A stretch of 57,285 nt of DNA from Dehalococcoidia bacterium (GTDB lineage Bacteria; Chloroflexota; Dehalococcoidia; Tepidiformales; Tepidiformaceae): contig JADZEI010000061.1 of the NCBI GenBank assembly GCA_020850615.1, positions 1 through 57,285 on the forward strand, given 5' to 3'. Below, piece after piece: positions 1 to 57,285 of this stretch (positions are counted from its first letter, which is position 1; every line of letters begins with the position of its first letter). Under the pieces are notes generated by a model. It was not told the origin of the DNA. It saw only the letters and a program-made list of their open reading frames with translations, and ran no database searches. The position numbers and the translations under genes are program-made.

Positions 1-1
1 C

Positions 2-424
2 GTCTGGGCCTGCAAGAACTACGACGGCGACGTCCAGTCCGACACCGTCGCGCAGGGCTTCGGCTCGCTCGGGCTCATGACCTCCGTGCTCCTCACGCCC
101 GACGGCCAGACCGTCGAAGCCGAGGCCGCCCACGGCACCGTCACCCGCCACTACCGCCAGCACCAGCGCGGCGAGAAGACCTCGACGAACCCGATCGCCT
201 CGATCTTCGCGTGGACTCGCGGCCTCGCCCATCGCGGCAAGCTCGATGGCACGCCCGAAGTCACCCAGTTCGCCAACACCCTCGAGCAGGTCTGCGTCGA
301 AGCCGTGGAAGCCGGCGAGATGACCAAGGACCTGGCCCTCCTCATCGGCAAGGACCAGCCCTGGCTCACCACCGAGGACTTCCTCGCCGCGCTCGACCGC
401 CGGCTCCAGGCGAAGATGGCCTGA
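2..424 (+). CDS. icd: NADP-dependent isocitrate dehydrogenase, C-terminal part
   Basis: Partial gene whose 5' end lies outside the window; 140 residues remain. The frame enters at base 2 and reads [14 protein letters not shown], then [12 protein letters not shown] and [11 protein letters not shown], and ends QAKMA. These are the conserved C-terminal blocks of the dimeric NADP-dependent isocitrate dehydrogenase of the eukaryotic/type II subfamily, which carries out oxidative decarboxylation of isocitrate to 2-oxoglutarate in the TCA cycle. The HGT block belongs to the NADP-binding region and [11 protein letters not shown] is also typical of the family. The protein should be cytosolic. The assignment is firm, but start, promoter and the N-terminal substrate-binding residues cannot be seen. 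The next plus-strand frame starts about 50 bases downstream. Confidence 0.93.
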
Positions 425-476
425 CACCCACCGGGGGAGGTGCGCCGCGGACAACCCGCTCGCTGCCGCACGGGCC

Positions 477-617
477 GTGCTCGAACGGATGCCCGCGCGC
501 TGGCGGGCGCTTCCCGGCGCCCTCCCCGCACACCTGCCCGGCCGGGAGCCGTTCATCGACCGATGTGGCACCTGGCAGGGCTACGTCGCGCACCACATCG
601 CGCAGCCGCACGGCTGA
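477..617 (+). CDS. Small ORF, possible DinB-like remnant
   Basis: A short frame reading LERMPARWRALPGALP, then GTWQGYVAHHIAQPHG. It has strong G/C third positions, and its TGA stop overlaps the ATG of the next gene (TGATG at 615-619), which suggests it is translated. GTG 477 is the first usable start, but the reading frame is open further upstream (ADNPLAAAR) without a start codon, so the N-terminus may be lost. The pattern of a helix followed by GTW and a His-rich helix recalls the beginning of a DinB/mycothiol-dependent fold, but it is far shorter than the usual 150-170 residues. It may be a decayed remnant or a real microprotein; I cannot decide. Confidence 0.35.
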   Translation: MLERMPARWRALPGALPAHLPGREPFIDRCGTWQGYVAHHIAQPHG

Positions 618-1078
618 TGGAGGCCACGGTGCCAGCTCCCGGCGACCGCATGCTCGATAACAACGCCCAGCCCACGCGCGCCGACCTCGAAGAGTGGCTC
701 GGCCCAGAGGCGTGGGTGCGCTGGACCGCGCTCCAGGCATGGATCAAGGAGCACTACCGCGACGTCTTCGCCCCCGACTGGCTCTACGGCGGCAAGAAGC
801 ACGGCTGGGGCCTCCGCTACAAGCGGACGAAGGCCTTCTGCACGCTCGTGCCCGAGGTCGGCCAGGTCCGCGTCGTCATCGTTCTCGGCACCGCCGAGCG
901 CGAACGCGTCGAGTCGTTCCTCGCCGAGCTCAGCGCGCCCGTGCGCGCCGCCTACGAAGCCGCCGAGACCTTCAACGACGGCAAGTGGGCCGGCATCGTC
1001 CTCGATAGCGACGCCGCCGTCGCCGACGTCGAGCGCATCCTCGCCTCGAAGCGGCGCGTCGTCCCACCGGCCCGCTGA
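617..1078 (+). CDS. DUF3788 family protein
   Basis: About 153 residues. Features typical of DUF3788 are a Trp-rich N-terminal part (LEEWLGPEAWVRW), the central block WLYGGKKHGWGLRYKR followed by a hydrophobic strand (AFCTLVPEVG), and a C-terminal FNDGKWAGIVLDS with a closing basic KRR. The biochemical role of the family is unknown; it is a small soluble alpha/beta domain. ATG 617 is chosen because it overlaps the TGA of the preceding small frame (TGATG), the usual sign of translational coupling. ATG 650 (MLDNNAQPT) is the alternative start. Nothing in the neighbours (icd upstream, a membrane protein downstream) clarifies function. Confidence 0.7.
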   Translation: MEATVPAPGDRMLDNNAQPTRADLEEWLGPEAWVRWTALQAWIKEHYRDVFAPDWLYGGKKHGWGLRYKRTKAFCTLVPEVGQVRVVIVLGTAERERVESFLAELSAPVRAAYEAAETFNDGKWAGIVLDSDAAVADVERILASKRRVVPPAR

Positions 1079-1086
1079 GCGCTTAC

Positions 1087-1115
1087 CGGACATCGCTGGC
1101 ACAGCCCGGTACACT
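1087..1115 (+). promoter_or_regulatory. Promoter, leaderless type, for the small membrane protein gene
   Basis: CGGACA (1087-1092) and TACACT (1110-1115) are separated by 17 bp. The -10 lies 7 nt before ATG 1123 and no ribosome binding site fits in between, so transcription should begin at or next to the start codon. Confidence 0.6.
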
Positions 1116-1122
1116 AACCCGC

Positions 1123-1389
1123 ATGGGTTTCTACTACGGGTCGAGCACCCCGCCCGACGACGGGAACAAGCCCGGCGGGTTCAAGGAAGCGATGCTCATC
1201 ACCTGGGTCGTCTTCCGGGTGCTGGCGGTCCCCCTGGGAATCCTCTTCGGCGGCATCGCCTACCTCCTGCTCATCTTCTACCTGTTCACCATCCATCCGC
1301 TGGCAGGGGTGGCCGGGATCTCGCTGATCTTCGTCGCGATCGGGGCGCGGGCGTTCTGGGAATGGAAGAACCCGCCGTCGCTCGATTGA
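1123..1389 (+). CDS. Small integral membrane protein
   Basis: 88 residues. A hydrophilic Gly/Ser/Pro N-terminus (about 20 residues) is followed by two hydrophobic stretches, roughly residues 25-55 and 60-76, which should form two transmembrane helices, and a short polar tail ending NPPSLD. I recognise no named family. ATG 1123 sits 7 nt behind a -10-like TACACT, so it is probably translated from a leaderless mRNA. Its 3' end overlaps the beginning of the yggS-like gene, so it is likely the first gene of the yggS-proC-yggT transcription unit. Confidence 0.6.
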   Translation: MGFYYGSSTPPDDGNKPGGFKEAMLITWVVFRVLAVPLGILFGGIAYLLLIFYLFTIHPLAGVAGISLIFVAIGARAFWEWKNPPSLD

Positions 1390-2072
1390 CCCCGGCCGGG
1401 CTTGCCGCGAACGTCGAGCGTGTCCGCGAACGGGTCGCCCGGGCCTGCGCGCGCGCAGGCCGCAGCGCCACCGACGTCACGCTCATCGCGGCCACGAAGA
1501 CGCAGCTGCCGGCGACCGTCGCCGCCGCCTGGCACGCCGGCATCCGCGACTTCGGCGAGAACCGCGTCCAGGAAGCGCTCGCCAAGCAGCCCGAAGTGGC
1601 AGCGCTCCTGCCGCCCGGCGCATCCCCACGCTGGCACCTGATCGGCCACCTCCAGACCAACAAGGCGAAAGCCGCTGCCCGGGCCTTTGCTATACTCCAC
1701 GGCATCGATTCGGCCCGCCTCATCGACGCGGTTGGCCAGGCCGCGCAGGGACAGCAACTGCCCATCATGATCGAAGTCAACGTCGCCGGGGACCCGGCCA
1801 AGCATGGCATCGCGCCGGGCGCCCTGGCGGAGCTCGTCGCCCACGCCCGCGCCGCCAGCGGCGTCCGCCTCGAAGGGCTCATGACCGTCGCTCCCTGGTC
1901 CCCGGACCCGGAGGCTGCCCGGCCGGTCTTTCGCGAGCTCCGCGCCCTCGCCGATGCCCACGGCCTCCCCTCGCTCTCCATGGGGATGACCGAGGACTTC
2001 GAGGTCGCCATCGAAGAAGGCGCCACCCACATCCGCGTCGGCCGCGCGATTTTCGGAGAACGGCAGCTATGA
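1362..2072 (+). CDS. yggS: YggS family pyridoxal phosphate homeostasis protein
   Basis: About 236 residues. The family is a single-domain PLP-binding barrel without enzymatic activity that buffers intracellular PLP. Seen: VTLIAATKTQ with the PLP lysine near the N-terminus, FGENRVQEA, WHLIGHLQTNKAK, EVNVAGDPAKHG, a GLMTVAPW block and the phosphate-binding end SMGMTEDFEVAIEEGATHIRVG with GRAIFG. ATG 1362 overlaps the previous gene by 28 bases; a TTG at 1386 overlapping that gene's TGA (TTGA) would remove eight non-conserved residues and is equally possible. The next gene, proC, begins inside the stop codon (ATGA). The yggS-proC-yggT order is a widespread bacterial arrangement. Confidence 0.93.
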   Translation: MEEPAVARLTPAGLAANVERVRERVARACARAGRSATDVTLIAATKTQLPATVAAAWHAGIRDFGENRVQEALAKQPEVAALLPPGASPRWHLIGHLQTNKAKAAARAFAILHGIDSARLIDAVGQAAQGQQLPIMIEVNVAGDPAKHGIAPGALAELVAHARAASGVRLEGLMTVAPWSPDPEAARPVFRELRALADAHGLPSLSMGMTEDFEVAIEEGATHIRVGRAIFGERQL

Positions 2073-2860
2073 AGGTCGCACTCATCGGCGGCGGGGTCAT
2101 GGGCGAGGCGATCCTCGGCGCCGCCCTCGGGCAGGGCGTCCTCGACCGCGACACCACCACCGTCTGCGAAGCCCTGCCCGCGCGGCGCGACGAGCTCGCC
2201 GCCCGCCACGCGGTCCGTGTCACCGGCTCGGCTGCAGAGGCCGCGGCCGGCGCGGAGGCGGTCATCCTCGCCGTGAAGCCGCAGGACGCCGCGAAGGTGA
2301 GGGCGGCCCTCGAACCGGGCACGGTCGTCCTGTCGATCATGGCCGGGGTGCGCATCGCCACCCTGCGCGACCTCTTCGGCCAGCGCACCGTCGTGCGCGT
2401 CATGCCCAACACGCCCGTCGCCGCGAACGCCGGCATGAGCGTCTGGTGCGCGACCCCGGACGTCGGCGAGGCCGGGCGCGGCTTCACGCGCCAGCTCCTC
2501 GGCTCCTTCGGCCGCGAGCTCGAAGTCGACGACGAGAAGAAGGTCGACATGGCGACCGCCCTCAGCGGCAGCGGCCCCGCCTACGTCTTCCTGTTCATCG
2601 AAGCGCTCATCGAAGGCGGCGTCTCCATCGGGCTCACCCGCGCCCAGGCCCAGGAGCTCGCCATCCAGACCGTCTACGGCTCCGCCCTCTACGCCCGCGA
2701 GAGCAGCCAGTCGCCCGCCAACCTCCGCGCCGCGGTCACCTCCCCCGCCGGTACCACTGCCGCCGGCCTGCTCGAAATGGAGAAGGGCGCCCTCCGCGCC
2801 ACCATCATCGAAGGCATACGGGCCGCCCACCGCCGCGCGGTCGAGCTGGGGAACGCCTGA
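2069..2860 (+). CDS. proC: Pyrroline-5-carboxylate reductase
   Basis: 263 residues, normal length for ProC. It catalyses NAD(P)H-dependent reduction of pyrroline-5-carboxylate to proline, the last step of proline synthesis, in the cytosol. Seen: an N-terminal Rossmann signature MKVALIGGGVMGEA, the VILAVKPQ strand, VVRVMPNTP, and the C-terminal oligomerisation/active region with ALSGSGPAYVF, SPAGTTAAGL and a final conserved helix (IIEGIRAAHRRA). The ATG overlaps the yggS stop by four bases (ATGA) and the stop overlaps the yggT start (TGATG), so the three are translationally coupled. Confidence 0.95.
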   Translation: MKVALIGGGVMGEAILGAALGQGVLDRDTTTVCEALPARRDELAARHAVRVTGSAAEAAAGAEAVILAVKPQDAAKVRAALEPGTVVLSIMAGVRIATLRDLFGQRTVVRVMPNTPVAANAGMSVWCATPDVGEAGRGFTRQLLGSFGRELEVDDEKKVDMATALSGSGPAYVFLFIEALIEGGVSIGLTRAQAQELAIQTVYGSALYARESSQSPANLRAAVTSPAGTTAAGLLEMEKGALRATIIEGIRAAHRRAVELGNA

Positions 2861-3120
2861 TGAACGACCAGGTCGCCGCCATCTTCATCCTCTTCCTCTA
2901 CGTCCTCATCGGCCTCGTCGTCGCGCGGTCGATCATCACCTGGTTCTCGGTCCGGCCCGACAACCAGTTCGCCCGCTTCCTCTTCCAGGCCACCGAGCCG
3001 CTGATCGAGCCGATCCGCCGTTTTATGCCCCGCGTCGGCATGCTCGATCTATCGCCGATGGTCCTGATCGTGCTGCTCTACATCATGATCGAAGTGGTCC
3101 GCCAGGCGGCCGAGCAGTAA
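2860..3120 (+). CDS. YggT family membrane protein (first copy)
   Basis: 86 residues. Two hydrophobic helices (about residues 5-27 and 60-82) flank the conserved YggT core FQATEPLIEPIRRFMP and GMLDLSPMVLIVLLY. YggT proteins are small inner-membrane proteins encoded next to yggS/proC in many bacteria; proposed roles include osmotic tolerance and envelope organisation, but no biochemical function is established. The ATG overlaps the proC stop (TGATG). A second, diverged copy follows about 95 bases downstream. Confidence 0.88.
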   Translation: MNDQVAAIFILFLYVLIGLVVARSIITWFSVRPDNQFARFLFQATEPLIEPIRRFMPRVGMLDLSPMVLIVLLYIMIEVVRQAAEQ

Positions 3121-3214
3121 GCATCTTCGCGGCGCCTTTTCGCGGATCTGGTATGCTGAACCGCACGAGGCACGTTGGCCGGCGCTGAAGCCTGCCCGGT
3201 GCCGGGATAGCGCC

Positions 3215-3478
3215 ATAAACCCGTACGTCGCGCAGTTCACGATCGTCTTCATCCAGATGCTCACCTGGGCCATCGTCGCGCGCTCGCTGCTCACCTGGTT
3301 CCCCATCGACCAGTCGAGCTCGCTCTACCAGATGCTCTACCGCACCACCGAGCCGATCATCGAGCCCATCCGCCGCGTCATGCCCAACACCGGCATGATC
3401 GACCTCTCGCCGATGGCCGCGATCATCCTCCTCATCATCCTCGGCCAGATGGTCAACAACCTCACGGTGACGGCCTGA
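3215..3478 (+). CDS. YggT family membrane protein (second copy, probable ATA start)
   Basis: 87 residues if begun at ATA 3215. The first ATG in frame (3257) would cut the first transmembrane helix in half. Upstream of it the frame is open and encodes NPYVAQFTIVFIQ, which aligns without a gap to the N-terminus of the first YggT copy: both then begin M-N and reach the shared ARS-TWF motif at the same distance (29 residues). No ATG, GTG or TTG exists in frame upstream; CTG 3185 is the only other weak option. The core YRTTEPIIEPIRRVMP and GMIDLSPMAAIILL is typical of the family. A -10-like TATGCT lies at 3152-3157. The start codon may be a true ATA or a sequencing error for ATG. Confidence 0.8.
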   Translation: MNPYVAQFTIVFIQMLTWAIVARSLLTWFPIDQSSSLYQMLYRTTEPIIEPIRRVMPNTGMIDLSPMAAIILLIILGQMVNNLTVTA

Positions 3479-3507
3479 CCGCGGCTGCCGGACGGACATC
3501 CCTGCAC

Positions 3508-4446
3508 GTGCAAGCACCCACTGCTGTCGAAGCCGTCGATGTGGTGCGCTCCTACGGGGAGCGCCGCGCCCTCGACGGCTTCTCGCTTTCGGTGCCTGCC
3601 GGCGGCGTCTTCGGCCTCCTCGGCCCGAACGGCAGCGGCAAGAGCACGTTCATCACCCTCCTCGCCGCCATGGAAGCGCCACCCGAAGGCCGCCTCGCGG
3701 TGTTCGGCGAAGCGCCCGCCCCCCCGCTCCGCGCCCGCGTCGGCACCGTCTTCCAGGAAAACGCCCAGGACCCGCTCCTCAGCGTGCGCGAAACGCTCGG
3801 CCTCGCGGGGCGCCTCTTCGATGTGCCCCGCGCCACCCTCGCCGCGCGCCAGGCGGAGCTCCTCGTCGCGTTCGGCCTCGCCGGGCGCGAAAACGACGGC
3901 GTCGCCTCGCTCTCCGGCGGCATGCGGCGCCGCCTCGAGATGGTCCGCGCCCTCCTCCACGACCCCGAGCTCGTCCTCCTCGATGAACCGACCACCGGCG
4001 TCGACGTCGACGAGCGGCGCGCCCTCTGGGAGGCGCTGCTTGGCCCCGCGCGCGCCCGCCGCACCATCCTCCTCGCCACCAACGACCTCGCCGAGGCCGA
4101 CGCCGTCTGCGACCAGGTCGCCTTCGTCTCCGCCGGCCGCGTCGTCGCCACCGGCACGCCATCCGAGCTCAAGCGCGGCCTCCGCCGCGAAGCCGTGCGC
4201 GTGACCTGGCCCGGCGTCACGGACGAGCAGCTCGCCACCATCGCCACCTGGCCCGGTGCCGGTGACGTCACCCGCCAGGACGGCGTCCTCCACGTCACCG
4301 TCGACGACGCAGCCGCGTTCGTCCCCCGCCTGTTCGAATTCGCGCCCGGCGCGATCCGCGGCGTCCAGATCGAGCAATCCACCCTCGAAGACGCCTACGT
4401 CCGCTACGTCGGGCACCGCACGCGCACCCCGGAGCCCGTCGCATGA
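3508..4446 (+). CDS. ABC transporter ATP-binding protein (ABC-2 exporter type)
   Basis: 312 residues. The N-terminal two thirds form an ABC ATPase: Walker A GPNGSGKST, a Q-loop (VFQENAQDP), the signature LSGGMRRRLE, Walker B ELVLLDEPTTGVD and the switch His replaced in this region by an Asn (LLATNDLAEAD), which deviates from the usual TH-x(2)-EA sequence. The C-terminal about 80 residues resemble the accessory domain of DrrA/NodI-type ATPases. GTG 3508 gives the start; no good ribosome binding site is visible. The permease begins within the stop codon (ATGA), so the two form a coupled exporter; substrate unknown. Confidence 0.9.
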   Translation: MQAPTAVEAVDVVRSYGERRALDGFSLSVPAGGVFGLLGPNGSGKSTFITLLAAMEAPPEGRLAVFGEAPAPPLRARVGTVFQENAQDPLLSVRETLGLAGRLFDVPRATLAARQAELLVAFGLAGRENDGVASLSGGMRRRLEMVRALLHDPELVLLDEPTTGVDVDERRALWEALLGPARARRTILLATNDLAEADAVCDQVAFVSAGRVVATGTPSELKRGLRREAVRVTWPGVTDEQLATIATWPGAGDVTRQDGVLHVTVDDAAAFVPRLFEFAPGAIRGVQIEQSTLEDAYVRYVGHRTRTPEPVA

Positions 4447-5231
4447 GCGCCGCGGCCGCCTGCAGCGCCCTCTTCGCCCGCGACCTGCGCAGCGTCGTCC
4501 GCTCGCGCTCGCAGCTCTACTCGTCGATCTTCACGCCCCTCCTCATCCTCGTCTTCCTCGGCAACGGCGTCTCCGAAGGGCTCGACCCGGCGAACCTGAG
4601 CGATGGCAACTTCACCGCCTACCTCGTCGCCGGCGCCGTCGTCATGACCGCCGTGTTCTCCTCGACCTTCTCCAGCGCCGCCTACTACCGCGACCGCGAT
4701 ACCGGGCTCATGCGGATGCTCCTCTCCTCGCCCCACTCCGCGCGCATCATCCTCCTGGGCAAGTCGCTCGCCGGCGTCGCCATCGGCATGGTCCAGGCCT
4801 TCGTTGTGCTGTGCGTCGCCGCGCCGTTCGTCGACTTCGAATGGCAATACGGGCTCATCCCCGGCCTGCTCATCGCGCTCGCCGCCGTGGCCCTGCTGAA
4901 CGTCATGCTCGCCGGCATCGCCCAGACACTCGCCTCCCGCATCCAGACGATGCAGGGCTTCCACCTGCTGATGAACCTGGCCCTCTTCCCGCTCCTCTTC
5001 TTCTCCGGCGCATTCTTCCCCATCGACGGCCTGCCCACCTGGCTCGAAGTGCTCGCCTACGTCAACCCGCTCACCTACGCCGTCGACGCGCTTCAGCTCG
5101 CGGCCTACGCCAGCTCGGACGCGACCTACATCGGCCTCGCGGTCGACTTCGCCGTGCTGATCGCGCTCTCCGCGGCGGTCTACGCGCTCGGGCTCGCGCG
5201 CACCCCGAAGCTCACCTGGTCCGGCGCCTGA
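4443..5231 (+). CDS. ABC-2 type transporter permease
   Basis: 262 residues with about six hydrophobic segments: an N-terminal helix (FTPLLILVFLG), YLVAGAVVMTAVFSS, the re-entrant region around SPHSARIILLGKSLAG, AFVVLCVAAP, LIALAAVALLNVMLAG, then the conserved LLFFSGAFFPIDGLPTWL-type element and a final helix. This is the ABC2 membrane architecture of DrrB/NodJ-like exporters of drugs, lipids or polysaccharide precursors. It is coupled to the ATPase gene by a four-base overlap. The cargo cannot be deduced from the neighbours (YggT upstream, MarC downstream). Confidence 0.9.
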   Translation: MSAAAACSALFARDLRSVVRSRSQLYSSIFTPLLILVFLGNGVSEGLDPANLSDGNFTAYLVAGAVVMTAVFSSTFSSAAYYRDRDTGLMRMLLSSPHSARIILLGKSLAGVAIGMVQAFVVLCVAAPFVDFEWQYGLIPGLLIALAAVALLNVMLAGIAQTLASRIQTMQGFHLLMNLALFPLLFFSGAFFPIDGLPTWLEVLAYVNPLTYAVDALQLAAYASSDATYIGLAVDFAVLIALSAAVYALGLARTPKLTWSGA

Positions 5232-5311
5232 CCCCCGCCCCCTGACGCGCCGCCGGTGCCAGGGGTTGCGAAGCCCGCGCCCCCGCGTACCCTGCACGGT
5301 ACGGAGGGCCG

Positions 5312-5905
5312 GTGGACGGCGATTTCGCGCGGGCACTCGTGGGCTTCTTCGCCATCGTCGACCCGATCGGCGCGATCCTGCCGTTCCAGGCAGTCGCGGG
5401 CGCAGCTCCGCTGCGGCGCCGGCTCGGCATCGCGCTCATGGCCGTCCTCGTCTCGTTCGCCCTGATCTCGCTCTTCGCCGTCGCCGGCCAGGACGTCCTC
5501 GACCTGCTCGACATCTCGCCCGAGAGCTTCCAGATCGCCGCCGGCGTGCTCCTCGTCTTGCCCGCCATCCGCCTGGTCGAACGGGGCGAGGTCTTCGAAG
5601 CCAACCCCTACGCAGGGCCCACCAGTTTCGACGCTGCCGTAGTCCCGCTCGCCCTGCCGATGCTCAGCGGCCCCGGCGCGCTCGCCCTCGCGACCTCAAC
5701 CAGCGAAACGATCGGCGCAGGCCAGACCATCGCCGCAGCTGGCATGATCTTCGCGCTCGTGTTAGCCGTGTTCGCCGCGGCGGCGGTCTTCTTCCGCTTC
5801 ATCCACCCCGCGGTGCTGCGCGCGGCCGCCCGCATCGTCGGCGTCGTCCTCATGGCCATCGCCGTCGACTTCATCGTCTCTGGCTGGGTTGCCGCAACCG
5901 CCTGA
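5312..5905 (+). CDS. MarC family integral membrane protein
   Basis: 197 residues, six predicted transmembrane helices. Features of the MarC/UPF0056 family: ALVGFFAIVDPIGAILPF at the N-terminus, FQIAAGVLLVLPAIRL, and the second half VPLALPMLSGPGALA. The function of the family is unsettled; it is not required for multiple antibiotic resistance despite its name. GTG 5312 follows a GGAGGG ribosome binding site at 5303-5308, with a -10-like TACCCT at 5288-5293. It converges with the FHA-ABC transporter gene on the other strand, with only one base between the two stops. Confidence 0.88.
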   Translation: MDGDFARALVGFFAIVDPIGAILPFQAVAGAAPLRRRLGIALMAVLVSFALISLFAVAGQDVLDLLDISPESFQIAAGVLLVLPAIRLVERGEVFEANPYAGPTSFDAAVVPLALPMLSGPGALALATSTSETIGAGQTIAAAGMIFALVLAVFAAAAVFFRFIHPAVLRAAARIVGVVLMAIAVDFIVSGWVAATA

Positions 5906-5906
5906 G

Positions 5907-8669
5907 CTACACCACGTCCTTGCGCTTCTGGAGCACGTAGAGCGCCACGAATAGCACTGCCATGATCGAGAGCAGGCCGACCCAGCACACCCAGATCTCC
6001 GTCCCGAAGATGTCGCCGTAGCGGTCGTCGATCGGCGTGTAGGCCACGTTCCGCTGTTCGTCGGTGGTGTACTGTGCGAAGCCCGGCAGCCGGCACTCCG
6101 CGAGCGCGGGCGGTTCGCACACGCCCGTGCGCACCTGCGCCGCCGTCACCAGCCCGCGGAACACCCAGTTCGTGCTCGTAATCGCCCCCAGGACGCGACC
6201 CGCCACGCCCATCTCGCCCAGCGACAGCAACCCGCCCGAAAACACGATGTGCACGACCACGATGCCGATCACGAGCAGCATCGCCTGCTCCTCGCGCGGC
6301 GCCAGCGCCGAGATCAGCAGCCCCCACATCACGCCGGACATCACCGCCAGCGCGATCGTTACGTAGAGCTGCACGTAGTTCGTGACCGCCGCATCCGGGA
6401 ATTCGAGCCAGAGCGCCTTGATCACGAACAGCGCGAACGCGTGATACAGCGCGAACAGGAACCCTACCGACACCTTCGATAAGAGGTATGGCCCGATCCC
6501 CAGCGTCACCGTCCGCTCCCGGACGTAGATCGCGTGCTCCTTGACGATTTCGCGCACCGAGCTGAGCGCGCCCACGAGGAACGGGATGATCGCCGAGAGG
6601 AACAGCATCACCAGCGCCCGCGTCGAATCGCCGCCTGCAAACGCCAGCGCGTCCCGCGGCCAGACGAAGTCGACCAGCCCCAGCACCGGTGCCAGCAGGA
6701 ACAGCAGGAGCAGGTTCGTCCGGTCCCGCTTGATGATGTCGATGTAGCGCCGCGAAAGCACGGTGAGCTGCTTGAACGGGTTCGCCCGGCGCGGTGGCTT
6801 GTGCGTCCGCGCGGCGGCACCGCCCCCCTGCCCCGCCGCCCCGGGGATCGACGCCAGCCGCCCGACCGCGTATTCGGCATACTGCGGCGACTGCCGGTAC
6901 TTCGCCGCCCACGCCTCCGGCGTCGATTCGCCCTCCAGCTTCTCGTAGATGCCGTCGAAGTCCTCGACGCCGAAGTAGCTGAGCGCCTCCTCCGGCGGAC
7001 CGTAGTAAGCGAGGTGGCCGCCCCGCGCCAGGAACACCACCTGGTCGCACAGCATCACGTTCTTCGTCGCGTGCGTGATCAGGATGATCGTGTGGCCGTC
7101 GTCGGCCAGCTTCCGGAGCAGCCGCATCAGTTGCGATTCGGTCCCCGGGTCGAGGCCGGACGTCGCTTCGTCGAGGTAGAACAGCGACGGGCTGGTCAGC
7201 AGCTCCGCGCCAATCGACACCCGCTTCCGCTGCCCGCCGCTGAGCCGGACGATCGGCACCTCCGCGCGGGCGCTCAGGTCCAGCGTCTGGATCACCTCGC
7301 CGACGCGCTGCTGGTGCTCGTGCTCCGTCGTGTCCGATGGCAGCCGAAGCTCCGCCGCGTACTCCAGCGCTCGCTTGACCGGCAGCTCCTTGTGAAGGAT
7401 GTCGTCCTGCGGCACGTAGCCAATCGATGTCCGATACGAGTCGAAGTTGTGGTAGAGGTCGACGCCGTTGACCAGCACCGCCCCCTCGCTCGCCGGGCGG
7501 AAGCCGCTGAGCGCACCCAGCAGCGTCGACTTGCCCGCGCCGCTGACGCCCACCACCGCCACGAATTCGCGCGGGTGGATGGAAAACGACAGGTCCTGGA
7601 GCAGGTTCACCGTCGGCGAGACCCGCTGGTTCAGGCGCACCGCATCCAGCCGCACGCCCTGCGAGTCATCCGAAGTCGCGAGGCCGGTCTCCGAGAGCAG
7701 CAGCCGCATCGGGCCGATCCGGATCACGTCGCCCGGGCGCAGCTCGTGCGGCCGGCCCGGTTCGATCCGCGCGCCGTTCACGAACGTCCCGTTGCTCGAC
7801 CCCAGGTCCTCGATCACGCGGGTGTGGCCGCCATCCTGCCACGCGATCCGCGCATGCAGCCGCGACACGGTCGGGTGCGCGATCACGCAGTCGCACTCCG
7901 TCGCCCGCCCGACCGTGATCTCCTTGCCCGGGCGCAAGGGCAGCACCCGCTCCTCGACCGGCCCGTCCGGTCCGTACACGGTCTCGAACCGGAGCGACGC
8001 CGTCGGCCCGATGCGGACCATGTCCCCGTGCGAGAGGATGTGCTCGCTCACCCGGTTGGCGTCGACGAACAGGCCGAAACGGCTGTCGAGGTCCTCGACC
8101 ACCCAACCACGGGCCGTGCGCCGGATGCGCGCATGCCGCGCCGACACCGATTCGTGATCCACCACAACGTCACAGGACGGGTCCCGCCCGAGAATGAGCT
8201 CGTCCCGGTCCAGCACCACGTTGCGCGTGCCCTTCGGCGTCGTCACCGCGACCCGGGGCCGCTGGAGTGCGACCACCGTGGCGTTCGGCTCAGGCGGCCG
8301 CGCCGCCACGGGCTCCGCGGCCGCGACCATCGTCGCGCCCGCCTGTGTCATGCCCGGCGGCCCGAAGAACGACAGCCGCACGCCGCCCATCAGCACCACA
8401 TCGCCATCGCGCAGGAGCACCGGCACCCGGGGCGTGAGCTTCTGCCCGTTGAGCGTCGTCCCGTTCGCGCTGCCCAGGTCCGTGACGCTGTATCCGCCCT
8501 CGTCGGAGTCGAACCGCGCGTGGTGCCGGGAGACGTCGGCGCCCTCCACCACCAGGTCGTTGTCTCGGGAGCGGCCGACCGTGAGGGCAGCCTCGAACTC
8601 GACTTCCTGCTCACCACCGGCTTGCGCGACCAGCAGCCGGGCCCTGGTACCGGACCTCTCCGTCGTCAT
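5907..8669 (-). CDS. Triple-FHA-domain ABC transporter (ABCG-like half transporter)
   Basis: 920 residues in one chain. Three FHA domains come first: about 28-100 (GRSRDND, SRHH, SANGT), 157-228 (GRDPSCD, SARH, but the phosphopeptide-contacting Asn is lost in DSRFGL) and 249-325 (GRATECD, SRLH, SSNGT). An ABC ATPase follows with Walker A GVSGAGKS at 374-381, signature LSGGQRKRVSIG and Walker B FYLDEATSGLD, then an ABC-2 membrane domain with about six helices and an extracytoplasmic Cys-containing loop before the last helix. The layout is that of ABCG/White-type exporters and of mycobacterial Rv1747, which has two FHA domains and is controlled by a Ser/Thr kinase. ATG 8669 overlaps the lipase stop (ATGA). 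Substrate unknown; a lipid or envelope component is likely by analogy. Confidence 0.92.
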   Translation of the reverse strand: MTTERSGTRARLLVAQAGGEQEVEFEAALTVGRSRDNDLVVEGADVSRHHARFDSDEGGYSVTDLGSANGTTLNGQKLTPRVPVLLRDGDVVLMGGVRLSFFGPPGMTQAGATMVAAAEPVAARPPEPNATVVALQRPRVAVTTPKGTRNVVLDRDELILGRDPSCDVVVDHESVSARHARIRRTARGWVVEDLDSRFGLFVDANRVSEHILSHGDMVRIGPTASLRFETVYGPDGPVEERVLPLRPGKEITVGRATECDCVIAHPTVSRLHARIAWQDGGHTRVIEDLGSSNGTFVNGARIEPGRPHELRPGDVIRIGPMRLLLSETGLATSDDSQGVRLDAVRLNQRVSPTVNLLQDLSFSIHPREFVAVVGVSGAGKSTLLGALSGFRPASEGAVLVNGVDLYHNFDSYRTSIGYVPQDDILHKELPVKRALEYAAELRLPSDTTEHEHQQRVGEVIQTLDLSARAEVPIVRLSGGQRKRVSIGAELLTSPSLFYLDEATSGLDPGTESQLMRLLRKLADDGHTIILITHATKNVMLCDQVVFLARGGHLAYYGPPEEALSYFGVEDFDGIYEKLEGESTPEAWAAKYRQSPQYAEYAVGRLASIPGAAGQGGGAAARTHKPPRRANPFKQLTVLSRRYIDIIKRDRTNLLLLFLLAPVLGLVDFVWPRDALAFAGGDSTRALVMLFLSAIIPFLVGALSSVREIVKEHAIYVRERTVTLGIGPYLLSKVSVGFLFALYHAFALFVIKALWLEFPDAAVTNYVQLYVTIALAVMSGVMWGLLISALAPREEQAMLLVIGIVVVHIVFSGGLLSLGEMGVAGRVLGAITSTNWVFRGLVTAAQVRTGVCEPPALAECRLPGFAQYTTDEQRNVAYTPIDDRYGDIFGTEIWVCWVGLLSIMAVLFVALYVLQKRKDVV

Positions 8670-10360
8670 CGGGCCCCCGTGAGCTCGAGCTTGAGCCGCA
8701 TCTTCACGTCGTTGTCGGTATAGAGGGCGCCATGATACTGCCGCACCGGGTGGATTTCCGCGCCGGGCAGGATCGCGCTTGCTTCCGGCACCGCCGTGTC
8801 GCCCGACGCTTCCTCCACGAGCGAGACGCGCTGCCAGCGCCCGTCCGGCCCCCGCGTCACGTTCATCTTCGTCGCCGTCTTCAACCCGTACCCGAAGATG
8901 CAGATCGCCGGCACCGAGCAGCGCATCCCCAGCTCCTTTAGGAAGCCCGCGCTGTCCGAAGCCAGCTTGCGGCCCTGCGAGCCCGTCCAGCCGAAGTCCT
9001 CGTAGATGTTGATCTCCGCGCCCGTCTGGCTATCGAACACGGCCGGGTACGACGGCAGCAGGTGATACGCCGCCGGGTACGTCCGGAACGCGTCGCGCAC
9101 CTGGTCGCCCATGATGCCGAACGGGATCAGCCCGCGCCCCGAGAGCAGCGTCGCCAGCGACTTCGGGCTCCCGCGATGCGGCCCGCCGAGCATGATCAGC
9201 CGGTCGACCTTGCGATTGCCGCCCAGGAACTCCACGTAGTACCGGCTCACCAGCGACCCCATGCTGTGGGCCACGATCGTCACCGGCTCGTTCAGCCCGA
9301 GGCCGTCGATCTTCTCCGCCAGCAGCTTCGCCGTCGACCGCAGGTCCTGGCGCCAGTCGTACGGGAACTCGAACAGGTCCTTGCCCCGCGAATACCCCAG
9401 CGTCTCCTCCAGGAAGAGCCGCAGCCGCCCGTACTGGTCCAGGTTGAACAGGTTCGGGATGACCACGACCTGCTCGACGATCTTTCGCGCTTCCATCGGC
9501 AGCCGCTCCGGGAGGAGGTACTCCGCCGGCTGGCTCACCATGTTCTTCAGGTTCGGCCACATCATCACGTTGCCGCGCCACAGCTCCGACCCCAACAGCC
9601 CGGGGATGACCACGACTGGCTTCCGCCCCGTCTTCCGCGGCGCTTCGATCATCGTCAGGTCGTTGCTTTCGAACGGCGCCCGGAAGACGACCCGCGTGTC
9701 GCCGATCCGGAACGTGTCGCCGTCCTTCAGCGTGCGCTCCTCGACCCGTTCGAGCCCAACCCACGTGCCGTTGCTGCTGCCGAGGTCGCGGAGGATGAAG
9801 TTCCGCGCCGCGCGTTCCACCCGCGCATGGTGCCGCGAAGCCGCCGGGCTCGCGATGACGATGTCGTTCTCCGGGCTGCGACCCACATGGATCGCGTCCC
9901 CCCGGATCGGCACCTCCCGCGTGCCGTCCGGGCTGTTCACGATCAGCCGCGGCGTCTTCGTGTCCGAAAGCGCCATCGGCACGACCGTGTTCTCGATCGT
10001 CGTGCCCATGTCGTCCATCGGTGTGCCGATGATCGTCGCCGAAAGCGCCTCCTGGTCCGGGATGCCGCCCGATTCGAACCGCACCTCCGTGTCGCCGAGC
10101 AGCACCGATTCGCCCGGGCGCAGCGTCGCCTTGTCGACCTTCTGGCCGTCTTTTCGCACCCCGTTGGCAGAGCCGAGGTCCACCACCGTGAACGAGCTGT
10201 GCGACGCCTCGAACCGCGCGTGCACGCGCGAAATCTTCGGGTCGTCGACGATGATGTCGTTCGTCGCCGCCCGACCAATGGTCACCGAAGCAGCCGAGAG
10301 CTCGTACTCCTCGGCCTGGGCGCCGGTGCGCTTAATGTAGACCCTGGCGAAGGGCTCCAA
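8666..10360 (-). CDS. Double-FHA LCAT-like lipase/acyltransferase
   Basis: About 564 residues from TTG 10360. Two FHA domains at about 22-98 (TIGRAATND, SRVHARF, SANGV) and 155-228 (HVGRSPEND, SRHHARV, SSNGT) precede an alpha/beta hydrolase of the lecithin:cholesterol acyltransferase type: oxyanion region VVIPGLLGSELWRG, a cap with YDWRQDL, the nucleophile in AHSMGS (about Ser366), and candidate Asp and His in SGDTAVPE and QYHGALYTD. There is no signal peptide, so the protein is probably cytoplasmic or membrane-surface. The start is uncertain: GTG further upstream (near 10426) would add residues without domain features. The gene is coupled to the FHA-ABC exporter and diverges from the kinase gene, suggesting phosphothreonine-dependent recruitment. 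Confidence 0.85.
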   Translation of the reverse strand: MEPFARVYIKRTGAQAEEYELSAASVTIGRAATNDIIVDDPKISRVHARFEASHSSFTVVDLGSANGVRKDGQKVDKATLRPGESVLLGDTEVRFESGGIPDQEALSATIIGTPMDDMGTTIENTVVPMALSDTKTPRLIVNSPDGTREVPIRGDAIHVGRSPENDIVIASPAASRHHARVERAARNFILRDLGSSNGTWVGLERVEERTLKDGDTFRIGDTRVVFRAPFESNDLTMIEAPRKTGRKPVVVIPGLLGSELWRGNVMMWPNLKNMVSQPAEYLLPERLPMEARKIVEQVVVIPNLFNLDQYGRLRLFLEETLGYSRGKDLFEFPYDWRQDLRSTAKLLAEKIDGLGLNEPVTIVAHSMGSLVSRYYVEFLGGNRKVDRLIMLGGPHRGSPKSLATLLSGRGLIPFGIMGDQVRDAFRTYPAAYHLLPSYPAVFDSQTGAEINIYEDFGWTGSQGRKLASDSAGFLKELGMRCSVPAICIFGYGLKTATKMNVTRGPDGRWQRVSLVEEASGDTAVPEASAILPGAEIHPVRQYHGALYTDNDVKMRLKLELTGAR

Positions 10361-10513
10361 TCGGGGCTCCGGCGTGTGATGTCGCGGTAGCTTAGCGACT
10401 GGCGACAGCCCGTTCCAGCGGACAATCGCCACGACTGTGTGGGACGGGCTATACCCTCGCACTCCGCGCGCACGGTAGAGTACGCGATATCCCAGCCGGG
10501 ACACAGGAATCGC
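10361..10513. promoter_or_regulatory. Divergent promoter region between lipase and kinase genes
   Basis: A 153-bp gap between divergent starts. A TATACC hexamer at 10450-10455 on the plus strand (GGTATA on the minus strand) lies near its centre and could serve either direction; a CAGGA element precedes the kinase GTG. The exact promoters cannot be fixed by eye. Confidence 0.35.
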
Positions 10514-13327
10514 GTGACCAACCCAGGCCCCCCCACGGTTGTGAAGCACTACCAGCTCGTGCGCCAGATCGGCTCGGGCGGCATGAGCGACGTCTTCCTC
10601 GCGACCGACCGCCGCGACGGCTCCGAGGTCGTCGTCAAGCTCCTCCGCAATGTCGTCGGCGACGACGACAGCTACCGCGAGCGCTTCGAGCGCGAGGCCC
10701 ACGTCGGCGCGCTCCTCCGTTCGCCCTTCACCGTCCACCTGCTCGATTTCGGCCGCACCGCGGAAGGCCAGTACTTCCTCGTCACCGAATACGTCGACGG
10801 CGGCTCCCTCCAGGACGCCCTGCGCAACGGCCCCATGGAGCCGCGCCGCGCCGTCCGCATCGCCGCCCAGGTGGCACGCGCGCTCGAAGAAGCCCAGGCC
10901 CGCGGCGTCATCCACCGCGACATCAAGCCCGCGAACGTCATGCTCACCGCCAACGACGGCGTGAAGGTGCTCGACTTCGGCATCGCCCGCCAGGAGGGCG
11001 CGCTCACCATCACCATGCCCGGCAGCTTCGTGGGCACCGCCAACTACGCCGCGCCCGAAGCCTCGCTCGGCGAGACCGACATGCGGTCCGACATCTATTC
11101 GCTCGGCGCGACCCTCTACCACATGCTCGCCGGCCAGCCGCCGTTCTCCGGCGACCTGCTCCAGGTGCTCCGGCAGCACCGCGAGGCCACCGTCAACCTC
11201 AACGCGCTCCAGAACTGCCCCGAAGAGCTCATCGACATCATCCGCAAGTGCCTGGCGAAGAACCCGGAGGAGCGCTACCAGTCCGCCTCCCAGCTCGCCG
11301 GCGCGATCGAACACGCCTCCCGCGCCACGACGAACCCGCCGGTGCCGATCGTCGAATCCGGCCCGACGGTCATCGAATCCCCCGGCGCCGCCGCCAGCCA
11401 GCCCCTCCTCGCGCCCGACGACCTGCCATCCGAGTCCGTCACCAGCGCGCGGCCACTCCCGCCCGAGCCCGCTACCGCCTACACCATGGTCCGCCCGCCT
11501 GCGGCCCCCGTGACCCCCGCCGGCCCGGGCACGAGTGCGTCTGACTCGATGTCGCGGCCCCCCGTGCCCGTCGAGCTCTCGCTCCACGCCGTCCCCGGCA
11601 GCCGTAGCCGCTACGAGCTGCAGCTGCGCCACGGCAACCCGGCGCCGCTCCACCTCATGCTCTCCGCGTCCGGTGCCGGGCTCCGCTTCGAGCTCCCCGG
11701 CTCGGTCCTCGCCCAGGCCGGCACCACGAAGGTCCCCCTCGTCGTGCAGCCGGCGAAGCGCCGCATGGCCGGCGGCGCCCGCAGCCTGCCCTTCGCCGTC
11801 CACGCCAGCGGCAGCGGCGCCGAGCCCACCAGCGCCCACGCGTCGTACGCTGACCAGCCCTCGACCGCGCGGCTCATCGTGCCCGTGGCCGGTGGCGTCG
11901 CGCTCCTGGCCGCCGCCGCTATCTCCGTGCCACTCGTCCTCTCGGGCGGCGGCGACGACGCAGAAGGCGAGGAGAACACCCCCACGGCGACCACCACCTC
12001 AACGTCTACCGCCGTGGCAACCGCCACCACGACGGCCGTCCCGACCACCGCCGCCGGCGAGACCGAGCTCGCCTTCGTCGTGAACCAGGACCACTTCGCC
12101 CGCTCCGGACCCGATGGCACGAACGTCGCCGAGACCGACGTCCGCGGGTTCAACACCAACTGGTCCGCCGATGGCGCCGCCGTCGTCTACGAAGCCAACC
12201 TCACCGGCAACTTCGAGGTCTGGCTGACGACGAAGGACAGCCCCGAGGCCGTCAACGTCTCGAACCACGCCTCCAGCGACTCGCAGCCCGCCATCTCGCC
12301 CGATGGCCGGCGCGTCGCCTACACGGCCGCCCGCGATGGCAACGCCGAGCTTTACCTCCAGGAGCTGGGCGGCGGCGCCCCGGTCAACGTCACGAAGAAC
12401 CCCGCGACCGAGGCCCAGGCCGCCTGGTCTCCCGATGGCACGCGCATCGCCTTCGTTTCCGACCGCGACGGCAACTTCGAGGTCTACGTCATGAACGCGG
12501 ACGGCACGAACCTCCGCAACATCTCCAACAGCGCCGGCCGCGACTTCCAGCCCCAGTGGTCGCCCGATGGCGCCCGCATCGCGTACTACACCGACCGCGA
12601 CGGCAACTGGGAGGTCTACGCCGCAAACCCCGATGGCACCGGCGTCACGCGCCTCACCACCGACCCCGCGAAGGACGAACAACCCACCTTCGCGCCCGAT
12701 GGCCGCGTGCTCTTCGTCTCCGACCGCAGCGGCAAGCAGCAGATCCACTCGATGGCCGCCGACGGCAGCGACGCGAAGCAGCTGACGAACGTGCCGACCG
12801 GCGCAGCCTGGCCGCGCGTCATCCCGAAGGGCGCCGTCGTGCCGGGCAAGCCCGCCGCCGCATCCACCGCAACGGCCAGCCCGGCCGCTGCGACCGTCGG
12901 CGCCCAGGCCACCGCCCCACCCGCGACCACCAGCACCCGCGCACCCACGAGCGCCGCCACGCCCCCGCCCCCAACCGCCACCCCCACGGCCACGACAGCG
13001 CCGCAGCCATCAATGGCCGAGACGCAGTTCTGCATGGCCGCCGGGTGCTTCCCGCCGGGCAGCACCGTCAACGCCTGCAACCCCTCGGGCATGACTGGCT
13101 ACGCGACCTACACGAACATGCCCGCCGGCAGCACGATCGTCGTGCGCTGGGCCCGCGCGGGTGTCGTCCTCAACGAGACGAGCTTCTCGCCGGACGCGAC
13201 CAGCGGCGAGGCATTCGCCGACCTCTTCGGCAACGACGCCAGCCCGCTTGTCCCGGGCACCTACTTCCTGACCTGGATGCGCAACGGCCTCGCGCTCGCC
13301 ACCGGGACGATCACGCTCGCCTGCTAG
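10514..13327 (+). CDS. Membrane Ser/Thr protein kinase with extracytoplasmic TolB-like propeller
   Basis: 937 residues from GTG 10514. The N-terminal Hanks-type kinase domain has the Gly loop GSGGMSDVFLA (20-30), Lys42, HRDIKPAN with Asp136, DFG at 154-156 and a Thr-bearing activation loop (TITMPGSFVGTANYAAPE). A Pro-rich juxtamembrane linker and one transmembrane helix (about 455-478) follow. Outside the membrane come a Thr-rich spacer, about six WD40-like/PD40 repeats (patterns such as SPDGTRIAFVSDRDG) as in TolB, a second P/T-rich linker, and a C-terminal domain of about 105 residues with several Cys, ending in TITLAC. The sensor parts differ from the PASTA repeats of PknB. The divergent FHA-lipase and FHA-exporter are likely targets; this is an inference from position. 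Confidence 0.92.
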   Translation: MTNPGPPTVVKHYQLVRQIGSGGMSDVFLATDRRDGSEVVVKLLRNVVGDDDSYRERFEREAHVGALLRSPFTVHLLDFGRTAEGQYFLVTEYVDGGSLQDALRNGPMEPRRAVRIAAQVARALEEAQARGVIHRDIKPANVMLTANDGVKVLDFGIARQEGALTITMPGSFVGTANYAAPEASLGETDMRSDIYSLGATLYHMLAGQPPFSGDLLQVLRQHREATVNLNALQNCPEELIDIIRKCLAKNPEERYQSASQLAGAIEHASRATTNPPVPIVESGPTVIESPGAAASQPLLAPDDLPSESVTSARPLPPEPATAYTMVRPPAAPVTPAGPGTSASDSMSRPPVPVELSLHAVPGSRSRYELQLRHGNPAPLHLMLSASGAGLRFELPGSVLAQAGTTKVPLVVQPAKRRMAGGARSLPFAVHASGSGAEPTSAHASYADQPSTARLIVPVAGGVALLAAAAISVPLVLSGGGDDAEGEENTPTATTTSTSTAVATATTTAVPTTAAGETELAFVVNQDHFARSGPDGTNVAETDVRGFNTNWSADGAAVVYEANLTGNFEVWLTTKDSPEAVNVSNHASSDSQPAISPDGRRVAYTAARDGNAELYLQELGGGAPVNVTKNPATEAQAAWSPDGTRIAFVSDRDGNFEVYVMNADGTNLRNISNSAGRDFQPQWSPDGARIAYYTDRDGNWEVYAANPDGTGVTRLTTDPAKDEQPTFAPDGRVLFVSDRSGKQQIHSMAADGSDAKQLTNVPTGAAWPRVIPKGAVVPGKPAAASTATASPAAATVGAQATAPPATTSTRAPTSAATPPPPTATPTATTAPQPSMAETQFCMAAGCFPPGSTVNACNPSGMTGYATYTNMPAGSTIVVRWARAGVVLNETSFSPDATSGEAFADLFGNDASPLVPGTYFLTWMRNGLALATGTITLAC

Positions 13328-13337
13328 GCCGCGCGGT

Positions 13338-13559
13338 TCAGAGCAGCCGGCGGATCGGCTTGCGGCCGGGCCGCGGGTCGTAGTTGCTCTTGAACATCTC
13401 GAGCTTGTCCCGCTCGATCAGGTACTTCCCCGCGAACAGCGTCGCCGGGATCTTCTTCTGCTTGATCAGCCGGCGAAGGCTCTGCGGGTGGATGGCCAGC
13501 TCTCGCGCGGCCTCCACGAGGTCGAGGTAGTTCTCGAACGGCGTGCTGGGCAGGGGCAT
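13338..13559 (-). CDS. Small HTH (excisionase/MerR-like) DNA-binding protein
   Basis: 73 residues from ATG 13559, which has a GGAG ribosome binding site about 8 nt upstream; a TTG at 13580 would add seven residues. The core YLDLVEAARELAIHPQSLRRL, then KIPATLFAGKYLIERDKLE, is the winged-helix HTH_17/excisionase-type fold found in BldC, phage Xis and small MerR-like regulators. The basic tail PRPGRKPIRRLL may contact DNA. No integrase or phage gene is near, so a chromosomal regulatory role is more likely than excision. The gene converges on the kinase gene with 10 bases between the stops. The upstream region has a weak promoter candidate on the minus strand: TTGAGA (13675-13680), 16 bp, GACAAT (13653-13658). 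Confidence 0.72.
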   Translation of the reverse strand: MPLPSTPFENYLDLVEAARELAIHPQSLRRLIKQKKIPATLFAGKYLIERDKLEMFKSNYDPRPGRKPIRRLL

Positions 13560-13676
13560 GCCAGTTTCTCCGTCTCCCAAGGGAGTTCCGCCGCCGCCTC
13601 GAAAACGCTCAATGGCTTAGACGGAACGCCACGTTAGCAGTTGCCCACGATTATTGTCTACCCTCCTTCGCATTTC

Positions 13677-14840
13677 TCAACCCCCGAAGATCCGCCGCGC
13701 GAAGAACACCCGCCGCTCCCCGCCCAGCGTCGTGCACAACAGCGTCACCCGCTCGCCCGGCATCCGCCCGAGCAGCCGGCGCAGCTCGTCCGGCTCCACC
13801 GGGAACGCCCGCTTGCGGATTTCGTCCGCGCCCCAGCCGCGCTCGCGCAGCACCGCCTTCACCCGTGCCACCGAGAACGGCGTCGAATCCAGCACCTCGA
13901 ACGTCGCCGCCAGCGCGTCGAAAGTAGGCACGTCGCCCGACAGGTACGCCACTTCCGGGTCCAGCATCCACGCCCCCAGCCGCGCCGCCAGGTGCCGCAC
14001 GAGCCCCGCCCGCGTGACGCACGACTCCGGGTCGAACAGGTACGCGCCCGGCACCCGGCACGCGGCCGGTGCCTCCGGCTCGTCCGAGGTCAGCTGCGCG
14101 CCGGCGGGAAGCAGCGCCGCCCGCCGCAGCCCCGGCGCCGCCCCCGCGCCGAACCAGAGCGTGGCCTCGCGCAGCCCCCGGCCAACCTGGACCAGCTCGA
14201 GCTCGGCGTCGGGCGGTACGGCCGCGCGGTCGAGCCCCGGCGGCGCCTTCACCACGCCCGCGCGCCCCTCACGCGCCAGCCCCAGTGCGACATCCCATCG
14301 GGGCGAGAACGCCGCAGGGTTGAACGTGCGCCCGGCCTCGGCCCGCCGCGATGGGTCCACGAACGCCGCGCCCCCGGCGAGGCGGAACGGCGGCCGCCCC
14401 GCCTCGCCCTGCACCACCCCAGCCGCGGGCACGTTCGCCGCCGCCAGGACCGCCGTCGCGCGGTCGCGCTCCACCCCGGCCGCCCGCATCCCCACCCCGG
14501 CAAAGGCGCGCAGGTCGCCCCCGAGCCCGCAGGTCAGGTCCACCACCGCATCCGCGTGCTCCCGCAGGCGGGCCGCCCGCCGCGCGGCGACCAGCGGGTG
14601 CGTCATCATCTCCAGCCCGCCCGGCGCGAGCAGCATGCCCGCCTCGTCGGCGAACCGGTCCCTCGCCTTCGCCCGCAGGGCCAGCTGCTCGCCCAGCGCT
14701 GCCGCCTCGGCCGGCGGGAACGCGCGCCGCAGCTTCGCCGCCAGCGTCGTCACTGGGAGCTCCCCGAGCGCCGGGTCCAGCCCGGCGAGTGCCGCGCGCC
14801 CTTCACGGGAGACGAGGTAGCGCGCGCGGTCGAGGTCCAC
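13677..14840 (-). CDS. Class I SAM-dependent methyltransferase with THUMP-like C-terminal domain
   Basis: 387 residues. The middle contains the SAM-binding Rossmann motif VVDLTCGLGGDLRAFA (about 100-115) followed by an acidic strand end (GVERD) and AFVDPSRR, which resembles the motif IV position. The C-terminal part (PGAYLFDPESCVTRAGL and following) matches the THUMP-like domain found with such methyltransferases in Actinobacteria and Chloroflexota. The target is unknown; RNA is the usual guess for THUMP-associated enzymes. GTG 14840 is preferred because a TACACT hexamer (minus strand, 14853 to 14848) lies exactly 7 nt upstream, matching the leaderless pattern of this genome. It diverges from the HAD phosphatase gene. 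Confidence 0.8.
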   Translation of the reverse strand: MDLDRARYLVSREGRAALAGLDPALGELPVTTLAAKLRRAFPPAEAAALGEQLALRAKARDRFADEAGMLLAPGGLEMMTHPLVAARRAARLREHADAVVDLTCGLGGDLRAFAGVGMRAAGVERDRATAVLAAANVPAAGVVQGEAGRPPFRLAGGAAFVDPSRRAEAGRTFNPAAFSPRWDVALGLAREGRAGVVKAPPGLDRAAVPPDAELELVQVGRGLREATLWFGAGAAPGLRRAALLPAGAQLTSDEPEAPAACRVPGAYLFDPESCVTRAGLVRHLAARLGAWMLDPEVAYLSGDVPTFDALAATFEVLDSTPFSVARVKAVLRERGWGADEIRKRAFPVEPDELRRLLGRMPGERVTLLCTTLGGERRVFFARRIFGG

Positions 14841-14885
14841 GCCCCCGAGTGTAGCCCTGCACCGCCTCCGGGTATGCTCGATCCC
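14841..14885. promoter_or_regulatory. Back-to-back leaderless promoters
   Basis: The 45 bp between two divergent GTG starts contain two -10-like hexamers: TACACT on the minus strand (14853-14848), 7 nt before GTG 14840, and TATGCT on the plus strand (14873-14878), 7 nt before GTG 14886. No ribosome binding site is visible on either side. The two -35 regions would overlap each other's core. Confidence 0.65.
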
Positions 14886-15572
14886 GTGGCAGCCGTCCTC
14901 ACGCTCGACTTCGACGACACGATCATCACCGGCAACCTGACCCGCGCCCTCTTCGAGCGCTTCGCCGAGCCCGCCTGGCGCGACCACGCCGCCGCCTACA
15001 GCCGCGGCGAGATCAGTGTCGAGCAGTACAACGCCCGCGCCTTCGATGCCGTGCCGGTCTCCGTGACCCGCGAGGAGATCGCCGCCTTCGCCGTCGCCGA
15101 AGCCGAGGTCCGTCCCGGCTTCCATGAGCTCCTCGACTGGGCCCACTGGAACGATTGGCTGGTGGTCGTCGTGAGCAACGGGCTCGACATCGCCGTCGAC
15201 GCCGTGCTCGACCACCTCGGCGTCGAGCGCGTCGCCCGCCACGCCGGCCGCACCCGCGCCGGGTACCGCTGGCGCGTCCGCTTCTACAGCCCCCGCGGCA
15301 TCGAGATCGAGGAGGGCTTCAAGCTCGCCTACGCCAGCTCCCTGCGCGCCACCGGCGACTTCGTGGCCTACGTGGGCGACGGCGCCTCCGACGTCGATGC
15401 CGCCCGCCTGGCGCCAGTCGTCTTCGCGCGCGACACGCTGCTCGCGCGGTTGAAGGACGAACGCCCTCGCGTCTACGCTTTCGAGACGTTCCACGACGTC
15501 ATCGCCGTGCTCAACCGGGAGGCCGCCGGGTGGCTCGCATCCTTCTCCTCTACGACAGCCGCGGAGGGCTGA
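14886..15572 (+). CDS. HAD-superfamily phosphatase (MtnX/phosphoserine phosphatase-like)
   Basis: 228 residues. All four HAD motifs are visible: DFDDTI near the N-terminus (nucleophile and acid/base Asp), VVSNG, the motif III Lys in EEGFK, and GDGASDVDAA. The helical cap between motifs I and II suggests a type IB HAD such as MtnX or phosphoserine phosphatase; the substrate cannot be told. GTG 14886 is chosen over ATG 14874 because the ATG lies inside a TATGCT -10 hexamer that sits 7 nt before the GTG. The 3' end overlaps the flavodoxin gene by 43 bases in another frame. Confidence 0.82.
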   Translation: MAAVLTLDFDDTIITGNLTRALFERFAEPAWRDHAAAYSRGEISVEQYNARAFDAVPVSVTREEIAAFAVAEAEVRPGFHELLDWAHWNDWLVVVVSNGLDIAVDAVLDHLGVERVARHAGRTRAGYRWRVRFYSPRGIEIEEGFKLAYASSLRATGDFVAYVGDGASDVDAARLAPVVFARDTLLARLKDERPRVYAFETFHDVIAVLNREAAGWLASFSSTTAAEG

Positions 15573-16030
15573 CCGAACAGCTCGCCGATGGCGTCGAACA
15601 GGGCATCCAGGCCGCCGGCGCCGAGTGCGTGCGCCGCCGCGTCGAGGACGCCGGGGTCGACGACCTCCTCGCCGCCGACGGCCTCGTGCTCGGCTCCCCG
15701 AACTGGAGCGGCATCACCGCAAAGCTCAAGGACTTCTTCGATCACTCCGGCGACCTCTGGGAGACCGGCGACCTCGGCGGCATACCCGCGGGCTGCTTCA
15801 CCTCCGGCTACTCGCGCTCCGGCGGCATCGAAGCCACGCTCTTGCAGCTCGTCCACCTCCTCTTCGCCCACGGCATGCTCATCGTCGGCCTGCCCTGGAG
15901 CGAAGCGATGCGCGAATCCGGGTCGTACTACGGCGCGACGGCGCACGGCCGCGTCACCGAGCTCGACATGGAGCAGGCCCGCGCGCTCGGCCGGCGGGTG
16001 GCCGAATACGCCATCCGCCTCGCCCTGTAG
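15530..16030 (+). CDS. Flavodoxin-like NAD(P)H:quinone/FMN reductase family protein
   Basis: 166 residues. The N-terminus ILLLYDSRGGLTEQLADGV is the phosphate-binding loop of flavodoxin-like FMN proteins, followed by DGLVLGSPNWSG (first isoalloxazine loop) and the GCFTSGYSRSGG region of the WrbA/NQO-type family. It is probably a soluble FMN-dependent quinone or electron-transfer reductase. GTG 15530 lies within the end of the HAD gene. The context (phosphatase upstream, small Cys proteins downstream) does not identify a pathway. Confidence 0.82.
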   Translation: MARILLLYDSRGGLTEQLADGVEQGIQAAGAECVRRRVEDAGVDDLLAADGLVLGSPNWSGITAKLKDFFDHSGDLWETGDLGGIPAGCFTSGYSRSGGIEATLLQLVHLLFAHGMLIVGLPWSEAMRESGSYYGATAHGRVTELDMEQARALGRRVAEYAIRLAL

Positions 16031-16031
16031 C

Positions 16032-16241
16032 GTGGCCGCGGGCACGCCGCCGCCCGGCTGGGACCCGCGCGTGGGCCTCTGCTCCGTATGCTCCGCCGCC
16101 CGCCGCGTCGAAAGCGGCAAGGGCTCACTCTTCTGGCTCTGCGAGCGCTCGAAGGACGACCCGCGCTTTCGTCGTTACCCGCCGCTGCCGGTCACGCGCT
16201 GTGCCGGCTTCGAAGCTCGCCCGGAGCCGCCCGGCGCGTAG
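16032..16241 (+). CDS. Small Cys-containing protein
   Basis: 69 residues from GTG 16032, one base after the flavodoxin stop. It contains LCSVCSAARRVESGKGS, then LFWLCERSKDD and a third Cys region PVTRCAGF, a pattern that could bind zinc (C-x2-C ... C ... C). It resembles small conserved proteins seen next to nucleotide- or tRNA-related genes in Chloroflexota and Actinobacteria, but I recognise no named family. Codon use is like its neighbours. Likely expressed with the flavodoxin gene. Confidence 0.6.
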   Translation: MAAGTPPPGWDPRVGLCSVCSAARRVESGKGSLFWLCERSKDDPRFRRYPPLPVTRCAGFEARPEPPGA

Positions 16242-16244
16242 ACT
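16239..16244 (+). promoter_or_regulatory. -10 element, leaderless type
   Basis: TAGACT, 7 nt before GTG 16252, overlapping the stop codon of the preceding small gene. No clear -35. Confidence 0.45.
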
Positions 16245-16251
16245 GACTCTC

Positions 16252-16461
16252 GTGCAGCCCACCACAGCTCCCGACACGACGCCCCGCCTGGCCGCCCGCT
16301 GCCGCTACCTCCGCGTGACGCTCGGCGACCGCCCCGGCGGCAACCTCCTGAACGTCTGCAAGCACATCATCCGCGATGGCCGCGAATGCGTGGGCCCCTT
16401 CCTCGACGAGTGGGAGACGACCTGCGGCTTCTGGGAAGGCAAGCCCGCCGGCGAACACTGA
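16252..16461 (+). CDS. Small hypothetical protein with conserved-looking Cys residues
   Basis: 69 residues. It has four Cys residues: one near residue 17 (ARCRYL), two in NVCKHIIRDGRECVG, and one in TTCGFWEG. A zinc or disulfide role is possible, but no family is recognised. GTG 16252 stands 7 nt behind a TAGACT -10 hexamer, which both supports the start and separates it from the preceding gene. G/C-rich third positions support coding. It converges on the lytic-transglycosylase-like gene, 32 bases away. Confidence 0.5.
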   Translation: MQPTTAPDTTPRLAARCRYLRVTLGDRPGGNLLNVCKHIIRDGRECVGPFLDEWETTCGFWEGKPAGEH

Positions 16462-16493
16462 CCCGCGCTCAGGGTCGGCGCCGCCGGCGCAGC

Positions 16494-18029
16494 TCAGTCC
16501 TCGCTCGCCACGTTCGGCGCCACCACGCGGTGCTGCGGCGTGCCCGCGCTGCTCGAAGCGACGATGTCGATCTCGAACACCCCGCCCCCGCCCAGGAGCG
16601 GCTCGAGCCAGACCTTGCCGACGTTGCCGGTGCCACCCGGGGTAAGCAGCGGGTCGAGCGTGATCTCCAGCTCCGAGACGTAGCCCTCCTGCGCCACCCG
16701 CGGCCGTGTGCTGTTCGGCGCCTGTGTCACCACGTCTGTCTCGAACCCGATCGCGATGCTCCCGTCGAGCGTCCGGCCCGTCTGCCCAGGGTGCCGCACC
16801 ACGATCCACGGCGCCGATGTCCGGATCCGAAACGGCCCGATGAACGTGCCCGTGTTCGCCACGCTGACCGTCCCCTTCGTCGCGGTCCCGTCCGCGAACA
16901 CGGTGAGCGCCATCGAGCTCGGCCCGTTGTACTCCAGGAACGGATCGCCCAGGAAGCCCGCGGCCAGCGCCGCGTCCACCGGCAGCGTCGTGTCCTTGTG
17001 CGGTTCGACGTTCTTCCCGTCCTCCAGCGTCAGCGTCGTCGGGAAGTCCATGTCCGGGCAGCCGTTCGCAAACCCGGCGTCTTCGCATTTGATGTAGTGC
17101 TCCGGCTTGAACGCGTTCGCGATCTGCTCCAGCTTCAGGTCCGGCATGTTGAACGTCTGGGCGTTCCACATCCGCGCCCCGTTGCGCAGCGGCGGGTAGC
17201 GCATGCACCCATACACCTTCTCCGGGTACGTGTAGCTGCCGTAGAAGAACGTGTCGTACCCCGGCGCCTGCGGGTCCGAGCAGTGGTACACCTCGCCCCG
17301 CAGCGGGTCCCGCAGCGGGTTCAGCCCGTACTCCTCCCAGTCCAGCTCGTGCTCCGTGTCGGAGGCGGGATGGTTCAGCGCCGCGAAGCCATTGTAGCTC
17401 CAGATCGCGTAGTACCAGTCCTCCAGCATCGCCGGGTCGCCGTCCCCCGCGATCGGCCGGAACTTCGGCGCGCTGTTCCACTTGTCCGCCAGGATGCGCG
17501 CGCCCTCCGCCAGGTTGAACAGGAAGTGCGTGCCGATCACCGCCTGCTTCGCGCTCGCGTTCCCCGTGCTGTTGCCCATGCCCGAGGTGATCTGTCCCAG
17601 CCCGTACCCGCAGTCGAACGACCGGATGACCGGCCCAACGCCGCCGTAGGGCACCGCGCTGCTCGCATTCGCCCAGCTCGCCTCGATCCAGATGATCGAC
17701 TTCATGATGCTCGGCGGGATCGCGAGGTTTGTGTTCAGCTGCGTCGTCCGCGCGGCCCGCGGGCCCTTGAGCAGCCCCTGGTAGCGCACGTCCACCGGCT
17801 CGCCGCCCACGTTGTACGCGAACGTGACGCCCTTCCCCGCCGCGCTCAGCTCGATCGCCTGCGTGTACGCGGCCAGGTAGTCCTCGGCCTCGTAGGTGTC
17901 GAAGTCGAACGGCCCCGCCGCGCCGCAGGCTTCGACCTCCGGCGTGCCACCCGAAAGGTGCCAGCCCCACGAGAGCAAAGCAGCAAGGACGGCCACCACG
18001 GCCGAGATGCGCGCTATCGGGTGGCCCAT
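16494..18029 (-). CDS. Secreted lytic-transglycosylase-like protein
   Basis: 511 residues. A signal peptide or N-terminal anchor (ISAVVAVLAALLSWGWHLS) is followed, at about residues 95-240, by a goose-type-lysozyme/SLT-like region: SIMKSIIWIEASW with the candidate catalytic Glu and CGYGLGQITSGM, the usual GxGLxQ element. A long second half is rich in beta strands (IRTSAPWIVVRHPG, GSIAIGF) and resembles an Ig-like or cellulosome-type beta domain. It likely cleaves or binds peptidoglycan outside the membrane. The start overlaps the 3' end of the upstream propeller gene by 16 bases, so the two are one transcription unit. The enzymatic assignment is by motif only. Confidence 0.72.
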   Translation of the reverse strand: MGHPIARISAVVAVLAALLSWGWHLSGGTPEVEACGAAGPFDFDTYEAEDYLAAYTQAIELSAAGKGVTFAYNVGGEPVDVRYQGLLKGPRAARTTQLNTNLAIPPSIMKSIIWIEASWANASSAVPYGGVGPVIRSFDCGYGLGQITSGMGNSTGNASAKQAVIGTHFLFNLAEGARILADKWNSAPKFRPIAGDGDPAMLEDWYYAIWSYNGFAALNHPASDTEHELDWEEYGLNPLRDPLRGEVYHCSDPQAPGYDTFFYGSYTYPEKVYGCMRYPPLRNGARMWNAQTFNMPDLKLEQIANAFKPEHYIKCEDAGFANGCPDMDFPTTLTLEDGKNVEPHKDTTLPVDAALAAGFLGDPFLEYNGPSSMALTVFADGTATKGTVSVANTGTFIGPFRIRTSAPWIVVRHPGQTGRTLDGSIAIGFETDVVTQAPNSTRPRVAQEGYVSELEITLDPLLTPGGTGNVGKVWLEPLLGGGGVFEIDIVASSSAGTPQHRVVAPNVASED

Positions 18030-19129
18030 CCGTAAAACCTCGTGACACCCGTGACGGGCTGCCGCCCATCCTTGCCGGCGACGACGATCGTCATCGCGCC
18101 CGGTTCATCGAACGACGCGCCCGTCCACGCCTGCACCGCGATCGCGCTCCCGTCCGGCGCGTACGCGAGCGGCACATCGAATCCCGCCGCCGCCGACTGC
18201 GCCGACACCTCGCCAACCCCGGCGCCCGGTTCGTGGCCGAACGCGAGCTCGCCCGAGGGCGCCCACGCCGCACCAAGGCTCTCTCCGGTCGCACCAGCTG
18301 CCTGCGCAGCCGCAGCTGGCGCGTCGCCGCCCTCGACCGCCACCACGTGGGAGCGGTACTGCAGCCCGCCCTCGAGGCTCGACTCGATGAACGCCAGCAG
18401 CGTGCCATCGGGGCTGAGCCGCCAGTCGCGCGTCACGCCAGCGCTGAGCGGCCGCACGTCCGTGCCCGCGCGGACCAGCGTCGAGCCGCGCCCATCGATG
18501 ACCACCGCCAGCAGGCGGCCCTCCGCATCGAAGGCGAACGGGTACGCGCCAAGCACGCGCGCCGCGGTCCACTCGACCACGGGCTCGCCGCCGCCCACGG
18601 GCACGCGCAGGAGCGCCACGTTCGACGTGGTGCCCCCCGCCGGCTCCGAGCGCGTGACCACCACCGCGGAGCTGTCCGCCGCCCAGACCGGTGGCTGGAG
18701 CAGGTCGATGTCGACCGCCCGCCGGGTGACCTCACCGGATTCGAGCGCCACCACGAGCAGCGATGCCCCGGGCTGCGCCTGCGACCCGGCGTCGGCGACG
18801 ACCAGCGCCACGGACCGCCCGTCCGGCGAGACCGCGCCCGCCGCAGGGTGCCCCGGCACGTGGTCGATCGTCGCGATCTCCACGGCCGCGCCCGGGTCCG
18901 CCGCCGGCGCGACGACGACCGTGTCCTGCAGCTCGCCGGCCTTCGCGCCCACCACGTACGCGCCCGAAGGCGCCGACGCGAACGCCGTCCGTGTCGCCGA
19001 GGGCGAGACGCCCCCCCAGATGGCCGCCGCAATCGGAAGGATCGCCACAACCGCCGCTACCACCGTCAGTCCGACCAGCACGGCCGGACCCTGCCCCTTC
19101 CGTGGGGCCAACCGGTACGTCATTGCCAA
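18014..19129 (-). CDS. Membrane-anchored beta-propeller (TolB-like) protein, copy A
   Basis: 371 residues. An N-terminal transmembrane segment (AVLVGLTVVAAVVAILPIAA) follows a basic RKGQG stretch; the rest is extracytoplasmic and built of PD40/WD40-like blades: AVSPDGRSVALVV, WAADSSAVVVTRS, RDWRLSPDGTLLAFIESS, YAPDGSAIAVQ. It is paralogous to the gene upstream: both carry the block T-RDW-LSPDG--LAFIE. TTG 19129 has GGAG 7 nt upstream and is slightly preferred to ATG 19123. Such proteins likely bind envelope components; no enzyme motif is seen. Confidence 0.7.
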   Translation of the reverse strand: MAMTYRLAPRKGQGPAVLVGLTVVAAVVAILPIAAAIWGGVSPSATRTAFASAPSGAYVVGAKAGELQDTVVVAPAADPGAAVEIATIDHVPGHPAAGAVSPDGRSVALVVADAGSQAQPGASLLVVALESGEVTRRAVDIDLLQPPVWAADSSAVVVTRSEPAGGTTSNVALLRVPVGGGEPVVEWTAARVLGAYPFAFDAEGRLLAVVIDGRGSTLVRAGTDVRPLSAGVTRDWRLSPDGTLLAFIESSLEGGLQYRSHVVAVEGGDAPAAAAQAAGATGESLGAAWAPSGELAFGHEPGAGVGEVSAQSAAAGFDVPLAYAPDGSAIAVQAWTGASFDEPGAMTIVVAGKDGRQPVTGVTRFYGWATR

Positions 19130-19156
19130 TTCCAGGCTCCTGCGCCCGCCAGAACG

Positions 19157-20290
19157 CTACTCAAGGTCTCGCACCCAGCCGATGAAGCGGGCGCCGTGTT
19201 CATCGGGGGAAAGGAAGACGCGCCAGCGGTCCTCGACCGACACAATCTGGAGCGTCTCGGACGGGGCAGCGTTGCCTTCGCGGCTGGCGGAGTAGATCGT
19301 CGCAACGAGCATCGAGCCGTCCGGGGACCATCGCATCGGGAGCACATACGTCTCCTCCGCGAGGGGATCGTCAAGCATGAGCGAGCCATCCGGCCCGCCG
19401 AAATCGGCCACCGCGAGGCCCGGCCGCCAGGCGGTGCCCAGCTGGTCACCCTCCGGCGCGGCGTCGGTGATCGCGCCGGTCGCGATGAGCAGCGTGCGGC
19501 CGGCATACGTCCGCCCACCCACACCCAGGCGCTCGATGAACGCCAGCCGCGACCCGTCCGGACTCAGGCTCCAGTCCCGCGTCGGGCCCGCGCTCAGGAC
19601 CGCGACCTTCTCGGTCCGGCCGGCCTGCCGCACCCAGAGGCTCGAACCCGACTGGTCCAGCACCACGATGTACAGGCGGCCGCCATCGAGGCTGTACCCG
19701 ACTGGCGCCACCTGGCTGACGTCGCTGAAGCGCGCAACCTCGGTCGCGACGCCGTCCGCGGCCAGGACTTCGCTCACGACCACGGTCTTGCGACCGCCCA
19801 CCGCCGTCTCGCTTCGCGCCACGGCCAGGCGCAGGCCATCCGCCGACCATGTCATCGGCGAGAGATAGTCGACCACGGCCTCGATGTCCCGCGGCTCCCA
19901 GCCGGGCGAGTCCAGCATCGTGAGCTGCGCCCGGCCCGTGGCGTCGCCGACGTGGATCAGGCTGATCCGGTGTCCGTCCGGCGATGCCGCCCCGCGCGAC
20001 TGCAGGCCGAACGTGTAGCCGAACTGCCGCACCAGCACTGGCTGCGACGTCTCGCCGCCCGGGCGAATGTACAGCGTCTCGATCCCGTTCTCGCCCGGCA
20101 CCGTGTACGCGACCGAGCGGATCGATTCGGGCGTCGATGGCGCGACGATGCCGTACTGCTCGTTCGTCACCGTGCCCGTGCTGAACGCAGCCCAGAGCAG
20201 GATCCCCGAACAGACGGCGATGATTCCGAGGGCGAGTGGGGTGAGGAAATGCGGAGCGTGCGGACGCTGGCGTGCGCCGGGTGCGAACAC
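19157..20290 (-). CDS. Membrane-anchored beta-propeller (TolB-like) protein, copy B
   Basis: 377 residues from GTG 20290, with a GAGGT ribosome binding site about 8 nt upstream. A Pro/His/Arg-rich cytoplasmic stub leads to a transmembrane helix (TPLALGIIAVCSGILLWAAF) and extracytoplasmic blades: SRGAASPDGHRISLIHV, MTWSADGLRLAVARS, RDWSLSPDGSRLAFIERL, MRWSPDGSMLVATI. It is the first gene of a three-gene minus-strand unit: propeller B, propeller A (27 bases later), lytic-transglycosylase-like protein. The unit probably acts together in the cell wall, and its propellers resemble the sensor part of the kinase at 10.5-13.3 kb. Confidence 0.7.
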   Translation of the reverse strand: MFAPGARQRPHAPHFLTPLALGIIAVCSGILLWAAFSTGTVTNEQYGIVAPSTPESIRSVAYTVPGENGIETLYIRPGGETSQPVLVRQFGYTFGLQSRGAASPDGHRISLIHVGDATGRAQLTMLDSPGWEPRDIEAVVDYLSPMTWSADGLRLAVARSETAVGGRKTVVVSEVLAADGVATEVARFSDVSQVAPVGYSLDGGRLYIVVLDQSGSSLWVRQAGRTEKVAVLSAGPTRDWSLSPDGSRLAFIERLGVGGRTYAGRTLLIATGAITDAAPEGDQLGTAWRPGLAVADFGGPDGSLMLDDPLAEETYVLPMRWSPDGSMLVATIYSASREGNAAPSETLQIVSVEDRWRVFLSPDEHGARFIGWVRDLE

Positions 20291-20555
20291 AGTGCCTACC
20301 TCGCGCTGACGTCGTTGCCCTGCGTGCACAGGGGATGGCGTCCCGGCGACCTGGGCGACTCGACATCCGCGCCCCGCCGGCCTGCATCGAATTGGCTCCG
20401 GTACCCCCGCTGTACCGAACTGTGGCATGGAACCACCATTCCATGCTGGCCGCGAACGTACCAAGGGGATCCCGTCACGTCAATCGGTGAGTAAGGGCGC
20501 CGCGAAGCCGATTCGGTGGGAATGGCAGCCTCTCGGGGGTTTCCCGCCCCTGTGC

Positions 20556-20561
20556 TACGAT
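20556..20561 (+). promoter_or_regulatory. -10 element for the M50 protease gene
   Basis: TACGAT, 9 nt before ATG 20571; no ribosome binding site in between. Slightly longer spacing than the usual 6-7 nt of this window. Confidence 0.4.
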
Positions 20562-20570
20562 GACGCTCGG

Positions 20571-21263
20571 ATGCTGATCCTCAACGCGCGCGAGTTCTTC
20601 GACAATCCGCCTGCCCTCCTCGCCTATCTCCTGGCCATGGTCGTGGTCCTGTTCACGGCGTTCGCGTTCCACGAATTCAGCCATGCCTGGGCCGCCTACG
20701 AGTTGGGCGACGATACCGCCGCACGGCAGGGCCGGCTCACCCTCAACCCCCTCGTGCATGTCGACCCCCTGGGCACCGCGCTGATCTTCCTCATCGGCTT
20801 CGGCTGGGCGAAGCCGACGCCCTTCAACCCCTACCGCCTCAAGAACGGGCCCCGCTGGGGGAGCATCATCGTCGCCGGTGCCGGCCCGCTTTCGAACTTC
20901 GTCTTCGCGGCCGTCGCGGCGTTGCCCATCCGCCTGGGGCTCATCGACAGCTTCACCAGCTTCGAAAACGTCGCGGACGCGTCGGGCGAAGAGATCATCG
21001 GGCTGTTCCTCGCCATCATCATCGTCACCAACGTCATCCTCGGCGTGTTCAACCTTCTCCCGATCCATCCGCTCGATGGCTTCAAGGTCGCCGTGGGTGC
21101 GCTCCCGCGAGACCTCTCGCGCCCGCTGGAGCAGCTTGCGCCCTACGGCCCCGGCATCCTCATGACGCTGCTGGTCGCCGGCTTCATCCTTCCCCCCGAG
21201 CTCAACCCGCTGAGCATCATCTTCGACCAGGTCGGCGGCCGTATCCTGGACGTCATCCTTTAG
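20571..21263 (+). CDS. Site-2 protease family (M50) membrane metalloprotease
   Basis: 230 residues, about six hydrophobic segments. The zinc motif HEFSH (second helix, AFAFHEFSHAWAAYELGD) and the third ligand in NLLPIHPLDG are intact, as is GAGPLSNF between them. This is the compact, PDZ-less group of site-2 proteases that cut within the membrane. Substrates are unknown; anti-sigma factors are typical for the family, but none is encoded nearby. ATG 20571 is chosen because the preceding in-frame region is promoter-like. Followed after two bases by an HD-domain gene. Confidence 0.9.
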   Translation: MLILNAREFFDNPPALLAYLLAMVVVLFTAFAFHEFSHAWAAYELGDDTAARQGRLTLNPLVHVDPLGTALIFLIGFGWAKPTPFNPYRLKNGPRWGSIIVAGAGPLSNFVFAAVAALPIRLGLIDSFTSFENVADASGEEIIGLFLAIIIVTNVILGVFNLLPIHPLDGFKVAVGALPRDLSRPLEQLAPYGPGILMTLLVAGFILPPELNPLSIIFDQVGGRILDVIL

Positions 21264-21265
21264 AC

Positions 21266-21748
21266 ATGCGCGAACGCGTCCGCCAGTTTCGGCACGCCGG
21301 GCGGAAGCCCACGCCCGCCGACTACGCCCTCGCCCGCCAGTACCTGAGTCCCGAACTCTTCGACCTCTTCGCCGCCCAGCACCCCCGCGATGTCGTGCAC
21401 TCTGCCGCCACCGCGCGCTGGCTCATCGAGCGCGGCCACACCGACCCGGACCTCGTCGCCGCCGGCCTCCTCCACGATGTCGGCAAGGGCTACCAGCGCC
21501 GCGCCGATCGCGTGGTCTACGTGCTCGCATGCCACGCCGGGCTGGTCCAGCGCCTCGCCGGCGAGCGCTCCCGCTTCGCCCTCCGGCGCGCCGTGTACCG
21601 TAGCCTTACGCACAGCGCCAGCGGCGGCGATACGCTCGCCCGGGCCGGCGCTTCCCCGCGCGTCGTCGAGCTCACGCAGCTCCACCACGGGCCATCCGGC
21701 GGGGACACTGTGTTAGCCTTACTACAGGAAGCCGACGCGGCGAGTTAG
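21266..21748 (+). CDS. HD-domain phosphohydrolase
   Basis: 160 residues. The HD motif LLHDVGKG is preceded by a His in DVVHSAATARW and followed by candidate metal ligands in LACHAGL and LQLHHGPSGGD. This is the HD fold of metal-dependent phosphohydrolases acting on nucleotides or phosphodiesters. It resembles small HD proteins found next to M50/ScpA-type genes. ATG 21266 is two bases after the protease stop, so they are cotranscribed. Substrate unknown. Confidence 0.8.
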   Translation: MRERVRQFRHAGRKPTPADYALARQYLSPELFDLFAAQHPRDVVHSAATARWLIERGHTDPDLVAAGLLHDVGKGYQRRADRVVYVLACHAGLVQRLAGERSRFALRRAVYRSLTHSASGGDTLARAGASPRVVELTQLHHGPSGGDTVLALLQEADAAS

Positions 21749-21770
21749 CGCCCTCGGCCCGCGGGGAGTT

Positions 21771-22826
21771 GTGGCTGTGGCTCGTTCACGTGTTGCCATC
21801 ATCGGTACCGGCCTCATCGGTGCCTCCATCGGCCTTGGCCTGGCCGCGCGCAAGGACCGCCAGTTCGAAATCGTCGGGCTGGACCGGGACCGCATGCACG
21901 CGAAAGAGGCCAAGAAGACTGGCGCGGTCGACCGCGACGTTAGCTCGCTCGAAGAGGCCGTCGAAGGCGCAGGCCTGATCGTCCTCGCCGTGCCCGTCAT
22001 GGGCGCCCGCCGGATCCTCGAAGAGATAACGCCCTTCCTTTCGCCCGGCGCCATCATCACGGACACCTGCAGCACCAAGGCGGACATCCTCCGCTGGGCC
22101 GCCGAGTTCCTCCCCGAGACCGTCCACTTCGTTGGCGGCCATCCCATGGCCGGCAAGGAGAAGAGCGGCCCGGGCGCCGCCAGCGCTGACCTCTTCCGGA
22201 ACGCCACCTGGGCGGTCACGCCCTCGCCCCGCGCCAGCGAGCAGGCCGTCGGCGTCGTCCTCGGCCTCGTCGATACCCTCGGCGCCGTCCCCCTCTACAT
22301 CGACCCGCAGGAGCACGACACCTACGCCGCCGCGGTCAGCCACCTGCCGATCCTCCTCTCCGTCGCCCTCTTCCGCATGGTCCGCGACAGCCAGGGCTGG
22401 GAGGACGCCTCCCTGCTCTCCGGCCCCGCTTTCCGCGACCTCACCCGCCTCGCGAGCGGCGACGCCGTTATGTCCCGCGACATCATGGCCACCAACCGCG
22501 AGGCCGTGATGCACTGGCTCGGCCGCTTCGAAAACGAGCTCGCCACCATCCGCAAGGCCCTCGAGCTCGGCGGCCAGCCCGTCGCCGACCTCTTCGCCAG
22601 CACCCAGCTCGACCGCGATTCCTTCATCACCGACCCGCCCGTCCGCCGCCGCCCCGAGGGCACACCCGCCCCCTCGGCCCAGGATGCGATCGGCCGTCTC
22701 TTCGTGGGCGGGCTCTACGACAAGCTCAAGGATGTCCAGGGCCGCGCCACCCAGACGCAGGGCCGCCTCGGCGACGATGCGGAGCTGCGCCGCAAGCTCG
22801 GGATGACCGACGACAACCGTGATTAG
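21771..22826 (+). CDS. tyrA: Prephenate dehydrogenase
   Basis: 351 residues. Catalyses NAD(P)-dependent oxidative decarboxylation of prephenate (or arogenate) in tyrosine synthesis. Seen: the dinucleotide motif IIGTGLIGASIGLGL, VLAVPV, DTCSTKADI, the conserved FVGGHPMAGKEKSG with the active-site His, DPQEHD and SHLPILLSVAL. The C-terminal about 80 residues are hydrophilic and resemble no ACT domain, so a Tyr-sensing domain appears absent. GTG 21771 follows GGGGAG; GTG 21777 is also possible. The gene overlaps aroA by eight bases, giving a tyrA-aroA-gmk unit. Confidence 0.92.
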   Translation: MAVARSRVAIIGTGLIGASIGLGLAARKDRQFEIVGLDRDRMHAKEAKKTGAVDRDVSSLEEAVEGAGLIVLAVPVMGARRILEEITPFLSPGAIITDTCSTKADILRWAAEFLPETVHFVGGHPMAGKEKSGPGAASADLFRNATWAVTPSPRASEQAVGVVLGLVDTLGAVPLYIDPQEHDTYAAAVSHLPILLSVALFRMVRDSQGWEDASLLSGPAFRDLTRLASGDAVMSRDIMATNREAVMHWLGRFENELATIRKALELGGQPVADLFASTQLDRDSFITDPPVRRRPEGTPAPSAQDAIGRLFVGGLYDKLKDVQGRATQTQGRLGDDAELRRKLGMTDDNRD

Positions 22827-24111
22827 CAACCGTCCCGCGCGCATCCGCGCCACCCTCGACATCCCGCCGGATAAGTCGATCTCGCACCGGTCGTTCATCT
22901 TCAACGCCATCGCCAGCGGCCACACCGTCATCGAGCGCCCCCTCGAATCCGAGGACGTGCGCTCCACCGTGCGCTGCCTCCGCGCCCTCGGCGTCGAAAT
23001 CGACTGGCCGGAGGGCGCCGATCGCGCCGAGGTGAAGGGCAGTGGCCTCCACGGCCTATTCGAAAGCGACGACGTGCTCGATTGCGGCAACAGCGGCACC
23101 ACCATGCGCCTGCTCACCGGCCTCCTCGCCGCCCACCCCATCCTCAGCGTGCTCACCGGCGATGCCTCGCTCCGCGGCCGGCCCATGGCCCGCGTTATCG
23201 GCCCCGTCCGGCGCATGGGCGCGACGATCCTCGGGCGCCGCGGCGACACGCTCGCCCCGCTCGTCATCAAGGGCGGCAACCTCCGGGGCATCGACTTCGA
23301 CAGCCCCGTCGCGAGCGCCCAGGTGAAGTCCGCGATGCTTCTCGCCGGGCTCTACGCCGAGGGCGCCACCACCGTCCGCGAGCCGCTCCAATCCCGCGAC
23401 CACACCGAGCGCATGCTCCAGGCCATGGGCGCCCCGATCACCACCGGCGATTCGGGCGTCCGCGTCACGCCCGCCACGCGGCTCGAGCCGCTCTCGCTCC
23501 GCGTCCCGGGCGATATCTCCAGCGCCGCGCCCTGGCTCGTACTCGGCGCCTGCCACCCGGACGCCGAGGTCCATCTCCGCGGCGTGAACACGAACCCCAC
23601 CCGCACCGGCATGCTCGACATCCTCGCCGCCATGGGGGCGAAGGTGGAGCTGCTCGAAGAGCGCCTCACCGGCGGTGAGCCCGTCGCCGACATCGTCGTC
23701 CGCAGCTCGCAGCTCAACCCCACCGTCGTCTCCGGCGGCCTCGTCCCGCGCGCCATCGACGAGCTCCCCCTCGTCGCCCTCCTCGCCTGTTTCGCCGAGG
23801 GCGACACCGTCGTCCGCGACGCCGCCGAGCTCCGCGCCAAGGAATCCGACCGCGTCGACGCCGTCATCCACGTGCTCGGCGCCATGGGCGCGAAGATCAC
23901 GCCCAACGACGACGGCTTCGTCGTCCACGGCCCCTGCCCGCTCCGCGGCGCCCGCGTCCACGCCCGCGGCGACCACCGCATCGGCATGCTCGCCGGCATC
24001 GCCGGCATGCTCGCCGAGGGCTCCACTTCGGTCGACGACGATGCCGTGGGCGTCTCCTACCCGACCTTCTGGGAAGACCTCCGCCGCTCGGCCGAAGGGG
24101 TGCCCGCGTGA
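22819..24111 (+). CDS. aroA: 3-phosphoshikimate 1-carboxyvinyltransferase (EPSP synthase)
   Basis: 430 residues, the expected length. Transfers enolpyruvyl from PEP to shikimate-3-phosphate in the chorismate pathway. Seen: DKSISHRSFIFNAIASG with the phosphoshikimate-binding Lys-Ser, DCGNSGTTMRL, SLRGRPMARV, SAQVKSAMLLAGLYA, DISSAAPWLVL, PRAIDELPLVA with the catalytic Asp, and RAKESDRVD. The Gly and Ala of the PEP region (GNSGTTMR) agree with class I-like enzymes. GTG 22819 overlaps tyrA; the stop overlaps the gmk GTG (GTGA). Confidence 0.95.
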   Translation: MISNRPARIRATLDIPPDKSISHRSFIFNAIASGHTVIERPLESEDVRSTVRCLRALGVEIDWPEGADRAEVKGSGLHGLFESDDVLDCGNSGTTMRLLTGLLAAHPILSVLTGDASLRGRPMARVIGPVRRMGATILGRRGDTLAPLVIKGGNLRGIDFDSPVASAQVKSAMLLAGLYAEGATTVREPLQSRDHTERMLQAMGAPITTGDSGVRVTPATRLEPLSLRVPGDISSAAPWLVLGACHPDAEVHLRGVNTNPTRTGMLDILAAMGAKVELLEERLTGGEPVADIVVRSSQLNPTVVSGGLVPRAIDELPLVALLACFAEGDTVVRDAAELRAKESDRVDAVIHVLGAMGAKITPNDDGFVVHGPCPLRGARVHARGDHRIGMLAGIAGMLAEGSTSVDDDAVGVSYPTFWEDLRRSAEGVPA

Positions 24112-24707
24112 GCGACAAGCCCGTGCTCATCGTTCTCCACGGCCCCTCCGGCGTCGGCAAGGACAGCGTCGTCGACGAGCTCCGCGCGAAGCACGGCGTC
24201 CACCGCCCCACCAGCTCCACCAGCCGCAAGCCCCGCGACGACGAGAAACGCGGCACGCACTACCACTTCTACACGCGCGACGAGTTTATGCGGAAAGTCG
24301 AAGCCGGCGAGTTCATCGAGTGGGCCGAGGTCTACGGCGACCTCAAAGGCCTCGAACGCCACGAGGTCGCCGATGCCCTGGCAGCTGGCCGCGACGTCAT
24401 CATCCGCACCGATGTCCAGGGCGCCCGCACCTGGCGCGAGCGGCTGGACGGCGCCGTCTTCGTCGTCCTCGTGCCCGAGCACGCCGAAGCCCTCCGCAAG
24501 CGGCTCACCGAGCGCGGCAGCGAGACCGAGGATAGCCTCGCCCGCCGCCTCGCCGAGCTCGACGCGGAGCTCGGCGACCTGCCGAACAACGATTACGTCG
24601 TCGAAAACCACCACGGCAAGCTCGACGACGCCATCGCCCGCGTCGTCGAGATCATCGAGCGAGAGCGCACCAACCCCGCCCGCCCCGCCCCCCGCATCCG
24701 CGACTGA
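24108..24707 (+). CDS. gmk: Guanylate kinase family protein
   Basis: 199 residues. P-loop GPSGVGKDSV, the GMP-binding signature TSRKPRDDEKRGTHYHF, GEFIEWAEVYG and DVQGARTWRE. GMK phosphorylates GMP to GDP. The position directly behind tyrA-aroA is usually taken by cytidylate kinase (cmk), but the residues are clearly those of guanylate kinases. The start overlaps the aroA stop by four bases. The canonical Lys in the P-loop is present; the Asp after it replaces the common Ser/Thr (GKD instead of GKS/GKT), which is unusual for a Walker A motif. Confidence 0.88.
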   Translation: MSDKPVLIVLHGPSGVGKDSVVDELRAKHGVHRPTSSTSRKPRDDEKRGTHYHFYTRDEFMRKVEAGEFIEWAEVYGDLKGLERHEVADALAAGRDVIIRTDVQGARTWRERLDGAVFVVLVPEHAEALRKRLTERGSETEDSLARRLAELDAELGDLPNNDYVVENHHGKLDDAIARVVEIIERERTNPARPAPRIRD

Positions 24708-24774
24708 GTATCCCCTGTCCCGCCTCGCCGCTAGGATCGGCCTTCACACCCCATCCCCCTGGAGGCCTCCCCGA

Positions 24775-25623
24775 ATGGACCCGAACCTCTGCGACCTCTT
24801 CAAGCTCGATGGAAAGGTCGCCCTGGTCACCGGCGGATCGAGCGGCCTCGGTGTCGCCTTCGCCCGCGGCCTCGCCCGCGCTGGCGCTAACGTCGTCGTC
24901 ACCGCCCGCCGCAAGGAGAAGATCGAAGAGACCGCCGAGATGCTCCGCGGCTTCGGCGTCCGCGCCTCCGCCTTCCCCGCCGACATCACAAAGGACGACG
25001 AGATCGAGTCCGTCTTCCAGCAGACCATCGCCGAGTACGGCCGCCTCGACATCATGGTCAACAACGCCGGCTACACCGACCGTTCCGCCGCGCGCCATGA
25101 CCTCGTCCCCACGCGCCGCATGCGCTCCGTCGTCGAGCTCGACCTCGTCGCGACGATGAACGGCTGCCGCCTCGCCGCCGACCAGATGCTCAAGCAGGGC
25201 GGCGGCGTGATCATCAACATCAGCTCGATCCTCGGGAAGGTCGGCAGCGAGTTCCGCGCGGCCTCCTACCACGCCGCGAAGGGCGGCGTCGATTCTCTCA
25301 CCCGCGTCCTCGCGCTCGAATACGCCCGCGAAGGCATCCGCGTGAACGCCATCGCCCCCGCCTACTTCGAAGGCACCGAGCTCATGGACCAGGTCTACGA
25401 CGCCGCGCCCGAAACCAAGGCGTACACGATCACCCGCGTCCCCATGGGCCGCCTCGGCCAGCCCGACGACCTCGAAGGCGCGATCGTCTACCTCGCCTCC
25501 GACGCCGCCCGTTACGTCACCGGCCACATCCTCTACGTCGACGGCGGCTGGACCGCCGGCGGCGGCTACCACCAGCTCCCCCCGCTCTGGGAATCCGAAC
25601 CCGGCAAGCACAAGGGGATCTAG
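24775..25623 (+). CDS. SDR-family oxidoreductase
   Basis: 282 residues. Classical short-chain dehydrogenase: TGGSSGLG cofactor loop (TGxxxGxG), NNAG, catalytic Ser in INISSILG, YHAAK (Tyr-x3-Lys), and a C-terminal VTGHILYVDGGW. The Ala-Arg-Arg after the second strand (VVVTARRKEK) favours NADP. The substrate is unknown; gluconate or 3-oxoacyl-like compounds are common for close relatives. ATG 24775 has GGAGG at 24761-24765. A strong terminator follows 90 bases downstream. Confidence 0.9.
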   Translation: MDPNLCDLFKLDGKVALVTGGSSGLGVAFARGLARAGANVVVTARRKEKIEETAEMLRGFGVRASAFPADITKDDEIESVFQQTIAEYGRLDIMVNNAGYTDRSAARHDLVPTRRMRSVVELDLVATMNGCRLAADQMLKQGGGVIINISSILGKVGSEFRAASYHAAKGGVDSLTRVLALEYAREGIRVNAIAPAYFEGTELMDQVYDAAPETKAYTITRVPMGRLGQPDDLEGAIVYLASDAARYVTGHILYVDGGWTAGGGYHQLPPLWESEPGKHKGI

Positions 25624-25648
25624 CCCCCGCCCCCGCCGCGCCCCACCC

Positions 25649-25673
25649 CAGTGCTGCGTGCTGAGTGCTGAGG
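25649..25673 (+). repeat. Left arm of a 25-bp inverted repeat made of 7-mers
   Basis: Pairs with 25786-25810 with 24 of 25 positions matching. The arm is itself built of the heptamer GTGCTGA in tandem. It flanks a terminator hairpin. Confidence 0.8.
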
Positions 25674-25712
25674 CCGCCCCCACCAGGCACACCCCAACCC
25701 GACCCCACACGA

Positions 25713-25738
25713 AAGGACCGCTCTTTCGAGCGGTCCTT
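25713..25738 (+). terminator. Intrinsic terminator
   Basis: Perfect 11-bp stem AAGGACCGCTC / GAGCGGTCCTT with a 4-nt TTTC loop, followed by CGTTATT. It lies after the SDR gene and before the convergent malate dehydrogenase gene. Confidence 0.85.
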
Positions 25739-25785
25739 CGTTATTACCACCAGCCTCACAACAGGCTGACCCAGCGAACTCCCTA

Positions 25786-25827
25786 CCTCAGCACTCAGCA
25801 CTCAGCACTGGGAACTGGGAACTGGGA
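25786..25827 (+). repeat. Right arm of the inverted repeat plus ACTGGGA heptamer tandem
   Basis: 25786-25810 is the reverse complement of 25649-25673 (one mismatch). Overlapping its end, ACTGGGA is repeated three times head to tail at 25807-25827. Both are 7-nt-period repeats. Confidence 0.8.
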
Positions 25828-25839
25828 ACCCGGACGCCC

Positions 25840-26781
25840 TCACTCCGTAATCAGCTTCATCAACTCCTTCGTCGCCTCCGCCGCCGCGACCACCCGCTGG
25901 CGCTCGTCGTCCGTCAGCGGCAGCTCGAACGTGCGCTGGATGCCGCCCTCGCCCAGCTGGCAGACCGTGCCCGAGAACACGTCGCGGATGCCGTACTCGC
26001 CCTGGTGGAACACCGAGCACGGGATCAGCCGCCGCTGATCCATCAGCACCGCCTCGACCATCGCGATCGTCGCCGCCGAGGGCGCGTAGTAGGCCGAGCT
26101 CACCTTCATCAGCTCGCCGATTTCCGCGCCGCCCCGCATCGCCCGCGCCACCAGCGCCTGGACCTGGTCCGCCGGGAGCAGGTCGGTCAGCGGCACGCCG
26201 CCGATGCGCGTCTGCGAGACCACCGGCACCATCGTCGTGTCCGTGTGCCCGCCGATGACGTAACCGTGCACGTCGCGCGGCGAAACACCGACCGCATCGG
26301 AGACGAAGTGGCGGTAGCGGGCGCTATCGAGCGCCCCGCCCTGGCCGATCACCCGCTCGCGCGGGAAGCCGCTCGCCTTCATCGCGACCGAGCACATCGC
26401 GTCCATGGGGTTCGAGAAGATGACGAGGACAGCGTTCGGCGAGGCATTCGCCGCTTCGCTCACCTTCGCCCGCACGATCGCGGCGTTGCCGTTGAGGAGC
26501 TCTTCGCGCGACATGCCCGGCTTGCGCGGTGCGCCCGCGGTCACGATGACGACGTCGGAGTTGGCCGTGTCATCCCAGCCGTCGGTCGCGCTGATGCGGT
26601 GGCTGAAGCCCTCCCAGGAGGCAGCCTGGGCCTCATCGAGCGCCTTGCCGAAGTGCATGGTGCCGGCGAACTGGGGGTCGTCCTGGAGGACGACGTCGCA
26701 GATGTCGCGCTCGATGAGACGCTGGGCCATCGCGCCGCCCGTGGCGCCGGCGCCGACAATGGTGACCTTCTTACGAGCCAT
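25840..26781 (-). CDS. mdh: Malate dehydrogenase (LDH-like type)
   Basis: 313 residues from ATG 26781 with a GGGGAG ribosome binding site. Interconverts malate and oxaloacetate with NAD. Seen: the nucleotide loop VGAGATGGAMAQ, the substrate loop GAPRKPGMSREELL, SNPMD, the active-site region GGHTDTTMVP with the catalytic His, and an Asp (LQDD) after the second strand consistent with NAD binding. Length and motifs fit the LDH-like tetrameric malate dehydrogenases. It is transcribed divergently from the esterase genes, with 114 bp between starts. Confidence 0.92.
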   Translation of the reverse strand: MARKKVTIVGAGATGGAMAQRLIERDICDVVLQDDPQFAGTMHFGKALDEAQAASWEGFSHRISATDGWDDTANSDVVIVTAGAPRKPGMSREELLNGNAAIVRAKVSEAANASPNAVLVIFSNPMDAMCSVAMKASGFPRERVIGQGGALDSARYRHFVSDAVGVSPRDVHGYVIGGHTDTTMVPVVSQTRIGGVPLTDLLPADQVQALVARAMRGGAEIGELMKVSSAYYAPSAATIAMVEAVLMDQRRLIPCSVFHQGEYGIRDVFSGTVCQLGEGGIQRTFELPLTDDERQRVVAAAEATKELMKLITE

Positions 26782-26860
26782 GGAGCTCCCCTTTGCGAAT
26801 GGAAAAGTGCCCCCGCAGCGTACCACCGCCCGCCTCTACCGTCGGCGCACCGCGACGCCA

Positions 26861-26889
26861 TTGCGGACCAACCGGCACATCTCTATCGT
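26861..26889 (+). promoter_or_regulatory. Promoter of esterase 1 (leaderless)
   Basis: TTGCGG (26861-26866), 17 bp, TATCGT (26884-26889), then 6 nt to GTG 26896. Confidence 0.6.
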
Positions 26890-26895
26890 GCCCCG

Positions 26896-27798
26896 GTGCC
26901 CAGCACCGAGTTCACCGAGCTGGTCGAGATGCTCCGTTCCGCGGGCGGCTTCGCCGATGGGGCGAACACGCCAGGCGACCTAGCCGCCCTGCGCGAGCGC
27001 TTCCAGCACATGGCCGCCACCCCTCCGCGCGGCACGGCCGTCGAGCCCGCAGGCCTCGGCCACCCGGAGAGCGAGTGGGTGTGCGCGCCGGGCGCGGACC
27101 CATCCGCCGTGACCATCTACTTCCACGGCGGCGCCTACGTCGCCGGCTCGCCCCGAAGCCACCGCGACCTCGCAGCGCGGCTCGCGCGCGCAGCGGGCAC
27201 GCGCGTCCTCAACGCGGGCTACCGGCTCGCACCCGAAGACCCGTTCCCGGCGGCCGTCGATGACGCGGTCGCGGCCTACCGCCAGGTGCTCGCCTCCGGC
27301 GTGCGCGCCTCGCGCGTCGTGCTCGCGGGCGATTCGGCCGGCGGTGGGCTCGCGCTCGCGACGCTCGTCGCGCTGAAGAGCACCGGCGGCGAGCTCCCGG
27401 CCGGCGCCGCCGTCATCTCCCCGTGGACCGACCTCGCCTGCACCGGCGCCTCCATCACCGCCCGCAAGCACCTCGACCCCATCATCACCGGCGACCCCCG
27501 CGGCAGTGCGGCCCAGTATCTCGGCGGCCACGACCCCTACGACCCTGCGGCGTCGCCGCTCTACGCGGACTTCCACGGCTTCCCGCCGCTGCTCGTCCAG
27601 GTCGGCACCGCCGAGGTCCTGTTCGACGACTCGGCCCGGCTCGCCGCGCGCGCCTGCGAGGCCGGTGTCCCGGTGTGCTTCGAACCCTGGCCCGACATGG
27701 TCCACGTCTGGCACATCTTCGCCGCCATCGTCCCCGAGGCGCAGGCAGCCCTGGACCGAATGGGCTCCTGGATCCGGGCTCGCGTGCCCGCGATCTGA
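26896..27798 (+). CDS. Alpha/beta hydrolase, hormone-sensitive-lipase family (copy 1)
   Basis: 300 residues. The oxyanion motif HGGAYVAGS, the nucleophile in GDSAGGG, and a His in MVHVWHIF with an Asp upstream (EVLFDDSARLA) make the family IV esterase triad plausible. It hydrolyses short-chain esters or related carboxylic esters; the natural substrate is unknown. GTG 26896 is fixed by a TTGCGG/TATCGT promoter whose -10 ends 6 nt before it. A closely related copy follows 75 bases downstream, so this is a tandem duplication. Confidence 0.9.
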   Translation: MPSTEFTELVEMLRSAGGFADGANTPGDLAALRERFQHMAATPPRGTAVEPAGLGHPESEWVCAPGADPSAVTIYFHGGAYVAGSPRSHRDLAARLARAAGTRVLNAGYRLAPEDPFPAAVDDAVAAYRQVLASGVRASRVVLAGDSAGGGLALATLVALKSTGGELPAGAAVISPWTDLACTGASITARKHLDPIITGDPRGSAAQYLGGHDPYDPAASPLYADFHGFPPLLVQVGTAEVLFDDSARLAARACEAGVPVCFEPWPDMVHVWHIFAAIVPEAQAALDRMGSWIRARVPAI

Positions 27799-27823
27799 AC
27801 CGCGCATTCGCCCCGCATACGTC

Positions 27824-27852
27824 TTGCGAACCGCGGCGCCCCTGCCTATCGT
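27824..27852 (+). promoter_or_regulatory. Promoter of esterase 2 (leadered)
   Basis: TTGCGA (27824-27829), 17 bp, TATCGT (27847-27852). An AGGAGG ribosome binding site follows before ATG 27874. It is nearly the same promoter as for esterase 1 but with a short leader and a Shine-Dalgarno sequence. Confidence 0.6.
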
Positions 27853-27873
27853 GCCCGCCAGCAGGAGGAACTC

Positions 27874-28791
27874 ATGGCAAGCGAGCAACTGAACGTCGTC
27901 CTCGACCTCTTGAAGCAACGCGGCAGCGCCGCCGGCAACGGCGAATTGGACGTGACCGCCACACGCGCCGGCATGGACCAGATGGCCGCCCAGGCCGCAC
28001 CCGACATCACTGTCGAGCCCGCCGAGGTCGGCGGCGTCCCCGGCGAATGGGTTTCCGCGCCCGGCGCCGACCCGGGGTCGGTGGTGCTCTACCTCCACGG
28101 CGGCGGCTACGTCCTCGGCTCTCCCACCAGCCACCGCGACCTCGCCGCGCGCCTTTCCCGCGCCTCCGGCATGCGCGTCTTCACCGCCGATTACCGGCTG
28201 GCGCCCGAGCACCCCTTCCCCGCCGCCGTCGACGACGCCGTCGCCGCCTATCGCGCGCTGCTCAAATCCGGGATCCCGGCCTCGCGGCTCGCCATCGCCG
28301 GCGACTCGGCCGGTGGCGGGCTCACCCTCGCGACCGTCGCGTCGCTCAAAGCCACCGGCGACGAGCTCCCCGCGACCGCACTCTGCATCTCGCCCTGGAC
28401 CGACCTCGCGCTCACGGGTGGCTCGCTCAAGTCACGCGCCGCCATCGACCCGATCATCTCGGGCGACGCCGCCATCACGGCCATGGCGAGCCTCTACCTC
28501 GGCAGCGCCGACCCGAAGCACCGGCTCGCCTCCCCGCTCTACGCGAACTACGCAGGCTTCCCGCCGCTGCTCATCCAGGTGGGCACCTCCGAAGTCCTGT
28601 TCGATGACGCCGCCCGGACCGCCGCCCGCGCCTGCGAAGCCGGCGTCCCCGTCTGCTTCGAACCGTGGCAGGACATGATCCACGTCTGGCACATGTTCGC
28701 CCCCATGCTCCCCGAGGGGCAGCAGGCCATCGAGCGCATGGGCGCATGGCTCCGCGAGCGCATCCCCCAGCGCGAAGCCATCACTGCCTGA
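27874..28791 (+). CDS. Alpha/beta hydrolase, hormone-sensitive-lipase family (copy 2)
   Basis: 305 residues. The same layout as copy 1: HGGGYVLGS, DYRLAPEHPFPAAVDDAVAA, GDSAGGG, EVLFDDAARTA and MIHVWHMF. The two copies align throughout the catalytic half and differ mostly in the first about 60 residues, so a tandem duplication followed by divergence is likely. Unlike copy 1 it has AGGAGG before its ATG. A strong hairpin follows the stop. Confidence 0.9.
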   Translation: MASEQLNVVLDLLKQRGSAAGNGELDVTATRAGMDQMAAQAAPDITVEPAEVGGVPGEWVSAPGADPGSVVLYLHGGGYVLGSPTSHRDLAARLSRASGMRVFTADYRLAPEHPFPAAVDDAVAAYRALLKSGIPASRLAIAGDSAGGGLTLATVASLKATGDELPATALCISPWTDLALTGGSLKSRAAIDPIISGDAAITAMASLYLGSADPKHRLASPLYANYAGFPPLLIQVGTSEVLFDDAARTAARACEAGVPVCFEPWQDMIHVWHMFAPMLPEGQQAIERMGAWLRERIPQREAITA

Positions 28792-28804
28792 CTGGCCGCA
28801 CACG

Positions 28805-28833
28805 GCGAAGGGCCGCGTCCCGCGGCCCTTCGC
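28805..28833. terminator. Bidirectional terminator-like hairpin
   Basis: 13-bp perfect stem GCGAAGGGCCGCG / CGCGGCCCTTCGC with a 3-nt loop between two convergent genes. There is no T-run on the plus strand, so efficiency is uncertain. Confidence 0.65.
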
Positions 28834-28848
28834 GCTGCCGCCAGCCGT

Positions 28849-30585
28849 TCACGGCACGTCGATGGCGAAGTCCAGGTGCACGATCTCCGCGCCGGTGTAG
28901 TCCTGCCCGCTGAAGCTGAACGCGATCGTGTCGCCGCCGGTGTCGGTAACCGTGACCAGCCCGAACTGCCCCGAACCGGGGTAGGCGCCCTCCGTGTAGG
29001 GGCCGCCCTTCACGTGGCCGCGCCGGTCCAGCGCCGCCGCGTGCAGCACCACGAACCCCGGCTCGTCCGTGTCCGCGTACTGGCTGTTCGTACCGTCGTC
29101 GGCCGCCAGCATGTGCGCGTCCCCGCTCACCATGAACAGGTTCGCGATCCCGTTCTCGTGGATGAACGTGGCCAGCTCCTCCCGCTCCTCCGCGAACCCG
29201 CCCCAGTTGTCGCCGCCTTCCAGCGCCGGCGCGATCCAGGGGACGCTGTTCACCCACACCGCAACCAGCCCTGCTTCCTTCGCCGCCAGCAGCTCCTCCT
29301 TGAGCCACGCCTTCTGCTCCGCCCCGAGCATGCTGCGCACGCCCGCCACGCCGGCCGGATCCCGCTCCGAACGCGTATCCGTCACGATGAAGCGCAGCCG
29401 CCCCGCCGTGAACGCCTGGTAGATCGCGCCGTCCCCCTCGACCTCGAGCTCATAGTGCGGCACGAACAGCCGGTATCCCTCCCGCATCGCCGTCCGCGAG
29501 TTCGCCGTCCGGTTCGACCCATCGCCGCCGAAGTCATGGTCGTCCCAGCTGTAGACCACCGGAACCTCGAGGTACATCGCCTGCTGCGCCGGCCGCGTCA
29601 GCTGCAGCTCGTACACCTCCTCGATCGCCTCGTCGTTGTCCCCCGCGATGTCCTCGTAGTGGAAGTCGCCCGTCATCAGGAAGAACAGCGGGTCCACCGC
29701 GCGGATGCGGTCGAACACCACGCCGTTCGACCCCGTGCGCTGGCACGACGCCATCACGAAGCTGAAGCTCGCCGGCCCCTCCGGGAACGTGGTCACGGTG
29801 CCCATCCGCCCGCGGTCGAGATGGTCGCCCAGCGCCACTGCGTAGTAGTACGTCGTCCCCGCCGCCAGCCCGTGCACCTCGAACGCGACCACGTCGCCAT
29901 CCGCGCCGCTCACGCCCCGCACGCGCGTGCCCTGCGCCAGCTCCCGGTCCGTCCCGACCACGAGGTCCAGCGTCGCGTCGTCGTCCTCCGGCTCCGCCTT
30001 CACGGCGAACCCCTCCGTCGTCACCCCGCCCGCCCAAATCCACTCCACGAGGTCGATCGGGATCGCCGGCGTGTCCGATTGCGGATGCGTCGGCCCGTTG
30101 TAGAAGTCGTAGATCCGCGCCGAAGCGACGCCGCCCGCGGTCATCAGCGCCGCCAGCGCCATCAGCGTGACCGCCACGAACCAGCGGCTGCGACGGTTCT
30201 GCCAGTGCAGCAGGAAGAGCACCCCCGGCGTCGCCACCAGCAGCGCCTCCATGAACGCCGCGCCCGGCTCGTACCGCATCGACGCGAGCACTCCCAGCCC
30301 GAACCCGCCGATGATCACCAGCGAGCCGCCCAGCCCCTCCCACCGCCACGCCGCCAGGTACCCCACCGTCGCGATCGCGAGCAACGCCAGCTGCGCGCTC
30401 GATTCCCACGCCGCGCCTTCGAAGCTATGCGGCAACCCGCGCTCGCCCAGGAGCACCGCGAAGAACCCGATGACGACCATGCCCAGCACGCGCGCCGCCA
30501 CGCGGATGCGGCTCGCCACGACATCGTCGAGGCGTATCGCCGCATGCGTCCCCAGGAAGTGCGTCGTCGCTCCGAAGCTGACCAT
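28849..30585 (-). CDS. PhoD-like phosphatase with N-terminal membrane domain
   Basis: 578 residues. The first about 165 residues contain four or five hydrophobic helices (VLGMVVIGFFAVLL, LALLAIATVGYLAAW, LVIIGGFGLGVLA, ALLVATPGVLFLL, VTLMALAALM). The rest is a PhoD/metallophosphatase region: a fibronectin-like lead-in (AGTTYYYAVALGD), SFVMASCQR, FFLMTGDFHYED, YSWDDHDFGGDG, FIVTDTRSERD, MVSGDAHM. PhoD enzymes hydrolyse phosphodiesters or monoesters with Ca/Fe. Here the enzyme is tethered by a multi-pass domain rather than exported by a Tat signal, which is unusual. ATG 30585 has no strong ribosome binding site. Confidence 0.85.
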   Translation of the reverse strand: MVSFGATTHFLGTHAAIRLDDVVASRIRVAARVLGMVVIGFFAVLLGERGLPHSFEGAAWESSAQLALLAIATVGYLAAWRWEGLGGSLVIIGGFGLGVLASMRYEPGAAFMEALLVATPGVLFLLHWQNRRSRWFVAVTLMALAALMTAGGVASARIYDFYNGPTHPQSDTPAIPIDLVEWIWAGGVTTEGFAVKAEPEDDDATLDLVVGTDRELAQGTRVRGVSGADGDVVAFEVHGLAAGTTYYYAVALGDHLDRGRMGTVTTFPEGPASFSFVMASCQRTGSNGVVFDRIRAVDPLFFLMTGDFHYEDIAGDNDEAIEEVYELQLTRPAQQAMYLEVPVVYSWDDHDFGGDGSNRTANSRTAMREGYRLFVPHYELEVEGDGAIYQAFTAGRLRFIVTDTRSERDPAGVAGVRSMLGAEQKAWLKEELLAAKEAGLVAVWVNSVPWIAPALEGGDNWGGFAEEREELATFIHENGIANLFMVSGDAHMLAADDGTNSQYADTDEPGFVVLHAAALDRRGHVKGGPYTEGAYPGSGQFGLVTVTDTGGDTIAFSFSGQDYTGAEIVHLDFAIDVP

Positions 30586-30724
30586 GGCGGCCCCCCGGCC
30601 CCGCGGACCAGGACAGCGCCCGGGAGGCGCCGCCGTCGCAGGGCCTCAGCGCTACCATGCTGGGCGTCCTTGTGCCCGCCTGTCGCCGGGCGCGTGGCCC
30701 CGATCGATGGGCCGGTCGCCCGCG

Positions 30725-31531
30725 TTACGCCTGGGCCGGGGCTGCCGCCGCGTCCAGCTCCGCGTCGTACTTCGCCCGCTTCTCCGGGTCGCGCAACGTC
30801 TGCCACGCCTCCATGAACGCCGCATACTCCGCAGCCCGCTTCTGGAGCTGCTCGGATAGCGCGTACGCACTATCGTCGATGTCGCTGTCCAGCGTCCGCG
30901 ACCCCCGCCGCACGCCGAGGAAGCTGTAGTAGTCCCGGTGGAGCCGCGGGTGCGTGCCCGGCTTCGGCGCCTTCCCTTCGAGCATCACCCGGTCGTAGAG
31001 GTCGCGCTTCTCGTGGTTCGCCAGCATCTCGCCCGCGTCCTTGATCTGCTGGCGCAGCTTCTGGTCCACATCCGGCGAATACGGTGCCGCCCGCACCTGC
31101 ATGTCCATCCGCCGCAGCGCGACCAGCACCTCCGCCGCATTCGCCGTCGGCCGGATCCCCAGGAACGCGTACCAGTCGGGCATTCGCTCCGGCTGAATCG
31201 AGCCCATCCCCCGCGGCGGCGGCTGCCGGAACGACGGCCGGCGAGGCGGCGTCCGCGCCTCCTCCCGGCGTTGCTCGCCCCAGGCGGTGGGCGGCTTGCG
31301 CGGGCTCGCGTGGCCCCGCTCGCGGTCGAACCGCTCCCGCTTCGCCGGGTCGAGCAGCACGTCCCGCGCCTCGATCAGCTCGGCCATCCGCCGGTTCGCA
31401 TCGGGCGCGTCGCTGTGGTCCGGGTGTGTCTCGAACGACCGCTTGCGAAAAGCCGCCTTGATCTCGGCAGCCGTCGCCGTCGGCGGCACGCGCAGCACCG
31501 CATAGTGATCCCGGGTCGGTCGCGGGGGCAT
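30725..31531 (-). CDS. Protein with three tandem J-like domains
   Basis: 268 residues. Domain 1 (about residues 5-70) is a true J domain: HYAVLRVPPTATAAEIK, the HPD motif in ETHPDHSD, and the last helix DPAKRERFDRE. After a basic Pro-rich linker, domain 2 begins DWYAFLGIRPTANAAEV and ends HEKRDLYDRVM, and domain 3 begins DYYSFLGVRRGSRT and ends DPEKRAKYDAEL. Domains 2 and 3 keep the J-domain start and end signatures but lack HPD, so they should not stimulate DnaK. ATG 31531 (not 31540) is chosen because TAAGAT lies 7 nt upstream on the minus strand. No dnaK is near. Confidence 0.8.
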   Translation of the reverse strand: MPPRPTRDHYAVLRVPPTATAAEIKAAFRKRSFETHPDHSDAPDANRRMAELIEARDVLLDPAKRERFDRERGHASPRKPPTAWGEQRREEARTPPRRPSFRQPPPRGMGSIQPERMPDWYAFLGIRPTANAAEVLVALRRMDMQVRAAPYSPDVDQKLRQQIKDAGEMLANHEKRDLYDRVMLEGKAPKPGTHPRLHRDYYSFLGVRRGSRTLDSDIDDSAYALSEQLQKRAAEYAAFMEAWQTLRDPEKRAKYDAELDAAAAPAQA

Positions 31532-31538
31532 CGCATCC

Positions 31539-31544
31539 ATCTTA
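31539..31544 (-). promoter_or_regulatory. -10 element, leaderless type
   Basis: TAAGAT on the minus strand (31544 to 31539), 7 nt before ATG 31531. It overlaps the alternative ATG at 31540, which argues against that start. Confidence 0.5.
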
Positions 31545-31595
31545 GCCGGTGGCCCGCCGCGCGGAAGCCCGATCGCCGCTCCCCCGCCGCGCCCG

Positions 31596-31601
31596 TACAA
31601 T
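31596..31601 (+). promoter_or_regulatory. -10 element, leaderless type
   Basis: TACAAT, 6 nt before GTG 31608 of the aminotransferase gene. No clear -35. Confidence 0.5.
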
Positions 31602-31607
31602 CGCGAC

Positions 31608-32780
31608 GTGTCCTCCACCGCGCCCCGCACGCATATCGCCTCCCGCACCGCCGTCTTCAACGAGTCCGTGATCCGCGAGATGACCCGTCTCGCCCACCTC
31701 TACGGTGCGATGAACCTCGCCCAGGGCTACCCCGACTTCCCCGCCCCCGCGTTCATCAAGCAGGCCGCGATCGACGCCATCAACGACGACATCAACCAGT
31801 ACGCGATCACCTGGGGCTCGCCCCGGCTCCGCCAGGCCATCGCCGATAAGTCCAAGCGCTTCTACGGGCTCGACCTCGACCCCGACCGCGAGATCACGGT
31901 CACCTGCGGCGCCACCGAGGCCATGATGTGCGCCCTCCTCGCGACCATCGAGCCCGGCGACGAGGTCATCGTCTTCGAGCCTTTCTACGAGAACTACGTG
32001 CCCGATGCGGCGATGAGCGGCGCGAACCTCGTCTTCGTCACCCTCCACGCGCCGGAGTTCCGCTTCGACCCGGACGAGCTGCGCCGCGCCTTCAGCGGCC
32101 GCACCCGCGCCGTCATCGTCAACACACCGAACAACCCCAGCGGCAAGGTGTTCACTCGCGAGGAGCTCGCCCAGGTCGCGGCCCTCTGCCAGGAGTTCGA
32201 CTGCCTCTGCATCACGGACGAGATCTACGAGCACATCCTTTACGACGGCCGCGAGCACATCCCCATGGCCACGCTGCCCGGCATGTACGACCGCACGATC
32301 ACCATCTCCGGGCTCTCGAAGACGTTCAGCGTCACCGGCTGGCGGCTCGGCTACGTGCTCGCGAAGCCCGAGCTCAGCAACGCCGTCCGCAAGGTCCACG
32401 ACTTCCTGACCGTTGGCGCGCCCGCACCGCTCCAGGAAGCCGCCGCCGTCGCCATGGAGCAGGCCGCGTCCTACTACCCCGAGCTGCACGAGCTCTACGA
32501 CGCCAAGCGCACCGCCCTGCTGACCGCCCTTCGCGAGTCCGGGTTCGACTGCCACACGCCGGAGGGCGCCTACTACATCATGGCCGGCTTCCGCGGCCTC
32601 GGCTTTAAGGGCGACGACACCGCCTTCGCCCACCACCTGATCGAGCGCGTCGGCGTCGCCCCGGTCCCGGGTTCGAGCTTCTACCGCACCGGCGCCGAAG
32701 GTGCGGATTTCGTGCGGTTCACCTTCTCCAAGAGCGCCGAAACGCTCGCGGAAGCGGCAAGACGCCTTTCTCGTATGTGA
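31608..32780 (+). CDS. Class I/II pyridoxal-phosphate aminotransferase
   Basis: 390 residues. Fold type I aminotransferase: NLAQGYPDFPAP at the N-terminus, YAITWGSPRLRQAIA, VTCGATEAM, NTPNNPSGKVFTREEL, CITDEIYEHILYDG (PLP-ring Asp and Tyr) and the Schiff-base Lys in SGLSKTFSVTGWRLGY, with a C-terminal Arg in FVRFTFSK. The sequence is close to the kynurenine/methionine/aspartate group of aminotransferases; the substrate cannot be fixed. GTG 31608 lies 6 nt after a TACAAT -10 hexamer and lacks a ribosome binding site. Confidence 0.9.
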   Translation: MSSTAPRTHIASRTAVFNESVIREMTRLAHLYGAMNLAQGYPDFPAPAFIKQAAIDAINDDINQYAITWGSPRLRQAIADKSKRFYGLDLDPDREITVTCGATEAMMCALLATIEPGDEVIVFEPFYENYVPDAAMSGANLVFVTLHAPEFRFDPDELRRAFSGRTRAVIVNTPNNPSGKVFTREELAQVAALCQEFDCLCITDEIYEHILYDGREHIPMATLPGMYDRTITISGLSKTFSVTGWRLGYVLAKPELSNAVRKVHDFLTVGAPAPLQEAAAVAMEQAASYYPELHELYDAKRTALLTALRESGFDCHTPEGAYYIMAGFRGLGFKGDDTAFAHHLIERVGVAPVPGSSFYRTGAEGADFVRFTFSKSAETLAEAARRLSRM

Positions 32781-32805
32781 CCGAACACGCCCGCGGCGGT
32801 ACGCT
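32777..32805 (+). promoter_or_regulatory. Promoter of the FKBP lipoprotein gene (leaderless)
   Basis: GTGACC (32777-32782), 17 bp, TACGCT (32800-32805), then 7 nt to GTG 32813. The promoter overlaps the end of the aminotransferase gene. Confidence 0.5.
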
Positions 32806-32812
32806 CCCTGTC

Positions 32813-33313
32813 GTGAAGCGCTATCTCCTCTTCCTGCCCGCTGCCGCACTCGCGGCCTCCCTCTTCGTCGCCTGCGGCGATGGCCCCGACGAAGAGACCA
32901 CCCCCACGGCGACCGCCACCAACCCCGCCACCTCCGCGGCTACGACCGCGGCGACAGGAGCTCCCATCGTGCTCGAAAACCCCACCGTTACCTCCACCGG
33001 CGTCAAGTACACCGACCAGGTCGTCGGCACCGGCGCCACCCCGACCATGAACTCGTCCGTCACGGTCCACTACACCGGCAAGCTCGCCTCCAACGGCCAG
33101 GTGTTCGACAGCTCGGTGCAGCGCGGCTCGCCCGCCACCTTCCGCATGAGCGGCGTGATCAAGGGCTTCTCCGAAGGCCTCTCGACCATGAAGGAAGGCG
33201 GCAAGCGCACCGTGTTCATCCCGTCCGCCCTCGGCTACGGCCCCTCCGGCAACGGCAGCATCCCCCCGAACGCGGACCTCATCTTCGAAATCGAGCTGAT
33301 CAAGGTCCAGTAG
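32813..33313 (+). CDS. FKBP-type peptidyl-prolyl isomerase lipoprotein
   Basis: 166 residues. The N-terminus KRYLLFLPAAALAASLFVAC is a lipoprotein signal peptide with the lipidated Cys after FVA, so the protein is anchored outside the membrane. A Thr/Ala-rich tether follows, then an FKBP domain (about 60-166): SSVTVHYTGKLA, GQVFDSS, FRMSGVIKGFSEGL, GGKRTVFIPSALGYG and NADLIFEIELI. It should isomerise X-Pro bonds of exported proteins. A GTG at 32777 overlapping the aminotransferase stop would place 12 extra residues before the signal; the promoter spacing and the signal peptide both favour GTG 32813. Confidence 0.9.
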   Translation: MKRYLLFLPAAALAASLFVACGDGPDEETTPTATATNPATSAATTAATGAPIVLENPTVTSTGVKYTDQVVGTGATPTMNSSVTVHYTGKLASNGQVFDSSVQRGSPATFRMSGVIKGFSEGLSTMKEGGKRTVFIPSALGYGPSGNGSIPPNADLIFEIELIKVQ

Positions 33314-33319
33314 CGCCGC

Positions 33320-35791
33320 CTACCCGGCCGGCTCGAGGATCGTCACCGTTCCCTTCGAGCCGTTCACCGCGATGAGGTCGCCGGTCTTGATGACGCGCGT
33401 CCCGTGACGCACGTTCACCACGGCCGGCAACCCATACTCGCGCGCAACCGTGCTCCCGTGGCTCAGCGCGCTGCCCATATCCACCACCAGCCCCGAAGCG
33501 AGCGCGAACAGCGGCGTCCAGCCCGCATCCGTCACCGGCGCCACCAGGATCTCGCCCGGCTGCATGCCGAGGTCCACCCGCGGGTCGATGATCACCCGCG
33601 CGCGGCCCGTGATCGCCCCCGCGCTCACCGGCGTCCCCGTGAGGACGTCGCCGCTGTGCCCGGCCTCTTCCGGCGAAAGCGGCACCGGCCGCCCGTGGAA
33701 GCGCTCGGGGAGCAGCACGTGCCGGTTGCGCTCGTACTCCCGCCGCCGCCGCACCACCGCATCGCGATAGTCCGACGGCCCTTCGCCCTTGAACGCGCTC
33801 ACCAGCTCCTCCGAGGCGAGGAAGAAGATGTCGTCCGGCGTGTCGATGTATCCCCGCTCCACCATCCGGCGCTGCATCTCCGGCATGAAGTGGTCGTTCA
33901 GCCGCGCCTCCCGCACCAGCGCCGACTTCGTGCGCTCCCGCATCGTCACCCAGCCCTGCGCCTCGCGCAGCGCGTAGCGGAAGACACCCCGCCGCGCCGG
34001 GTTCATCTGCCCGGCCAGCTCCTCCGTGAGTGCCAGCCGCTCAGCCTCCTGCCGCCGCAACGACGCCGGCGGCGAATGCTCCTCGTCGACATCCAGGAAC
34101 GACCGCACCACCGCGATCGCCGGGCCCGGGTCGTAGCGCCACGTCCGGATCGCCATCTCCATCTCGTTCAGCCCGCGGTGGCCGTGCCGGTGGATGAACT
34201 CGGCCCACGCCCGCTGCCACGCCGGGTTCGTCTCGGCGTAGGGGTCGAACGACTCCTCGCGCACCGCCCCCTCGATCCCCTCCGCGAGCGCGACCCGCGA
34301 CAGCCCCCAGATGTCGATGCCGATCTGCGCGCTCACGACGTCCTGCATGCCGGTGAACAGGATCGGCAGCCGCGCCTCCGTCTCCTCGCCCAGGATGGGC
34401 CGCACCATGCCCGCCACCATCTCGAACGCCGCGCCCGCCATCGCCGTCACGCGCAGGTGCGCCTTGGCGATAGTCACCGCCTCGTCGGCCATCTTGTCGC
34501 GAATCCGCAGCATCCGTGCGTCATCGACCGCGGCCGGGTCGATCGCCCGCACCTTCTCTTCCATCGAGAGCACCCGCCGCTCGCCCTTCGTCGCCTGCCC
34601 CTTGAGGGTCAGCGTCATCCGCCCGAGCGGGCCCAGGCTCGTGATCTTGAACCGCAGGTTCCTCCCGCGCGTCCGCCAGCTCGGCTTCACGGCCAGGCTG
34701 CTCGCCAGCCCGCCCAGGTAGCGCCGCTCGATCGCCTCCGAGCTCGCGATGAACGCCCGGTCGCCGATCAGCCGCGTCGCCGACATGTTCAGGAACACGC
34801 GGTTGTAGAAGCAGCCAACAAACACGGGCCATTCGTCCCTGCCGAGCAGCCGCAGGTCGTGGTAATCCATCGTGTAGGCACGAGGTACGGTTTCGTTGAA
34901 GACCGTGATCGTCAGGGGTGTGACAAGGCCCGGCAGGATCTCCTGGACATTCGCACTCGTCCAGAGGTCCGCTTCAGATGTCTCACTGTCGAATTCGCTG
35001 ACCCACCCGGCGTCCCCTCCGCCGCGCGCCGTCACCGGCCGCGACTGCAGCAGCCAGAGCTGCGTCCCGTCGTGCGCGAACTCGATGTCCTGGCAGCCGC
35101 CGAAGGCCTGCTCGACCGCGATCACGGCCCGCGCCACCTCCTGTGCGATGGACAGCGTCACCACCGGCGTCGCGCCCGCATGGTGCTCCTCGGCCACCGC
35201 CAGGCCGTCGCGGCTCAGCACCACGCGGTCCGCCTCCGCCTCGCCCGAAACGAGCGCCTCCCCGAGCCCCGCGACCGCCTCGACCACGATGCGCTCCTCG
35301 TCGCCCGTAATCGGGTCCACCCCAAAGGCGACGCCCGCCAGCTGCGCCGGGACCATCCGCTGGATGACCACCGCCATCGGCGCCGGCCCCTCGTGGCCTG
35401 CATTCGACCGGTATGCGAGCGCCGCCTCCGACCACGCCGACGCCATAACCTTCTCGATCGCGCTGCAGACGTCCTCGACCCCGTGCACGTCGAGCACCGT
35501 GAGGTGCTGCCCCGCGAACGACGTCACCGAGCCATCCTCGTCCGCCGCGGACGACCGCACGGCCACCGGCTCGCCGCCCGGTGCGAGCGACTCGTACGCC
35601 TCCGCCACCATCCGCCGCAGTTCGTCCGTCCAGCCCGACTGCTCGATCGCCTGCGTTACCGCGGTCGAAACTACGTACGCGCCGGGGACGGCGAACCCGT
35701 GGCGCGCGAGACGCGCCAGCCCGGCCGCCTTTCCGCCTACGAGTTCCGTTTGCTGGGGGTCCACATCACTGATTGCAGTCACCGTTAACAT
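33320..35791 (-). CDS. PEP synthase/rifampin phosphotransferase-like enzyme
   Basis: 823 residues. N-terminal ATP-grasp domain (about 15-310): LVGGKAAGLARL, VAVRSSAADEDG, FAGQHLTVL, VIQRMVPAQLAGVAFGVDP and LWLLQSRPV. A helical middle region of about 400 residues lacks the PEP/pyruvate barrel of PpsA. The C-terminal phospho-carrier domain has the catalytic His in ALSHGSTVAREYGLPAVV (about His778). The order ATP-grasp, middle domain, His domain is that of rifampin phosphotransferase and of related substrate-specific dikinases rather than of true PEP synthase. The substrate is therefore unknown. TACACT on the minus strand (35806-35801) lies 9 nt before ATG 35791. Confidence 0.8.
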   Translation of the reverse strand: MLTVTAISDVDPQQTELVGGKAAGLARLARHGFAVPGAYVVSTAVTQAIEQSGWTDELRRMVAEAYESLAPGGEPVAVRSSAADEDGSVTSFAGQHLTVLDVHGVEDVCSAIEKVMASAWSEAALAYRSNAGHEGPAPMAVVIQRMVPAQLAGVAFGVDPITGDEERIVVEAVAGLGEALVSGEAEADRVVLSRDGLAVAEEHHAGATPVVTLSIAQEVARAVIAVEQAFGGCQDIEFAHDGTQLWLLQSRPVTARGGGDAGWVSEFDSETSEADLWTSANVQEILPGLVTPLTITVFNETVPRAYTMDYHDLRLLGRDEWPVFVGCFYNRVFLNMSATRLIGDRAFIASSEAIERRYLGGLASSLAVKPSWRTRGRNLRFKITSLGPLGRMTLTLKGQATKGERRVLSMEEKVRAIDPAAVDDARMLRIRDKMADEAVTIAKAHLRVTAMAGAAFEMVAGMVRPILGEETEARLPILFTGMQDVVSAQIGIDIWGLSRVALAEGIEGAVREESFDPYAETNPAWQRAWAEFIHRHGHRGLNEMEMAIRTWRYDPGPAIAVVRSFLDVDEEHSPPASLRRQEAERLALTEELAGQMNPARRGVFRYALREAQGWVTMRERTKSALVREARLNDHFMPEMQRRMVERGYIDTPDDIFFLASEELVSAFKGEGPSDYRDAVVRRRREYERNRHVLLPERFHGRPVPLSPEEAGHSGDVLTGTPVSAGAITGRARVIIDPRVDLGMQPGEILVAPVTDAGWTPLFALASGLVVDMGSALSHGSTVAREYGLPAVVNVRHGTRVIKTGDLIAVNGSKGTVTILEPAG

Positions 35792-35855
35792 CGCGCGGCG
35801 AGTGTACGGCCTTCGCCCGGCTCACGCTGTGACGAAACGCAGTGTCAAGAGCGGA

Positions 35856-35885
35856 TTGACGCCATCCGAACGCCTGTTCTATTGT
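35856..35885 (+). promoter_or_regulatory. Promoter with embedded SOS-type (LexA) box
   Basis: TTGACG (35856-35861), 18 bp, TATTGT (35880-35885). Between and partly over the -10 lies CGAACGCCTGTTCT (35867-35880), which has the GAAC-N4-GTTC core of Gram-positive-type LexA boxes. An AAGGGAG ribosome binding site follows before ATG 35908. Confidence 0.65.
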
Positions 35886-35907
35886 TCGCACACAAGGGAG
35901 CACTGAC

Positions 35908-36828
35908 ATGCGGGTCCTCTGCCTGCTCTTTCCCCGGTTGTCGATCGAACTGACGCTGCGCGCGCGCCCCGCACTGGCCGGGCGCCCATTCGTCCTCCTC
36001 GCCGGTCACGGCGCCGACGCCCTGGTCACCGCCACCACGGCCGAGCTCACCGGCCGCGGCCTCGTGCCCGGCATGTCCGCTGCCGAAGCCCGCAGCCGCG
36101 CCCGCGAAGCCCTCTTCGCACCCGACAACGCCGGGCCATGCCTGGATGAGCTCGAGCGCGTCGCAGTCATCCTCCGCGCCCGCACCACGCCGCTCGTCGA
36201 GCTCGGCGGCCGTGACCACCTCTTCGTCGACATCACCCGCCTCGCCAGCGGCCCGCGCGAAGAAGAGCGCCTCGCCCGCCGGCTCGCCGCGCTCGCCTCC
36301 GCCTGGACCAGCTTCGCCGTCCGGGCCGGGGTCGCGAGCTCCCGCGCCGCCGCCCTCGAAGCCGCCCGCGCGGCCCGGCGCGGCCCCCAGGTCTACCCCG
36401 CCCTGCTCGACGCGCAGGAACCGCCGATCGCCCCGTACCGCATGCAGCAGCTCACCGCCGCCGTGACGTTCGAACCCGGCGCGAACGAGCTCGCCATCCG
36501 CGCCGCCATCCAGCGCCTTGCCCGCAAGCTCGACCTCGTCCTCGCCGCCAGGTCAGCCAGCGCACGCCACGCCACCATCCGCCTCGCGCTCGAAAACGGC
36601 GAAACGCGGGAGCAGCTCCTCCGGCTCCACGAACCCGCGCACCGTGCATCCTGCTTCCTCGATGCCGTCACGCGTGCGGCAAGCTCCGTGCAGGGCCTCG
36701 TGACGCTCGAAGTCGCCCTCGGCGGCCTCGGGCCCGATGTCCGCGTGGCCCCGAGCGCCGCCAGCTCCCTCCGCGTACCCGCCGGGCGGCGCCTCCCCGC
36801 AGCGGGGTCACTCCGCCGCGCCGGGTAG
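35908..36828 (+). CDS. Y-family DNA polymerase-like protein (ImuB-like, short)
   Basis: 306 residues, shorter than ImuB (around 500). The N-terminus RVLCLLFPRLSIELTLRARP matches the start of the ImuB/UmuC-like palm, then GRPFVLLAG, GLVPGMSAAEARSRA, and FVDITRLA where active polymerases carry an Asp-Glu pair. The first catalytic Asp is absent, so it is probably an inactive mutasome accessory protein like ImuB. The C-terminal half contains the thumb/little-finger-like region and ends in a basic tail. imuA and dnaE2 are not in the window. A LexA-type box overlaps its promoter, which fits DNA-damage induction. Confidence 0.75.
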   Translation: MRVLCLLFPRLSIELTLRARPALAGRPFVLLAGHGADALVTATTAELTGRGLVPGMSAAEARSRAREALFAPDNAGPCLDELERVAVILRARTTPLVELGGRDHLFVDITRLASGPREEERLARRLAALASAWTSFAVRAGVASSRAAALEAARAARRGPQVYPALLDAQEPPIAPYRMQQLTAAVTFEPGANELAIRAAIQRLARKLDLVLAARSASARHATIRLALENGETREQLLRLHEPAHRASCFLDAVTRAASSVQGLVTLEVALGGLGPDVRVAPSAASSLRVPAGRRLPAAGSLRRAG

Positions 36829-36960
36829 GCACGCTCCCGTCGACGGGATCCCGGTCCGAAGGCACGGGCCCTTTTGCCCCGCGCGAAAGCGCCCCCGCGG
36901 CGGTAGATTGAACCGCAGCACGCCGTATCGTGCCTCTAATCGGCATCCCGGAGGGAACCC

Positions 36961-37713
36961 ATGGAGATTCGTGACACCGCCGCGGTCATCAGCGGCGCCG
37001 GTTCGGGCATCGGCCGCGCCACCGCCCTCGCCCTCGCCAGCCGCGGCGCCCGCATCATCGTCGCCGACATTAACGAAGCCGGCGGCAACGAGACCGTCGA
37101 CATGATCGGCGCCGCCGGTGGTATCGCCGTCTTCCGCAAGGTCGACGTCACCCACACCGAGGACCTCGCCGCGATGCTCGCTTGTTCGGTCGAGCACTTC
37201 GGCCAGCTCGACATCGTCTACAACAACGCCGGCATCGGCGGCGAAGACCTCTTCGCAGACGACCCGGGCGACTGGGCGAAGATGATCGACATCAACCTCA
37301 CCGCCGTCATCGACGCCACCCGCATCGCCGTCCGCGAGCTCCGCCGCCTCAACCGGCCCGGCGTGGTCATCAACACCGCATCGATGGGCGGCCTGCTACC
37401 CATGCCCGGCTCACCCATCTATGCCGCCACGAAAGCGGGCGTCGTCAACTTCACCCGGTCGCTCGCCTACCTCGCGCCCGAGAGCCGCATCCGCGTGAAC
37501 GCAATCTGCCCCAGCTACACCGATACCCCGCTCGTGCGCCGCTCCGGGGACGAGCGCGTCGAAGCGATGAAGCTCCAGGTCGGCGGCATCCTCCAGCCCG
37601 AGGACATCGCCGCCGGCGTCGTCGAGCTCGTCGAAGACGACAGCCGCGCCGGCGCCATCATGCGCGTCACTGTCCGCGGCGGCCGCGACTTCGCCCGCGA
37701 CATCCGCCCCTGA
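36961..37713 (+). CDS. SDR-family oxidoreductase
   Basis: 250 residues. SGAGSGIGRA cofactor loop, VADIN with an Asp after the second strand (NAD preference), NNAGIGGEDL, catalytic Ser in INTASMGGLL, YAATK and CPSYTDTPLV. The motifs are complete, so it should be an active dehydrogenase; the substrate is unknown. ATG 36961 has GGAGGG at about 36949-36954, with a -10-like TATCGT at 36926-36931. The C-terminus lacks the usual TGxxxxVDGG and ends RGGRDFARDIRP. A strong terminator hairpin follows. Confidence 0.88.
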   Translation: MEIRDTAAVISGAGSGIGRATALALASRGARIIVADINEAGGNETVDMIGAAGGIAVFRKVDVTHTEDLAAMLACSVEHFGQLDIVYNNAGIGGEDLFADDPGDWAKMIDINLTAVIDATRIAVRELRRLNRPGVVINTASMGGLLPMPGSPIYAATKAGVVNFTRSLAYLAPESRIRVNAICPSYTDTPLVRRSGDERVEAMKLQVGGILQPEDIAAGVVELVEDDSRAGAIMRVTVRGGRDFARDIRP

Positions 37714-37736
37714 GCGTACAGCCGCAGACAACAGGA

Positions 37737-37767
37737 GAGGGGCGAGGCCATTGCGGCCTCGCCCCTC
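37737..37767. terminator. Bidirectional terminator-like hairpin
   Basis: 13-bp perfect stem GAGGGGCGAGGCC / GGCCTCGCCCCTC with a 5-nt loop between the convergent SDR and protease genes. Confidence 0.7.
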
Positions 37768-37788
37768 CCTGTTCGTGGACGCTGGTGC

Positions 37789-38973
37789 CTAGCGCCGGCG
37801 CCGGTTCGTCGTGGTCGGGCTCGGCGTCGCCGTCGGCTCGCTCCCGGCTGGCGTCGCGGTGATGGTCACCGTCGCAGCCGGCGTCGAACCACCGGTGCTC
37901 CCCCGCCGCCGGCTCGTCACCGTTGGCGTGGCCGTCTTGGTCGGCGTCTTCGCCGTCGCGGTCGCCGTCGGCGTCTTGGTCGCCGTCTTGGTGGGGGTCG
38001 CCGTCTTGGTGGGGGTCGCCGTCTTCGACGGTGTCGCTGTTGGTGTGCTCGTGGCCGTCTTCGACGGCGTCGCCGTTGGCGTGCTCGTGGCCGTGCTCGT
38101 CGGCGTCCCTGAACCCAGGCCGTAGATGGCCTTGATCCCGGCCACATCATCCGGCCGCGGGTCACGCTTGTTCAGCCCCGAGCCGTATGCGTAGTACATC
38201 ACCGCCGCCGAGTCGGACGAGTGGCCGAGCCCCAGGGCGTGCCCGAACTCGTGCGCGGCCACGCTCTGCACGTCGACCTGGATCGGCGAGCCGGTCGTCC
38301 AGTTCCAGTCCGGGTCGAACTGCATGTCGAACTCAATCGCGCTGCTGCCCGAATACCACGTGCAGGTCACCGCCAGCACCGAGCCCGACTGCGCCGCCCA
38401 GCCGACCACGTTGTACCCATCGAGCCCGCCGCCGCTGCAGGCGCCGGTCGCCCGGCTCGATGTGCCCATGTAGTTGAACCGGAAGTCCGCGCCGACGGTC
38501 GCCCAGACGGCAGCTCCGCCCGTCATCGCGAGGCCGTCATTCGTCAGCCCCGACTTCTTCCCGGTCTGGTTGTAGTACCAGGACGTCTGCTTCGCAGTCC
38601 ACTTGTACGTGTTCAGCACGTAGCTATCGACGCTGCGGCCCGCCACAGGCGCGTCATCGTCGTAGTCGTGCTCGTCCACGAGGACGGCGCCCGGGAAGCG
38701 CGCCACGATGTCCGCGACAGCTGCCTCCTCCTCCGCCGCGTTCGTGCCTTCCCGCATGAGCATCTGGATCGCGACGTCGTACACCTCGTTGCCCACCGGC
38801 ACCCGGATGTCCACGTGGTGCTCGGTGAACCGCTCGGCGTGCGACGCCTCGGCGGCCTTCCCGCCGCCGCCAACCATGAGCACGCTCGCGCCAACAAACG
38901 CCAGCATGCCCGGGACGATGTACTTCAGCGCGCCAAACCGCGCGCGCCTCCTCGGCGTGTCCTTGGTCCGCAT
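37789..38973 (-). CDS. Secreted matrixin-like metalloprotease with TPT-rich tail
   Basis: 394 residues from ATG 38973, with GGAGAG upstream. Signal/anchor region YIVPGMLAFVGASVLMVGGGG, a propeptide-like segment, and a catalytic domain with the zinc motif HEFGHALGLGHS, followed by the Met-turn candidate AAVMYYAYG and a closing DVAGIKAIYG typical of M10A proteases. The last about 110 residues are an imperfect T-x-T-P/K repeat (SKTATSTPTATP-like units), interrupted by TSRRRGSTGG and ending NRRRR. The repeat is probably a glycosylated or cell-wall-spanning linker; the basic end is unusual for a secreted protein. Upstream lies a 189-bp gap with hairpins. Confidence 0.85.
   Translation of the reverse strand: MRTKDTPRRRARFGALKYIVPGMLAFVGASVLMVGGGGKAAEASHAERFTEHHVDIRVPVGNEVYDVAIQMLMREGTNAAEEEAAVADIVARFPGAVLVDEHDYDDDAPVAGRSVDSYVLNTYKWTAKQTSWYYNQTGKKSGLTNDGLAMTGGAAVWATVGADFRFNYMGTSSRATGACSGGGLDGYNVVGWAAQSGSVLAVTCTWYSGSSAIEFDMQFDPDWNWTTGSPIQVDVQSVAAHEFGHALGLGHSSDSAAVMYYAYGSGLNKRDPRPDDVAGIKAIYGLGSGTPTSTATSTPTATPSKTATSTPTATPSKTATPTKTATPTKTATKTPTATATAKTPTKTATPTVTSRRRGSTGGSTPAATVTITATPAGSEPTATPSPTTTNRRRR
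37900..38110 (-). repeat. Low-complexity TPT/KTA-coding repeat
   Basis: Short imperfect direct repeats of 12-18 bp inside the protease gene encode the T/P/K-rich tail. Prone to length variation. Confidence 0.7.
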
Positions 38974-39162
38974 ACCATCTCTCTCCAGGCGAGTCCGCTC
39001 GCCGCCACGTCCCACCGTGGCTGTCTCCCTTGAAGATTCGGCGGCCACCCCGCGAGGTTTCAGCGGCCAAAGTGGACGACCGGTGGCAAACACCGGCGGC
39101 TTTCTGCAGGTTCGGGAAAGACGGAAGAGGGGCGGTCAGGGAGTCCCCGCACACGCCCTGCG

Positions 39163-40104
39163 CTACGGGTTCGCCGGCGTCCGCAGCCGCTGGAACGCGC
39201 CGCGCAGACCCCGCGCCGCCGCGGGCGCCGGTTCGCAGACCCAGTGATGGTGCGGCCCCGGGATCACCGCGCCCGCCTCGTCGACCAGCACCCGCACCGC
39301 TTCGCCCGCCACCGCGAGGTTCTGCGCGATCGCCTCGTCGCTCACGGTGAGCGCCCAGGGCGAGTGCTGCGAAAGGTCCGGCGTGGTCACGCGCACGGCC
39401 ACGCGGTCCGAGAGGCACTCCTGCATCGCGTCCATCGTGCTCCGCGAGAGCGCCGCCAGCGACAGCCGAAGCACCCCGATCGCCGTCCGCGGCCGTGCCG
39501 TGTCCGCCGGCGGCGTCAGGTCAATCGCGAGGATCTCCGTCGCCCCGAGCTGGTACGCCGTCGCAAGGTCGATCGTCGCCGTAATGCCACCGTCGACGAA
39601 CAGCTCGCCGTCGATCTCCACCGGGTCGAACACCCCCGGGATCGCCGTCGAGGCCATGATCGCCGGCCCCAGGTCGCCCGTGTGGAACGTCTGCTTCCGG
39701 CCCCGCGTCAGGTTCGTCGCCACCACCACCAGCGGGATGCGCGCGTCTTCGAACCGCCGCCCCTCCACGTGCGTCGCAATCAGCTTCGGGACGATCTCGT
39801 TCGGCCAGAGCCCCAGCCGCCCGCGCAACACCCGACCCGCAATCGGGAACGGGTTCCAGCGCAGCAGCTGCAGCTTGCCCAGCTCCCGCCAGACCTCCAG
39901 CAGCTCCTCCGGCCGGTCCGGGTGCATCGCCAGCCATGCGCCGTTCAGCGCCCCCACGCTCGTGCCGACCACCGGGTCCGGCCGGTAGCCGCGCTCGCTC
40001 AGCGCCTGGATGTACGCCGCCTGGATCACCCCGAACGCTCCGCCGCCGCCGAGCACGAGGGCGCGCTTCGGCGCCAGTCCCACGGGCATCACCGGTGCAA
40101 CCAT
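39163..40104 (-). CDS. Patatin-like phospholipase
   Basis: 313 residues. Ser-Asp dyad hydrolase: oxyanion loop LVLGGGGAFGVIQ, nucleophile in GTSVGALNGA, and the Asp in FVDGGITATIDLA. The middle contains ATNLTRGRKQTF and STAIPGVFDPVEIDG, typical of the bacterial patatin/RssA group that hydrolyses lipids at the inner membrane surface. ATG 40104 lies 6 nt after CATACT on the minus strand, a weak leaderless -10. It diverges from the DinB gene with 88 bp between starts. Confidence 0.9.
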   Translation of the reverse strand: MVAPVMPVGLAPKRALVLGGGGAFGVIQAAYIQALSERGYRPDPVVGTSVGALNGAWLAMHPDRPEELLEVWRELGKLQLLRWNPFPIAGRVLRGRLGLWPNEIVPKLIATHVEGRRFEDARIPLVVVATNLTRGRKQTFHTGDLGPAIMASTAIPGVFDPVEIDGELFVDGGITATIDLATAYQLGATEILAIDLTPPADTARPRTAIGVLRLSLAALSRSTMDAMQECLSDRVAVRVTTPDLSQHSPWALTVSDEAIAQNLAVAGEAVRVLVDEAGAVIPGPHHHWVCEPAPAAARGLRGAFQRLRTPANP

Positions 40105-40180
40105 CGCACGAGTATGCCAGACGCCGCGTAACGCCGGCACAAACACCGCCGCCCGCGCGATCATTCCCCGGCCTCGCCGC

Positions 40181-40186
40181 TACCAT
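40181..40186 (+). promoter_or_regulatory. -10 element, leaderless type
   Basis: TACCAT, 6 nt before ATG 40193 of the DinB-like gene. Confidence 0.5.
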
Positions 40187-40192
40187 GGCGCC

Positions 40193-40678
40193 ATGCACCC
40201 CACGCACTCCGCCGCTGCCCACGTCATCCGCCAGTCCATCGGCATGTTCCGCGAGGCGCTCACCGGCCTGCCCGACGCCTCGCTCGACTGGACGCCCCTC
40301 TCCGGCATGAGCTCCATCGCCGTGCTCACCACCCACTCGCTCCTCGCGACCCGCCGCTGGGCCGGCGTCGGGCTCGGCGAGACCCCATCCCAGGCCGAAT
40401 ATCGCGCGACCGAGCGCCCCGACGCCTTTCGCGCGCGCGGCGGCACGGTCGCCGGCTGCATCGAACGGCTCACTGCGCTCGAAGCCGAGCTCATCGCCAT
40501 GCTCGAACGCGCCGACCCCGCCACGCTCGACCGCGAGACCGAATGGGTCGACGATGCCGGCCGCGCGCTTACCGGCGCCGAGGCCCTGATCCGCGCCATC
40601 GCCCACCTCCGCGAGCACGTCGGCCACGCCCAGGTCATGCGCGACCTCTGGCTCGCCGCCAGCCGCGAAGGGCACTGA
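40193..40678 (+). CDS. DinB-like four-helix protein
   Basis: 161 residues. A helical protein with the three spaced His of the DinB/YfiT metal site: TTHSLLATRRW in the second helix and LREHVGHAQVMRD near the C-terminus. The DinB superfamily covers metal-dependent thiol transferases and proteins of unknown role; the substrate cannot be told. ATG 40193 stands 6 nt after TACCAT. The TGA stop overlaps the ribD ATG (TGATG), so the genes are coupled. Confidence 0.8.
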   Translation: MHPTHSAAAHVIRQSIGMFREALTGLPDASLDWTPLSGMSSIAVLTTHSLLATRRWAGVGLGETPSQAEYRATERPDAFRARGGTVAGCIERLTALEAELIAMLERADPATLDRETEWVDDAGRALTGAEALIRAIAHLREHVGHAQVMRDLWLAASREGH

Positions 40679-41787
40679 TGCCCGGACCATCCCCCTTTAT
40701 GGCCCTGGCCATCGAGGCCAGCCGCCGCGTCCGCGGCTTCACCAGTCCGAACCCCTGGGTCGGCGCTGCACTCGTCCGCGACGGTGAGCTCCTCGCGACC
40801 GGCGCCACCGCACCCCCAGGCGGCCCCCATGCCGAGGCCGCCGCGCTCGCTGCCACCCCGGACGCGCGCGGCGCCACCGCCTATGTCACGCTCGAGCCCT
40901 GCGCCCCCTTCGAAGGCAAGCGCACGCCCCCCTGCTCCGAGGCCCTGGTCGCCGCAGGCGTCGCGCGCGTGGTCATCGCGCTCGAAGACCCGGACCCGGC
41001 CGTACGCGGCCGCGGCATCGCCCGCCTCCGCGACGCCGGCATCGCCGTCGAAATCGGAGATGGGCGCGACGAAGCTCTCGCGCTCCTGCGGCCCTACTTC
41101 AAGCATCGCGCGACCGGCCGCCCCTACGTCATCGCCAAGTTCGCCGCCAGCCTCGATGGCCGCATCGCCACCGCGACCGGCGACTCGAAGTGGATCACCG
41201 GCGAGCGCGCCCGCGACCTCGGCCACCAGCAGCGCGCATGGGTCGACGCCGTCCTCGCCGGTTCCGGCACCATCCTCGCCGACGACGCGGCCCTGACGGC
41301 GCGCCCCGGGGGCGAGCTGGCCGCCCGCCAGCCCGTACGCGTAGTCCTCGATGCCCGCGGCCGCGTCCCTGCAACGGCGCGGCTCTTTCGCGAAACCGGC
41401 CACATCATCGTCGCGACCACCGCTGCCGTGGACCCGGCCTGGCGCGCGTCGATCGCCGCCACCGGCGCCACGATCATGGACTGCGAGCCTGGCGCCACCG
41501 GCGGCGTGAACCTCGACCAGCTCTTCGCCGCGCTCGGCCGGCGCGGCATCCTCTCCGCCTGGGCCGAAGGCGGCGGTGAGACGCTCGGCTCGCTCTTCGC
41601 CGGCCAGCACGCCGACGAGGTGTGGGCCTTCATCGCGCCCATGATCATCGGCGGCGATGGACGCGCCGCCGTCGGTCCCGCGGGCGCGCGCACCATCGCC
41701 GACGCCTGGCGCCTCCGGGACCCTGTTGTCGAACAGCTCGGCACGGATATCCTCGTACGGGGCTACACCGGCGAATGGGAGCCCTGA
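40678..41787 (+). CDS. ribD: Bifunctional diaminohydroxyphosphoribosylaminopyrimidine deaminase / reductase
   Basis: 369 residues. Two domains for steps two and three of riboflavin synthesis: an N-terminal deaminase with the zinc motif HAEAAAL and PCAPFEGKRTPPCSEAL (one His, two Cys) and TSPNPWVGAALV, and a C-terminal NADPH-dependent reductase with KFAASLDGRIAT, SKWITGERARD, DAVLAGSGTILADD, and AEGGGETLGSLF. It is coupled to the DinB-like gene. No other rib gene is adjacent; ribF is at 54.5 kb. No FMN riboswitch is visible upstream. Confidence 0.93.
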   Translation: MPGPSPFMALAIEASRRVRGFTSPNPWVGAALVRDGELLATGATAPPGGPHAEAAALAATPDARGATAYVTLEPCAPFEGKRTPPCSEALVAAGVARVVIALEDPDPAVRGRGIARLRDAGIAVEIGDGRDEALALLRPYFKHRATGRPYVIAKFAASLDGRIATATGDSKWITGERARDLGHQQRAWVDAVLAGSGTILADDAALTARPGGELAARQPVRVVLDARGRVPATARLFRETGHIIVATTAAVDPAWRASIAATGATIMDCEPGATGGVNLDQLFAALGRRGILSAWAEGGGETLGSLFAGQHADEVWAFIAPMIIGGDGRAAVGPAGARTIADAWRLRDPVVEQLGTDILVRGYTGEWEP

Positions 41788-41803
41788 GCAGGGAGGAACG
41801 GAC

Positions 41804-42262
41804 ATGGCACGGTACTGGATCGTCGTTGGCGGGCCGGAGATCTTCGGCAAGACCCGCGAGCTCGGGTTCACGAAACACGGGTTCAAGAGCACCCGGCGCG
41901 GCATGGCCGCGAAGGTCGCGCCGGGCGACAGGATGGCCTTCTACGTCACCGGCCGCAAGCAATTCGCGGGCGCCGTCGAGATCACCAGCGGCATGGTCGA
42001 AGAACAAACCCGCGTCTGGCAGAGCGACAAGAAGCCGAACGAGCTGTACCCCTTCCGCGTGGGGATCAAGCCGCTCACCATCCTCGAGGAAGCCGATTGG
42101 CTCGATGCCGAGCCCTACCACGACCGCTTCACCTGGACCCAGAAGTGGCCCCGCGCGAACTGGACGCTCGCCTACCAGGGCAACCTGCACGAAGTCCCCG
42201 AAGCCGACTTCGAGCTCCTCGAAGCCGACCTCCGCAAGGCAGCCGCGGCCGCGAAGGCATAA
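41804..42262 (+). CDS. EVE-domain protein
   Basis: 152 residues, a single EVE (PUA-like) domain. Seen: YWIVVGGPEIF, GDRMAFYVTGRKQFAGAVEI, the aromatic cage region VWQSDKKPNELYPFRVGI and a C-terminal FTWTQKWPRANWTLAYQG. EVE domains bind modified nucleobases and often accompany restriction or stress systems, but here the protein stands alone after ribD. ATG 41804 follows GGGAGG. It is the last gene of the dinB-ribD-EVE run; a 268-bp gap with structured elements follows. Confidence 0.85.
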   Translation: MARYWIVVGGPEIFGKTRELGFTKHGFKSTRRGMAAKVAPGDRMAFYVTGRKQFAGAVEITSGMVEEQTRVWQSDKKPNELYPFRVGIKPLTILEEADWLDAEPYHDRFTWTQKWPRANWTLAYQGNLHEVPEADFELLEADLRKAAAAAKA

Positions 42263-42479
42263 CTCCGGCCGGTTCGGGGGTTAAATGGAACGGGCGCCGG
42301 CGAGCGGTACCGGCGCCCGGTGAGGAGCACGGCCCGCGAGCGGAACGGGCGCTAAAGCGGCTCCCGGCCGGATAGTAACGAACGCTCGTTTCGGCTGCCA
42401 ACCAGTTGTGACCGCTCGCTAGCGAGTTTTTACGAAACTCCGCACCTTTTGTCACATAGCATCGCTGCCGGGACGAAAA
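42263..42479. other. Structured intergenic region with operator-like palindrome
   Basis: No convincing ORF. It holds a 10-bp stem CGGGCGCCGG / CCGGCGCCCG (42291-42300 / 42310-42319, 9-nt loop), the direct repeat GGAACGGGCGC (42287-42297 and 42342-42352), an operator-like palindrome AACGAACGCTCGTT (42377-42390, 12 of 14 symmetric), the perfect palindrome CTCGCTAGCGAG (42415-42426) and an overlapping stem-loop GAGTTT / AAACTC (42424-42429 / 42435-42440). It lies between convergent genes. Confidence 0.6.
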
Positions 42480-42505
42480 GACGGCGGCCCCGGGGGGCCG
42501 CCGTC
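42480..42505 (-). terminator. Intrinsic terminator of the thiolase gene
   Basis: 12-bp GC stem GACGGCGGCCCC / GGGGCCGCCGTC with a very short loop; on the minus strand it is followed by a CTTTTCG run. Confidence 0.75.
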
Positions 42506-42530
42506 CTCGTGAGTTGCCGTGAGGAGCTGC

Positions 42531-43727
42531 TTACTTGACCAGCACGTTCAGCGTGCAGGCCGAGCAGAGGCCAATCACGTGCGCCATGCCCACCTTCGAG
42601 CCCTCGACCTGGCGGTTGCCCGCCTGGCCACGGAGGTGGAACACGATCTCGGCGATGTTCGCCACGCCCGTCGCGCCCAGTGGGTGACCCTTCGAGAGCA
42701 GACCGCCCGAGGCGTTGACAACCGCGTGCGTCTTCGGCGCGTAGGTCTTGTCGACGAACGGCGCCACGTCTTCCTGGTACTTCGCCGGGATCTTGTTACC
42801 GAGCCACGTCGCGCCGCTGGCGACGTGCTTCGCAGCCTCGCCGTCCCCGCAGAGGCCGAGGTTCTCGTAGTGGAGCAGCTCGGCGGTCGCGAAGCAGTCG
42901 TGCAGCTCGACCTGGTCGAGGTCCTCCGGCCCGATGCCGGCGGTGTCGTACGCGATCTTGGCCGCGTTCCGGGTCAGCGTGTTGATGTCGGGCAGCGTCA
43001 GGCCGCGGTCGCTGAACGGGTCCGAGGTCAGGACCGATGCGGCAACCTTGATCGGCTGGGTCGTGAACTGCCGGGCCTTCTCCGCCGAGCAGAGGATCGC
43101 CGCAGCCGCGCCGTCACCGGTCGGGCAGCACATGAGCAGCGTGTTCGGGTACGCGATGACCCGGCTGTTCATCACTTCGTCCAGCGGCGATTCCTTCTGG
43201 TACTGGGCCAGCGGGTTCATCGTGCTGTGGAAGTGGTTCTTCACGCTCGCGAGCGCGAAGTGCTCCTGCTGCGTGCCATAGGCGCGCATGTGCTCCGAGC
43301 CGGCCATGCCGAACACCGCAGGCATCATGTACGAGCCGACGCGGCCTTCGAGGCTCGTCGCTGGGTCGCCGCGCGAGCCGAGGAGGCCCTGCTTGCCCAT
43401 CTGCTCCGAGCCCACCGCCATCACGATGTCGTAGGCACCGGAAGCGATCGCGAGGTACGCCTCGCGGAACGCCGTCGAACCCGTCGCGCACGCGTTCGCC
43501 ACGTTCACGACCGGGATGCCGGTCTGGCCCATCTGCTGCAGGATCCGCTGGCCCGAGCCGGACGTCGCATAGAGGTTGCCGCTGTAGAGCGCCTCGACGC
43601 TGTTGATCTGCATGCCGGCGTCCTTCAGGGCATCGAGCCCCGCGCGCGCGGCCAGCTGTGCGACGTCCCGGTCCGGGTACCGCCCGAACTTGATCATGGA
43701 CACGCCGACGATTGCTACTTCTCGCAT
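42531..43727 (-). CDS. Thiolase family protein (SCP-x/acetyl-CoA acetyltransferase-like)
   Basis: 398 residues. Active-site Cys in VANACATGSTAF, second region ELHDCFATAELL, His in SKGHPLGATG and Cys in GLCSACTLNVL. The sequence belongs to the SCP-x-like thiolases that act with a DUF35 OB-fold partner, which is encoded just upstream. Such pairs cleave 3-ketoacyl-CoA of branched chains or steroids. A strong AGGAGG precedes ATG 43727. The gene is separated from the DUF35 gene by 31 bases and ends in a clear terminator. Confidence 0.92.
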   Translation of the reverse strand: MREVAIVGVSMIKFGRYPDRDVAQLAARAGLDALKDAGMQINSVEALYSGNLYATSGSGQRILQQMGQTGIPVVNVANACATGSTAFREAYLAIASGAYDIVMAVGSEQMGKQGLLGSRGDPATSLEGRVGSYMMPAVFGMAGSEHMRAYGTQQEHFALASVKNHFHSTMNPLAQYQKESPLDEVMNSRVIAYPNTLLMCCPTGDGAAAAILCSAEKARQFTTQPIKVAASVLTSDPFSDRGLTLPDINTLTRNAAKIAYDTAGIGPEDLDQVELHDCFATAELLHYENLGLCGDGEAAKHVASGATWLGNKIPAKYQEDVAPFVDKTYAPKTHAVVNASGGLLSKGHPLGATGVANIAEIVFHLRGQAGNRQVEGSKVGMAHVIGLCSACTLNVLVK

Positions 43728-43758
43728 GGTTCCTCCTTCAGGGAACGGGGCGCCTGGC

Positions 43759-44187
43759 TCAGGCCGGCTTGAACTTGTAGGCGATGTAGGAGTTGCCTTC
43801 CCGGTCTTCGGAGACTTTCTCCGTGAACATCTTCACCTTCATCCCGAAGGGAATGTTCTTGGGGTCGGGCTCAACGCCTTCGATGTTCGTGTTGACGGCG
43901 ACGCCCTCGGGGAGGTCGACGATGGCGGCGATGTAGGGCGCCTTGACGTAGGGGGTGGCCTGGTGGATGACGGAGTACACGTAGACTTCGCCGTGGTCGC
44001 TCAGCCGGACGCTCTCGAACGGGCCGTCCGAAGAGCACTTGGGGCAGAACAGCCGCGGGCCAACGTACATGGTCCCGCAGTTGCCGCACTTGCTGCCGTT
44101 GAGATAGTCCTGTTCCCGCGTTTCACCAAGGGTGAGATACGGGACCAGCGGCCGGATTTCCGGTGCTGCTGCAGCTGCTTCAGCCAA
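43759..44187 (-). CDS. Zn-ribbon OB-fold (DUF35) protein, thiolase partner
   Basis: 142 residues. A rubredoxin-like zinc ribbon C-x2-C ... C-x2-C (SKCGNCGTMYVGPRLFCPKC) followed by an OB-fold (DHGEVYVYSVIHQ, YIAAIVDLPEGVAVNTNI). It acts as acyl-CoA-binding subunit of SCP-x-type thiolases. No ATG fits; TTG 44187 is chosen because a near-perfect AAGGAGG (minus strand, 44201-44195) lies 7 nt upstream and the family's N-terminus begins there. It is the first gene of the DUF35-thiolase operon. Confidence 0.88.
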   Translation of the reverse strand: MAEAAAAAPEIRPLVPYLTLGETREQDYLNGSKCGNCGTMYVGPRLFCPKCSSDGPFESVRLSDHGEVYVYSVIHQATPYVKAPYIAAIVDLPEGVAVNTNIEGVEPDPKNIPFGMKVKMFTEKVSEDREGNSYIAYKFKPA

Positions 44188-44514
44188 ACGAACCCCTCCT
44201 TCTAGCCTGCGCGTGATGTGTTCCCGGGCGCGCAAAGGAACCGGCCCCCCGGGCAAGGCAAACGCATCCCGCATTCTGTGACTCGCGGGTAGGCGCGTCA
44301 ACCGCTCCACCGCCTGTCATGGCCCCTCCGCGCAGCATTCCGCCGCGTCCGCCCGGCTCGCGCCAGCCGGGCGAAGTGTGACGCACCGTATTGACGCGCC
44401 CGCTCCGACTTCCTACCGTTCCCTACGGATGTTGAAGACCGCCACGCCTGCCTGATCCCGGTCCACGCCCGGCACTTCGCGTCTTCCGCGACGCCTCGCC
44501 GGGGCGGTCCTTCT
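44188..44514. promoter_or_regulatory. Divergent intergenic region with sigma70-type promoter
   Basis: 327 bp between the DUF35 gene (minus) and the RNHCP gene (plus). On the plus strand TTGACG (44391-44396), exactly 17 bp, TACCGT (44414-44419) makes a strong promoter for the RNHCP gene with a leader of about 90 nt. The minus-strand promoter of the DUF35-thiolase operon is not clear. No ORF of its own. Confidence 0.65.
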
Positions 44515-44895
44515 GTGCGCGAAGCCATGCGCTTCGCCCCGGGGTCCCACATGCCAGGCAAGAGCCACTTCCGCTGTTCCCACTGCCGCTCCGACGTGCC
44601 CATCGACGCACCCGGCACGGCCCACCGCAACCACTGCCCGCTCTGTCTCTGGAGCCGTCACCTCGATGGCGAACGGCCCGGTGACCGCGCGGCCGGTTGC
44701 GGCGGCTCCATGGAGCCGATCGCCATCACCGCCCGCAAGAGCGGCGAGTGGGCCATCGTCCACCGCTGCGACGTCTGCGCCGAGCTGCACACCAACCGCA
44801 CGGCCGCCGACGACAACCCGCTCCTGCTCCTCCAGCTCGCAGTCCGGCCGCTGGCCCGTCCGCCCTTCCCACTCCACCTGCTGGAGTCGATCTGA
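44515..44895 (+). CDS. RNHCP domain protein
   Basis: 126 residues at most. The domain signature is complete: FRCSHCRSDV, then HRNHCPLCLWSRHLD, a GDR block, CGGSMEPIAIT, GEWAIVHRCDVCAELHTNR and DDNPLLLLQLAVRPLA. Several C-x2-C/HxxC elements should bind zinc. The function of RNHCP proteins is not established; a nucleic-acid role is plausible. Start uncertain: GTG 44515, ATG 44524 and ATG 44551 (MPGKSHFRCSHC) are all possible, and the domain needs only the last. It converges on the histidine phosphatase gene. Confidence 0.85.
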   Translation: MREAMRFAPGSHMPGKSHFRCSHCRSDVPIDAPGTAHRNHCPLCLWSRHLDGERPGDRAAGCGGSMEPIAITARKSGEWAIVHRCDVCAELHTNRTAADDNPLLLLQLAVRPLARPPFPLHLLESI

Positions 44896-44927
44896 TGGCG
44901 CCGCCGCACACAACCCTGCCGTCCGCC

Positions 44928-45551
44928 TTAGCCCGGGTCCTCCATCGTGACGATGCCGCGCAGGTGGCAGGTGTCGTTCTGGTGCCGGATCACCGGCTTG
45001 CCGAAGCGGTCGAGCACCAGCTCGGTGATCCCGCAGTTCGCCACCGCGAACGCACCCGGCCGCGCGTGGTCCAGGCCCGTCACCATGTAGCAGAGCGCCG
45101 AGATCACGCCGCCGTGCGCCACCGCCACGGTGATTTTCGGCTCCGCGCTCCACGCCGTCATCACCGCCCGGATCCGCTCGTAGAACGTCTCGCGGCCCTC
45201 TTCGCCGGGGAAGATAGGCCGCTCTCCACGCCCGTACGCCTCCGGGATGTGCGGGAACCGGTCGGCGATCTCCTCCGGGCGCAGCCCCGCGATCTCGCCG
45301 ATCGCGTACTCCAGCAGCCCGTGCTCCGGCTCGATTTCGACCCCGTGCGCTTCGGCGATCGGCTCCGCCGTGCTGAGCGCCCGCGCCAGGGGGCTCGAAA
45401 GCACGCGCTCGATCGGTTCGCCGGCGAGGCGGCGCGCCGTCGCCGCCGCCTGCCTCCGCCCGAGCTCGGTGAGCCCGAAGTCGAGGTGCCCCTGGATCAC
45501 GCCGTTCGCGTTCCCCTCGGACTGGCCATGGCGGACGAGGATGAGGCGCAC
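44928..45551 (-). CDS. Histidine phosphatase (phosphoglycerate mutase-like)
   Basis: 207 residues. RHG motif in ILVRHGQSEGNANG, VLSSPLARALSTAEPI, an acidic residue in LLEYAIGEIAG, and the second catalytic His in VAVAHGGVISALCY. This fits the cofactor-dependent phosphoglycerate-mutase-like phosphatases (GpmB/CobC type). GTG 45551 lies two bases after the methylmalonyl-CoA mutase stop, so the two genes are coupled. Substrate unknown. Confidence 0.87.
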   Translation of the reverse strand: MRLILVRHGQSEGNANGVIQGHLDFGLTELGRRQAAATARRLAGEPIERVLSSPLARALSTAEPIAEAHGVEIEPEHGLLEYAIGEIAGLRPEEIADRFPHIPEAYGRGERPIFPGEEGRETFYERIRAVMTAWSAEPKITVAVAHGGVISALCYMVTGLDHARPGAFAVANCGITELVLDRFGKPVIRHQNDTCHLRGIVTMEDPG

Positions 45552-45553
45552 GT

Positions 45554-47221
45554 TTAGACGAACACCTGCTCCTTGTATTCGCCGTACACCTTGCGCCACA
45601 TGTTGCACACCTCGCCGACCGTCGCGCCCGCGTTCACCGCATCGATGATCAGCGGCATCGTGTTGGTCGCTTCCTCCCGGCTCGCGGCCTCCAGCTTCGC
45701 CATCGCGGCGGACCAGCCGGCCTGGTCCCGGTCCGCCTTCCACGCCTTCAGGCGCGCCAGGTGGCGCTTCTCGCCCTCCGGGTCGAACTGCAGGATCGGG
45801 ATCTCCAGCGGCTCCTGCAGCTGGTACTCGTTCACCCCGACGATGATCCGGTCGCGCGTCTCGACTTCGCGCTGGAAGCGCGCGCTCGACTCAACCGTCT
45901 CCCGGTGGAAGTAGCCGCGCTCGATCGCCGGGATCACGCCGCCCAGCGCCTCAATCTCCCCAAAGACCTTGAGGACGTCGTTCTCCATGTCCGTCGTCAG
46001 CCGCTCGACGAAGTACGAGCCGCCCAGCGGGTCGACCGTGTTCACCACGCCCGACTCGTGGAGGATGACCTGCTGCGTGCGCACGGCCAGCCGCGCCGCC
46101 TTGTCGCTTGGCAGCGCGATCGCCTCGTCCATCGCGTCCGTGTGCAGCGACTGCGTGCCGCCCATCACCGCCGCCAGCGCCTGGATGGCGACGCGGACCA
46201 GGTTCACCTCGGGCTGCTGCTCCGTCAGCGAAACGCCGGCGGTCTGCGTGTGGAACCGCATGAGCCACGAGCGTGGGTTCTTCGCGCCATACTTCTCCCG
46301 CATGAGCCGCGCCCAGATGCGCCGCGCCGCCCGGAACTTCGCGACCTCCTCGAAGAAGTCGTTGTGGCTGTTGAAGAAGAACGAGATCCGGCCCGCGAAG
46401 CTATCGATGTCCATGCCGCGGGCAATCGCCCACTTCACGTACTCCTCGCCGTCCGCCAGCGTGAACGCCAGCTCCTGCGCGGCCGTCGTCCCGGCCTCGC
46501 GGATGTGATAGCCCGACACCGACACCGGGTTCCAGAGCGGCATCTCCTTCGACGCAAACTCGATCGTGTCCGTCACCAGCCGCATCGAGTGCGCCGGCGG
46601 GTAGATGTACTCGTTCTGGGCGATGAACTCCTTGAGGATGTCGTTCTGGAGCGTGCCCGCCAGCTTCGTTCGCGGGATCCCCCGCTTCTCCGCCGCCGCG
46701 ATGAACAGCGCCCACACCACCGGCGCCGGGCTGTTGATCGTCATCGACGTCGTAATCTTGTCGAGCGGGATGTCCCGCAGGAGGATCTCCATGTCCGCGA
46801 GGCTGTCCACCGCCACGCCGCAGCTCCCGAACTCGCCTTCGGCCCACTGGTCGTCGTGGTCGTAGCCCATCAGCGTCGGCATGTCGAAGGCGACGCTGAG
46901 CCCGTTGTTGCCCGTCTTGAGGAGGTCCTTGTACCGCTGGTTCGTCTCTTCGACCGAGCCAAACCCCGAGAACATGCGGATAGTCCAGGGCTTGCCGCGA
47001 TACCCCGTGCGGTGCACGCCGCGCGTGTACGGGTACTCGCCGGGCAGGTTGATGTCGCGCTCGTAGTCGATGTCCGCAACATCCGTGGGGTCGTAGAGGC
47101 GGTCGATCGGGCGGCTGGAGACCGTCATGAACGGCCCGGCGAGCTCCTTGCCTTCCTGCACCACCGCTTCGTCATACTTCGTGCGCAACGCGCGCGCGCG
47201 CTCCAGACCGTCGTTCCCCAC
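45554..47221 (-). CDS. Methylmalonyl-CoA mutase large subunit (without B12-binding domain)
   Basis: 555 residues. It contains the substrate-binding barrel of the mutase: [90 protein letters not shown] and [16 protein letters not shown]. It lacks the C-terminal DxHxxG B12 domain, so it must pair with a separate small subunit that is not in the window. The pair would interconvert methylmalonyl-CoA and succinyl-CoA in propionate metabolism. GTG 47221 has GAGGAGG 5 nt upstream; a minus-strand TACACT at 47258-47253 may be its -10. Confidence 0.93.
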
Positions 47222-47252
47222 GTGATCCTCCTCGGCCAGCGATCGTCTGCCC

Positions 47253-47258
47253 AGTGTA
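47253..47258 (-). promoter_or_regulatory. -10 element of the mutase gene
   Basis: TACACT on the minus strand, with a GAGGAGG ribosome binding site (47233-47227) before GTG 47221. Leadered, in contrast to the leaderless genes. Confidence 0.45.
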
Positions 47259-47306
47259 GCCGATGGATCCATAGATGCGCGGACGTTCGCGTCTTGCGAA
47301 ACGCTC

Positions 47307-47669
47307 CTATCGCGCCGCCGTCCAGCCCAACCAGGCCGCCGCGATGCCGCCGCCGTTGCTGAGGGCGACGTACACAAGCGCCTTGCCCACTTCGCCGCCA
47401 CGGAGGAACGCCTGTGTCTCGAAGCCGAGCGCGCTGAACGTGGTGAAGCTCCCGAGAAAGCCGGTTACCAGCAGCAACCGCGCCTCCGGGGAGATGGCCC
47501 GGTCGCCCGGCAGCCCGAGCAACAGGCCGATGCACAGGCACCCCACGACGTTCACGACAAGCGTCCCCCACGGGAACCCGCCCCCGGTCCACTCCGCGAA
47601 CCGCACGCCGATGAAGTAGCGCAGCGGCGCACCCACCACGGCCCCCGCGACGATGTAGAGGTAGGTCAC
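47307..47669 (-). CDS. crcB: CrcB family fluoride channel
   Basis: 120 residues, four transmembrane helices. Motifs of the Fluc family: [25 protein letters not shown] (Asn in helix 2), and [15 protein letters not shown] with the Phe box. Forms dual-topology dimers that export fluoride. GTG 47669 overlaps the dut stop (GTGA). No fluoride riboswitch can precede it, because it is embedded in the dut-crcB overlap. Confidence 0.92.
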
Positions 47670-48097
47670 CGCCCCGTGCTGCCGTGCCCGCCCGAGCCGC
47701 GTGCGGTCTCGCCCAGCTCCTCCGCCGCGTCGATGCGCACATCGGCCAGCTGCGTTATGACCAGCTGCGCGATCCGGTCGCCCGGCTCCACCGTGTAGCT
47801 GATCCCCGGCGCCGTCGTGTACAGCGTCACCATCAGCTCGCCCCGGTAGTCCGCGTCCAGCGTCCCGAACGTCGAGAGCACGCCCCGCCGCGCGAGCCCG
47901 CTCCGCGGCCGCACCTGCGCATCGAACCCGGGCGGCACTTCGAATGCGAGCCCGGTGCCCACCACCACCGGCACCTGCCCCACCGCCACCGGCGCCTCGA
48001 TGCACGCATGCAGGTCGAACCCCGAGGCGTGCTCGGTCGCGCGGACCGGGAGCTGCGCCCCCGCCCGCAGCAGCTTCACGCGCACCCGCGCCGTCAC
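47666..48097 (-). CDS. dut: dUTP diphosphatase
   Basis: 143 residues. All five trimeric dUTPase motifs: ASGFDLHA, RPRSGLARRGV, GTLDADYRGEL with the catalytic Asp, PGDRIAQLVI and the Gly-rich C-terminal [11 protein letters not shown]. It hydrolyses dUTP to dUMP. GTG 48097 overlaps the stop of the upstream CocE-like gene (GTGA), and its own stop overlaps crcB, so three genes form one coupled unit. Confidence 0.94.
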   Translation of the reverse strand: MTARVRVKLLRAGAQLPVRATEHASGFDLHACIEAPVAVGQVPVVVGTGLAFEVPPGFDAQVRPRSGLARRGVLSTFGTLDADYRGELMVTLYTTAPGISYTVEPGDRIAQLVITQLADVRIDAAEELGETARGSGGHGSTGR

Positions 48098-49839
48098 GCC
48101 CGTTCGATGACCGGCAACACGATGTGGCTCGGCCGCCCGGTGTCGTGGAACACCGTGTTCGTCGCCACCCGTGCCTCCGCGTCCGTCGCGACCGGGCGCC
48201 CCGTGTTCAGGTTCCGGTCGAACCGGGGGAAGTTCGAGCTCGACACCTCCACCCGCACCCGGTGCCCCGCCTTGAACACGTTCGCCGTCCCCGCGAGGTC
48301 TATCGTCAACTCCACCGGCCCACCCGCCGCCAGCAGGTTCACCGCATCGAACCCACGGTGGTACCGCGCCCGCATGATGCCGTCCGCGAGGTTCAGCGCC
48401 GTCCCGTCCGGCGCCACATCGACCAGCTTCGCTGTGAAGTCCGTGTCCGGCGCCGAGCTCGCCGCCCACAGCCGCACCTCCACCGGCCCCGCCACCTCCA
48501 GGTCGCGGTCCAGCGGCGCCGACGTGTAGCACAACACATCCGGCCGCGCCTCCACCGCCGATTGGTCATATTGCCCCGGCGGCACATCGAGCGGGTAGGG
48601 GAAGAGTGGTCCGCCCACCGTCGGGCACGGATTCAGCGGGTCGTAGACGAAGGTGTCCGGCCGCTCGGCCTTCGGCGCTTCCTGCGAAAGCACGCCGTCG
48701 CCGCGGGCGGTCGCCGCCGCGCCGTTGCTGTGGAAGTACCACGGCGTCGCCCGGGCTTCCTTCGGCGGCCAGCTATCGAACGTGCTCCACGTGTTCGTGC
48801 CCATCGTGAACAGCTGCACCGCCGGCTCGCTGTCGATCCCGTTCGGCACGTCCTTGAGCCAGTGGTCGAAGAACCGCATCTGCAGGTCTTCGAGCAGCAC
48901 CATCGCCGCCTGCCCGAACACGGTCTGCCCTGCCGAGCCGGTCAGCTGAGTGCCGTGGTACCACGGCCCGACGATGAGCTTCTGCCCATTGCGCGCCAGT
49001 TCCGTCGCGCCGTTCTCCCGCATCCCGGCGAAGTTCCGCACCGTCCCCCGGATGAACAGGTCGAACCACCCGCCGAGGCTGTACGCCGGCGTATGGATCT
49101 TCGGGTGTGCGCTCTCGATCGTGATCGGCTCCCAGTACGCGTCCCGCACCGGGTGGTCCAGCCACTCCTTGTAATACGGCGCCACCATGTCGTGCGCGAA
49201 CGCGGGCACGTCCCGCACCGGGAGGTGGCGCAGCGCCGGCCAGTGGTCGAACGCCACGCCGGCGAGCCCACCCATAATGCCCTGGAGCTGCTCGGCGCTG
49301 AACGGCTGGCGCGATACCTCCGGCATCGCCAGCAGCAGCGCCGTCCAGGTGAGGTTGAACCCCAGCTCGAACGCGCCGCCCTGGTACGTCCAGCCGTCGT
49401 AGAAGTCCGACCCGGTGAGCCCGGGGAAGATCGCCTGCAGGTTCGGCGATTGCGCGGCCGCCGCCAGCCACTGCGTAGCACCCAGGTACGACAGCCCGTA
49501 CATGCCCACGCGTCCGTTGCTCCACGGCTGCCGGGCGCACCACTCCACCGTGTCGAAGCCATCATCCAGCTCCTGGTGGAACGGCCGGAACGTGCCCTCC
49601 GATTCGAACCGCCCGCGCACGTCCTGGATCACCACCGCGTACCCTTCGCTCGCCGGCCGGATCGGTTGCAGCCAGCCATACGAGAGATTCGCCAGGCTCT
49701 TGTTGTACGGCGTCCGGCACAGCAGCACCGGGTAGTCCCCTTCCGGGGCGGGGCGGAAGACATCGGCGCGAAGGACGGTGCCATCGCGCATCGGCACGGC
49801 GACATTCCGCTCGACGCGGACATCCATCAAGGTCGGCAT
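48094..49839 (-). CDS. CocE/NonD family hydrolase
   Basis: 581 residues. N-terminal alpha/beta hydrolase with PMRDGTVLRADVFRP, VVIQDVRGRFESEG, GRVGMYGLSYLGATQWLA (nucleophile in GLSYLG) and HIS-containing GPWYHG, then a C-terminal jelly-roll (PDTDFTAKLVDVAPDG, FKAGHRVRVEVSSSNFPRFDRNLNTG) as in cocaine esterase and X-Pro dipeptidyl peptidases. It is probably an esterase, amidase or acyl-transferring enzyme; there is no signal peptide. ATG 49839 (MPTLMDVR) is chosen over 49848 because TAGAGT on the minus strand (49852-49847) lies exactly 7 nt upstream. Confidence 0.88.
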   Translation of the reverse strand: MPTLMDVRVERNVAVPMRDGTVLRADVFRPAPEGDYPVLLCRTPYNKSLANLSYGWLQPIRPASEGYAVVIQDVRGRFESEGTFRPFHQELDDGFDTVEWCARQPWSNGRVGMYGLSYLGATQWLAAAAQSPNLQAIFPGLTGSDFYDGWTYQGGAFELGFNLTWTALLLAMPEVSRQPFSAEQLQGIMGGLAGVAFDHWPALRHLPVRDVPAFAHDMVAPYYKEWLDHPVRDAYWEPITIESAHPKIHTPAYSLGGWFDLFIRGTVRNFAGMRENGATELARNGQKLIVGPWYHGTQLTGSAGQTVFGQAAMVLLEDLQMRFFDHWLKDVPNGIDSEPAVQLFTMGTNTWSTFDSWPPKEARATPWYFHSNGAAATARGDGVLSQEAPKAERPDTFVYDPLNPCPTVGGPLFPYPLDVPPGQYDQSAVEARPDVLCYTSAPLDRDLEVAGPVEVRLWAASSAPDTDFTAKLVDVAPDGTALNLADGIMRARYHRGFDAVNLLAAGGPVELTIDLAGTANVFKAGHRVRVEVSSSNFPRFDRNLNTGRPVATDAEARVATNTVFHDTGRPSHIVLPVIERA

Positions 49840-49846
49840 GCCGCGC

Positions 49847-49852
49847 ACTCTA
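49847..49852 (-). promoter_or_regulatory. -10 element, leaderless type
   Basis: TAGAGT on the minus strand, 7 nt before ATG 49839 of the CocE-like gene. Confidence 0.45.
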
Positions 49853-49932
49853 CGACAGCAGCCGCGACTCGGGCGAATCGCGCCCCGGGCCGTTCAGGTC
49901 CCGCAATCACGGGCTACCGGACATGAGATTCG

Positions 49933-49938
49933 TATGTT
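49933..49938 (+). promoter_or_regulatory. -10 element, leaderless type
   Basis: TATGTT, 6 nt before ATG 49945 of the hybrid sensor kinase gene. Confidence 0.45.
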
Positions 49939-49944
49939 GACACC

Positions 49945-52566
49945 ATGCGTGCCGCGCAAATACATGCCGAATCCCTAGAGGTGAGGACACGCACCGGCCC
50001 CACGCGTGACTGGCTGTTCGTTGCACTGCTGGGATCGCTCGCTGTGATCCCGGCCGGGCAGACAGTGAATGCCTTCCTCCTGGGCGGCAGCTCCTGGTTC
50101 ATAAACGTCGCGCAGGCCGTTGCCCCGCTCCTCGCAGCGTTCGCCTTCGTCCGCACCGCGAGCAAGTCCGCCGGCCGGCAGCGCCTGGCCTGGGTGCTCC
50201 TCGCTGCGGGCGCGGTGTCCTGGATGCTCGGACAGGTCGCCTGGACCATCTTCGAAAACGTCCTCCACATCGACCCCTACCCCTCGATCGCCGACGTCGG
50301 CTACGCCGCACTGGTGCCGCTCACCTTCGCCGGCGTCGTCGCGCTCAAGCCGGGCGCGGGCTGGCGCCACGCCGGCCGGTCCCTCCTCGATTCCGCGGCC
50401 ATCACCCTCGCTGTCAGTGGCGTCGTCTGGCAGCTCGTCATGGCACCGCTCTACGCCACCAGCGACCTCGGCCTCACCGACCGCGTCCTCGGCACCTACT
50501 ATCCCGTGTCGGACCTCGCCCTGCTCCTCGCCGTGCAGATGCTCCCGAACGGCACGCTGCCGCTGCGTGCCCGGGTCGTTATCTCCCTCTTCTCGGCCGG
50601 CCTGACGGTCTTCATGTTCGCGGACCTGCTGTTCGTGTTCCTGCTGGTGCACGATGCTGCCGTCAGCGTGACCGTGGTCGACCTCGGATGGCCCATCGGG
50701 TTCGCGATCATGGGTATCGCCGCCGTGTTCCAGGGCCGCTGGGGCGCCCTCCACGACGGCCTCAGCGCCGAAGAGCCCTCCGCCCAGGGCCACATCATTC
50801 TGTCGGCGGTCGTGCCGCTCATCTCCGGTGCCGTCGTCTACGCGACCTACGTGCTCGGCACCGGCCGCGAGGACATCCAGCTCGTGACCCTCCTCGCACT
50901 CGTCCCGCTCCTCTGGGCCGTCCGCCAGGCGATGTCCCTCTGGGAAAACGCCCGCCTCACCCGCGCCCTCGGCGAATCCCGCGACGAGCTCGCCGGCAAC
51001 ATGGCCGCGCTCGGCGAAAGCGAAGCCCGCTACCGGCTCGTCGTCGACAGCATCAAGGAAGCGATCTTCCAGACCGACCCCCGCGGCCACATCCTCTTCC
51101 TCAACGCCGCCTGGGAGGAGATCACCGGCTTCGACGCCACTCAGTCGCTCGGCCGGTCGCTCTTCACCTTCATGCGCCCGACCGACCGCGGCCCCAGCCG
51201 CGAACAGATTGAAGCCGTCATCCGCGGCGACGCCGACCACTTCCGCCGCGAAGCCGTGTTCGCCCGCAATGGCGGCGGCACCTGCGTGCTCGACATCTTT
51301 GCGCGCTGCATCCGCGACGAACATGGCAACGCCCTCGGCGTCTCCGGCACCCTCATGGACATCACCGAGCGCGTCCGCGCCGAGGGCGAGCTCCGCCTCG
51401 CCAAGGAGGCCGCCGAAGCAGCCACCCGCGCCAAGTCCATGTTCCTCGCGAACATGAGCCACGAAATCCGCACCCCCATGAACGGCGTCATCGGCATGAC
51501 CGACCTCCTCGCCGACACCGACCTCACCCCGGACCAGCGCGAACAGCTCGCCATCATCGCCTCCAGCGGCAAGGCCCTCCTCGCCGTCATCAACGACATC
51601 CTGGACTTCTCGAAGGTCGAAGCCGGCCACATGACGCTCGCCGACGAGCCGGTCGACGTGGCCGCGGTCGCGCGCAGCGCCGTCGAAGCCCTCCGCGGCC
51701 AGGCCGTGACCAAAGGCATCGAACTCACCTACGCCGGGCCTGAACGGCTGCCCGCCGTGATGGCCGATGGTGGGCGGCTCCGCCAGGTCCTCATGAACCT
51801 CGGCGGCAACGGGATCAAGTTCACTGAGCGCGGCGCCGTGCGGGTCGAGCTCGCCGCGATCGACGCCGACGGCAAGATGACGATCGAGCTCACCGTCCGC
51901 GATACCGGCCGCGGCATCCCCGCCGACCAGCTCGACACGATCTTCGAAAGCTTCCGCCAGGTCGACGGCGGCCATAATCGCCAGTTCGGCGGAACCGGCC
52001 TCGGGCTGTCGATCACTCGCGCCCTCGTCGGCCTCATGGACGGGAAGATCGACGTCAAGAGCAAGGTCGGGCAGGGCAGCGCCTTCTCCGTCCGGCTCAC
52101 CTTCCCTCTCGCCGGGACCAGCCTTCCCCCCGCCCCACCGCCACAGAAGCCCGCCGAGACCGAGCTCGGCCTGCGCATCCTCCTCGCCGAAGACAACCCG
52201 ACAAACCAGAAGGTCGCGGGCCGCATGCTCCAGAAGTGGGCCTGCGAGGTCACCTACGCCGCGACCGGCGTCGAAGCCGTCTCCGCGTTCGAAACCGGCG
52301 CCTTCGACGCCATCCTCATGGACGTCCAGAGGCCCGAGATGGACGGCCTCAAGGCGACCCGCCTCATCCGCAGCCGCGAGTCCGATGACCACGTCTTCAT
52401 CGTCGGCATCACCGCCAGCGCCCTCCCGGGCGACCGCGACGCCTGCTTCGAAGCCGGCATGGACGACTACGTGCCGAAGCCGATCGACCGCGCCCGCCTG
52501 CACGCCGTGCTCGCCCAGCACAAGGCCAGCCAGGCCGCCGCGGCGGGCACCCGCCTCGCGAGCTAA
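49945..52566 (+). CDS. Hybrid sensor histidine kinase with integral-membrane sensor
   Basis: 873 residues. About nine hydrophobic segments in the first 325 residues form a MASE-like membrane sensor. Then a coiled stretch, a PAS domain (about 360-480: YRLVVDSIKEAIFQTDPRG), a HisKA domain with MSHEIRTPMNGVIGM (His near 507), HATPase with GGNGIKFTERG, VRDTGRGIP and FGGTGLGLSI, and a C-terminal receiver with LAEDNPTNQKV and the phospho-accepting Asp in ILMDVQRPEMDG (about 793; usually MDVQMP). No cognate response regulator is adjacent, so output may go through a distant regulator or phosphorelay. Confidence 0.93.
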   Translation: MRAAQIHAESLEVRTRTGPTRDWLFVALLGSLAVIPAGQTVNAFLLGGSSWFINVAQAVAPLLAAFAFVRTASKSAGRQRLAWVLLAAGAVSWMLGQVAWTIFENVLHIDPYPSIADVGYAALVPLTFAGVVALKPGAGWRHAGRSLLDSAAITLAVSGVVWQLVMAPLYATSDLGLTDRVLGTYYPVSDLALLLAVQMLPNGTLPLRARVVISLFSAGLTVFMFADLLFVFLLVHDAAVSVTVVDLGWPIGFAIMGIAAVFQGRWGALHDGLSAEEPSAQGHIILSAVVPLISGAVVYATYVLGTGREDIQLVTLLALVPLLWAVRQAMSLWENARLTRALGESRDELAGNMAALGESEARYRLVVDSIKEAIFQTDPRGHILFLNAAWEEITGFDATQSLGRSLFTFMRPTDRGPSREQIEAVIRGDADHFRREAVFARNGGGTCVLDIFARCIRDEHGNALGVSGTLMDITERVRAEGELRLAKEAAEAATRAKSMFLANMSHEIRTPMNGVIGMTDLLADTDLTPDQREQLAIIASSGKALLAVINDILDFSKVEAGHMTLADEPVDVAAVARSAVEALRGQAVTKGIELTYAGPERLPAVMADGGRLRQVLMNLGGNGIKFTERGAVRVELAAIDADGKMTIELTVRDTGRGIPADQLDTIFESFRQVDGGHNRQFGGTGLGLSITRALVGLMDGKIDVKSKVGQGSAFSVRLTFPLAGTSLPPAPPPQKPAETELGLRILLAEDNPTNQKVAGRMLQKWACEVTYAATGVEAVSAFETGAFDAILMDVQRPEMDGLKATRLIRSRESDDHVFIVGITASALPGDRDACFEAGMDDYVPKPIDRARLHAVLAQHKASQAAAAGTRLAS

Positions 52567-52612
52567 ACGCGCCTTCGTGACACCCCCCGTCGGGAATACC
52601 CCGCCGCCGCGC

Positions 52613-52618
52613 TATCCT
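52613..52618 (+). promoter_or_regulatory. -10 element, leaderless type
   Basis: TATCCT, 6 nt before ATG 52625. Confidence 0.5.
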
Positions 52619-52624
52619 CTCCCC

Positions 52625-53161
52625 ATGGCAGCGAACGAACGGGCCGTCGCGCTCCTCCGTGGCATCAACGTCGGCGGCAACCGCAAGGTGCCCATGGCCC
52701 GCCTGCGCGAGGTCTTTGAGGCAGCTGGCGGCACCGGCGTCGCCACCTACATCCAGAGCGGAAACGTCGTCTTCCAGCCGCCCGGTCCGCTCGCCGAGTT
52801 CGGCCCCGCCCTCGAAGCACAGATCGAAGCAGAGTTCGGCTTCCGCGTCCTCGTCGTCTTCCGCACCGCCACCGAGCTCGCCGCCGTCGTCCGCGACAAC
52901 CCGTTCCCCCAGGCCACCGGCGACCGCGACCTCCACGTCGTGTTCCTCCTGGAGCCGCCCGCCGCGGGCTACGACGCCGCCATCGACCGCGATGTTTTCC
53001 TCCCCGAGGCGTACGAGGTGCGCGGCCGCGACGTCTACCTCTACCTGCCCGCGGGCGTGGGCCGCTCGAAGCTCGCCGAGGCCCTGGCGAAGCTGCCCGG
53101 CACCGCCACGATGCGGAACTGGCGCACCGTCACCACGCTCGAAGCGATGGCGCGCCAGTAG
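52625..53161 (+). CDS. DUF1697 family protein
   Basis: 178 residues. The family signature is plain: ALLRGINVGGNRKVPMARLR, YIQSGNVVFQ, and the end TMRNWRTVTTL. Function unknown; the fold is a small alpha/beta protein common in soil bacteria. ATG 52625 stands 6 nt after TATCCT with no ribosome binding site, so leaderless translation is likely. It is followed by an equally small YjbR-like gene. Confidence 0.88.
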   Translation: MAANERAVALLRGINVGGNRKVPMARLREVFEAAGGTGVATYIQSGNVVFQPPGPLAEFGPALEAQIEAEFGFRVLVVFRTATELAAVVRDNPFPQATGDRDLHVVFLLEPPAAGYDAAIDRDVFLPEAYEVRGRDVYLYLPAGVGRSKLAEALAKLPGTATMRNWRTVTTLEAMARQ

Positions 53162-53203
53162 CCTCTCCCGGGTCCGCTACCCGGCGTGGCACAATGCCGC
53201 GCC

Positions 53204-53578
53204 ATGGACGCCACCCCCCTCGAACGCCTCCGCGCCATCTGCCTCGCCCTCCCCGAGACGACCGAGCGCCTGAGCCACGGCGAGCCCACCTGGTTCATCC
53301 GCGACAAGAAGACGTTCGTCACGTTCGACAACCACCACCACAACGCCGAGCACCTCGCCTTCTGGTGCGCAGCACCGCCCGGCGCCCAGGAGACCCTCGT
53401 CGCCGCCGCCCCGGACCGCTTCTTCCGCCCACCCTACGTCGGCCACCGCGGCTGGCTCGGCGTCTACCTCGACGTGCCCCTCGACTGGGACGAGATCGCC
53501 GGCCTCGTCGCCGAAGCCTACCGCTGCATCGCCCCCGCCCGCCTCGTCCAGCTCCTCCCACCCACCCCAAACCCGTAG
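53204..53578 (+). CDS. MmcQ/YjbR family DNA-binding-like protein
   Basis: 124 residues. LERLRAICLALPETTERLSHGEPTWFI, KKTFVTFDNHHH, APPGAQETLVAAAPDRFFRPPYVGHRGWLGVYLD and a C-terminal helix follow the YjbR (CyaY-like) fold. Members are of uncertain function; some bind DNA. ATG 53204 is preceded by a weak CACAAT hexamer 8 nt upstream. The C-terminus is Pro-rich (LLPPTPNP). Confidence 0.85.
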   Translation: MDATPLERLRAICLALPETTERLSHGEPTWFIRDKKTFVTFDNHHHNAEHLAFWCAAPPGAQETLVAAAPDRFFRPPYVGHRGWLGVYLDVPLDWDEIAGLVAEAYRCIAPARLVQLLPPTPNP

Positions 53579-53646
53579 CGCCTCCGCTCAACACGTCGAA
53601 CCCGCACCCCTCATCCGCCGCCAGCGACCCCTCCACCCCGGCGAAC

Positions 53647-53665
53647 ATCGCAAATCGAAAATCCC
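53647..53665 (+). repeat. Short 7-nt-period repeat
   Basis: ATCGCAA ATCGAAA ATC: two and a half heptamer units in an otherwise featureless 128-bp gap (53579-53706). Confidence 0.45.
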
Positions 53666-53706
53666 CTCCGTAGACCACGACCCTCCCACCCCCCACCATC
53701 CCCTCC

Positions 53707-53820
53707 ATGCGCGACCGCGCCCCGGCACTCCACAGGCTCCTCGTCTGGGCGTTCGTCATCGGCGTCATCTACGTACCCGGCGTCGTGGCCCTCGCCATGC
53801 TCCTCTGGGCCGAAGAGTGA
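53707..53820 (+). CDS. Single-pass membrane microprotein
   Basis: 37 residues, too short for ordinary gene calling. A basic N-terminus (MRDRAPALHR) is followed by one hydrophobic helix (LLVWAFVIGVIYVPGVVALAMLLW) and an acidic end (AEE). ATG 53707 is followed by a TGA seven bases before the GTG of the next membrane protein gene, so the two are probably cotranscribed and may interact. Third-position G/C is high. Function unknown. Confidence 0.5.
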   Translation: MRDRAPALHRLLVWAFVIGVIYVPGVVALAMLLWAEE

Positions 53821-53827
53821 CGCGCCC

Positions 53828-54367
53828 GTGACCGCCGCCCTCGTCCTCATCGCCATCATCCTCATCCGCACGCTCGTCCCGCTCGGCATCCTCAGGTGGC
53901 CGTTCTGGGCCGCGCTCGCCTGCATCCTCGCCGACGCCTCCGACTCCATCCTCCAGGACGCCTTCAGCGCCCACTCCCTCGATGGCGTCTACCACAACGT
54001 CGACAAGGCCTTCGACATCTACTACCTCGCGATCGAGGCCTTCGCCGTCCGCCGCTGGGCCGAGCCCATGGTCCGCAACACCGCCTGGGCGCTCTTCGCC
54101 CTGCGCATGGCCGCCGTCGCCGTCTTCGAAGTCACAGACGTGCGCCAGGTCTTCTTCTTCGGGCCCAACGTCTTCGAGAACTTCTACCTCTTCATCGCCG
54201 GCATGCGCACCATCGACCCCGCCCACCGCGTGGGCTCCGGCCGCCAGCTGGCACTGATCGTCGCCGCCGTCGCCGCGCCCAAGCTGCTGCAGGAGTACGT
54301 CATGCACTTCCGCGAGTACCAGACCTGGCACTTCGTGAAGCACAACATCCTCTTCTGGCCCGGCTGA
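53828..54367 (+). CDS. Hypothetical integral membrane protein
   Basis: 179 residues from GTG 53828. Four or five hydrophobic helices: ALVLIAIILIRTLVP, FWAALACILADASDS, AWALFALRMAAVAVFEV, FENFYLFIAGM and LALIVAAVAAPKLLQEY. Charged conserved-looking residues lie in DKAFDIYYLAIEAFAVRRW and in EYQTWHFVKHN near the C-terminus. I recognise no family. The preceding microprotein gene and the following ribF gene share its strand; a promoter for ribF separates it from that gene. Confidence 0.65.
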   Translation: MTAALVLIAIILIRTLVPLGILRWPFWAALACILADASDSILQDAFSAHSLDGVYHNVDKAFDIYYLAIEAFAVRRWAEPMVRNTAWALFALRMAAVAVFEVTDVRQVFFFGPNVFENFYLFIAGMRTIDPAHRVGSGRQLALIVAAVAAPKLLQEYVMHFREYQTWHFVKHNILFWPG

Positions 54368-54415
54368 TCCCGCGCGCCGAACGGACGCCCGGTGGGACAG
54401 AGCCGCACCCCCTGC

Positions 54416-54421
54416 TACGCT
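54416..54421 (+). promoter_or_regulatory. -10 element of ribF
   Basis: TACGCT with a leader of about 27 nt and a GGGAG ribosome binding site before ATG 54455. Confidence 0.4.
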
Positions 54422-54454
54422 TGAGGCCAGTCCGCCAACCACCCGGGAGCCCCC

Positions 54455-55396
54455 ATGTCCCTGCCCTCCTTCACCCTCACGCAGCTGCGCGCCGGCGCCC
54501 CTGGCCCCAACACCGCACTCACCATCGGCGTGCTCGACGGTGTGCACCGGGGTCACCAGTCGCTCCTCGCCCGGCTCCGCGTGGAGGCGCGCAAGCGGGC
54601 CCTCGCTCCCGGCGTCATCACCCTCCATCCCCATCCCATCACCGTCCTCCGGCCGGAGGTCGCGCCCAGCTACCTCACCTCGCTCGAAGACCGCATGGAG
54701 CTCATGCGCGCCGCCGGCGCCGATTGGGTCATCCCCCTCACCTTCACCGGCGAAGTCTCCGAGATCAGCGCCGAAGACCTCGCCCGCGCCTTCCACGAGC
54801 AGGTTCGCATGCGCCTCCTCGTCCTCGGCCCCGATGCCGCCTTCGGCCGCGGCGCCCCAAAGGACACGCTCGAACGCATGCAGGCCCTCGGCCAGGAGAT
54901 CGGCTTCGAAGTCATGCGCATCGAACCGCTCTTCGACGACGGCGAGCGGATCAGCTCCACCGCCGTCCGCCAGGCCCTCGCCGATGGCGACATGGAGCGC
55001 GTCCAGGTGCTCCTCGGCCGCGCCTACACCCTCGCCGGCCCCGTCGTCCACGGCTTCGAACGCGGCCGCACCATCGGCTTCCCCACCGCCAACATCTCCG
55101 TCGCCGCCGACCGCATGCTCCCCGGCATCGGCGTCTACGCCACGAAGGCCCACGTCGCCGGCCTCGTCCTCCACGGCGCCACGAACATCGGCCGCCGCCC
55201 CACCTTCGACGCCGGCCACGTCTCCATCGAGACCCACCTCATCGACTTCGAAGGCGACATCTACGGCGAGCGCATGGAGCTCGAGATCGTCCACCGCATC
55301 CGCGGCGAAGTCGCCTTCTCCGGCGTCGACGAGCTCAAGGCCCAGATCGCCGCCGACGTCGACACCGTCCGCGCGTCGCTCAGCGCCCGCGCCTGA
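54455..55396 (+). CDS. ribF: Bifunctional riboflavin kinase / FAD synthetase
   Basis: 313 residues. N-terminal nucleotidyltransferase (FAD synthetase) with TIGVLDGVHRGHQSLL, the HxGH-like site, and SSTAVRQALADGD; C-terminal riboflavin kinase with GRTIGFPTANIS, GVYATKAHV and NIGRRPTF. Converts riboflavin to FMN and FAD. Located directly before tyrS with 31 bases between, probably cotranscribed. Confidence 0.93.
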   Translation: MSLPSFTLTQLRAGAPGPNTALTIGVLDGVHRGHQSLLARLRVEARKRALAPGVITLHPHPITVLRPEVAPSYLTSLEDRMELMRAAGADWVIPLTFTGEVSEISAEDLARAFHEQVRMRLLVLGPDAAFGRGAPKDTLERMQALGQEIGFEVMRIEPLFDDGERISSTAVRQALADGDMERVQVLLGRAYTLAGPVVHGFERGRTIGFPTANISVAADRMLPGIGVYATKAHVAGLVLHGATNIGRRPTFDAGHVSIETHLIDFEGDIYGERMELEIVHRIRGEVAFSGVDELKAQIAADVDTVRASLSARA

Positions 55397-55427
55397 ACCC
55401 AGCACCCGAAATCGAGAGGACCCGCAG

Positions 55428-56630
55428 ATGACCCGCACCATGGCGCCCGTCGACGAGCAGATGCACGTGCTCATGAGCGGCGTCGACTACGGCGACGACG
55501 GCCTCAAGCGCCAGATGGAACGCGAGCTCCGCGCCCGCCTGGAGGAAGACCGCCCGCTCCGGGTCTACCTCGGCATCGACCCCACCGCCACCTCGCTCAC
55601 GCTCGGCCACACCGTCCCCCTGCGGAAGCTGCGCCAGTTCCAGGCCTTCGGCCACGACTGCGTCTTCCTCATCGGCGACTACACCGCCCTCATCGGCGAC
55701 CCCAGCGACAAGAACAAGCTCCGTCCGCAGCTCACCAGCGAGGCGATCGCCGCCAACGAAGCCACCTACTTCGAACAGGCCTCCCGCATCCTCGATGCGA
55801 GCAAGACCGAGCTCCGCCACAACTCCGAGTGGCTCGGCAAGCTCGACTTTCCCGGCATCATCGCCCTGATGTCGAAGTTCACCGTCGCCGAGATGCTCCG
55901 CCGCGACAACTTCCGCAAGCGCTTCGACGACAGCGACGCCATCTTCCTCCACGAGTTCCTCTACGCCCTCATGCAGGGCTACGACGCCTACGCCCTTGCC
56001 TGCGATGTCCAGGTCGGCGGCACCGAGCAGCTCTTCAACCTCATGGCAGGCCGCAAGATCCAGGACGACGCCGGCCAGCGCCCCCACGTGCCCGTCACCA
56101 TGCCCATCCTCGTCGGCCTCGATGGCAAGAACCGCATGTCCAAGTCCGCCGGCAACCACATCGGCATCGGCGACCCCCCCGAGGAGCAGTTCGGCAAGGC
56201 GATGTCCCTCCCCGACAACGTCCTCATGCAGTTCTACGTGCTCGCCACCAACGTCCCGCGCAGCGAGCTCCCCGACGTCGAGCGCCTCATCGAACGCGAC
56301 CCCATGACCGCCAAGAAGCGCCTCGCCCGCACCATCGTCAGCGAGTTCTGGGGCGAAGACGCCGCGACGGCCGCCCAGGAGGGCTTCGAACGCCAGTTCC
56401 AGCGCCGCGAAGTCCCCGAGGACATGCCCGCACGCACCGTGGGCGATGCCGAGCTCCTCATCGACCTCGTCGTCGCCGAAGGCATGGCGCCCTCGAAGCG
56501 CGAAGCCCGCCGCCTGTTCGAACAGGGCGCCGTCGCCGTCGATGGCACGGTCGTCTCCGGCCTCGATACAAAGGCGGAGCCCGGCACCGTCCTTAAGGTG
56601 GGGAAGCGCCGCTGGCTCCGGCTTGTGTGA
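55428..56630 (+). CDS. tyrS: Tyrosyl-tRNA synthetase
   Basis: 400 residues. Class I aminoacyl-tRNA synthetase: YLGIDPTATSLTLGHTVPLRKL with the HIGH-like motif LGHT, MQGYDAYALACDVQVGGTEQ in the tyrosine pocket, the KMSKS loop as RMSKSAGN, and a C-terminal S4 domain (APSKREARRLFEQGAVAVDG). ATG 55428 has GAGAGGA upstream. No T-box leader is seen. Confidence 0.96.
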   Translation: MTRTMAPVDEQMHVLMSGVDYGDDGLKRQMERELRARLEEDRPLRVYLGIDPTATSLTLGHTVPLRKLRQFQAFGHDCVFLIGDYTALIGDPSDKNKLRPQLTSEAIAANEATYFEQASRILDASKTELRHNSEWLGKLDFPGIIALMSKFTVAEMLRRDNFRKRFDDSDAIFLHEFLYALMQGYDAYALACDVQVGGTEQLFNLMAGRKIQDDAGQRPHVPVTMPILVGLDGKNRMSKSAGNHIGIGDPPEEQFGKAMSLPDNVLMQFYVLATNVPRSELPDVERLIERDPMTAKKRLARTIVSEFWGEDAATAAQEGFERQFQRREVPEDMPARTVGDAELLIDLVVAEGMAPSKREARRLFEQGAVAVDGTVVSGLDTKAEPGTVLKVGKRRWLRLV

Positions 56631-56695
56631 CCTGCCTCACGGAGCCCCGCCCACGCGCCCGCTTCGCTGGATGAAACACCATTGAGGTTTCGCCC

Positions 56696-57124
56696 GTGCG
56701 CTGGGAAGAACGCATCACCATCAACGCCCCTGCCGGCGTCATCCTCGATGTCCTGACCGGCCTCGAACGCTGGCCCGAATGGAACCCCGCCGCGAAGTCC
56801 GTCCACCTCCTCACCGCCGGCCCCCTCCGCATCGGGAGCGAAGCCGAGGTCTCGATGGACGGCACGCCCACGAGCACCTTCCGCGTCACCTCCCTCGACG
56901 CCACCGGTTTCGCCTGGTCCACCCGCGTCCGCGGCATCGACACCATCGCCGACCACCGCATCGAGCAGCTCCCCAACGGCGCCTGCGAAGTCACCCTCTC
57001 CGTCGAGATGCACGGCCTCATGGCCACCCTCTTCCGCCCCCTCGTCGCCCGCACCGCCAACCGCAACATCCCCCGCGAAGCCGCCGGCCTCAAGCATCGC
57101 GCCGAATCCCTCATCCCCGCCTGA
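56696..57124 (+). CDS. SRPBCC (START-like) family protein
   Basis: 142 residues. A Bet v1-like fold: an N-terminal strand (EERITINAPAGVILDVLTGLERWPEWNP), LRIGSEAEVSM and a long C-terminal helix with NIPREAAGLKHRAES. These proteins bind hydrophobic ligands; no specific ligand can be named. GTG 56696 is the only suitable start; the ribosome binding site is weak (TGAGG). It is followed by the left end of an IS110-type element. Confidence 0.82.
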   Translation: MRWEERITINAPAGVILDVLTGLERWPEWNPAAKSVHLLTAGPLRIGSEAEVSMDGTPTSTFRVTSLDATGFAWSTRVRGIDTIADHRIEQLPNGACEVTLSVEMHGLMATLFRPLVARTANRNIPREAAGLKHRAESLIPA

Positions 57125-57127
57125 CCA

Positions 57128-57231
57128 GGGGCGAAGCTACGCCCCGGCGAGGCGAAGCCGTAGATGGCATGAGAAGGCCGGTCACCCGGCGCAGTCACGT
57201 ACTGTGCTGCAAAAAAGAGGAGTGACCGGCA
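57128..57231 (+). other. Non-coding region before the IS110-type transposase
   Basis: Hairpin GGGGCG / CGCCCC (57128-57133 / 57140-57145), a 9-bp inverted repeat GCCGGTCAC / GTGACCGGC (57177-57185 / 57222-57230) directly before the transposase ATG, and a nested stem GCAG-t-CAC / GTGCTGC (57191-57198 / 57204-57210). The outer stem includes the last bases before the start codon and touches the GAGGAG ribosome binding site. Confidence 0.5.
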
Positions 57232-57285
57232 ATGACACACGATACCAGCATCCAGACCGTGGGACTCGACCTCGGCGACCGCCAG
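57232..57285 (+). mobile_element. IS110 family transposase, N-terminal fragment
   Basis: Only 18 residues are inside the window, MTHDTSIQTVGLDLGDRQ, up to its right edge. VGLDLGDRQ is the first motif of the RuvC-like DEDD catalytic domain of IS110/IS1111 transposases, with the first catalytic Asp. GAGGAG precedes ATG 57232. The right end, the remaining catalytic residues and the element borders are not visible, so intactness and subgroup cannot be judged. Confidence 0.75.

Follow-up and report, generated by a model that had tools for sequence, protein, structure and literature searches.

A Ser/Thr kinase paired with an FHA-FHA-LCAT lipase in Chloroflexota: a candidate route from protein phosphorylation to lipid chemistry

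By which enzyme could a bacterial membrane kinase act on lipids? This question is raised by a locus of a Dehalococcoidia bacterium (Chloroflexota) on contig JADZEI010000061.1, of which a stretch of 57,285 nucleotides, hereafter the window, was analyzed. An initial annotation, made from the letters alone, had described three adjacent genes, with an acyl hydrolase and an exporter divergent from a kinase, and had read them as a kinase-controlled system for lipid remodelling and export. Open reading frames and Pfam searches confirmed the three genes at their coordinates and in this arrangement: a triple-FHA ABCG-type half-transporter gene (5907..8669, minus strand; 920 aa, NBD followed by TMD), an FHA-FHA-LCAT hydrolase gene (8666..10360, minus strand; 564 aa) and a Hanks-type Ser/Thr kinase gene (10514..13327, plus strand; 937 aa). 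The lipase gene, which most likely starts at the TTG at 10360, sits between the other two in a single cluster. Since its stop codon overlaps the transporter start as ATGA, these two genes very likely constitute one translationally coupled operon. They are separated from the divergent kinase gene, whose best start is GTG 10514 (GTG 10439 is possible), by an intergenic region of 153 bp (10361..10513), in which no sigma-70-like consensus promoter was found. The source genome (4.17 Mb) contains 11 FHA matches and only 6 kinase-domain matches, the latter number counting in favor of a meaningful adjacency, and a single PP2C phosphatase gene, located near another kinase than that at 10514..13327. Elsewhere in the window, a DrrA/DrrB-like ABC exporter pair and a MarC-family gene (3508-5231, plus strand) lie convergent to the FHA-ABC gene, placing a second exporter close by, and a 511-aa protein free of Pfam matches (16494-18029, minus strand) contains a GYGLGQITSG motif that, by eye only, recalls lytic transglycosylases.

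At the protein level, the E-values exclude chance for the domain assignments, and NCBIfam agrees in kind with Pfam for all three proteins. The hydrolase, annotated as LCAT-like with two FHA domains, indeed combines two Pfam FHA matches (4.7e-36) with an LCAT match (6.6e-17), and scores 62.3 bits against the profile of the LCAT/PLA2G15 family (PF02450), which has a gathering score of 21. FHA1 covers approximately residues 25-92, FHA2 156-222 and the LCAT domain 248-561. No transmembrane helix was detected by hydropathy, and the protein is presumably cytosolic. Its predicted catalytic triad, S366, D521 and H543, is nearly invariant in an alignment of 39 homologs and falls within an α/β-hydrolase fold in the structural model; likewise, both FHA pockets (G-R, S-R-x-H and N-G) are kept in 36-39 of these 39 homologs at each residue. 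An AlphaFold2 model from 44 sequences (pLDDT 89, pTM 0.90) places lysosomal phospholipase A2 (PLA2G15) and LCAT as the nearest solved folds of the catalytic domain (Foldseek, 2.6e-15), in line with a sequence match to PLA2G15 at 8e-9. Proteins of the LCAT fold can be phospholipases, acyltransferases or lipases, and a role of this enzyme in lipid remodelling is suggested by its kinship in fold to group XV phospholipase A2/LCAT. For the FHA domains, the nearest solved structures are those of OdhI, EmbR, GarA and Rv1747, and the matches include DgcB in complex with its tail peptide. The FHA and LCAT domains are joined by linkers in which conserved threonines stand out from an otherwise variable sequence. 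Linker 1 (SATIIG...TTIENTVV; 9953..10072, minus strand) is rich in threonines that are candidate phosphosites, with pLDDT values below 50 for residues 102-113, and linker 2 (9620..9676, minus strand) carries the candidate phosphosite LTMIEAP, which conforms to T-x-I-E and was singled out by motif counts across homologs.

The second predicted partner, an ABCG-like exporter with three FHA domains, was borne out by Pfam matches to three FHA domains (7.5e-66), ABC_tran (6e-27) and ABC2_membrane (1.9e-12), together with six hydropathic segments. Its middle FHA domain has DSRFG where S-x-NG would be expected and lacks the pocket asparagine; the phosphothreonine-binding residues are kept in the remaining four of the five FHA domains of the locus, two in the lipase and two in the transporter.

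The kinase, too, has the architecture first proposed for it, a kinase domain (Pkinase, 3e-49; residues 13-257) linked via one predicted transmembrane helix (454-472) to an extracytoplasmic TolB-like propeller (PD40 repeats, 1.2e-36; about 550-740) and a Cys-containing C-terminal domain. In an alignment of 30 linked kinases, the residues K42, E61, H134-D136, K138, N141, D154-G156 and P181 are invariant and E182 is nearly so. The outer modules, by contrast, vary: of 30 partner kinases, 4 have PD40 propellers and 8 have TPR repeats, while some of the others have WD40 repeats or modules that were not recognized. We therefore rejected the propeller as a sensor common to these kinases. The Cys-containing domain, also annotated as part of the sensor, is present as described, yet 37 further genomes of the order yielded no relative of it, which makes its sensor role a guess. 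On a Dehalococcoidia chromosome (L026:14563-16587), a partner protein with the tail domain, a transmembrane helix and a propeller, in front of which no kinase domain was found, is encoded beside an intact lipase-transporter pair.

To ask how general the arrangement is, we followed the lipase through other genomes. Its LCAT part was matched in 2 of 38 genomes of the same order, with an FHA-LCAT match in G019, which belongs to the same family; among 393 genomes of the class, 18 had a match, five of them, including the source genome, with all domains, and in a phylum sample four genomes, again including the source genome, had full-length matches. With an alignment of five FHA-FHA-LCAT proteins as query, a scan of the collection yielded 38 loci (L025-L062), mostly from Chloroflexota (Dehalococcoidia, Anaerolineae, Caldilineaceae and Aquidulcis) and a few from records titled Acidobacteria, Pseudomonadales, Nitrospirales and Actinobacteria. 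A second class-level search added 15 distinct loci, for a total of 54 with the window. No full-length FHA-FHA-LCAT protein was found in plasmid records, and phage records gave matches at the FHA level and no FHA-FHA-LCAT protein.

Across these 54 loci, a kinase gene adjoins the FHA-FHA-LCAT gene in 40, mostly in Chloroflexota and also in Pseudomonadales, where linkage means that the two genes are directly adjacent or parted only by an FHA-ABC gene. This applies to 30 of 39 loci in the first set, which includes the window (28 identified by BLAST, to which Pfam and homology added two from Pseudomonadales), and to 10 of 15 in a hold-out set. By comparison, none of 13 FHA-less LCAT genes from Chloroflexota records has a kinase in the flanks examined (Fisher p=8e-7). 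The kinase may lie upstream, downstream, divergent or convergent, and a quick LCAT tree, with absence counted as a state, implies no fewer than 15 switches between arrangements, so that the linkage does not simply reflect one frozen gene order. An FHA-ABC gene, in turn, belongs to the cluster in just 10 of 54 loci (the window, L026, L029, L031, L035, L048, L050, L051, L054 and L055), and of 29 further FHA-ABCG genes in the phylum, 2 have a kinase within 1.5 kb; in two more genomes of the class (L023 and L024), an FHA-ABC gene and a convergent kinase gene are accompanied by a mere fragment of the lipase. From these counts, the conserved core is the kinase together with the FHA-LCAT lipase, and the transporter is optional; the three-gene arrangement of the window was consequently rejected as a conserved unit. 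Of the co-occurrence predicted in the initial annotation, which had named its absence from related genomes as grounds for refutation, the kinase-lipase part thus stands, whereas neither the exporter nor the propeller generalizes.

The wider neighborhoods of the family are diverse. In a 9.8-Mb genome (G910), three FHA-FHA-LCAT paralogs without a kinase (L207, L209 and L212) form a clade of their own and directly adjoin PKS/NRPS modules or thioesterase genes, in one case with an MFS transporter, which may mean that natural-product clusters have recruited the enzyme. In G019 (L061/L019), the lipase is encoded near an animal-haem-peroxidase gene (658 aa) followed by a 390-aa open reading frame that looks catalase-like by eye only, a conceivable oxylipin-like set. 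An Acidobacteria MAG has an FHA-LCAT gene overlapping an OEP-HlyD-AcrB tripartite (RND) efflux operon (L056:4884-13208). In Pseudomonadales (L057:4196-9593 and L058:9713-15173), one gene run encodes FHA-LCAT together with a divergent, Cys-pair-containing kinase-like protein, a PP2C phosphatase and a PrsW protease; an earlier guess from gene sizes, which assigned these copies to a type VI secretion cluster, proved wrong. These neighborhoods are compatible with chemistry on lipids, the envelope or a product and do not decide between them.

The stretch between kinase domain and membrane helix, here called the kinase tail, shows the threonine pattern first noticed in the lipase linkers. In the window, this tail contains the candidate docking site SGPTVIESP (T-V-I-E; 11357..11383, plus strand). 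A narrower first motif, T[VIML][VI][DE], occurs 15 times in linked kinases and not once in control kinases. The wider motif T-x-[ILV]-[DE], chosen post hoc after reading the tails of the linked set and then checked on the hold-out set, was found 36 times in 22 of 31 linked tails, where shuffles give 3.75±1.9; the 27 unlinked control kinases of the phylum contain it 4 times, where shuffles give 3.7±1.9. These controls were not drawn at random but are the top-scoring kinases of other genomes. With serine in place of threonine, the motif is at chance in both sets, and its reversed form is not comparably enriched (10 vs 3.6 in linked kinases, 7 vs 3.9 in controls). The hold-out kinases have 7 motifs in 5 of 10 tails (0.92±1.0 expected; the highest of 300 shuffles is 6), although their difference from the controls is weaker (5/10 vs 4/27, p=0.04), and in a redundancy-reduced set, with one representative per 60%-identity cluster, 9 motifs compare with 1.1±1.0. 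A related pattern, T.[ILVA][DEN], recurs in the lipase linkers of the 39 homologs, 30 times in linker 2 (3.0±1.8 in shuffles) and 27 times in linker 1 (11.9±3.3). The enrichment in the tails fits pTxx[E/D], one of two FHA ligand classes (PMC8786283), and for bacterial kinases, a phosphorylated juxtamembrane region has been put forward as a docking site of FHA proteins (PMC12077195). An unlinked kinase of the source genome (L246; G000:C45:5500-10500), in which a cytoplasmic domain of similar appearance precedes the membrane helix, carries ATVVESP in its tail; motif specificity may therefore be shared between kinases, and two kinases of this genome may address the same FHA proteins.

The explanation that we favor, and hold to be probable with appreciable room for doubt, is that the membrane Ser/Thr kinase controls the LCAT/phospholipase-A2-like enzyme in the cytosol through phosphothreonine. 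The outer-surface module, in the window the TolB-like propeller, would change the activity of the kinase, which would phosphorylate T-x-(I/V/L)-(D/E) threonines both of its juxtamembrane tail and of the lipase linkers. The lipase FHA domains would bind these phosphothreonines, so that the enzyme is docked at the membrane and/or rearranged in cis in the style of OdhI/GarA and DgcB, and the LCAT domain would then deacylate or transacylate inner-leaflet lipids. Some genomes, this one among them, also encode an FHA-carrying ABCG transporter, which could answer to the same code and export a lipid product. The domains, the conserved pockets and triad, the kinase linkage and the motif enrichment are all read from sequence; from them, we infer phosphorylation, phosphothreonine binding, the sign of regulation, the substrate and export. 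Counting against this explanation, 9 of 31 linked kinases lack the motif, and the two Pseudomonadales partner kinases are without TxxE and have degenerate HRD/DFG motifs; the G910 paralogs in PKS/NRPS clusters, moreover, have no kinase beside them. The original idea of kinase-controlled lipid remodelling and export gains from the kinase-lipase link and the matching motif and loses the exporter, found in 10 of 54 loci, as a general part.

Could the same observations arise without docking on the kinase? In a pure cis switch, the kinase would phosphorylate the lipase linkers, the lipase's own FHA domains would capture them, the tail would be no docking site and the membrane would be reached otherwise. 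The conserved motif in linker 2 (30 vs 3.0±1.8) is compatible with such a scheme, as is the closeness of the FHA domains to OdhI and GarA and, among the matches, to DgcB with its tail peptide, given that the DgcB FHA domain binds its own tail (PMC6733907); we nevertheless consider it unlikely, if still a serious candidate, as it leaves unexplained why the motif is enriched in linked kinase tails and not in controls. A more distant reading is that the LCAT enzyme is a biosynthetic acyltransferase that makes or releases an exported acylated product, the kinase link being general envelope or secondary-metabolism control. Here, the PKS/NRPS, thioesterase and MFS transporter genes beside the G910 paralogs, the efflux operon overlapping the Acidobacteria copy and the FHA-ABCG gene in 10 of 54 clusters are suggestive, yet among the neighborhoods annotated, a subset of all, biosynthetic genes turned up in a single genome, and the close neighbor in most loci is a kinase gene. 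We regard this reading as improbable.

Finally, the adjacency itself could be inherited gene order or hitchhiking devoid of functional meaning, with FHA domains serving constitutive oligomerization. Many of the 54 loci are related by descent and hence not independent, and 14 have no detected adjacent kinase (some of these 14 end at contig edges). That the kinase is retained through repeated changes of gene order and strand, that the FHA-less LCAT genes of the phylum are without one (0/13) and that the phosphothreonine-binding residues of the FHA domains are conserved make this very unlikely. Returning to phosphothreonine control of the lipase, its most far-reaching form would be a pathway from receptor kinase to phospholipase, in which an outside signal activates the kinase, the phosphorylated tail draws a cytosolic phospholipase A to the membrane, and the lipid set free, as a signal or product, is exported by an FHA-gated ABCG transporter. 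We put this forward as a speculative and rather doubtful extension that, if true, would be an analog of eukaryotic receptor-coupled PLA2 signalling.

Together, these findings suggest that lipid chemistry may be switched on or off by protein phosphorylation in these bacteria. Across a family of at least 54 loci, mostly of Chloroflexota, a Ser/Thr kinase seems to act directly through an enzyme of lipase fold, which provides this phylum with a candidate path by which phosphorylation could alter membrane lipids, and the family offers short peptide motifs precise enough for testing. The analysis also splits the conserved core, kinase and FHA-LCAT, from the optional exporter. To our knowledge, few bacterial FHA effectors are enzymes. 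As the initial annotation had supposed, the FHA-LCAT lipase seems to be undescribed: a literature search, mostly outside subscription papers, found no published description of such a protein or of its kinase linkage.

The closest known system is the kinase/FHA-exporter pair already pointed out for mycobacteria, PknF-Rv1747 of Mycobacterium tuberculosis, where a kinase gene lies beside that of an FHA-carrying ABCG-type half-exporter under FHA/phosphothreonine control, and where PIM levels are reduced in the Rv1747 mutant (PMC3908365, PMC5549992); the FHA region of Rv1747 forms phosphorylation-dependent condensates (PMC9312465). In the window, the genes of the kinase and the FHA-carrying ABCG-type half-transporter belong to one cluster, with the lipase gene between them. 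Rv1747 has two FHA domains and the transporter described here three, and no LCAT lipase has been described with PknF-Rv1747. Moreover, the conserved kinase partner in Chloroflexota is the lipase and not, as in that pair, the transporter, given the 2 of 29 other FHA-ABCG copies with a kinase nearby. With group XV phospholipase A2/LCAT (PF02450), the lipase shares its fold and Ser-Asp-His triad. The animal enzymes of this group are secreted or lysosomal; unlike PLA2G15 and LCAT, the bacterial lipase has two N-terminal FHA domains and, lacking transmembrane helices by hydropathy, is presumably cytosolic. The structural neighbors of these FHA domains, OdhI and GarA, follow the logic of an FHA phospho-switch, and so does DgcB, whose FHA domain binds its own tail (PMC6733907). 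The outputs of these switches are 2-oxoglutarate metabolism or c-di-GMP synthesis; in the system described here, the candidate output is a lipase-like enzyme, which would represent a new effector class within the otherwise known framework of kinase-FHA signalling.
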